Positions 1-31,620 of a stretch of 31,620 nucleotides of DNA are shown here, piece after piece. Source of the DNA: a virus. Below the pieces are notes generated by a model. It had not been told where the DNA came from and made no database searches. It worked only from the letters and a program-made list of their open reading frames with translations. Within the stretch, counting starts at the first letter, position 1; every line of letters begins with the position of its first letter. The DNA is taken from positions 1 to 31,620 of the IMG/VR virus record IMGVR_UViG_3300034375_003162; one strand, written 5' to 3'. Both the position numbers and the translations under genes were made by a program.

Positions 1-894
1 CGGACACGGAGTACCGGCCATTGACATGGCTTTGAATACTCTTTCGTCCTGACACAACAAAGCAACTGATGCTACTTTCATGCCCATGTCATATAGATAC
101 TTAGATAATTTTAATCGTTCGCAGTTTTCATCTACTATAGTTTTACCACCCGACAAACCAAACACTTGCCCTTGGAAAGCACCCGATACCCCCGTGGTAC
201 ATAAGTCCTGTGAATAAGACATTATGGACGGAGCAATTGCAGATGCAGGTGGGGCTTCGCTTTTTACATTTTGATTAATAGTTTGGGTACTATTTGACTC
301 GTTAATATTTCTATTCGTGTTGTCAGATTTAGTGTTGTTGTTGTTTGTGTTGGTATTGTCTGTAGTAACGTTTGAATCTGAAGTTGATTGATTTACGTTA
401 GTGTTAGTATTTGTATTATTCGACGTTGAAGTTGAATTGTTCGTATTGTTAACGTTTTGATTGACAGTCGAATTCACTGTTGAATTAGAAGTCGAAGTAT
501 TAACGTTATTGTTTGTGTTGGTATTGTTCGAAGTCGAAGTTGCTGTCGATGTGTTGATATTATTATTCGTGTTGGTATTAACATTAGTATTCGAATTCGT
601 GTTCGTTGCTGTCGTTGTAGTCGTGTTCGTGTTGGTATTGTTGTTCGTGTTGGTGTTCGTGTTGGTGTTCGTGTTGGTATTAGTATTAGTATTTGTATTG
701 GTAGTCGTTGTTGTATTGGTGGTATCTAAACTATTGTTTTCGCAATACTGAGAACCATTGACACAAGCTGTACCAGATTGCTGACTAGACTGAGCATTAG
801 CATTTATAGATATACCCGCAACAAGTGTTATAAGAAACATAAATGCTGCCCATACTATGATGTTATCGTGTTTTCTTTGGTCGTCGTCCTTCAT
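1..894 (-). CDS. Exported Asn/Thr-rich low-complexity protein (3' end beyond window)
   Basis: From the ATG at 894 the frame is open for 298 codons to base 1. Residues 13-32 are hydrophobic and ANAQ at about 31-34 would suit signal-peptidase cleavage, so export or inner-membrane anchoring is likely. Residues about 58-208 are nearly all Asn and Thr with some Ser and Val, made of NTNT repeats, probably a flexible linker. The Cys-containing C-terminal domain (YSQDLCTTGVSGAFQGQVFG, then DENCERLKLSKYLYDMGMKV and ALLCQDERVFKAMSMAGTPC) looks structured and I recall similar endings in marine-phage proteins. It is coupled by ATGA to the holin candidate. Function is unknown. Confidence 0.8.
   Translation of the reverse strand, partial: MKDDDQRKHDNIIVWAAFMFLITLVAGISINANAQSSQQSGTACVNGSQYCENNSLDTTNTTTTTNTNTNTNTNTNTNTNTNTNNNTNTNTTTTTATNTNSNTNVNTNTNNNINTSTATSTSNNTNTNNNVNTSTSNSTVNSTVNQNVNNTNNSTSTSNNTNTNTNVNQSTSDSNVTTDNTNTNNNNTKSDNTNRNINESNSTQTINQNVKSEAPPASAIAPSIMSYSQDLCTTGVSGAFQGQVFGLSGGKTIVDENCERLKLSKYLYDMGMKVASVALLCQDERVFKAMSMAGTPCP
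643..678 (-). repeat. Three tandem 12-bp units coding for NTNT
   Basis: Bases 643-654, 655-666 and 667-678 are identical copies of gttcgtgttggt on the plus strand. A further identical copy sits at 625-636. Each unit encodes NTNT in the Asn/Thr-rich linker. Other nearby codons use different synonyms for Asn and Thr, so the exact copies look recent. Gain or loss of units would be in frame. Confidence 0.85.
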
Positions 895-1277
895 TTATCC
901 TCGCCTTTAAATGACTTGCTGGAACCTGATGTTCCTGCGTACAAACCAAACCAAGCTGCACCCGCACCAACTACTATTGATATAAGACCACTTTGTTCAA
1001 ACGTAGGTTCTGCTAAATCCATAAACCAAAAAGTTGTAAAATAAAGTAAATACATATATACACTTAAAAATGCTCTTGGAAAGATGCGCCAAGAATCAAC
1101 TGCTTGTGCTAAAAAAATCCATTTTTGGTGTGGGTTTCTAGTTGTTTCATCTTCTAGGTCTCTAATTTTATCTTTAAGTTGGCCTATTTCTTCTACCATT
1201 GCCATGAACTTATTAAGGTCCATTTCAACTTCATTACGATCCATATCCCCCTGAAATCTTCCGTGTCCGTCATTCAT
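891..1277 (-). CDS. Two-TM holin candidate with N-terminal coiled coil (128 aa)
   Basis: Residues 17-47 make a charged coiled coil (MDLNKFMAMVEEIGQLKDKI). Two hydrophobic spans follow: about 66-87 (RAFLSVYMYLLYFTTFWFMD) and 96-114 (SGLISIVVGAGAAWFGLYAG), ending with a short basic/acidic tail. This matches holins whose N-terminus is cytoplasmic and long, and it is the best holin candidate in the window. It is coupled to the nuclease gene by TAATG and to the next gene by ATGA at 891-894. A membrane anchor for a different complex is the alternative. Confidence 0.65.
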   Translation of the reverse strand: MNDGHGRFQGDMDRNEVEMDLNKFMAMVEEIGQLKDKIRDLEDETTRNPHQKWIFLAQAVDSWRIFPRAFLSVYMYLLYFTTFWFMDLAEPTFEQSGLISIVVGAGAAWFGLYAGTSGSSKSFKGEDK

Positions 1278-1660
1278 TAGTAATCACCCCATATTTTTGT
1301 TTTAGTCCCGCCGTGGTACTCCACTGCATGACCTTCGTCTATTAATATTTGACAAATGTCTTTACCATCTTCTGTATAAGGTATGCCAAGTATTCTGCCG
1401 TATTTACCCTTGCCTAGGGATTTGATTTTTATGCTACCTACGCACAATTCTTTTAATCTTTCTTTGGCTTCAAGGCCTAGTTTTTTTTCTGCGAGGTCTC
1501 GTGTTCTGGATTCAGGAGTATCTATGCCTGCTAACCGCACTCTTTGCTTGTGTAGCTTGACATCAAACCCAAGGTCGAGCGAACAGTCAAAAGTGTCTCC
1601 ATCGACAATTCGCTCTAAAGTTGCTTTGTAAACAAAAGCATCTGGCGCTTTTTTGGCCAT
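1277..1660 (-). CDS. Staphylococcal-nuclease-family endonuclease
   Basis: The 127-residue enzyme has the complete active-site set of thermonuclease: R42 and E50 in RVRLAGIDTPES, D22 in VDGDTF, D47 and T48, and R89 in KYGRILG. It cuts DNA and RNA with Ca2+. The C-terminal helix ICQILIDEGHAVEYHGG is typical. There is no signal peptide, so it probably acts in the host cytoplasm, for example in host-DNA degradation or nucleotide scavenging. It follows the 55-residue protein with no gap and overlaps the holin candidate by TAATG at 1277. Confidence 0.9.
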   Translation of the reverse strand: MAKKAPDAFVYKATLERIVDGDTFDCSLDLGFDVKLHKQRVRLAGIDTPESRTRDLAEKKLGLEAKERLKELCVGSIKIKSLGKGKYGRILGIPYTEDGKDICQILIDEGHAVEYHGGTKTKIWGDY

Positions 1661-1828
1661 CTACTTCTCCTTTGCTTTACCTACATTGATTGCGCACCAA
1701 TCTATAAGTTTGTAGACTTTGCCAATCCAAATGTCATCTTTTGGTGTTGGTGTCAGGGCACAAATAAGCGATGCACCTGAGATAACCCAAGGAGCTAACT
1801 GAATTAATTTTAATGTTAAATCTAACAT
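1661..1828 (-). CDS. 55-residue membrane protein, marine-phage family
   Basis: MLDLTLKLIQLAPWVISGAS is a short membrane-like helix, followed by LICALTPTPKDDIWIGKVY and a second amphipathic helix KLIDWCAINVGKAKEK. The TPTPKDD.. and 'GK.YK.I' pattern recurs in small ORFs near lysis genes of marine phages, so I treat it as real although it is short. TGGAG lies eight bases before the ATG. The stop touches the nuclease ATG at 1660, so it is translationally coupled. It may help holin function, but this is not demonstrated. Confidence 0.65.
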   Translation of the reverse strand: MLDLTLKLIQLAPWVISGASLICALTPTPKDDIWIGKVYKLIDWCAINVGKAKEK

Positions 1829-1884
1829 ATATATTCTCCATTATGTTCCTCCTTGAACTAGTTTATTTACCTAAGTTTAACAGA

Positions 1885-2268
1885 TTATTCTTCTTTTTGA
1901 ATAACTGTTACTTTTCTATAATACACAACTACATCTTTTAGTTCTGTTATATATCTTTTAATTTCCTGCATGTTGTAGGCCATGGTCTCGTAATCTGGTA
2001 CGGTCATAGCTAAAAAAACAAGTTCGCCCTCTTGGTCCTCGATAAGAGCAAACTGTTCCTCAAAGTTTTCTGGGGTAATCGTAAGCCATTTAACCTGCTT
2101 GAGATCTATTTCTCTAGGCATAACCGGCTGTACTATCTGCCTGTCGATAGGTTTAGCAGATACTTGTATTTCTCTAGTCGGAAGTAGACTGCAACTGCAG
2201 GCCATCATCAAGACCATCAATATCAGAGCTGATGTTCTCAATGTCTTCCATGATATGTTTTGTACCAT
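1885..2268 (-). CDS. o-spanin lipoprotein (Rz1-like)
   Basis: The signal segment (RTSALILMVLMMACSC) is followed by a lipobox-like Cys at 24 (with another at 26), so an outer-membrane lipoprotein is expected. The Pro-rich stretch KPIDRQIVQPVMP continues to WLTITPENFEEQF and VFLAMTVPDYETMAYNMQEI with a C-terminal helix RYITELKDVVVYYR. This block order matches long o-spanins of T7-like marine phages as I remember them. ATG 2268 has GGAAG about 11-7 bases upstream. It overlaps the i-spanin gene by 95 bases. Confidence 0.8.
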   Translation of the reverse strand: MVQNISWKTLRTSALILMVLMMACSCSLLPTREIQVSAKPIDRQIVQPVMPREIDLKQVKWLTITPENFEEQFALIEDQEGELVFLAMTVPDYETMAYNMQEIKRYITELKDVVVYYRKVTVIQKEE

Positions 2269-2569
2269 TGTTTATCTTCCTTTGCATTTCAACTGGGTCA
2301 CCTATAATCTTGTCACTCAGTTCGTAATTTTTAATAAATTCTGAATATCTATTCAATTCTCTCTGGGCTGCTTGGCTTTTTACAGTCATGTTTTGTAATT
2401 CTGTAGTTTGTAAAGCAAAATCATTTTGCAAAGAAGTTATTGTTTCTTCTTGTGTGGCAACCGCGCTTTCTAGTGCCGCATTGTTTGCAGTAAGTATTTG
2501 GTTTTGGCTATAGAAATAATAGCTTGCAAAACCTAACATTAATATAATTCCTATAGATATCTGTTGCAT
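2174..2569 (-). CDS. i-spanin (Rz-like)
   Basis: The 131-residue protein has a N-terminal membrane anchor (ISIGIILMLGFASYYFY, residues 4-20) and then a periplasmic coiled coil rich in Gln, Asn, Thr and Glu (LTANNAALESAVATQEETI to TVKSQAAQRELNRYSEFI). That is the i-spanin architecture. The downstream o-spanin starts inside its last 95 bases in a different frame, which is the classical arrangement for lambda Rz/Rz1 and for podophage relatives. Together they fuse the inner and outer membranes in the last step of lysis. Assignment relies on topology and overlap; sequence is too diverged for homology by eye. Confidence 0.8.
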   Translation of the reverse strand: MQQISIGIILMLGFASYYFYSQNQILTANNAALESAVATQEETITSLQNDFALQTTELQNMTVKSQAAQRELNRYSEFIKNYELSDKIIGDPVEMQRKINNGTKHIMEDIENISSDIDGLDDGLQLQSTSD

Positions 2570-2799
2570 TACAGGTCCTCAATAATGTAATTCAAACCAC
2601 CTGCACTTCTATATTCAATAGTCTTGTTATCAAGATCACGAAACTTCAGATGGTTTTCTTTTTGCACAAGTATTTTTTTGCTTATGTAGACTTTATCGTC
2701 TGAATCTCCGTACTCTTTGTTAAACGATACTCGAACTTGGTAATGCTGTACAAAAAGACTCGCGATCCATCGTAATATTTTTTTGCATGACTCCTTCAT
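2569..2799 (-). CDS. Small conserved phage protein (76 aa)
   Basis: The product begins MKESCKKILRWIASLFVQHYQ with an amphipathic basic helix and continues as a compact beta-domain (VRVSFNKEYG, KVYISKKILVQK, LKFRDLDNKTIEYRS, LNYIIEDL). I recall similar short proteins with 'HYQVRV' and 'VYISKKI' in marine phages, without a known function. It precedes the spanin pair through a TAATG junction at 2569, so translation is coupled. No signal peptide cleavage site is evident. It could be a lysis accessory factor or a small tail component. Confidence 0.65.
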   Translation of the reverse strand: MKESCKKILRWIASLFVQHYQVRVSFNKEYGDSDDKVYISKKILVQKENHLKFRDLDNKTIEYRSAGGLNYIIEDL

Positions 2800-2811
2800 G
2801 TGTGGGGGTAT

Positions 2812-3006
2812 TTACTTTCCTACTGCTTTTTGTGCCTTTTTATGTGCTGCAGTAAAAGTACTTCCTTTCATCATGAGGTTCTTCATGTACTTCATATGCT
2901 TTGCGCTATGGTGTTTAGAATGCCTACTCATAGTAGCCTCTTGTCTTTTAGTAAGAGACTTTTTACGTGTTGGCTTATTTCTGGTTGTTTTTCTTTTGTA
3001 CGCCAT
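2812..3006 (-). CDS. Small, very basic protein (64 aa)
   Basis: Nearly one third of the residues are Lys or Arg (RKTTRNKPTRKKSLTKRQEA) and several His and Met are clustered (RHSKHHSAKHMKYMKNLMMK). There is no hydrophobic segment. The expected pI is above 11, which suggests binding to DNA, RNA or an acidic surface such as lipopolysaccharide. It resembles small 'LTKRQEATM..HS.HH..KHM' proteins found in marine phages, whose function is unknown to me. An opposite-strand ORF overlaps it but shows no protein-like pattern. Possible roles include DNA compaction in the virion or cell-wall binding during lysis. Confidence 0.7.
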   Translation of the reverse strand: MAYKRKTTRNKPTRKKSLTKRQEATMSRHSKHHSAKHMKYMKNLMMKGSTFTAAHKKAQKAVGK

Positions 3007-3040
3007 GGTTTATTCTATCAATCTCCTGTTGTGGTAGCAA

Positions 3041-3400
3041 CTATGGTGCTGGATTATCAGCGGTTCTTCCTTCTAATAACTGTGCTGCATAGTGGTTTAG
3101 CATTTTGTCTCGGTCTTGATATGCGAAAGCTGATTTAACCCACCCAATAATCTTTGCATCATTAAGATCTGCAAGGGGTGTAAAGTTTATGGTTTTACCT
3201 GTTAGCGGACAAGTTCCTGATGTTGTGTATTTACAGAATGTGAATCTCCAAGGAAAAGTAACAGTATTAGAAGAGGTATCTGTAGCTGTAACATTAAAAT
3301 TAACTTCCGTTATGATGTCAGCAATATCTCCCTCTTTTTCTGTTTTATACGATACTAACTCATACGTATAAGTATAGTTACGCATTACCCAATCAGTCAT
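3041..3400 (-). CDS. Conserved marine-phage protein (119 aa)
   Basis: MTDWVMRNYTYTYELVSYKT followed by DIADIITEVNFNVTATD and NTVTFPWRFTF looks like a small beta-rich domain. The C-terminal half has DAKIIGWVKSAFAYQ and a helix MLNHYAAQLLEGR. I associate this family with the ends of tail modules in marine phages, though I cannot assign a function. GGAG lies seven bases before the ATG. The spacing to the tip protein is 12 bases. Two Cys (FCKYTTSGTC) could form a pair or bind a metal. Confidence concerns the gene being real, since no functional motif is present. Confidence 0.7.
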   Translation of the reverse strand: MTDWVMRNYTYTYELVSYKTEKEGDIADIITEVNFNVTATDTSSNTVTFPWRFTFCKYTTSGTCPLTGKTINFTPLADLNDAKIIGWVKSAFAYQDRDKMLNHYAAQLLEGRTADNPAP

Positions 3401-3412
3401 TGTTATTCTCCA

Positions 3413-5383
3413 TTAGGTACTATATTTATAAAATCTTGTTTCAGCTTGAATATAATCAAGGCCCGAATCCCCTTGTGCATAAATAAATAAATTCACTGTG
3501 TTGCTTCCGGTGTATACAAATGCTTGCGGAATATTTGCAGAGTCAGAGCTTGAAAAAAACCTATCTACCTCTCCTGGCAATTTGTCTGTTGTACCACTAT
3601 TGTAAATTATGGCGGAAGTGCTTGCATCAAAATAAACTAGACTTACTGTTTTTACATGGTTGGTGCTACCTACTAGTCTTATATAGCCGTGGTAAAACCC
3701 TGCTCCTGACCCCACGCTGCCCACTAGCTTATATGCAAAAGTATTTGGGGACCAGGGCCCTATTGTTGTTAATGATACGCCCGAGGATGGCAAAGTTAAA
3801 TTAGCTGTGTCTATATGAGCCGCAGCTATTGTACCTGTTGTTATGTTACCACCATGTATTACAGTACTAGTATTAGCGGATAAGTCAGTTGCTCTTATAA
3901 TAGCAGTATCTATAACGTTAGCAGATATGGTGCCTGTAGTGATATTTGCACCATTAATAGTTGTAGCGCCCCCTGTGGATAAGTCTAGGGATTGTATAAC
4001 CCCGCCACTAATACGATCCGCTGACATAGTACCTGCAGTAATTTTACCCGCGTTTAAGTCAGCTATTTTTGCGTCTTCAATAGTTGCATTAGCTATTTTT
4101 GCATTGGTTATAGATCCTTCTTGTATCCACCCATCTTTAATATAAACACCAGCTGGCACAGCTAGACCATTTACAGTTCCTGCAGTTGTACGCACTATAA
4201 AAGGCGTATATTTATTACCACTACCACCATCGGCGTTTGTAGTGCTAGCACTCGAAGATCTAATTGCAAACTGGTCTGCTTCAAAAATAATATTGGTGCT
4301 GGAAGTATTATTTTGTAGGGCGTTGCTAGTATCGGCCATAATGTACATACCAGCTATAGCCCCGTCCGCATTTACAGAGATACCATAACCAGCTTGGGAA
4401 GAAGTACCGTTTGTTACTGCGTTTTGTACTGTAGTAACGCTAGATGAAACACCGTTAACTGTGCTAGTAAGGCTAGAAATACTAGTAGCATTTGCCCCTT
4501 CTGCAGTAACTCGAACAGCCCGTTCCGCTGCTATAGCTGCTGATATGGTTGAATCCGAACGAGAATTAGAACTATTTAATGACGCTACTAAACTATCAAT
4601 GTCCGCTTTAATAGTTCCATCTCTTGCTTTAACCCACGCGTTGTTACCCGAGTTTCTAACATAGAGCTGGTCGTCATCGGTATCTAACCAAATGTCATCT
4701 ACGTTTAGAGAACTACCATCGGTCCTAGTGCTAGGCGCACTTGAAGCTCTTATGACTAAAGTACCAACGTCTATAAGATTAGTAAGCGTAGAATATCCAG
4801 GTAAATCAGCTAAGGTTTCAGTTAATTGAGTTAATACTTCAGCTATGTTTTGTACCGTTACAGCTTTTGTACCGTTTGTTTGATTAAATGGGCCTCTTAC
4901 ATCGCTAGTGCTTACAAACCGTACCCAATAAAAATAAGTTTGATTGTAACCAACAGGGTCGGTGGTGACAAAAGCGCTAGTGGTTGTAATAAGAGTAGCG
5001 GTGCCCACTTCATCATCTCTTGAACGCCACACTTCTGTGTATGCATGGTTAGTATATGGTGCTGTGTTCCAGTTAATTATGATTTCGGTGAAAGCCCCAG
5101 AAGCTTCTAGCCCCGTAGGCGCAGGTGGAATACTTAGATCCCCAATAGCATCGTCGTTAGGTATAAATTCTGGTGTGGTCCCGTTGGGATCAAAAGGCTT
5201 GTTAGTAAGTTTCTTAGCCATACCAGAGTCTATTAACTCTCGTAGTGTTATAGCTCTATCTAAGGGATCACCCAGCCTGCCTAGTCTAATTTCCTGAGCT
5301 TCTTTCATAGACTTAAGAGTATCAGCTAATTCTCTATCTACTTTAGTTGGTATATTTTTTAACGCGGGTACTTTAGTGGTCAT
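3413..5383 (-). CDS. Tail-tip/host-specificity protein with FnIII and DUF1983-like region (656 aa)
   Basis: Residues about 88-180 form a fibronectin type III domain (PPAPTGLEASGAFTEIIINW, then TYFYWVRFVS). Then follows a Ser/Thr-rich helical stretch and a DUF1983-like block (GYGISVNADGAIAGMYIMAD, IIFEADQFAI and TPFIVRTTAG), which in lambda gpJ-type proteins precedes the receptor-binding tip. Residues about 425-540 carry 10-residue shaft repeats (TNAKIANATI, DAKIADLNAG). The C-terminal 110 residues are a beta-sandwich-like knob. The first 80 residues replace the gpJ hub domains with a helical leader, so this is only the fibre half of a gpJ-like protein. It is coupled to the nozzle gene by TAATG. 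Confidence 0.75.
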   Translation of the reverse strand: MTTKVPALKNIPTKVDRELADTLKSMKEAQEIRLGRLGDPLDRAITLRELIDSGMAKKLTNKPFDPNGTTPEFIPNDDAIGDLSIPPAPTGLEASGAFTEIIINWNTAPYTNHAYTEVWRSRDDEVGTATLITTTSAFVTTDPVGYNQTYFYWVRFVSTSDVRGPFNQTNGTKAVTVQNIAEVLTQLTETLADLPGYSTLTNLIDVGTLVIRASSAPSTRTDGSSLNVDDIWLDTDDDQLYVRNSGNNAWVKARDGTIKADIDSLVASLNSSNSRSDSTISAAIAAERAVRVTAEGANATSISSLTSTVNGVSSSVTTVQNAVTNGTSSQAGYGISVNADGAIAGMYIMADTSNALQNNTSSTNIIFEADQFAIRSSSASTTNADGGSGNKYTPFIVRTTAGTVNGLAVPAGVYIKDGWIQEGSITNAKIANATIEDAKIADLNAGKITAGTMSADRISGGVIQSLDLSTGGATTINGANITTGTISANVIDTAIIRATDLSANTSTVIHGGNITTGTIAAAHIDTANLTLPSSGVSLTTIGPWSPNTFAYKLVGSVGSGAGFYHGYIRLVGSTNHVKTVSLVYFDASTSAIIYNSGTTDKLPGEVDRFFSSSDSANIPQAFVYTGSNTVNLFIYAQGDSGLDYIQAETRFYKYST

Positions 5384-7374
5384 TAGATGTTCCTTAATTC
5401 ATCTATAGACTCTCCAACGCAAATTTCGTTGACAATAGTGGCACCTTCTACTTCTACGGCAAAGGTCTTATGCACACTTGCTGGCAGTCTTAATATGGGC
5501 TCAGGTATAGAAGTAGAACTAAAACTTGGGGTAGTTCCGGTAACAGCAAAAACACTACCAGAAGCTGCAATCGATGCGTTATAAATAACAGACCCATCAC
5601 CATATACTTTGACTCTTACGGGATACGACTCTGCTTCTACTTTTACAAAACCCATGCTAATCGGTTTTGGCATAACATACTCTTTTGATTTCCAATTAAA
5701 CGTTAGATTAGTACCACTGCCTTGAAACTTTTTAATCGTGTTAGTTATAATTAAATATAACTGGCTGTCGTCCGGATCTGTATGTCCGCCACGTATAAGC
5801 CCACCCGCATCAAGATCTACAAAACTTGTGCCGTCACCAACTCTTGGATCAAATATAAAACCGCCGTAGCCACTGCCTGTACTATAAAAACCTACGTACC
5901 TTTGTTCCCATAAAAAGCCAGTGATTGTTGCGGGGTAATAGTTAGCTTGCCATTGACTAGGTGTGATAATACCTTCTGTTAAGTTCCGTACAGTTGTACC
6001 CTCTGCTGCGATCAATCCGTCCGGACTTGCATATATAACGAAGGGCCCCATGTCGACTATTGATCTTTTGTTTAGGTTAGCTTGCGAACTTTCAATACGT
6101 ATTGCTGTCATCGTGTCAGGCCCAGATCCTGTGACTAGGTATGGCACGCTTTTTGTTGTAACTAAAATACCGTTTGATACTACTTTCATGCCGACTATCT
6201 CTTCTTCTATAGCAAGCCTATAGTTTGCAGGCCAAGCGTGGGGTAGAAAAGGTTCACTAAAACATATACGTTTACCAGTAAAACCAGCAAACACTCCGCC
6301 TGGCAACGCACACAACCCTTTCATGGGCCCATCTGGATACAAAGAGGTATCATCGTCTGGCGGTGCAATCCATGTAGTAGAGGGTATAACCTCAGCTAAC
6401 TCGCTGTTTTTAGAAGTATCCGTGTATGTTGTGGCTGACAGTGCAAGCTCTGCAACGAACTGAAACTGCGTAGTGTTTGAACCAGTGTTAGATCTGTATA
6501 TACGTTTTTTAAGAAGATTAATGTTTGAGTTTGAATGACTAGTTTCTAAATTACTAAGATTGATTTTTTGATTATCATCGGTGGTTACAACAGTAGAAGC
6601 AGCAGAAGGTGGCCCTTCTTCACCATAAGCAGACACAAAGGTATAAACATAAGATGTTTCGAAATCTAAATCAGCATCGGATGGGCCATTAAAAGATGCT
6701 CCGTTGCTAACTGAACTAGATGTGCTTGAACTTGTAGCAGACCCGCTGGTTGCAACTGTCAGTGTTGTAGTGCTAGGAACAGAAACAATTTTGAAATCAC
6801 CATTAATTTCGTCAGCTGTTAGCCCATTTGTAGTACCAAAACCAACAAGCGTCATAATATCACCAACTGCTGCCCCGTGAACACTTGCAGTAGTCACCGT
6901 TATAACACCAGATCCACTAGTGGTTGTTATGGTTGCATCTATTGGTGTTGGTGCTGCGATCGCTACTGTAGGAGCAGCTGTCGGTGCTGGTATGCCTAGT
7001 CTATAAAAAGCATCGGGGTAGGGCGCACTGCCTAGGATAATATCACTTCTGCCCATTCTAGGAAAAGACTGCCCCGACCAGTATATCGTGTCGTTCGTAT
7101 CTCCAGCTATGGGCCCTCGCACGACATCTACATCTTCATCAAACTGCAGCCAACGTTCTGGGCTGTCAGTGTATTTAAATATAGTTTGCTTAGTAGTATT
7201 GGCAAGCGTAGAAACCCCATTAGAGGGATCTACTGTGGAATTGTCTTTTACAGGTACAAGACGCCCACTTTCTAAATTTACGTCGGTTGCGGTCTGCGCA
7301 AGATTATCTGCTAGAAGCCTAGGAGATACTCTAGGTGCTTTGCCTCCAAAGGTAATAAGTTTAAAATATGCCAT
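5383..7374 (-). CDS. Tail nozzle/tail-tube hub-like protein (663 aa)
   Basis: The N-terminus (MAYFKLITFGGKAPRVSPRLL, then ATDVNLESGRLVPVKD) is characteristic of phage tail nozzle/stabilisation proteins. The later regions suggest a beta-propeller-like body, with repeated strand motifs such as YWSGQSFPRMGRSD, KGLCALPGGVFAGFTG, ILVTTKSVPYLVTGSGP and YASPDGLIAAEGTTVRN. A Thr/Ser-rich insertion occurs at about 150-220. Length (663) suits T7 gp12-like nozzles (about 794). Its stop/start TAATG at 5383 couples it to the tip protein. The nozzle role is inferred from architecture and its neighbour, since I recognise only the domain style. Confidence 0.65.
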   Translation of the reverse strand: MAYFKLITFGGKAPRVSPRLLADNLAQTATDVNLESGRLVPVKDNSTVDPSNGVSTLANTTKQTIFKYTDSPERWLQFDEDVDVVRGPIAGDTNDTIYWSGQSFPRMGRSDIILGSAPYPDAFYRLGIPAPTAAPTVAIAAPTPIDATITTTSGSGVITVTTASVHGAAVGDIMTLVGFGTTNGLTADEINGDFKIVSVPSTTTLTVATSGSATSSSTSSSVSNGASFNGPSDADLDFETSYVYTFVSAYGEEGPPSAASTVVTTDDNQKINLSNLETSHSNSNINLLKKRIYRSNTGSNTTQFQFVAELALSATTYTDTSKNSELAEVIPSTTWIAPPDDDTSLYPDGPMKGLCALPGGVFAGFTGKRICFSEPFLPHAWPANYRLAIEEEIVGMKVVSNGILVTTKSVPYLVTGSGPDTMTAIRIESSQANLNKRSIVDMGPFVIYASPDGLIAAEGTTVRNLTEGIITPSQWQANYYPATITGFLWEQRYVGFYSTGSGYGGFIFDPRVGDGTSFVDLDAGGLIRGGHTDPDDSQLYLIITNTIKKFQGSGTNLTFNWKSKEYVMPKPISMGFVKVEAESYPVRVKVYGDGSVIYNASIAASGSVFAVTGTTPSFSSTSIPEPILRLPASVHKTFAVEVEGATIVNEICVGESIDELRNI

Positions 7375-7381
7375 TCTTTCA

Positions 7382-7834
7382 TTATACAGTATTACGAACT
7401 AACGCTTGTAGTTCTAGACTCCTTCTTCCTACTTGTTTAAACCACCTGCTGTCTTCCATTTCAGCAGCCATTCGTTCCCATTCGTGCTTTCTACAGGCAT
7501 CTAACATATTTCTAAAGTTAGAAAGTCTAGTGCCTCCTAGATTAAAACACATATTTACCAACACGTGTTGTATATCTTCGGGCAAACTGTAAAACTCTTC
7601 TTCTAAACCGTACACGTGTATTGCTTCGTCAAGATGTTTTTTAAAATCGTCTTCGTAGTATAGATCTACTACCTCTTGAGTTACTGGTGTGCCCACTTCC
7701 CAATCATATTCTGGGTCGCCTGGTTGACACAAATGGCCTACGCCTAATGTTTTATAGCCTAAGCTATCTTCATAGACCTCTAGAACTTCACCTTCGTGAC
7801 GTTTTATTTCAGCTTTGCATTTTTCGATATTCAT
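7382..7834 (-). CDS. T4-type lysozyme (endolysin), GH24
   Basis: The 150-residue enzyme hydrolyses the glycan chains of host peptidoglycan. The catalytic triad has exact T4-lysozyme spacing: E14 in RHEGEVLEV, D23 in VYEDSLG and T29 in GYKTLGVGH. The downstream helices, including QHVLVNMCFNLGG and RRSLELQALV, also follow the family. It begins at MNIEKCKAEIKRHEG with no signal peptide or SAR span, so it would need a holin to cross the inner membrane. It is upstream (in gene order) of the tail nozzle gene, seven bases apart, and far from the spanins at 2 kb, so lysis genes are dispersed rather than in one cassette. Confidence 0.9.
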   Translation of the reverse strand: MNIEKCKAEIKRHEGEVLEVYEDSLGYKTLGVGHLCQPGDPEYDWEVGTPVTQEVVDLYYEDDFKKHLDEAIHVYGLEEEFYSLPEDIQHVLVNMCFNLGGTRLSNFRNMLDACRKHEWERMAAEMEDSRWFKQVGRRSLELQALVRNTV

Positions 7835-7836
7835 AA

Positions 7837-8079
7837 TTACTCCTTTTCTTCTTCTACTTTAACAGTAGGTTTTATCTTATCTTCTTTTAAAATAGTTCTA
7901 AGATCCTCAGTTAATGCAGATATACCTGCTTGCGCTAACCTAACTTCTATAGCAAGGTCATTAAGTTTTTGTTGGCCTTTGAACAGGGTGTTAAAAGACT
8001 CAATTACTCTGGGGGTTAAATTCTCAATGCTGTAAGTGTCACCATCAAAAGTCACTTCTTGTATTGGATTGTTTTCCAT
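7837..8079 (-). CDS. DUF6447-like small protein (80 aa)
   Basis: The pattern VTFDGDTYSIENLTPRVIESFNTLF followed by KLNDLAIEVRLAQAGISALT closely matches the short 'f.dg..y.le.Ls...ka.l..L..vd..l..Lq.elai..tAr' arrangement I associate with DUF6447 phage proteins. In this copy the middle basic residue falls at VRLAQAG. The C-terminus is charged and presumably flexible (KVEEEKE). The lysozyme ATG follows the stop by two bases, so both are likely co-translated. Function is unknown; it could be a small virion or lysis-associated factor. Confidence 0.65.
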   Translation of the reverse strand: MENNPIQEVTFDGDTYSIENLTPRVIESFNTLFKGQQKLNDLAIEVRLAQAGISALTEDLRTILKEDKIKPTVKVEEEKE

Positions 8080-8121
8080 TTAAATACTCCTTATTTAATT
8101 AACAATATACTTAGTATATAA

Positions 8122-8319
8122 CTAAGAAAAGACCCTATCAATACCGCTTGCCGCTATGATTAAAAGATACAAACCTATTATGTATTTAGTAAATTTTGCA
8201 TCCATAGCATCAAACTTAGCATCACCTTTATCCAAACGCTTTTCTATGTTTTCATAACGCATAGCGCATTCTTTTTCGTGTGCTGATATTTTTGCCATTG
8301 ATTCTTTTGCTGTAGCCAT
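8122..8319 (-). CDS. Coiled-coil plus C-terminal TM protein (65 aa)
   Basis: Residues 1-44 are a charged heptad-like coiled coil (MRYENIEKRLDKGDAKFD), then YIIGLYLLIIAASGI is a single C-terminal membrane span. This topology, with a soluble helix at the N-terminus and a TM anchor, is shared with XhlA-type haemolysin/holin accessory proteins. It lies one base from the last fibre gene and next to the lysis-related genes below, so a holin or holin-regulator role is reasonable, yet a single span makes it a less typical holin than the two-span protein at 891-1277. I give the role as inference. Confidence 0.65.
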   Translation of the reverse strand: MATAKESMAKISAHEKECAMRYENIEKRLDKGDAKFDAMDAKFTKYIIGLYLLIIAASGIDRVFS

Positions 8320-8320
8320 A

Positions 8321-9976
8321 TTAATACCTTATTAAAATTGTTCCATTACCGCCGTCGCCTGATTTGTTAGTATAATTGGCATAACCAACATTTGATTGTC
8401 CACCACCACCTCCGCCGGTTGTGTCAGTAGCATTAAGACCAGTCTGCACTGATACGTCGGTAGCATGATATACACCACCATCACCGCCACCGCCTATACC
8501 ACCAGATGCGCGTGATCCTGGGTTTTGGTTACTACCGCCGCCTCCACCGCCACCGAAGTAGCCACTTTCTCCATAAGCAGTAAAGTTTGAAAATAATTGC
8601 CCTGCACCACCTGCACCACCACCTGATGTTTGTCCAGAAGTATTACTATATCCTGGTAAGCCCGCACCTCCGGCTCCACCTCCACCACCACCGTTATAGT
8701 TTCCACCGCCAGTGCCATTTATATGAGCTCCCCCTGCGTTACCATACGAAGTCCAACCTGAAAATGTTCCTTGATTTGAAGCTCCACCACTCAGATTATT
8801 CCAAGACCCACCACCACCTGAGCCACCAGCTGAAGCTGGAAAGTAAGAGGTACTAAATCCTGAAAGATGAGGAGCATTACCACCATAACCACCAGCTCCA
8901 CCGCCACCTTTAGCAGTGATTGTGCCACCAGAGAGTGCAAATGTAGTATCTCCTCCATTGTTATAACCACCATCATATGCTAAAGGAGAGATACCAACAC
9001 CGTCTCCACCTGCGCCTACTGCATAAGCAACGCCTGAAGATTTATCGGTTGATGTAAAAGTATAAGATGATCTATGAACTATTCCACCCGCACCGCCACC
9101 ACCAGTAGCAATATTAGGTGATCTTGAACCAGAGGCTCCACCCGCTACAATTAGTATTTCTGCACTATCTATTCCTGAAGGAACTGACCAAGTACCAGAA
9201 CCAGAAAGCTGAGCATATAGATAAGGTCGTACTGTTAGTGTGTATGTTCTCTCTGCAGTATTTACACCATCTGTTGCTTCAACTGTAAATGTGGTTGTAA
9301 CTGATGATCCTGTGGTTGGTGTAGTACCACTAAATACTCCACTTGTGCTCATACTTACTCCACTTGGAAGAGATGAGCCAGATTTAAGAGTGATTGATAC
9401 CGATTGTCCATCACCATCTGTTGCTGTTATTTGTGTAAATGCTGATGCAGCTGTTCCTTCAATTACTGTACCTAAAGAACCTGAAGCAACTCCAAAAGCA
9501 GGAGTTGAACCAGCATCTAATGCATTTACTAATGTTCCACTGAAATTTCCGGGATTAATAACCTTGATGTCATATGGTTCGTTTGCAACTGTAAGTGCTG
9601 AGCTTGGAGTTGTAGCAGTAATTGTAGTTGTACTATTCACAGTAACAGAAGGAGAGTTATATACTGTTCCATCATCACCTATAAATTGAACAGTTGCTCC
9701 TGTTTTAAAATTAGAACCAGTAATAGTTATGTTGGCATTTGCATCTGTTTCAGTAGTTGGACTAATTGATGTTACTCCCGGAGCGTTTCCAAGAGTTTGC
9801 CAAGCGTCTCCATCATAATATTCCATAACATCTGTAGTAGTATTAAATCTAAACACTCCATCAGCTGGAGAACTTGGTCTTTCAGCCGTGGTTCCTGCGG
9901 GTAGGGTTATGCCTTCTGTACCAGAAAAGGCAATGTTATCAGAGATTAGTTCACTTGGTATTTTTGTGTTTGCCAT
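8321..9976 (-). CDS. Tail fibre with IPT/TIG, Ig-like and glycine-rich domains (551 aa)
   Basis: Following MANTKIPSELI there is a short TERPSSPADGVFRFNTTTD segment, common in phage fibre proteins, then an IPT/TIG domain around residues 70-155 (VTSISPTTETDANANITITG). A He_PIG/cadherin-like region around 160-250 carries LPSGVSMSTSGVFSGTP-like turns. The C-terminal 300 residues start QLSGSGTWSVPSGID, the expected entry of the Gly_rich_2 fold, and continue with long Gly runs and isolated Asn/Tyr, ending NGTILIRY. It resembles the 413-residue fibre in the tip and the 631-residue fibre in the leader, so it looks like a mosaic of both. Receptor-binding is inferred from these domains. Confidence 0.8.
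   Translation of the reverse strand: MANTKIPSELISDNIAFSGTEGITLPAGTTAERPSSPADGVFRFNTTTDVMEYYDGDAWQTLGNAPGVTSISPTTETDANANITITGSNFKTGATVQFIGDDGTVYNSPSVTVNSTTTITATTPSSALTVANEPYDIKVINPGNFSGTLVNALDAGSTPAFGVASGSLGTVIEGTAASAFTQITATDGDGQSVSITLKSGSSLPSGVSMSTSGVFSGTTPTTGSSVTTTFTVEATDGVNTAERTYTLTVRPYLYAQLSGSGTWSVPSGIDSAEILIVAGGASGSRSPNIATGGGGAGGIVHRSSYTFTSTDKSSGVAYAVGAGGDGVGISPLAYDGGYNNGGDTTFALSGGTITAKGGGGAGGYGGNAPHLSGFSTSYFPASAGGSGGGGSWNNLSGGASNQGTFSGWTSYGNAGGAHINGTGGGNYNGGGGGGAGGAGLPGYSNTSGQTSGGGAGGAGQLFSNFTAYGESGYFGGGGGGGSNQNPGSRASGGIGGGGDGGVYHATDVSVQTGLNATDTTGGGGGGQSNVGYANYTNKSGDGGNGTILIRY
9945..9976 (-). repeat. 32-bp direct repeat, copy B (fibre start)
   Basis: This is identical to bases 12093-12124 and covers the ATG and first codons of the 551-residue fibre. 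Recombination between the two copies would delete the 631-residue fibre and the 83-residue gene, leaving an intact leader joined to the 551-residue fibre. Confidence 0.85.
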
Positions 9977-10227
9977 TAGCTGTTATCCGTTAAATAGTGT
10001 TTGCCAGTTGCTATTGCCGTTGTATAACTAGATTTATCAACAGACGAGCCTACTACGTCAGGTTCTGTGTAAGCCAAGATAAGTTCAAGATGGTCTACAT
10101 TGTTTTGAACTGTTTGATTTTTTTCTTCTTGGGTGAGTCCAATAATAGAATATGTACCATTATTAATCTCATTAATAATGTTAACGCTATAAGTTGCTGC
10201 TGTTAGTACTTCTGTTACTGTTTGCAT
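9976..10227 (-). CDS. Small conserved protein between fibres (83 aa)
   Basis: MQTVTEVLTAATYSVNIINE begins a mostly polar helical peptide with a QEEKNQTVQNNVDHLELIL helix and a C-terminal half containing DKSSYTTAIATGKHYL. It has no signal, membrane or catalytic motif. The TAATG at 9976 couples it to the downstream fibre, and its start lies one base past the 631-residue fibre's stop. I believe similar small proteins accompany fibres in marine phages, but I cannot name a family. A chaperone or minor tail function is an inference only. Confidence 0.7.
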   Translation of the reverse strand: MQTVTEVLTAATYSVNIINEINNGTYSIIGLTQEEKNQTVQNNVDHLELILAYTEPDVVGSSVDKSSYTTAIATGKHYLTDNS

Positions 10228-10228
10228 A

Positions 10229-12124
10229 TTATCCCTCTAGAGTTTCAATTCTTGCTGTTAAAGCATCTATCTTATCATCTGCTTCTTGTAATGCTTTGAC
10301 TAGCATTGGTATAAGTGCTGATGGTGAAGCTGTATATACTCCATCCGTTGTTTGTTTAAATATTTCGTGTCCTGCATCACCAGCATCAGCATAGTTTGCA
10401 ATGGTTGATTCTAACTCTTGTGCCAAAAATCCATGTTTGTCTACACCATGTTCTGTAGGTTGTACTCTTTCTTCTGAGCCTTCTTCATAAATAGTAGGAA
10501 ATGTAGAAGAATCAACATCCTTCTTTTTTTTCCACTTAAATTTGACTGGTCTTAAATCATTAATAAAAGATAAACCTAAAGGCTCATTTACGACATCTGT
10601 TTTAAGTCTTTCGTCTGAAGTTCCTGACCAAGATGAACTACCCTGTTGGTTATAAGTTCTGTTAGCGTTACCCCCAAGAGTATTATAACCACTTCCTATA
10701 CCTGTAACTCCATGTCCTATAACATTTTCAGTATTCCCATTACTTGCATGGTTTGTTTGTGCATTATAGCCAATAATTGTATTATGGTAACTACTAGTGA
10801 ATGAACTTCCGCCATAAGCACCAATACAGACATTTTCACTTGATGTGGCTGCATAACCTGCTCTTGACCCATAAAAGGTATTGTAATTAGCATTTGCATA
10901 TCTACCAGCTAATAGACCTATAACAACATTTTCTGTTCCAGTAGTGTTTGCTACAAAAGATTCTTTACCTATTGATACATTATTGTTGCCTGTGGTAGTA
11001 CCAGAACCTGAAGAGTAACCCATTGATGTGTTACCTGCACCTGTGGTGTTTGCTGAAAGTGCAAAATAACCAATTGCTGTGTTGCTATTTGCGGTAGTGT
11101 TAGCATCAAGGGCAGCATAACCAATTCCTATATTATAATTACCTGTGGTGTTTGCATACATTGCATTAGAGCCTATCGCCACATTGGTAGAACCAGTTGT
11201 GTTAAATATCATCGCATAACGACCAATTGACACATTATTATGTGCTGTTGTAGCACCATCTAAAGATGCGTAACCTATAGCCACATTGTTAACACCAGTG
11301 GTACAACTTCTACCAGCAGAAGAACCAAGAGCAACATTTTGTGTTCCTGTAGTGTTTGCAGTTAAAGCAGAAGCTCCAACTGCTGTATTGTGGTTTGCTG
11401 TGGTGTTTGATGATAAAGCACTTCTACCTATTGCAACATTGTTAGCACCTGTAGTGTTAGTTCCTAGTGAAAATTGTCCTACTGCAACTGATAAATCGCC
11501 TGTCGTGTTTGCCAAACCTGCTCTTTCTCCAATAAAAGTATTACTACTTGCAGTAGTGTTTGCAGCACCCGCATCTTTACCCACAAATGTATTTTGAGTT
11601 CCTGTTGTTATTGCAACACCTGCATTATACCCAAGTAAACTATTTCTAATACCTGTGGTAATTGCTGTACCTGCTGCAAAACCAATTGCTGTATTTGCAT
11701 CGCCTTGAGTTAAGGCTGCAAAGACATCTACACCTACACCAGTATTATAATTAGCTGCATCAATTGTACCAGTTGTCGTATCTCCAATCATTATGGAAGA
11801 TGTGCCAAAAGTTTTGAATGCAGGACCACCAGCAGGTGCATCTTCCCAAGCAACTCCGCTACCAGTAGATGTTAGAAGTTGTCCATCTGTGCCTTGACCG
11901 CCGTTGATTTTGAAATTCTGTCCGTCAACCAATGGGCTTGTAACTGAGGTAGCAATCGTTACAGCATTTTCTATCTTTGCCCCTGTAACAGCATCATCAA
12001 CTATAGAAGCTGTTACTACCGCATTAGATGCTAACTTATCTGCGTTCACCGCATCATCTGCAATTTTAGCCGTAGCAATAGCGTCATCTGCTATTAGTTC
12101 ACTTGGTATTTTTGTGTTTGCCAT
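10229..12124 (-). CDS. Tail fibre with 17-residue repeats and S74 chaperone (631 aa)
   Basis: The first 60 residues carry MANTKIPSELI and the 10-residue IADDAV shaft repeats. From residue 155 to 409 there are 15 perfectly phased 17-residue repeats with consensus NTTGxxNVAIGxxALxA, followed by degenerate copies, which is a YadA/Hia-head-like beta roll. The C-terminus starts SDERLKTDV at S503, with K508 five residues on, and continues to a coiled coil (LVKALQEADDKIDALTARIETLEG). This is the S74 endosialidase chaperone family, which trimerises the fibre and cuts itself off with a Ser/Lys dyad. So the mature fibre should end near residue 502. Two Cys occur in the repeats. Confidence 0.85.
   Translation of the reverse strand: MANTKIPSELIADDAIATAKIADDAVNADKLASNAVVTASIVDDAVTGAKIENAVTIATSVTSPLVDGQNFKINGGQGTDGQLLTSTGSGVAWEDAPAGGPAFKTFGTSSIMIGDTTTGTIDAANYNTGVGVDVFAALTQGDANTAIGFAAGTAITTGIRNSLLGYNAGVAITTGTQNTFVGKDAGAANTTASSNTFIGERAGLANTTGDLSVAVGQFSLGTNTTGANNVAIGRSALSSNTTANHNTAVGASALTANTTGTQNVALGSSAGRSCTTGVNNVAIGYASLDGATTAHNNVSIGRYAMIFNTTGSTNVAIGSNAMYANTTGNYNIGIGYAALDANTTANSNTAIGYFALSANTTGAGNTSMGYSSGSGTTTGNNNVSIGKESFVANTTGTENVVIGLLAGRYANANYNTFYGSRAGYAATSSENVCIGAYGGSSFTSSYHNTIIGYNAQTNHASNGNTENVIGHGVTGIGSGYNTLGGNANRTYNQQGSSSWSGTSDERLKTDVVNEPLGLSFINDLRPVKFKWKKKKDVDSSTFPTIYEEGSEERVQPTEHGVDKHGFLAQELESTIANYADAGDAGHEIFKQTTDGVYTASPSALIPMLVKALQEADDKIDALTARIETLEG
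10898..11662 (-). repeat. 15 tandem 51-bp coding repeats in fibre
   Basis: The stretch encodes 15 consecutive 17-residue units in perfect phase (255 residues, 765 bases). The consensus is NTTGxxNVAIGxxALxA; in different copies the first residue is N, I, T, A or C and the fourth may be A. DNA copies are diverged by synonymous changes, so this is an old repeat, though short stretches such as the GTAGTGTTTGC core on the plus strand recur. Copy-number change by unequal recombination would keep the reading frame and alter fibre length in 17-residue steps. Confidence 0.85.
12093..12124 (-). repeat. 32-bp direct repeat, copy A (fibre start)
   Basis: This is identical over 32 bases to 9945-9976 and in both places covers the ATG and first codons (MANTKIPSEL) of a fibre gene. 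The identity stops right after these codons and right at the ATG, so it defines a discrete block. The fibre gene at 12576-13817 has a diverged version of the same leader. It may be a virion-attachment peptide under selection, or a site for homologous exchange of fibre bodies. Confidence 0.85.
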
Positions 12125-12125
12125 G

Positions 12126-12218
12126 TTATTTAAACCTTATCCATTCAGAAGCATCTATGTCTAAATTTATTGTTACTAAATTAAAAATTACTAATATTAT
12201 TAATAAAAATTCAATCAT
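12126..12218 (-). CDS. 30-residue single-TM micro-ORF
   Basis: The ATG at 12218 overlaps the previous TGA in an ATGA junction and the TAA at 12126 comes just before the next fibre ATG at 12124, so this ORF exactly fills the space between two confirmed genes. The peptide MIEFLLIILVIFNLVTINLD has an uninterrupted hydrophobic span from residue 4 to 19 and a short polar end DIDASEWIRFK. It could sit in the inner membrane. Without homologues it may be a coincidence of an AT-rich gap, but the precise junctions favour translation. No function is proposed. Confidence 0.5.
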   Translation of the reverse strand: MIEFLLIILVIFNLVTINLDIDASEWIRFK

Positions 12219-12574
12219 TCCCACTCTCCGCTTGATTCATTCCATGTTGTTTTAGACTCATCACTCGGATGTCCTATAGGTGAATCCCATGCATTTAATT
12301 CATTATTCCAAACCCAACTTGCATGAGGTTTCGGAGGATAAAATCTATTATCCGAAGGACTCCAGTCCCATCCTGGACTAGGTAGACATCCTCGAATATT
12401 TCCATTATATGAACATTGTATCCAGTTCGCATCAGAATCATTATGTACTGTTCTTAAAAATTCTACACCTAGTGATTCTTGCTCATCTCCGTTTACATCT
12501 CTTATAACAGCGTTTTCAACAACCGCTATTTGTATAACGATATTATTTTCATTTAGTTTTGCAAAGTGTGCCAT
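12215..12574 (-). CDS. Conserved Trp-rich small protein (119 aa)
   Basis: I start at 12574 (MAHFAKLNENNIVIQIAVV), one base after the fibre stop; an in-frame ATG at 12628 would be inside the fibre gene and the extra residues do not look conserved. The start MAHFAKLNENN, the central WIQCSYNGNIRG and the aromatic C-terminus (WDWSPSDNRFYPPKPHASW, then WNESSGEWE) form a family I know from cyanophage and pelagiphage tail regions. There is no signal peptide or membrane span. Its stop overlaps the start of a 30-residue membrane peptide in ATGA. The function is unknown; position between two fibre genes suggests a fibre-assembly or minor tail role. Confidence 0.8.
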   Translation of the reverse strand: MAHFAKLNENNIVIQIAVVENAVIRDVNGDEQESLGVEFLRTVHNDSDANWIQCSYNGNIRGCLPSPGWDWSPSDNRFYPPKPHASWVWNNELNAWDSPIGHPSDESKTTWNESSGEWE

Positions 12575-12575
12575 A

Positions 12576-13817
12576 TTAACTCGTATATGTTCCTGTTCCT
12601 GTAAATTTAATAACTGTAAAACTACCATCTGTTGTAACAGTGGGTGAACCTGATGTTGTGCCTGAATAGTTTGCAGTTGGGACTCTTAATATCACTAACC
12701 CTGAGCCACCGCTACCACCTGCATTACCACCGCCTGCAGCTTTTGATGCTGCTCCGCCACCGCCACCTGTGTTAGCTGTTCCTGATACACCAATTCCATT
12801 TGCATTGTTTTCAGCATCTCCTGCTGTACCGCCACCACCATTACCGCCTGCACCTTTTACATAACCGCCAGTGTTGGTTTCTCCACCACCACCACCGCCA
12901 CCTGCGTAGTATGTTGATGTTCCTGTTATAGAGGATGTACCACCTACTCCGCCCGTTCCACCTGTATTGTTTCCACCATTACCGCCTGCAGCACCTTTTC
13001 CGCCACCGCCACCGCCAATGATTACACCTGAACTAGATTTGTTACCGCCGTCATTACCTTGTCCTGATGTTCCGCTTCCTGCACCGTTAACACTACCTTC
13101 GCCACCACCTGAACCACCATTTAATGTTCCTGTAGATTGTCCACCACCACCACCGCCACCAGTTGATGTGACTGTTGTTAGACCTGAGCCTGCTAAAGAT
13201 GAGTTTGACCCTGCTGCACCTACGCTGTGAAAAGAATATGCACCTGCACCACCTGCTCCTATTGTTGCTGTAAATTGTATTCCTGCAGCAGTTGAGTGCG
13301 TGCCTGTTAACATACCACCTGCACCACCGCCACCCATAACTGAACTATATTGACCACAACCTGCTCCACCGCCTGCAACTACAAGATACGACATTGTATA
13401 TGGGGCAAATATATTTCCACTTCCACCACCAACATTAAACCAATCATTAGCATCTGTAGTAGCTGTGATACATACATAAACTTCACCGCTTGTAGAATTA
13501 ATCCAAAGTGAACCCACACCACCTGATGGGTTAGTATCAACTGCAGGGTCAGATGCATTTACAGTTGCATTGCTTAGATCATTTATGCCTAAAGCATTTG
13601 CTGCAATCTGTGCAGCACCAACGGCATCATCAGCAATCTTGGCTTGGGTAACAGCATCATCTGCCATGGAAGCTGTAACAACAGCATTTGAAGCTAATTG
13701 GTCTGCACCAACCGCATCATCTGCAATAGTTGCACTTGTAATAGCATCATCCGCAATCGCTGCAGTGGTTACTGCATCATCTGCTATAACTCTTGATGTG
13801 ATCTTGGTGTTTGCCAT
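12576..13817 (-). CDS. Tail fibre with MANTKI leader and glycine-rich tip (413 aa)
   Basis: After MANTKITSRVI comes a run of 10-residue repeats (DDAVTTAAIA, DDAITSATIA, DDAVGADQLA and so on) up to about residue 75, likely a trimeric shaft. A short segment GSLWINSTSGEVYVCI follows and may be a turn that passes to the distal domain. The C-terminal two thirds is dominated by Gly-rich runs (GGGGGGG, GGAGGNGGG), ending GGSGLVILRVPTANYSG. Gly-rich tips of this sort (Gly_rich_2-like, or polyglycine-II sandwich as in gp38 of phage S16) bind bacterial surface receptors. The leader is shared with the fibres at 10229 and 8321. Receptor-binding is a strong inference. Confidence 0.8.
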   Translation of the reverse strand: MANTKITSRVIADDAVTTAAIADDAITSATIADDAVGADQLASNAVVTASMADDAVTQAKIADDAVGAAQIAANALGINDLSNATVNASDPAVDTNPSGGVGSLWINSTSGEVYVCITATTDANDWFNVGGGSGNIFAPYTMSYLVVAGGGAGCGQYSSVMGGGGAGGMLTGTHSTAAGIQFTATIGAGGAGAYSFHSVGAAGSNSSLAGSGLTTVTSTGGGGGGGQSTGTLNGGSGGGEGSVNGAGSGTSGQGNDGGNKSSSGVIIGGGGGGKGAAGGNGGNNTGGTGGVGGTSSITGTSTYYAGGGGGGGETNTGGYVKGAGGNGGGGTAGDAENNANGIGVSGTANTGGGGGAASKAAGGGNAGGSGGSGLVILRVPTANYSGTTSGSPTVTTDGSFTVIKFTGTGTYTS

Positions 13818-13818
13818 C

Positions 13819-14106
13819 TTATGCGTTCTCGTTAGCTGTTTTCTTAGCGTTCTTGATTGTTGTTGTCCAAACTGCTGTAGCTATGCCTTGAACCTCTGCA
13901 CTTTCGCTAGATACATCTGTATCAGTATGAGTCCAACTGTTGTCCTCGTTCTTTTCAGATGCTATGCAATTTAATGTGCGTCTATGAAAAGACCTATTTA
14001 TCTCTACGCCATTTTCTTTGATAACAGTAGCTGTTCTTACTTGTATAGTTTTATATTCTCCAACAATTTCTATTTTGTCTTCGATTGTTTCTTTTGTTAG
14101 TGCCAT
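13819..14106 (-). CDS. Conserved small marine-phage protein (95 aa)
   Basis: MALTKETIEDKIEIVGEYKT, followed by QVRTATVIKENGVEI and RSFHRRTL, then a C-terminal helix AEVQGIATAVWTTTIK, is a pattern I associate with a small protein repeatedly found among tail genes of marine cyanophages and pelagiphages. No signal peptide, membrane span or catalytic motif is visible. A TCTCC-derived ribosome-binding site (GGAGAAAA) lies immediately before the ATG. It lies between two fibre genes, one base before the next start. A chaperone or minor tail role is plausible but unproven. Confidence 0.75.
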   Translation of the reverse strand: MALTKETIEDKIEIVGEYKTIQVRTATVIKENGVEINRSFHRRTLNCIASEKNEDNSWTHTDTDVSSESAEVQGIATAVWTTTIKNAKKTANENA

Positions 14107-14146
14107 TTTTTCTCCTGTCCGTGCCTATCTCCGATAGACATAATTG

Positions 14147-16168
14147 TTATGTTGTTGTGTAAAATCCATGTATGCTCATCTCAAATGGTTGGGCGTCCAT
14201 ACTAGAGTAAGTCCAAAACGCTGTATTGCTACTTGCATTATAAGCTATTCCGTCCAGTTGAGAACCATTTGTTCTAAAGTGTGCTTTAGGAGTATTTGCA
14301 CCTGTATTTGAAGTATGTCCTCCTACAGCTATAATTGCGTATTGGTCACTTCCGGCAGCAGCAAAAGGTAAACCAGTTATAGTAACGGTTTGACCGGGTA
14401 ATGAAGATAAGGTCGCAGTTATGTTTGCGTGTATATGAACTATATTTCCAATTTTTGTATATGTAGCAAGTGTAATGGTTATTGATGATGTTGTTACCCC
14501 GCTATATGTATAAAAAGCTGGTGTCCAAGTACCTTCTTCGTAATCGTCAAGTGCATTGGCTGCTGCTGTGTCTCCATTAAAGGTTATACCACCACCTGAT
14601 AAAATACGTAGTTTTTCTGTGGGTGTAGCAGATCCATCTGGTGTTGTTAAAAATAAAAGGCGACCAGGCATATCTGCAGAACCTGGTGTACCATCTACTT
14701 GGGCTTGTATTTGTGCGGCTTGTTGAAAATTACTTCCGTCTGCACCTTGAAATGATATTGTTCCTAACTGTGCTCCGTCTGTAACTACTGTCTTATCGTT
14801 TGTATCTGATTGCGATTTAGCAAGAACAAAATAAGGACCAAGACCATTTCCCTTATGTCTATGTATAACTATTTGAGCTTCTTGAGCATTTACTCCACTA
14901 ATACCAAGTTTAGGTGTAGATGGAGCAACAGGTCCAGTAGGTCCGACTACGGGCATACCAATATTTTCTGAACTATCAATAGTTATAGCTGTCGCATCAG
15001 CACTTGAAGAAATGCCATCTACTCCGCCAGCTGCATCTGCAAAAGATAAATTACCAGACCCATCAGTTTTTATAACTTGTCCGTTAGAACCATCCGCTGC
15101 TGGAAGCACCCATATTTTATCTGCTGATAAGGCAGGAGCTTCAAAGCCTACATAGTTAGACCCCTCGTAGAACCTTAGTTCGTTGTTGCTACCACCAACA
15201 GATAAGTGACCGCCAGTAGTAACATCACTGGTAAAAGTAACTTTCTCATTAGAGTCAATAGTAATTGCTGTAGCGTCCGCACTTGTGCTAATTGACGTAG
15301 CTGATTCTAAAACATCTGACACCAAAGATTTCTTTAATGCACTATCGGTTGCATCAAAGATCATAAAGTGGTCCGCACCTACAGCTGTAACTTGTGTTAA
15401 GCCTGACACGAATGATGCTGGTAGAGTGTTTACATCAGTTTGGGTAAAGGTCATGACCTCTAAGATTGCACCGTTTGCTGGTGCGGTATCCATGGTTAAG
15501 GTTGTGCCACTTACTGCATAATCTGTCTTTTGTTGGTAAACACCATCTAAAAATACTTGTGTATTGTTTTCGTGTATTGGAGAAAGACCAAGCGTAAAAG
15601 CTGTAGTGCTTCCATTACAAGTAAATTGATCGTGATTAAGGTTATTACCTGAAACTGCTCCGCTTACATGGTAAGCAACTACTTTGCGTGTGTTAGGAGG
15701 TACAGCATCTAAGGTAAGCGTGGTTCCTGATAAAGTAAAATCTCCAGGATTTTGATAAACACCTTCTATAAATACGATTAAATTATCTTCGCTTGAGGGG
15801 GCTTGGCTTAGTGTAAATGCAGCACTGGTTCCATCACTTGTAAATGTATCAACGCTTAGTGTAGATGTAACTTCGGTCTTTACATCTTCTAATAAAGCCG
15901 CAACGACTCTTAGCTCTGCTTTATCTCCAGAACTAAATGCCCGTGCAGTTGTATTATCATGCCCCCGAACCACGGTCAGTGTGTTACCACTTCTTGCTGT
16001 TACCTTTACGATCTCCTTGTTGGTAGTATCGTCAAAAGTTACATAGAAGTGATCACTACCTGTTATGGTAGGAAAAACAGAACCATCGGTTACAGCGATA
16101 CTCGTGACGCTGCTATTGATTCCTGCGGCAAGAGTTGTCGCTGCGTTGTTGGTAAACTTAACAGCCAT
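14147..16168 (-). CDS. Tail fibre protein with duplicated 65-residue domain
   Basis: The 673-residue protein starts MAVKFTNNAATTLAAGINS, a virion-attachment type N-terminus of about 90 residues that includes VVRGHDNTTARAFSSGD. Two copies of a beta domain follow, near residues 98-165 and 175-245: TFTSDGTSAAFTL with FIEGVYQNPGDF, and QFTCNGSTTAFTL with FLDGVYQQKTDY. A Ser/Thr/Asp-rich shaft continues to about 510, containing three copies of SxSADATAITIDS. The C-terminal block LDDYEEGTWTPAFY with TYTKIGNIVHIHANI is a common marine-phage fibre tip. No catalytic motif is seen. It is the first of four large fibre genes, each separated by short ORFs. Receptor-binding is inferred from architecture. 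Confidence 0.8.
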   Translation of the reverse strand: MAVKFTNNAATTLAAGINSSVTSIAVTDGSVFPTITGSDHFYVTFDDTTNKEIVKVTARSGNTLTVVRGHDNTTARAFSSGDKAELRVVAALLEDVKTEVTSTLSVDTFTSDGTSAAFTLSQAPSSEDNLIVFIEGVYQNPGDFTLSGTTLTLDAVPPNTRKVVAYHVSGAVSGNNLNHDQFTCNGSTTAFTLGLSPIHENNTQVFLDGVYQQKTDYAVSGTTLTMDTAPANGAILEVMTFTQTDVNTLPASFVSGLTQVTAVGADHFMIFDATDSALKKSLVSDVLESATSISTSADATAITIDSNEKVTFTSDVTTGGHLSVGGSNNELRFYEGSNYVGFEAPALSADKIWVLPAADGSNGQVIKTDGSGNLSFADAAGGVDGISSSADATAITIDSSENIGMPVVGPTGPVAPSTPKLGISGVNAQEAQIVIHRHKGNGLGPYFVLAKSQSDTNDKTVVTDGAQLGTISFQGADGSNFQQAAQIQAQVDGTPGSADMPGRLLFLTTPDGSATPTEKLRILSGGGITFNGDTAAANALDDYEEGTWTPAFYTYSGVTTSSITITLATYTKIGNIVHIHANITATLSSLPGQTVTITGLPFAAAGSDQYAIIAVGGHTSNTGANTPKAHFRTNGSQLDGIAYNASSNTAFWTYSSMDAQPFEMSIHGFYTTT

Positions 16169-16186
16169 TAGCTAACTCCTTTAAAA

Positions 16187-16612
16187 TTAACTAACTGTTA
16201 CAGTCCAAGTAATTGTCATTGAGTCAGACGCACCCTTATTAACTACTGAAAAAACAGTTCTACAAAGTAAGTCACCGGAAGAAGAGGCATTTAAAATACC
16301 CGCTTCAGTTACGGCACCTGTACCAGTACCCGCAGCAAATGTAGCTACGTAAGTAACAACAGCACCCGATACAGTAGTACTTGTTAACGCAACACGGCCT
16401 AGTTCACTTCCTAAAGCGGAATTACCAGCTGCGGCTGCTGTAGAACCACTACCAATTGCCATGTGAGACATAGCAGTTGCAGTAGCATCTTTCATTCGAG
16501 AGGCAACATATTCCTTTCCATCAGTAACTACAAGGTTATTGACTTCTTGGACTGTTTCTCCGTTAAGGGCAATTTTTAACTTACCTGTAAGTTTTAAACC
16601 GTCGTTTAACAT
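16187..16612 (-). CDS. Conserved phage tail-fibre/structural protein (141 aa)
   Basis: Features are an N-terminal strand block LKLTGKLKIALNGETVQEV, a conserved NLVVTDGKEYVASRM, then MAIGSGSTAAAAGNSALG and a beta-rich C-terminus ending MTITWTVTVS. This layout, with the 'v.n.vvt.Gk..ias.m' turn and the 'ma.G.Gtt' motif, belongs to a family I have seen in tail regions of many Myo- and Podoviruses. Length is typical for it and nothing seems truncated. It lies between the copper-domain protein and the first large fibre, with short gaps on both sides. I infer that it is a tail component; exact role is unknown. Confidence 0.7.
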   Translation of the reverse strand: MLNDGLKLTGKLKIALNGETVQEVNNLVVTDGKEYVASRMKDATATAMSHMAIGSGSTAAAAGNSALGSELGRVALTSTTVSGAVVTYVATFAAGTGTGAVTEAGILNASSSGDLLCRTVFSVVNKGASDSMTITWTVTVS

Positions 16613-16625
16613 AATTTCTCCAAAT

Positions 16626-18086
16626 TTAATTTAATACACTAGTGTTAAATGCAGAGGTGTTAAGTACACTACTTGATCCGGAGACCAATACCACATTTAT
16701 CGATTCTGTTATTGTAGCACTATCTGATAAAGATTTACCAAAAGTATGTGCTAAACTTTCTGAGATAGAAGCACTCTCCGTAAAAATATTTCCAGCGCCA
16801 GAAGTAAAAACATCAGCTAAACTTATAGTCTCACTAAAAGATGTTGAGAATGAATGAGCAATACTCTCTGTAATTGTAGGGGTGTCTGCAAAACTAGTTG
16901 AAAAAGTAAGTACAGGAGCACTGTCACCCACACCCACAATATTTCCTTTGTTTATACCAAAGTCTGTTTGCAGATCATCAGAAGCACTAGCAGTATCGTC
17001 TAATGCATAACTGTCTGAAAAAGCCCGTGCAAACGTAGCTACACGACTAAATGATTCGGACATAACCACAGATTCAGCAACTTGTACGCTAACTGCACCG
17101 CCCATACCACTGTGGTTTGTACAATAATAATGTAAAGACGCTGGTGTAGATCCAGTTACTTGTATCTCTACGTAAGCACCAGAAGACCCAGGTGTGCCAC
17201 TTACAGTCACATTAGTTGTGTATGCAGAACCCCCACCGTGTGATCCATTTGCTGTTTCTGAAAATCTAAATGGGTGCCCGCTAACACTAGAGTCCGATAA
17301 ATCAAACTTATATGTTTTACCTACATCTAACGTTAGTGCTGGGCTATTAACGCCATCAATGTGGTATTTATTGCCTGATCCATATGAGTTTGTAGCAGAA
17401 GCAACGGTTACTGTATAAGTAACTGTACCGCTTTCTGGTATTGCTTTACCTACCCCCAACACATTGGACTCAGATATAGTAGCTGTTTCAGAGTGCGGTA
17501 AACTAATATCTAAAGCAGGCGTATCAGAGATTGACAAGGTATCGCTTTTAGCGGGGTCTATACTCAATACTTCTACATCGCTAAAAGATAAAGTATCACT
17601 TTTTGCTGGTTCTATACTTAATGCAGGAGCATCAGACAGTGTACTACTATCATCAAATGCTGTACTAAAAGCAATTGCAGGGGCATCTGCAAGTGTTGGA
17701 GTGTCACTAAATGCTCTAACAAAATCTACTACTCTACTAAGAGATTCAGTAATACCAACGGTTTCAGATTTACTGCTAGCAAATGCTGAAGCTAGTTCTT
17801 CTGCTATAGAAACAGTTTCTGTTTTTGTTGTACTAAATGTAAGTGCTGGTGCGTCGGTTAAACCAAAACTTTCAGCATTTGGATGCCCAGAAAGGAAGTA
17901 AAGGTTTTTACTATCGGCATCTAATAATACATTTACAGCTGATAAATCTACATACTGTAATGAGTTTTGTAGGTTTGTAAATGTAACAAGGGACTTAAGA
18001 TTTTGAAAAACGGAAATCGGTTCAACCGAATCCGTATCAATAATGACTCTTAAATTGGTGTAGTCAACTGTAAACTTGAAGGCCAT
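16626..18086 (-). CDS. Tail protein with embedded cupredoxin (blue copper) domain
   Basis: The 486-residue product has three parts. Residues 1-75 form a non-repetitive head. Residues about 75-215 and 345-470 are repeats of about 20 residues built on phrases such as SDTPTLADAPALSF, SKSETVGITES and AKSDTLSISDTPAL. Between them, about 218-340, is a cupredoxin-like beta-sandwich with VTYTVTVASATN at its start and LHYYCTNHSGMGG at its end. All four type-1 copper ligands are present: H271, C322, H325 and M328, with the C-x2-H-x2-M spacing seen in amicyanin. It is translationally coupled to the BppU-like gene and precedes fibre genes, so a tail or fibre position is likely. Copper binding is inferred from the ligands and its biological use is unknown. 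Confidence 0.75.
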   Translation of the reverse strand: MAFKFTVDYTNLRVIIDTDSVEPISVFQNLKSLVTFTNLQNSLQYVDLSAVNVLLDADSKNLYFLSGHPNAESFGLTDAPALTFSTTKTETVSIAEELASAFASSKSETVGITESLSRVVDFVRAFSDTPTLADAPAIAFSTAFDDSSTLSDAPALSIEPAKSDTLSFSDVEVLSIDPAKSDTLSISDTPALDISLPHSETATISESNVLGVGKAIPESGTVTYTVTVASATNSYGSGNKYHIDGVNSPALTLDVGKTYKFDLSDSSVSGHPFRFSETANGSHGGGSAYTTNVTVSGTPGSSGAYVEIQVTGSTPASLHYYCTNHSGMGGAVSVQVAESVVMSESFSRVATFARAFSDSYALDDTASASDDLQTDFGINKGNIVGVGDSAPVLTFSTSFADTPTITESIAHSFSTSFSETISLADVFTSGAGNIFTESASISESLAHTFGKSLSDSATITESINVVLVSGSSSVLNTSAFNTSVLN

Positions 18087-18460
18087 TAATCAAAGTCATC
18101 GCGTACTTTAAACTTAATGAAATCTTGTACTGTTTGAATACCAGACCCAGAAGTCGTGTGTTCAATCTCTCCTTCAAATGTACCCGCAGTCGTCCACGTT
18201 CCTGTAGGGAACGTTAATGCACAAATGCCATTTGTAGCATCAGTGATTGTAGCAGTGATGGTAGAAAGAACCGTTGTTTTTCCTACTTCACGAATACGTA
18301 GTTTTACAGTTGCACCAGTTAAATTAATTGGTGCCCATGTAGTATCATCTTCCGCATCAAGTGTTTTACCAGAAGCAGCTGTATTGCTATCTTTTAAGGT
18401 AAAAGTTAGTTCAGGGAGTGTGTCTCCTACTACTAATTTTATTGTGTCTGAATATGCCAT
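18086..18460 (-). CDS. BppU-N-like structural protein (124 aa)
   Basis: The sequence MAYSDTIKLVVGDTLPELTFTL, then NLTGATVKLRIREVGKTTVLS, DATNGICALTFPTGTW and TFEGEIEHTTSGSGIQTVQ, follows the beta-sandwich pattern of the BppU N-terminal family. Those domains occur in phage baseplate upper proteins and as free-standing small structural proteins. The order of motifs (a polynomial-type 'tdatnGi..l.f' strand followed by 'y.gEie') is the key feature. It is 124 residues, one domain only, so any distal domain would be supplied by another gene. Its stop overlaps the ATG of the 486-residue copper-domain protein (TAATG at 18086), which supports joint assembly. Exact location in the particle is unknown. 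Confidence 0.7.
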   Translation of the reverse strand: MAYSDTIKLVVGDTLPELTFTLKDSNTAASGKTLDAEDDTTWAPINLTGATVKLRIREVGKTTVLSTITATITDATNGICALTFPTGTWTTAGTFEGEIEHTTSGSGIQTVQDFIKFKVRDDFD

Positions 18461-18477
18461 ACTTACCTCATTATATA

Positions 18478-21400
18478 CTAAAACGGATAGATATCTCCAA
18501 ACCTAAATTCTCCGTCTATTAATAAATCTTCTAAACGTTCTGCTGTTGGACCAAATGCTGGTGTTAGCCATGCATCTCCATATTTTGCATTATCTCCCAT
18601 AGAAAAAGCTATTGTAGCTGGTCCAAAGATACCTGCTCTATCTAAAATTTCTAAAATGTATTCATTCCACGGCATACCATCAGTTCTAAAAGCGGTTGAA
18701 TAACTAAATGTATCTTGTACTTGAACCCCACGTAGTGGTTCTTCTATAAATCCAGGAGTAACTCCTCGACCTAAATATTTTATAAACTCACGTAATTCTA
18801 AACCTAATATAGAAAGCGGTAATAACGTACTTGCTGCTAACACTAACGGTACAGCAGCTCCTGGAATACCTTTTTCATTATAGCCGTTTTTACCTTCTCT
18901 AAATAATCCTCCCATGATATTAACACCAAACGCATAGAAAAATGATTTAAGTTGGAAAATTAAAGCTGTATATGGATTAGATGCCCAACCCGGTCTTTCT
19001 GCTGCGTTTGGCCTAAGAATAGACTCATCAACAAAAGCACCAAGGGCATTTTTAATTTCAAGACTGCTCGTATCTAAAGTACCAGAAGTTTTGTCATAAG
19101 CTTTTATAATTTGTTGGCGTGTAAGACCAAGTTCTTTTAAATCTGCATTACTTTTTTCTGTGTTTTCTTGGGCAAGTTTTATTAAAAATCTTTGTCCCAT
19201 ACCAGCAGCAAAAGTCCTAGAGAATTTTGTGTACCATTCTAATTGAATAACTTTAAAAAATTTATCCCCAACAGCTTTTGCAGTTTCATCCATAAACCCA
19301 AGTTCATATGCATTTACATACATAGTATGAATAGAATCATGAGTTACTAAACCTAGATCTCTTGCAAATGCTTCTGCTTCTTTTTGATTATTAAAAGCAT
19401 ATTTCATTTCGTTAAAATATTCTTTAAAACTAACCATACCTTTAGATCGCAACATAGGGCCAGCTAAGTCGGGTAATGAAGCAATAGTAGCAAAAGGTAA
19501 GAGAGTAAGCATATTAACCAACAGTCCATAACTATTTAACTTACGCATAAGAGGGCTCATGTCGTGCCCAGACTTACCTAGCATATTACGTAAAGTGTGT
19601 CGGGCCCCTTGTCTGTCAAGTGCATCCGGTATTCTACCTAACATAATCTCTGCTGCTACATCTGCATTTGCAACATCTCCAACTTTAATACTGTTAAGAG
19701 AAATGTAATTCATTCTGTTTTCATATGCAGCTTTAGACTCGCCCGGTTCTTGTGGGAACTTAGCGTGCGCCGACTCATGCCCAATAACAAAATCTCGCCA
19801 TTGATCTAAAGTAGTAAATCGATCTTCAGGTAAAGGAGTAACGCCCTCTACTTTAGGTTTAGTCCAAGCTTTTTCATCAAAGGTACGTTTTAATTCTGAC
19901 TCATCTAAATAAATAACATTTTTTTCTCTATTAAAAGCAGCCCATCCACCTTTAGTTTTGTCCCCTTTATTTTTAGAGTCTCTAGCTACTATTGGAATAT
20001 TAGGCAGAATAATTGTGCCTTGTATGTTTTTATTATTTAAATCTGCTTCTGTTACTGTTGTCTTTACTCTTTTATGATATTCAACACGTCGCACAGCATT
20101 ATTTATGTAAGAACGGAAAGCAGCTGCTGGTTCAATCAACAACCCAGCCTCTCGTGCTTCTTTATTAGTAATGTTTATAAAAAACTCAGCTCTATCAAAA
20201 TCTAGACCAACTGATACATCAGAAGTAACGCTTGCATCATCTGACATAACCCATTTTCTAACAAAGTCTGCAAAATCAACTGGCTCCCCATTTAATACTG
20301 CGTTGGGGTTTTTTTGTTCTAGCAAAGCAACTAAACGAGCTTGTGCATCAGCACTTTCCATCATTAAGGCTTTGTTCCACTCTCTTTCTGAAAAGTTTTG
20401 TCGTTTATTAATACCTATACCAGAAGGCTCAATGTATGTTGCAAAGAAGTCTTCCTTAAACTGTCTAATTGCTTTTGCAGCTGGATCAGTTAATTGTTCT
20501 AAAGATATAGTCTCATCTTCTTGTGCGATGTGTGCAGCATTAAATTTATCGAAGTCTATATTTCCATCTGCGTCTTTAAACAACGGTCTGCCTGACGCAT
20601 CAGTTAAATCAAACCCCATATTTAAATACTTTTGAAATACTCGTACTCTTACATTTAAATATCCTGGATCACCTTTAGTAACAGATCTTTTATATAGTGC
20701 TAACCCAAGTTCATCACTTTTTGAGCGCATATAACCATCTGCTGTTCTAAGAATGTACGCAACACTAAAATGTTTTTTATCTTCTGGTAAGAACGTAAAC
20801 TCTTGGTTAATACCTGACTTTAACATTTGAATTGCTTTGTTTTTAAAGTAGTTTAGGGTTTTGCTATCAACACCAAACTTCTCTGCTTGTTTTGCACTAT
20901 CTTCGACTGCTTTAGCAGCCTCAAATTTTTCTGCTGTAGTTAAAGCATCAAAACTTTTTCCTTCTTCAACGCTTCTACTAACGTCTGCCATAAACTCTTC
21001 AAATGTTTGGCTTAGTTGGTTTTGTGAGAATCTAGAGTTGTAAACTAATCCACTTACAAGTTCATAAAACTTTTTCAAGCTATTTGTTAGGGTTCTAAAA
21101 TAAGCATCGACTCTATTTTTAGCCCCTTCTCCTTGTGCTGCTTTTTGAGTCCAAATAGTAAATTGATCTGCAAACCACTCATCAAAACCGGTTTTAGGAT
21201 CACTATATTTACGTGAGCCTTGCTCTTCTAAACGTTTTCTGGCTTTGTCAAAATCTTTTAATAAAAGATTTCCAAGTGGTGTACCGATAATTGCATCTTT
21301 ATAAGTATATAAAAAAGCATGTCCTACTTCGTGAGATATATCAATAAGTTGTTTAGCTTGTTTACTTAAAGCACTACCTAACTTCCCGACGTCTTTATTA

Positions 21401-24400
21401 GGATCAATTAAGACAATGTTTTGATTACCAAATCTTATAAAACGTGCACTTGCTGGTGAGTTTCTTAAACTTTCTTTTTGTGTTTCAAATAAATCATTTG
21501 CATTAATAAACTCAATTGTCCCATCTTCTTTTTCAATAGCATATTCTTTTTGTAAATCTAAACCTTGTGCAACAGCAGTAAGTTTGCCTTCCTCTGCAAT
21601 TGTTGTATCTTCTGAAAATAACACATCATCTACAGACATAAACCTAAGGTTTTCTTTCATCCCTAGTTTAGTCAGAATGTTTTTGTATGAGTTAAACAAA
21701 CTTGCACCAAGTGTTTGTTGTACAGAATCACTAGCACTAAACTGATCTACTTTCTTTCTTTCACCTCTGGGTGCAACTTTCTTTGCTTCTGCTTTTTTCC
21801 CTGATAAGTAAGTTCTAGGCGCTTCGCCTTCTTCTGTGTTTAACCTAGAAACTGGAGAATCAGAAGCTTTTGCTCTAGCCTCATTGTATCTAGTTGGTTC
21901 AAATACCCCTATTTCATCTACAACTTCTGGGGCAAAAGATTCTGGGTCTAAATCAGTCCCAGTAACTTGTCCTACTTCTACATTATTATCTGCTGCAACT
22001 TGTACAAGACGGTCAATGTATGCTCGTTCTTCTGCAATTAAACTAGCATCAGCAGTTTGTTGTAATTCCGCAGGGCCCGCTGTAGTTTGTCTAGTCAACA
22101 ATGCTCGTTGAATAGGGCCAACGGTTCTCTCTGGAATATCTTCAACACCATTTCTTTCTAAAAGATCAATAATTCTATCTGAGGTTCTTTGTAAATCTTG
22201 AAGATTTGTTGGTGAGAACTCTCCTGCTCTAGGATTGAGTCTTCGGTTACGTACAGCTTGTCCTTCTTCAAATGTAGGTAGCTGTATTGAACCCAACATC
22301 TCTTCTGTAAAACTTAAAACCTTATTACCTTTATATAGTATTTCTTTATTAGCTAGTGCCAACTGCCCCACTAACAGTTCAAACTGTCGTCTTAATCTTT
22401 GCTGTCCTGTCAAGAAAGACCCACCACTATCAGTTAATTCTGAATCGGATATTAATTCTTTATTTTCTAATAGACTTTGAATTAGTACGGGGGTTAAATC
22501 AGCATTCCCTTCAATATCAGTAACAGTAAAATCTCTTCGTTGCGGAGCATTCTCACCAAACTGTTGTCCTAAAGCATCTCTTGCTTCTGTAATTGCTTCC
22601 TCAACTACAACTTTTATGTCAGCTTCTAAGGGCCCGTCTACTCGTATTTTAAATCCTTCTATTCTAGTACCAGGGTTTCTAGTAGATTCTTCTGTGGTTC
22701 TTTCTAAAACAAAATTTGTTGTGGGATATTTAGCTCGTAATTTATTTATTTGAGTGACTGCTTTTTTTGGTATCTCATTTAACCTAATGTTTCCTGAAAG
22801 ATCTAAGTCTTCTAAGTCAGAAGCTTTAACTTTTACTGAACGTTCTGTTCTTGTAGGGAAAAAGATTTCCTCTGTACGATTAGTTTTACCAACAGGTTTT
22901 TGTAGATACCCATCTTCAGATGCAGCAAAAGGAACTCGATCACTAACGGCTTCGCCTTCAATATTTGCTTCACCCTCAACAGTACCTGTTGTTGGATCAA
23001 CACCGCCTGTTTCTGATAGAGCTTGTTGAGTTTCAAAATCATTCTCATCTTCTACTTGTCTAACCACTGCCATTGATTCTTTAATAGCATCTTCTTTGGT
23101 TTGTACATCAACAGTGGCCCCTGGATTACGTCGACGTGCATTTGCTTTTGCTTGTTCAACAGCGTTTTTTGTATTACTAACTGTTTGTCTAAAAACAACA
23201 TCGCCATCAGCATCTCTAGCAAAAACAACTAACTCATGAGTTGGGTCTTGTACTTCAGTAAAACCTAAAACATCTCTTAATGTTTCTTCACTATCAAAAC
23301 CTTCTTTCTGAAGTCTTTCTGCATCTGCTTGGCTTAAAGGGTTTGATTTATCATATATAACTGTACCCCCTTCTGCCGAGAACCCACCGACTTTATCCCT
23401 ATCTGCATCATCAATTATGTCATTTAAAATAGAAGCAGTGTCTTGAGACTCAGGGATAAACACAACGGTTCTTGGGTTATTTGGATCAAACACAGCTTTG
23501 AGTTGTTTAGCCAACGCTTGTGGTGTTTCTGGTACAGGACCATCAACGACATTGCCGTCAGGGTCTTGTAGCATTTGAATTTGTTGCTTAATGTCTTCAG
23601 AAACTTCTTGTCCTGTTCCTAATAAATTAGCAGCTTTAGCAACTACATTTGTAGGTGCGGTTCTACCAGCACCAGCAAAGAAACCAAGAAAGGCAGCTTC
23701 TGCTCTTCGTAAGTTAGCTTGTTGGTTGCTGTACTCAGGATCAATTGCTTGTCGTTGTGAAATAAGAATTTGTTCTTGACCAAGTTCAACTAGCCCTTCT
23801 TGTGTACCACCGAGTAAGAATCCACTTGCTGCGGCTTTACCTAAATCTTTTAAAAAAACACCTGCAGGAACATTTCCAACTGCTTTTTGTAAGAGCTGTT
23901 GATCAGCTTTGGAAAGTGTTCCACCTGCTGCTTGCTTTTTTAAAATATTTTTGACAACGGGTTCCGATACAAGATCCCCGGTTAGTTTTTTTGTAAGTGC
24001 CCCAAAGAAAACTCTTTCGCCTAAAGTATCAAGAGCTGCTTGAGGTATACCTAAAAGAAGCGCCATCTGTGCTTCATCTTTACTTAATTCATAGCCTGCA
24101 TCTTCATATTCTTGGAATGATTGTGATGCGCCAACTATTTCACCTTGTGCAAAAGCACCAGACCAAAAACCAAGTTTTGCAAAAGGAATATTTGAAGCTC
24201 TGGATGCTTGTAAAGCTGCGGCTGCTTCTGCTTGACCAGCGGCAGTATATTTTGCAGCGCGTAAACCCTGATACACACTTTCTAATATTTCATCTTCTTC
24301 GGGTGTTAATACAGGGCCAATACCTTTTTTACTATTTAATTTCTTTTTTTGTAGATCATTAAGAAGTTTTTTTGCTGCAGATTTACTACCAACACTTACT

Positions 24401-24849
24401 GCAGCTTTGCCAAGTAAACCAGCTAATAAACCGGTACCCGCACTTGCTAAAGAAAAAGCTGCTTGGGGTACAACAAGTCCTACTTTAGATACTTCATCAA
24501 CAAACCCATCAAAGGTTGGTTGTTCTAAGAACTCTTCAAAGTTACCAATAGGTTCAATAATTGAGCTGTAGCTTTCTTGTAAACGATTAGAATAGTTAAG
24601 TCTTTTCTGTGCTTCGTCTTCATTACCAGCTATAAAACTAGCAATAGCGCCAAAACCAGCAACATCAGATTTTACCTGCTGAGCCCCAGCCCTTACAGAC
24701 TCAGAAAATTGTTCACGAAACCCAACAGGTTTTGCTAGATCGGTTCTCCCCTCAAACTCCTCCATTCTAGCCGCACCTCTTGAAAGTGCCTCAGTGTCTG
24801 CGGCCATTTGAGCGAAATATTGAGCGAGTGGGTTTGGTTTTTCTGCCAC
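18478..24849 (-). CDS. Giant ejection protein with two metallopeptidase motifs and LPD38-like C-terminus
   Basis: This 2123-residue protein is the largest in the window. A hydrophobic Gly/Ala-rich stretch lies near residues 119-142. HEVGH at 1173-1177 is followed by DEWFAD (E1224, D1228), a layout expected for a gluzincin-type zinc site. A second HESAH at 1691-1695 has a candidate third ligand at E1734. Hydrophobic segments lie near 1770-1795 and 1997-2019. The block ILRPNAAERPGWASNP with FQLKSFFYAFG around 1940-1970 matches the 'large polyvalent protein-associated domain 38' pattern as I recall it. It is third in a trio like T7 gp14-15-16, so it is probably packaged in the head and injected. 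T7 gp16 cuts glycan strands, whereas this protein may act as a protease. Neither activity is proven here. Confidence 0.8.
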   Translation of the reverse strand: MAEKPNPLAQYFAQMAADTEALSRGAARMEEFEGRTDLAKPVGFREQFSESVRAGAQQVKSDVAGFGAIASFIAGNEDEAQKRLNYSNRLQESYSSIIEPIGNFEEFLEQPTFDGFVDEVSKVGLVVPQAAFSLASAGTGLLAGLLGKAAVSVGSKSAAKKLLNDLQKKKLNSKKGIGPVLTPEEDEILESVYQGLRAAKYTAAGQAEAAAALQASRASNIPFAKLGFWSGAFAQGEIVGASQSFQEYEDAGYELSKDEAQMALLLGIPQAALDTLGERVFFGALTKKLTGDLVSEPVVKNILKKQAAGGTLSKADQQLLQKAVGNVPAGVFLKDLGKAAASGFLLGGTQEGLVELGQEQILISQRQAIDPEYSNQQANLRRAEAAFLGFFAGAGRTAPTNVVAKAANLLGTGQEVSEDIKQQIQMLQDPDGNVVDGPVPETPQALAKQLKAVFDPNNPRTVVFIPESQDTASILNDIIDDADRDKVGGFSAEGGTVIYDKSNPLSQADAERLQKEGFDSEETLRDVLGFTEVQDPTHELVVFARDADGDVVFRQTVSNTKNAVEQAKANARRRNPGATVDVQTKEDAIKESMAVVRQVEDENDFETQQALSETGGVDPTTGTVEGEANIEGEAVSDRVPFAASEDGYLQKPVGKTNRTEEIFFPTRTERSVKVKASDLEDLDLSGNIRLNEIPKKAVTQINKLRAKYPTTNFVLERTTEESTRNPGTRIEGFKIRVDGPLEADIKVVVEEAITEARDALGQQFGENAPQRRDFTVTDIEGNADLTPVLIQSLLENKELISDSELTDSGGSFLTGQQRLRRQFELLVGQLALANKEILYKGNKVLSFTEEMLGSIQLPTFEEGQAVRNRRLNPRAGEFSPTNLQDLQRTSDRIIDLLERNGVEDIPERTVGPIQRALLTRQTTAGPAELQQTADASLIAEERAYIDRLVQVAADNNVEVGQVTGTDLDPESFAPEVVDEIGVFEPTRYNEARAKASDSPVSRLNTEEGEAPRTYLSGKKAEAKKVAPRGERKKVDQFSASDSVQQTLGASLFNSYKNILTKLGMKENLRFMSVDDVLFSEDTTIAEEGKLTAVAQGLDLQKEYAIEKEDGTIEFINANDLFETQKESLRNSPASARFIRFGNQNIVLIDPNKDVGKLGSALSKQAKQLIDISHEVGHAFLYTYKDAIIGTPLGNLLLKDFDKARKRLEEQGSRKYSDPKTGFDEWFADQFTIWTQKAAQGEGAKNRVDAYFRTLTNSLKKFYELVSGLVYNSRFSQNQLSQTFEEFMADVSRSVEEGKSFDALTTAEKFEAAKAVEDSAKQAEKFGVDSKTLNYFKNKAIQMLKSGINQEFTFLPEDKKHFSVAYILRTADGYMRSKSDELGLALYKRSVTKGDPGYLNVRVRVFQKYLNMGFDLTDASGRPLFKDADGNIDFDKFNAAHIAQEDETISLEQLTDPAAKAIRQFKEDFFATYIEPSGIGINKRQNFSEREWNKALMMESADAQARLVALLEQKNPNAVLNGEPVDFADFVRKWVMSDDASVTSDVSVGLDFDRAEFFINITNKEAREAGLLIEPAAAFRSYINNAVRRVEYHKRVKTTVTEADLNNKNIQGTIILPNIPIVARDSKNKGDKTKGGWAAFNREKNVIYLDESELKRTFDEKAWTKPKVEGVTPLPEDRFTTLDQWRDFVIGHESAHAKFPQEPGESKAAYENRMNYISLNSIKVGDVANADVAAEIMLGRIPDALDRQGARHTLRNMLGKSGHDMSPLMRKLNSYGLLVNMLTLLPFATIASLPDLAGPMLRSKGMVSFKEYFNEMKYAFNNQKEAEAFARDLGLVTHDSIHTMYVNAYELGFMDETAKAVGDKFFKVIQLEWYTKFSRTFAAGMGQRFLIKLAQENTEKSNADLKELGLTRQQIIKAYDKTSGTLDTSSLEIKNALGAFVDESILRPNAAERPGWASNPYTALIFQLKSFFYAFGVNIMGGLFREGKNGYNEKGIPGAAVPLVLAASTLLPLSILGLELREFIKYLGRGVTPGFIEEPLRGVQVQDTFSYSTAFRTDGMPWNEYILEILDRAGIFGPATIAFSMGDNAKYGDAWLTPAFGPTAERLEDLLIDGEFRFGDIYPF

Positions 24850-24852
24850 ACT

Positions 24853-27012
24853 TTACTCCCCGCCCGACATATTAAATTTATTTCTTTGTAACCCAAGCTC
24901 GACTAGAAGTGGTATAGCAGGAGCACCTGGGCCCTGAAGAACTGTGTTAATAGCAACCGCGTTTCCTCTAATTGCTTTACCCCCTTCATCCATAGGAGCA
25001 AAATAAGCAGCTTTAGCAGGATCATTAGTGCGATTGTATTGAGCATCCCAAATTTGAATATTTGGTTTGAGTGATAAAGAAGCACTTGCTGGTCCTTTTG
25101 CTTGTCCAAAAGAAAGAATCCTATCAACCCAAGTTGGCTTGCCTTTTTCGGCAAAAAACTTCTTCAAATAAATACCTACTGTATCAGTAAAAGCTCGCAT
25201 ATCAGCTGGGCTCTCTATTTGATTACTAAGCATTCTAATTTCTTGTCCGATATCTATTCGTTCATTAATATCAAAGTTTGGTTGAGACATTTCTGTAACA
25301 AGACCCTTAAAGTCGTCTACAACTTTATCTTTAACACTGCCCATGCCTTGACGCCTTTCAGCATCTAATTTCCTTTGTTGCTCAACACCGCTCAAGTCAA
25401 AATAACCCGTCTCTTTAAATAAAGCTAATTTAGCCCTAAAAGCATCTGTTTGTTGATCCGCAGGTACAGAAGCATAGATATCTAATATAAGAGAGTCAGT
25501 AAATTTTTCATCAAATGAATTTGGTTTAGTACCTACATTAAAATATCCAGAAGTTTTTGTAAGCAAACTTACAATTCTTTCTTGTTGTTCTTGTGGTACT
25601 GTTCGTCCTTGCGATAGTCTATCTAAAATTTCTCCCATTTTTTTTGTGTCTTTTGTATTTATAGCTTCTCTAAGTTCTTTTCTGTCAGAAGCGGAAACTG
25701 TAAGAGGGTTATTTTTTACAACGTCATTTTTCTCTTTTTGGGGTATAGAACTAGCATCAATTTTATTAAATTCTTCTGGATTACTATACTTTAAAGCAAA
25801 CGCATTTGAATCTGCTTTAAACTCGTCATACAAGCTAGGACGTGCAGCAAAAATTTTATTTAGTGCTTTTCCATTAGATTGATAAAAATCGTTTACAGTT
25901 GCCGCTTGTGCTAGCTCTTCTTTAGAAGCCCCAGGCACTTCTCTTATATCACGAGCGTTTTTTATCGCCGCGCCTTTTACTTGGGCTAGTGCCCCTGTAA
26001 TATTTGAATCTGATTGTTCTTTAAGTCTTTTAATAACCCGTTCTTTGTCATCAGCAGAAAGTCTTTGGTTATCTTCTTCACTAAATTCAAAATTAGGTTC
26101 TAAATAAAAATCCTCTCCAAGGGCATCTCTTAGTTCTTTTACTTCGCTGGGCCTTCTAACAAGAGCAGTATCTTTTTTAGAATCAATACCATAAGTTCTT
26201 TTTGCTATATCAATTGCAACTTGGTCTATCGTTTGTGTAGATGCGTCTAAACCAACAGCTCCCTCTTGTTGTTGAGGTTCTTCCCCCTCTGTAACTAAGC
26301 CTTCTTCAAAGCCAGTAACGTCGCGGATAAACTGTTCTTTTGCTGTTCTCCCTTCTGGACTAAGATCAAAAGCATATCGATTTAAAACATTGTTTGTAGT
26401 GGGTGTTTGAAGCATTCGTATTCCCGGGTCGCCTATCTTTTGACCAACAAAATCATTTGCCTTTATGAACATTTCTTCAGCAGCTTCTAACGGTACATCT
26501 GCAAGAGTATTTTCTTCTACTGCTTCTTGACCACCAAAACCAAAAAGTTCTGCTACTTTTTTGCCAGCGGCAGTAATTGGTGCAGTAAAGCTTCGGTTAT
26601 TTTTTTTATCTGCAACACGTAGTTGCGCTTGAAATCCCCCGGTTTCTGGGTTGTAGTTTAAAGTACTAGGATCAAATTCTCGGGTTTCGTTTTCATCTGC
26701 ACCAAACCACATAGGAGCAATCCCAGTATAATTAAAAGCTCTTTCCATGCCGCCTTGTGGTCCGTATACATCAATATACGCCTGAAAACGGTCTTGTACA
26801 TCACCAGGGTTATACTTAGCTTTATATGCCTCAAAATCTTGCTCGGTTTTTAATAAGCTATTGGGGTTGTCTTGTATAAAATCAGCATAGCTTTTGTTCA
26901 ACTGTTGGTTTAAGCGATTATTTTCTCTAGAAATCTGTGTGCCAACTTCTCGTGTTCTATTTACTTTGTAAGCTTCTGCGTCACTAAATGTTTTAAAAGT
27001 TGGTTCTGCCAT
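24853..27012 (-). CDS. T7 gp15-like internal virion protein (719 aa)
   Basis: A large soluble protein with no signal peptide and no clear enzymatic motif. The N-terminus (TFKTFSDAEAYKVNRTREVG) and much of the remainder is predicted helical and rich in Glu, Lys, Asn and Gln. The length is close to T7 gp15 (747 residues), which forms the periplasmic tube, and it sits between the gp14-like and giant genes in the same order as T7. The stop is three bases before the ATG of the 2123-residue gene. I see no transglycosylase signature, so a structural tube role is the best inference. It could also be an unrelated head-packaged protein. Confidence 0.65.
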   Translation of the reverse strand: MAEPTFKTFSDAEAYKVNRTREVGTQISRENNRLNQQLNKSYADFIQDNPNSLLKTEQDFEAYKAKYNPGDVQDRFQAYIDVYGPQGGMERAFNYTGIAPMWFGADENETREFDPSTLNYNPETGGFQAQLRVADKKNNRSFTAPITAAGKKVAELFGFGGQEAVEENTLADVPLEAAEEMFIKANDFVGQKIGDPGIRMLQTPTTNNVLNRYAFDLSPEGRTAKEQFIRDVTGFEEGLVTEGEEPQQQEGAVGLDASTQTIDQVAIDIAKRTYGIDSKKDTALVRRPSEVKELRDALGEDFYLEPNFEFSEEDNQRLSADDKERVIKRLKEQSDSNITGALAQVKGAAIKNARDIREVPGASKEELAQAATVNDFYQSNGKALNKIFAARPSLYDEFKADSNAFALKYSNPEEFNKIDASSIPQKEKNDVVKNNPLTVSASDRKELREAINTKDTKKMGEILDRLSQGRTVPQEQQERIVSLLTKTSGYFNVGTKPNSFDEKFTDSLILDIYASVPADQQTDAFRAKLALFKETGYFDLSGVEQQRKLDAERRQGMGSVKDKVVDDFKGLVTEMSQPNFDINERIDIGQEIRMLSNQIESPADMRAFTDTVGIYLKKFFAEKGKPTWVDRILSFGQAKGPASASLSLKPNIQIWDAQYNRTNDPAKAAYFAPMDEGGKAIRGNAVAINTVLQGPGAPAIPLLVELGLQRNKFNMSGGE

Positions 27013-27557
27013 TATATTCTCCCTAAAAGATTCCCTACTGCACCACCAATACCCCCTAAAAACCCATAGTGCTGAGATCTAGAAGCTGCTTTTGCATTTG
27101 CGTAAGCATTCTTTCTTTTTACATCTATATCACCTAAACCAAGTAAATTAGATAAAGCACTTTGAAAATTTTGACTTAATAAACCTATATTTGCTCTATT
27201 TACTTGTTGATTAATAGCTTCATCACTTCTTATAGCCTGAGTTCTTGCGCCTGCAATATTTGCTTGGCCTTGTATTTGCCCTAGCTTACTTGATTCTTGT
27301 GCCTCGACTGCTGTTTGCTGTACACCGTATCGACTACGTTCTCTTGCCGCTCTTTGTTGCGCCGCTTCATTTGCGGCTCGCGCATCAGCTTCTGTTTCTG
27401 CAACGGTATTAACTTCTTCTGGAAGCATGTTAATAGTTTCACTTACAGGGGGAGTATATTCAGTTACGTTTGTTTCATATGGATTAGCATTAACCTTAGT
27501 GACCCCCGGTTCCGTTTGAGTAGTTAAGTTCGCTAATGTAGATTGAAATAATTCCAT
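27012..27557 (-). CDS. T7 gp14-like internal virion / DNA ejection protein
   Basis: The 181-residue product has a disordered N-terminus (about 1-50), a long Ala/Gln/Arg/Glu-rich helical segment (about 55-145) and a small-residue end, HYGFLGGIGGAVGNLLGRI, resembling a glycine-zipper membrane-inserting helix. Length, Ala/Gln-rich helices and first position of a small-medium-giant trio all match T7 gp14 (about 196 residues), which forms the outer-membrane part of the ejection channel. Its stop overlaps the ATG of the 719-residue gene at 27012. Sequence similarity to gp14 is not obvious by eye; the assignment rests on composition and gene order. Confidence 0.65.
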   Translation of the reverse strand: MELFQSTLANLTTQTEPGVTKVNANPYETNVTEYTPPVSETINMLPEEVNTVAETEADARAANEAAQQRAARERSRYGVQQTAVEAQESSKLGQIQGQANIAGARTQAIRSDEAINQQVNRANIGLLSQNFQSALSNLLGLGDIDVKRKNAYANAKAASRSQHYGFLGGIGGAVGNLLGRI

Positions 27558-27558
27558 T

Positions 27559-28263
27559 TTAACTAAAAGCTAGCCCCGACCCTTTAGAAGATTGAAGAGT
27601 TTTAATATCTTTTGGGGCATAATCTACTTTTGCTAAAGAAGACCCGCCAAGAGTTGGATCCATAATTGCTTGAAACAGATTAGGTCCTTCTGCTGGTACT
27701 GTGTTGCCCTTTGCATCAACCGTATACCCCGGATCTTTCGTTAACGCTTTGCCCGCCGCAGTTAACCTGCCAGATATGAAACCGCTCGCTGTGTTATACA
27801 AAGCCCCTCGTTTAGCTAAATCTCCTTTTTCTTTAGCCGCGGCTTCAGTTAAATCTATATTTGCAATTTGGCTTGTTTTTCTAAGTTCACCTTTATCTTC
27901 AATGTTTTCTTTACCTGAAACAGCTTTTGCAACATCTACGTCTGTTTGTGTTTCTTGGGCTGTACCTACTCTTCTACCCGTAGTCATATCGGCAACAGCA
28001 TTAGATGCGAGTTGTGCAGTTAGGGCAACATTTTTTGCTAGCCCCGTGTCAATCATATCTGCAACTCGTTGTTCTCTATCAGCGGACGCAATTCCTTGTG
28101 CAGTAGATACTCGATCCATTCCTTTTTCTTGGATTGCTGTAGTTAACTCTGCATCTAACCGATCACGTAAAGCGTTAACTTTAGGGTCCAGTTTTGCTTT
28201 AAGGTTTTTCTCAGCTTGAGTTTCGTCGAGGAACCTACCTTTTTTTACCTTTCTTCTGCTCAT
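27559..28263 (-). CDS. Predicted internal virion protein (234 aa)
   Basis: The protein opens with a very basic patch (MSRRKVKKGR), then a long Ala/Asp/Glu/Lys-rich segment, residues about 15-140, expected to be helical and soluble. A Gly/Ser-containing section follows, ending KSSKGSGLAFS-like with QSSKGSGLAFS. There is no signal peptide, membrane span or catalytic motif. It lies between the GNAT-fold gene and the gp14-like gene, with three- and one-base gaps, so it is almost certainly co-translated with the ejection proteins. I infer that it is packaged inside the head or assists assembly of the ejection complex. The family is not recognised. Confidence 0.6.
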   Translation of the reverse strand: MSRRKVKKGRFLDETQAEKNLKAKLDPKVNALRDRLDAELTTAIQEKGMDRVSTAQGIASADREQRVADMIDTGLAKNVALTAQLASNAVADMTTGRRVGTAQETQTDVDVAKAVSGKENIEDKGELRKTSQIANIDLTEAAAKEKGDLAKRGALYNTASGFISGRLTAAGKALTKDPGYTVDAKGNTVPAEGPNLFQAIMDPTLGGSSLAKVDYAPKDIKTLQSSKGSGLAFS

Positions 28264-28266
28264 ATT

Positions 28267-28710
28267 TTATAACTCTTTTCTAAATGTCGATGTGACTAAT
28301 TTAAAATCAAATTTCTCAGCGGTCTTTTTCCACCCCTGTCTACTGGATTCAAATTCTATTGCGACAGCATTTAATGTTTCTGCCAACCGTTCTAAAAAGT
28401 CAAATCCTACTTTTATATAATTATACTCTGGTTTTTGATAACTTGCCCAGACAAAAAGGGTTCCAACGCCACTTGGATCTGTTACAAACTGTGTTATAAC
28501 AAAACCTATGTATTGATCCCCTTTATAAAACATATATAAAGTTGAATCGCCCTCTCTTAGGGATAGGTAAACGTCAGCTACGATCCAATCAGAATAGCTT
28601 TTCTTTCTAATCTTTTGTAGATGTGGTTCAATTTTTTCAAAAGAATACTTGAGCTCATTTTGAGGGATCTGTTCAATCGAAACCCCATCAATAGTCAATC
28701 TCTGAACCAT
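28267..28710 (-). CDS. GNAT-fold virion-associated protein, T7 gp13-like
   Basis: I choose the ATG at 28710 (MVQRLTIDG, 147 residues). An ATG at 28749 would enlarge the overlap with the upstream gene and add an unconvincing leader, while 28710 has AAAAGG about 12 bases upstream. The strand-turn pattern STLYMFYKGDQYIGFVITQF, then GTLFVWASYQK and a helix before FESSRQGWKKTAEKFDFKLV, matches the central beta-sheet and C-terminus of GNAT acetyltransferases. T7 gp13, whose Pfam family belongs to the GNAT superfamily, occupies the same place ahead of the ejection proteins. I infer a virion-assembly role; acetyltransferase activity is not established. Confidence 0.7.
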   Translation of the reverse strand: MVQRLTIDGVSIEQIPQNELKYSFEKIEPHLQKIRKKSYSDWIVADVYLSLREGDSTLYMFYKGDQYIGFVITQFVTDPSGVGTLFVWASYQKPEYNYIKVGFDFLERLAETLNAVAIEFESSRQGWKKTAEKFDFKLVTSTFRKEL

Positions 28711-29371
28711 ATCGCTTATACCTTTTACGCGGAGACAATCCAACCCCACGGTATTTTACTAATCTACGTACACCTAAATCACCGCTGCGTGCTCGTTGTT
28801 CTGCTTGAGTTACTTCTTGATTGAATAAACCTAAGTAATCTGCAGCTGCACGCGGGTCAGTCCAATCTCTTGCTGGAATCCTTAACAACCTATATAAGGT
28901 GCCATATATAATTCCATCTCGATAATCATTTGAAAAATCAGTACTTATGTTGTTTGAAGTTCTAGTTGGTTTTAAGGCCACACTTACTTGTAAACCATTT
29001 GTAACTGATGAATTAGGAACTGGTACAACCCAAAAAGTATCCGGTGTTTTTTGTAAGTAAACTTGGGGTAAAGATGTTTTGTTTCTCCAATCGGGATAGT
29101 TCAATTCTAAACTTCTTGGGCTAGTTGGATCTAAATCATCTCCATCATAGGTCATCCATAAAATTTTGTGGACATCGGTACCTGCAGGTTGATCAAACTC
29201 ATATTCATACACACCGCTTATGGTTGTAATAGGGTCAAGATCAAATACATATGCACCAGAACGTTCACACAATTCTATAGTTGCTGATCTGAGAGTAGAC
29301 TCAACTAAAGAGTCTGGACAATTAGGAACGTAGGGTAAAACTTCTTTAACTAAAGAACTAAAATTTGCCAT
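28688..29371 (-). CDS. Second adaptor / head-tail connector-like protein (227 aa)
   Basis: It starts MANFSSLVKEVLPYVPNCPD followed by LVESTLRSATIELCERSG, a helical N-terminus common in phage proteins that follow an adaptor gene. A beta-strand region then includes PDTFWVVPVPN and a helical end contains DYRDGIIYGTLYRLLRIPARDW and FNQEVTQAEQRARSG. That last pattern, an aromatic-rich helix followed by a long charged helix, is shared with many short-tailed phage connector proteins. Translation is probably coupled to the preceding gene through TAATG at 29371. The C-terminal 22 bases overlap the next gene. I infer a connector role from its place between the first adaptor and the ejection genes. Confidence 0.7.
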   Translation of the reverse strand: MANFSSLVKEVLPYVPNCPDSLVESTLRSATIELCERSGAYVFDLDPITTISGVYEYEFDQPAGTDVHKILWMTYDGDDLDPTSPRSLELNYPDWRNKTSLPQVYLQKTPDTFWVVPVPNSSVTNGLQVSVALKPTRTSNNISTDFSNDYRDGIIYGTLYRLLRIPARDWTDPRAAADYLGLFNQEVTQAEQRARSGDLGVRRLVKYRGVGLSPRKRYKRYGSEIDY

Positions 29372-30087
29372 TATTGTGGTACTCCTACAGTTCTACCTGT
29401 TTCTGCGCTTCTATCTAAGTTAGGGTCTAAAATAGCCTCAGCATTACCGCCACCAGAAATACTACCTATAAATAATTGATAATGAGTTGCTGTCCTTTGT
29501 TGATTACCCGCAAACTCTGCATCTTTTAGGTAAGCCCTATATAAAACAAAATTTAAAATAGCATTACCGTAAGTATCTTCGATATCTATTGTGCTAGAAA
29601 CTGAACTTAAATCAGTAGGTAATTTTGAATAAATTAATTCAACATAAGCATTAGAACCAGAGGCTACTCCTGGATATACATAAAACTTTTTAGGATCATC
29701 TGGATCAAACAAGTAGTTTTTAACAACAGCACCATGCGCTGAAGACCCTGTTACAGTTGGGTCATGCCAATCGGGTTCAATAGAATTTAATAAGTCTTCT
29801 TCTACAATCCTAACTGACTTAGCACCAGTAGCATCTGAAGCTGTTCCTGACATATTACGAGTTACTTTAATAAGACGAAGTCCGCCGGAAGGTAACGTTT
29901 GTTCCGTTCCGGTTGATAGCTGAACATTTGAGTGTGTAGCAGTTGACTCTGGCCTAAAGTTTACAATTTCTCGCTGTGCATCATTAATATATATTAATAA
30001 TTCTGCATCAGTCCAACGAACACCGGAGCTATCTTGTAATGTAAGTCTAGCTCTATCAATAATATTAGTGCCCGTTAGTGTTCCCAT
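29371..30087 (-). CDS. Head-tail adaptor-like protein (238 aa)
   Basis: The N-terminus, NIIDRARLTLQDSSGVRWTD then LLIYINDAQREIV, is the helical start seen in podophage adaptor proteins of the DUF6682 kind, which join portal and tail. A beta-rich middle section follows (LPSGGLRLIKVTRNM) and then a helical C-terminal part with YGNAILNFVLYRAYLKDAEF. Length and fold order suit an adaptor analogous to T7 gp11. It begins immediately before, and shares a base with, the stop of the 105-residue gene, and its own stop overlaps the start of the second adaptor gene. The family name is from memory; the adaptor role is inferred from domain layout and position. Confidence 0.7.
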   Translation of the reverse strand: MGTLTGTNIIDRARLTLQDSSGVRWTDAELLIYINDAQREIVNFRPESTATHSNVQLSTGTEQTLPSGGLRLIKVTRNMSGTASDATGAKSVRIVEEDLLNSIEPDWHDPTVTGSSAHGAVVKNYLFDPDDPKKFYVYPGVASGSNAYVELIYSKLPTDLSSVSSTIDIEDTYGNAILNFVLYRAYLKDAEFAGNQQRTATHYQLFIGSISGGGNAEAILDPNLDRSAETGRTVGVPQ

Positions 30088-30404
30088 TATTTATTAGTTG
30101 TTTTCTTCGTTGTTTTTTTAGCTGCTGGCTTTTTCTTTGCTGGTGCTTTGCCACCTTCCCATGCTTCATTTACATCGGGGGTACTTAGATCATCACCTTT
30201 TAAAGTGCCATCTTCATTTCTAGCTCTAATTGGTTCGCTTGGTTTTTTCTCTTTAATAGAGTGGGGCTTAACTTCTGTACACCCTTCTTGTAAACAAAAA
30301 ATACCTATATCTTGTCCGACTTCTTTTGGTACGCCAGCTTCCAATCTGATTGATGCGCCCCAGGTGGTCGAAATATACCTGTCAATATCTGATACTACGA
30401 TCAT
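30087..30404 (-). CDS. Head-module protein with basic histone-like tail
   Basis: The protein is 105 residues. Its first half, MIVVSDIDRYISTTWG and onwards to about residue 45, looks folded and contains two Cys (CLQEGC). The last 20 or so residues are almost only Lys, Ala, Pro and Thr (APAKKKPAAKKTTKK), like a histone H1 tail. The stop codon overlaps the next ATG in a TAATG junction, tying it to the adaptor genes. Position next to the capsid gene suggests a small head or head-completion protein that may contact packaged DNA through the tail. I do not recognise the family, so that role is inference. Confidence 0.75.
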   Translation of the reverse strand: MIVVSDIDRYISTTWGASIRLEAGVPKEVGQDIGIFCLQEGCTEVKPHSIKEKKPSEPIRARNEDGTLKGDDLSTPDVNEAWEGGKAPAKKKPAAKKTTKKTTNK

Positions 30405-30426
30405 AATTTACTCCTAAAATAACTAA

Positions 30427-30690
30427 CTAGTCTTCTTCCTTTGGTTGAAGTTCATCAGTTTGTTTATCAACATTTTCTACAACTGTATCAATTACGCCTT
30501 CGTAAGTTTCAGCCACTGTATTAACAACGCCACTAACATCTTTTAGTGCTGCGCCTGAAATAGAGCCTGCTGTTTTTACAGTTGTATCTACAGTAGTCAT
30601 AGCTATGTCTTTACCACCTTCAATTACTGAATTAACAGTAGCACATGAAGTTGCAAATAAGCCGATTAAAATTAAATATAAACCTTTCAT
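30427..30690 (-). CDS. Small phage lipoprotein
   Basis: This 87-residue protein starts MKGLYLILIGLFATSC, a short basic start plus a hydrophobic run ending at Cys16, which looks like a lipoprotein signal peptide. The remainder is an alternating Val/Thr/Ala-rich, probably amphipathic helical stretch with an acidic end (QPKEED). A clear AAAGGA ribosome-binding site lies about seven bases before the ATG. It sits between the capsid gene and the adaptor genes, an unusual place for a lipoprotein if it were only a lysis factor. It could alter the host envelope (for example superinfection exclusion) or be a second o-spanin-like protein, but no function can be assigned. Confidence 0.75.
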   Translation of the reverse strand: MKGLYLILIGLFATSCATVNSVIEGGKDIAMTTVDTTVKTAGSISGAALKDVSGVVNTVAETYEGVIDTVVENVDKQTDELQPKEED

Positions 30691-30701
30691 AATTTTCCTT
30701 T

Positions 30702-30731
30702 AAAAAAGGGGTGGCTCAAAATGAACCACCC
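30702..30731 (-). terminator. Rho-independent terminator after capsid gene
   Basis: Read on the minus strand, the nine-base arm GGGTGGTTC pairs with GAGCCACCC around an ATTTT loop, and the stem is followed by C and then six T. The one non-Watson-Crick position is G-U in minus-strand RNA but would be a C-A mismatch in plus-strand RNA, so the element is oriented for minus-strand transcription. It lies 13 bases after the capsid stop and ends just before the AAAGGA ribosome-binding site of the next gene. Genes further on must be reached by read-through or by a promoter I did not identify. Confidence 0.85.
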
Positions 30732-30743
30732 ACAAAAGCATAC

Positions 30744-31620
30744 TTAGTATGCAACATCCAATCTAATAACACCAAAGTCTTCAACGCCACCATTATAGTC
30801 GCTGTTGTACTTAGGCTTCTTAAGACCGAAGATCTTACCAATAGAGATACCGTTTTGGTTCCCGTAGTCGAAGGTGTCTTCAACAATTTCAGGAAGTCCA
30901 ATATCAGCCATAGCAAGGGCTTGTGCTCCACAGAATAAACAAGCAGAACCGTTGATGTTAGCATCAGCTCCCCACTTATATCCAGCAGAACCGGCGTTTG
31001 AAGATGTTCCAGTAGTTGCGTTAGCAGTGTTAAACACGTGTCTAAACTCATGAACCATTACTCCATCAACCATTAAGCTTGAAGAGCCAGAGAACAAGCT
31101 TGAGCCTGGTCCTCTTACTCCAGCATTTCTGACGTTAGCCAAGAAATCTGAATCAAGTTTAAGGTCCGCCATTACCTGAGGTGATACAAATAAATGATAT
31201 ACCTCTTCTCCACCTGCGCTTCTTACTCCACGGATGTAGTTGTCTTTAGCATAAGCTTTAAGAGCAACAATACACTCGTAAGTGATGGTGTCAGCAGCTG
31301 CAACAGCTGTTACATCACCAGCAACAAGTTTACTTGTAGCATCCCATCTTCTATGTCTGTTAGAAGTTGGTGCAGTTACATCACTACCAAAAGCAAGATC
31401 ACCAAGATTTTGTCCTGAATTCATTACAGGTCTTAATGCTCCACTATTTTTTAGTGTGTAGTTAATACCAGAAAGCGATAAAAACGCTAATTGGTCAATA
31501 CGATCAGCCATTGCATATGCAAGTGCATCTCGTGAGTGCTCACGGAAATTAACAACTGATTTTTGATCAGCTAATCTACCCGAAAGTCTATTAGCAAATC
31601 TTAATTGATCAAGTTGTACA
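30744..31620 (-). CDS. Major capsid protein (5' end beyond window)
   Basis: This is the shell-forming head protein. The frame stays open through base 31620 with residues VQLDQLRFANRLSGRLADQ upstream of the first internal Met, so the true start lies outside the window and 291 residues are visible. Blocks such as MADRIDQLAFLSLSG, DVTAPTSNRHRRWD, LFCGAQALAMADIG and the ending GVIRLDVAY resemble the N4 gp56/DUF4043 group of capsid proteins; this is recognition from memory, not a search. An HEFRH string occurs in the middle and is probably a chance HEXXH match. A strong hairpin terminator follows the stop codon, which fits a gene transcribed at a much higher level than its downstream neighbours. 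The role as capsid protein is inferred from this similarity and from the head-gene context. Confidence 0.85.
   Translation of the reverse strand, partial: VQLDQLRFANRLSGRLADQKSVVNFREHSRDALAYAMADRIDQLAFLSLSGINYTLKNSGALRPVMNSGQNLGDLAFGSDVTAPTSNRHRRWDATSKLVAGDVTAVAAADTITYECIVALKAYAKDNYIRGVRSAGGEEVYHLFVSPQVMADLKLDSDFLANVRNAGVRGPGSSLFSGSSSLMVDGVMVHEFRHVFNTANATTGTSSNAGSAGYKWGADANINGSACLFCGAQALAMADIGLPEIVEDTFDYGNQNGISIGKIFGLKKPKYNSDYNGGVEDFGVIRLDVAY

What the first reader, a model, noticed from the sequence alone, without database searches (positions are those of the whole stretch)
12126..12218. 30-residue membrane micro-ORF joined by ATGA
An ORF too short for usual gene calling fits exactly between two real genes, its ATG overlapping the preceding TGA and its TAA one base before the next ATG. 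It encodes a 16-residue hydrophobic span and a polar tail. Phage micro-proteins of this type can block superinfection, regulate lysis or disturb membranes. AT-rich DNA readily encodes hydrophobic residues, so chance cannot be ruled out.
Basis: partly seen in the sequence, partly recalled or inferred. Interest (0 to 1): 0.5.

Follow-up and report, generated by a model that had tools for sequence, protein, structure and literature searches.

The report
Tiny coupled phage membrane-protein gene candidate
A probably marine phage fits a 30-codon gene candidate for a small membrane protein exactly between two genes of its tail-fibre cluster; it is likely translated, was found in only one other distinct virus, and is a very small example of an ordinary kind of phage gene.

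Summary
On the minus strand, 12218-12126 encodes MIEFLLIILVIFNLVTINLDIDASEWIRFK; its ATG overlaps the stop of a 119-aa gene (ATGA) and its TAA lies one base before the ATG of a 631-aa S74-type fibre gene. It is probably a real gene: strongest anti-Shine-Dalgarno pairing of 32 starts compared; ATGA-coupled exact-fit ORFs fill 3 of 129 long gaps (this one included) against 0.12 in shuffles; 2.8% of shuffles stay open and 0.9% of those are as hydrophobic; no promoter, terminator or RNA fold explains the gap. One diverged relative, L006, keeps SD, start, stop and 28 of 30 residues although a different gene follows there. Against: codon usage unlike this phage's genes, and an antisense frame scores the same; no further homologue; 3 substitutions cannot show selection; the weak SD of the fibre gene does not prove coupling. 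Best reading: a translated, lineage-specific membrane micro-gene that also keeps ribosomes running towards the next gene. Superinfection or lysis roles have no evidence here. Ordinary in kind; modest interest.

The parts
12126..12218 (-). Micro-ORF, 30 codons, one predicted membrane span (about residues 4-19) and a polar tail DIDASEWIRFK
12219..12230 (-). Shine-Dalgarno-like stretch CGGAGAGTGGGA inside the end of the preceding gene; GGAG lies 7 nt before the ATG (by eye); unchanged in L006
   Evidence: duplex energy -10.2 kcal/mol, strongest of 32 starts; 0.8% of 3000 random positions as strong; identical in L006
12215..12574 (-). Preceding gene, 119 aa, PHROG 7759 (unknown function), in the tail-fibre cluster; its stop overlaps the micro-ORF start
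10229..12124 (-). Following gene, 631-aa tail fibre/spike with C-terminal Peptidase_S74 chaperone domain; weak SD (-4.7), start one base after the micro-ORF stop
12576..13817 (-). Glycine-rich fibre gene (MANTKI start) upstream in the same tight cluster
9976..10227 (-). 83-aa gene after the S74 fibre; its TAIATG...S end resembles the end of the 16-codon ORF that follows the micro-ORF in L006 (by eye)

Best explanation
A translated micro-gene inserted in the tail-fibre cluster of a probably marine tailed phage. Shown: ribosomes ending the 119-aa PHROG 7759 gene would meet an overlapping ATG with a strong SD, and the 30-codon frame ends one base before the fibre start. Inferred: termination-reinitiation makes a single-span membrane peptide in step with the late structural genes, and the terminating ribosome can pass on to the fibre gene, so the ORF both makes a membrane peptide and bridges what would otherwise be a 90-nt untranslated break. 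The peptide most likely sits in the host inner membrane late in infection; what it does there is not determined.
For: Exact fit on both sides. Strongest SD of 32 starts. Spacing of +1 or -1 at the 5 other junctions of the cluster from 13819 to 8319. Enrichment of such ORFs over shuffles and hydrophobicity beyond composition. L015 and L024 place a 7759-like gene (by eye) directly against the fibre start, without a gap. L006 keeps SD, start, stop, 102 of 105 bases and 28 of 30 residues, while positions 121-344 of the gene upstream differ at 78 of 224 sites, and keeps the ORF although a different gene follows. No promoter or terminator pattern, no stable fold, no Rfam match near a curated threshold in the gap. 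The only longer gap in the window (1661-1884) also holds a small gene with a PHROG match.
Against: Codon score below 99% of equal-length pieces of this phage's genes (-0.21 against mean 0.23, sd 0.17), though above out-of-frame pieces (-0.81, sd 0.31); one antisense frame scores the same (-0.22), so the score does not single out this frame; the synonymous-codon score is also low. G+C is 13-23% by codon position against 39% for the window. Only one diverged relative; 2 of its 3 changes alter residues and make the span more polar (best 16-residue mean 2.42). Three random substitutions would leave the frame intact 72% of the time; divergence is not lower than in the first 120 bases of the gene upstream (3 of 105 against 9 of 120, p=0.15) and the glycine-rich fibre is 95% identical over 1,153 bases. 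The fibre's weak SD (-4.7) fits coupled starts in relatives (39.5% of 301 as weak), but starts 61-180 nt from a stop, the class it would belong to if the micro-ORF were silent, are equally often as weak (38.5% of 65), so the bridge part rests on spacing alone. No expression data.
Confidence: 0.5

Rival explanations
1. Cis-only translational bridge: the ORF is translated, but the peptide has no function; translation carries ribosomes across the gap to the fibre start.
For: Strong SD at the micro-ORF, weak SD and +1 spacing at the fibre. L015 and L024 couple the two kinds of gene directly. Starts -4..3 nt from a stop have weaker SDs (median -5.9, n=301) than starts 8-60 nt away (median -7.0, n=281; p=2.5e-11).
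Against: A bridge needs no hydrophobic span, yet the span exceeds what composition gives. In L006 the ORF persists although no fibre follows it, though that change could be recent. Starts 61-180 nt from a stop have a median of -5.8 (n=65), no stronger than coupled starts.
Confidence: 0.16
2. Not a gene: a spacer or recombination scar in a mosaic fibre cluster, open by chance.
For: Unusual codon usage and composition, and an antisense frame that scores as well; in IMG/VR only two records besides the window carry it by four pattern scans, one of them identical to the window over 9,886 bases; L006 shows that this cluster leaves short chimeric ORFs at such junctions (16-codon MANT...TAIATG ORF).
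Against: Joint fit of SD, ATGA, open frame, exact end and span; enrichment over shuffles; frame intact in L006.
Confidence: 0.22
3. A membrane effector of superinfection exclusion or lysis timing, as the first reader suggested (a sharper form of the best explanation).
For: Single short span; late-gene context; small phage membrane proteins with such roles are known (recalled, from no call).
Against: No match to any such protein; not next to the lysozyme, the spanins or the 65-aa gene with a C-terminal span.
Confidence: 0.07

Closest known systems
Small genes predicted in phage genomes (Fremin, Bhatt and Kyrpides 2022, seen only as a reference in PMC11323111) and phage small proteins reviewed in PMC11323111 (passages seen)
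   Same: Short phage ORF without known function, below usual gene-calling size
   Different: This 30-aa sequence matched no family searched; whether it is in that catalogue was not checked (paper not held)
ATGA overlapping gene pairs with termination-reinitiation (Huber et al. 2019, PMC6728339, abstract seen)
   Same: Overlapping stop and start, SD inside the upstream gene
   Different: The downstream partner here is only 30 codons and itself abuts a third gene; coupling not measured
Filamentous phage pVII and pIX (33 and 32 residues; PMC10480500, passages seen)
   Same: About 30 residues, one hydrophobic segment, no signal peptide
   Different: Those are virion caps of ssDNA phages; no kinship tested or implied; this lies in a tailed-phage fibre cluster
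Regulatory minigenes (axe-txe, PMC8708949, abstract seen)
   Same: A tiny ORF whose translation in cis raises expression of a following gene
   Different: Two codons there, 30 codons with a hydrophobic span here

Membership tests
Translated phage small membrane protein gene | Start with a ribosome binding site | tested here: met
   SD strongest of 32 starts (the energy ignores spacing; by eye GGAG is 7 nt before the ATG)
Translated phage small membrane protein gene | Frame, start and stop kept in relatives | tested here: inconclusive
   Kept in L006, the only diverged relative; only 3 substitutions, and 72% of such triples would leave the ORF intact
Translated phage small membrane protein gene | Membrane-spanning hydrophobic segment beyond composition | tested here: met
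   Best 16-residue mean 2.75; 0.94% of open shuffles reach it; 2.42 in L006. No dedicated membrane-span predictor was run
Translated phage small membrane protein gene | Coding-like codon usage | tested here: not met
   Below 99% of gene pieces and equal to an antisense frame; 30 codons give little power. For this reason the claim stays at 'probable gene'
Translated phage small membrane protein gene | Peptide detected | not testable with these tools
   No expression data
Termination-reinitiation pair (ATGA) | Stop and start overlap as ATGA | tested here: met
Termination-reinitiation pair (ATGA) | Downstream translation depends on upstream translation | not testable with these tools
   Needs reporter fusions
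Superinfection-exclusion or lysis protein | Homology to a known family | tested here: not met
   No Pfam match at E 0.001, no PHROG match to E 10, no tblastn match to E 10 in phages

The most novel reading that the evidence does not exclude
A membrane micro-protein wired by stop-start coupling on both sides into a tail-fibre cluster, made in step with the host-recognition proteins and acting as their partner at the membrane, for example by excluding phages that use the same receptor; it would travel with the fibre block during recombination.
Probability: 0.07. Interest if true: 0.6.

Novelty: new member of a known kind. Interest (0 to 1): 0.27.

Why it matters
If translated, it is a clean example of a gene too short for usual gene calling in a phage tail-fibre cluster, and it offers a simple test of whether such ORFs matter for their peptide or only for keeping ribosomes moving to the next gene.

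Tried and rejected
RNA element: no promoter or terminator pattern in 11900-12800 (0 found; 3.3 and 0.6 expected in shuffles); 191 of 200 shuffles fold at least as well as 12080-12260; one Rfam match at E 0.64, far below its threshold and on the other strand. Homologues: tblastn of the peptide in 50,697 phage records to E 10, no match; tblastn and blastn against the 195 sequences then on file: among the best 60 and 30 rows shown, the clear matches were the window, its twin contig and L006's record; the short AT-rich matches in L145 and L126 were read, the first lies inside a longer open frame and the second where another frame is open; 49 whole virus records by DNA (50 handles given, of 194 loci then held): L006's record, and short matches at E 0.009 or worse in 7 others. 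The IDASEWI pattern scan of IMG/VR gave 11 stretches, 9 of them unrelated by eye. The genome collection held no match to one DIDASEWIR pattern. A frameshift fusion of the 119-aa protein to the span was considered: no canonical slippery heptamer by eye, not pursued. L010 has an ATGA-start 33-aa ORF after its 7759 gene, but it is not hydrophobic by eye and runs into the next gene; treated as chance. The SD comparison in relatives was meant to test the bridge: it separates coupled starts from those 8-60 nt away, but not from those 61-180 nt away (and 3 of 3 MAN/MAT starts in that class are weak), so it decides nothing for a 90-nt gap. That class may itself hold unseen small genes, since ORFs under 90 aa were not called. 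Paper searches (listings only, apart from the papers named above) listed nothing on this ORF.

Rows dropped or chosen: gene 28267-28749 (start unsure) was left out of the SD comparison. In one search loci L001-L005, L013, L034, L039, L120 and L195-L198 (mostly copies of the window's or L006's stretch) were left out, the window, L006 and L085 kept; the same loci and the window were left out. Gene starts were the longest ORF starts, except 12574, which I chose by its MAHFAKL start.

Full report
What is there. The window is a 31,620-base virus record: a piece of a tailed-phage genome with a major head protein, tail fibres, a lysozyme and overlapping spanins on the minus strand. Its DNA and proteins are nearest to Pelagibacter, Synechococcus and other mostly marine phage records, so it is probably marine. 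The micro-ORF (12218-12126, minus) lies in a cluster of fibre genes: glycine-rich fibre (13817-12576), PHROG 7759 gene (12574-12215), micro-ORF, S74 fibre (12124-10229), 83-aa gene (10227-9976), second glycine-rich fibre (9976-8321).

Is it a gene? Four features fit. (1) Spacing: the other five junctions from 13819 to 8319 have stop and start at +1 or -1; the micro-ORF's stop keeps this spacing to the fibre, and its start overlaps the 119-aa gene's stop. Without it the junction would be a 90-nt gap, second longest of 31 junctions in my list. The longest gap (1661-1884) also holds a small gene, 1828-1661, 55 aa, matching phrog_9685 at 4.8e-10 and 104 phage records. (2) SD: CGGAGAGTGGGA pairs with the anti-SD at -10.2 kcal/mol, strongest of 32 starts; 0.8% of 3000 random positions reach it. 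The energy ignores spacing; by eye GGAG is 7 nt from the ATG. (3) Chance: 2.8% of 200,000 shuffles stay open and 0.94% of those are as hydrophobic; in 129 long gaps from the window and relatives, 3 ATGA-coupled exact-fit ORFs were found, this one included, against 0.12 in shuffles. (4) No promoter, terminator, stable fold or RNA family explains the gap.

Against. The codon score is below 99% of 29-codon pieces of the phage's own genes, about two standard deviations above out-of-frame pieces, and equal to that of one antisense frame; the synonymous score is low. The ORF is far richer in A+T than the genome. With 30 codons of a hydrophobic peptide the test has little power, but it counts against.

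Relatives. Four pattern scans of IMG/VR and a relative search with the upstream protein find the micro-ORF in two records besides the window: one identical over 9,886 bases (L005) and one diverged (L006). L006 keeps the SD, ATG, TAA and 102 of 105 bases; of 3 changes 1 is synonymous, and I8T and L19S make the span more polar. Positions 121-344 of the upstream gene differ at 78 of 224 sites, its first 120 at 9 of 120 (not different from the micro-ORF stretch, p=0.15), and the glycine-rich fibre is 95% identical over 1,153 bases. So the micro-ORF sits in a recently shared block, and its low divergence is not evidence of selection on its own.

The order of genes differs in L006. No fibre follows the micro-ORF there: after it comes a 16-codon ORF that looks like a fibre's MANT start joined to the end of an 83-aa-type gene (by eye), then a 161-aa gene of phrog_1544. 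A stretch related to the window's S74 fibre, and a 99-aa relative of the 83-aa gene, lie upstream in L006 instead. Of the 8 loci with the upstream gene, L005 and L006 have the micro-ORF and 6 do not, one of these (L011) ending soon after the gene. L015 and L024, found through the fibre, have a 7759-like gene (by eye) directly against the fibre start.

Mechanism. ATGA coupling is established for cellular genes (PMC6728339 abstract). In relatives' loci, starts close to a preceding stop have weaker SDs (median -5.9, n=301) than starts 8-60 nt away (median -7.0, n=281), and MAN/MAT-starting genes show the same (-4.1 for 47, -6.45 for 20). But starts 61-180 nt away have a median of -5.8 (n=65; for MAN/MAT starts -3.2, n=3), so the fibre's -4.7 does not tell whether the 90 bases before it are translated. 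That ribosomes reach the fibre by finishing the micro-ORF is therefore an inference from spacing. The peptide would be a single-span membrane protein. Its function is not shown; the superinfection and lysis ideas remain possible without evidence here.

Comparison and verdict. It resembles other phage small proteins (PMC11323111 passages) and is about the size of filamentous-phage pVII and pIX (PMC10480500 passages), with no implied kinship. I file it as a probable new member of a known kind: an overlooked phage membrane micro-gene. Interest is modest.

Noticed in passing
window 1661-1828 (-): A 55-aa small gene with a hydrophobic stretch (by eye) in the longest gap, abutting the next ATG at 1660; phrog_9685 (unknown function), matches in 104 phage records, 101 of them Vibrio phages.
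   Followed up: partly
L006 5451-5501: A 16-codon ORF (MANTAIATGKTYISAN) that looks like a fibre start joined to the end of an 83-aa-type gene: a likely rearrangement scar in this mosaic cluster.
   Followed up: partly
window 12093-12124 and 9945-9976 (-): A 32-base perfect repeat at the start of two different fibre genes, a possible recombination point for swapping fibres.
   Followed up: no
window 8122-8319 (-): 65-aa ORF with a charged N-terminal part and a C-terminal hydrophobic span, two genes before the lysozyme; holin-like by eye, no PHROG match at E 0.001.
   Followed up: no
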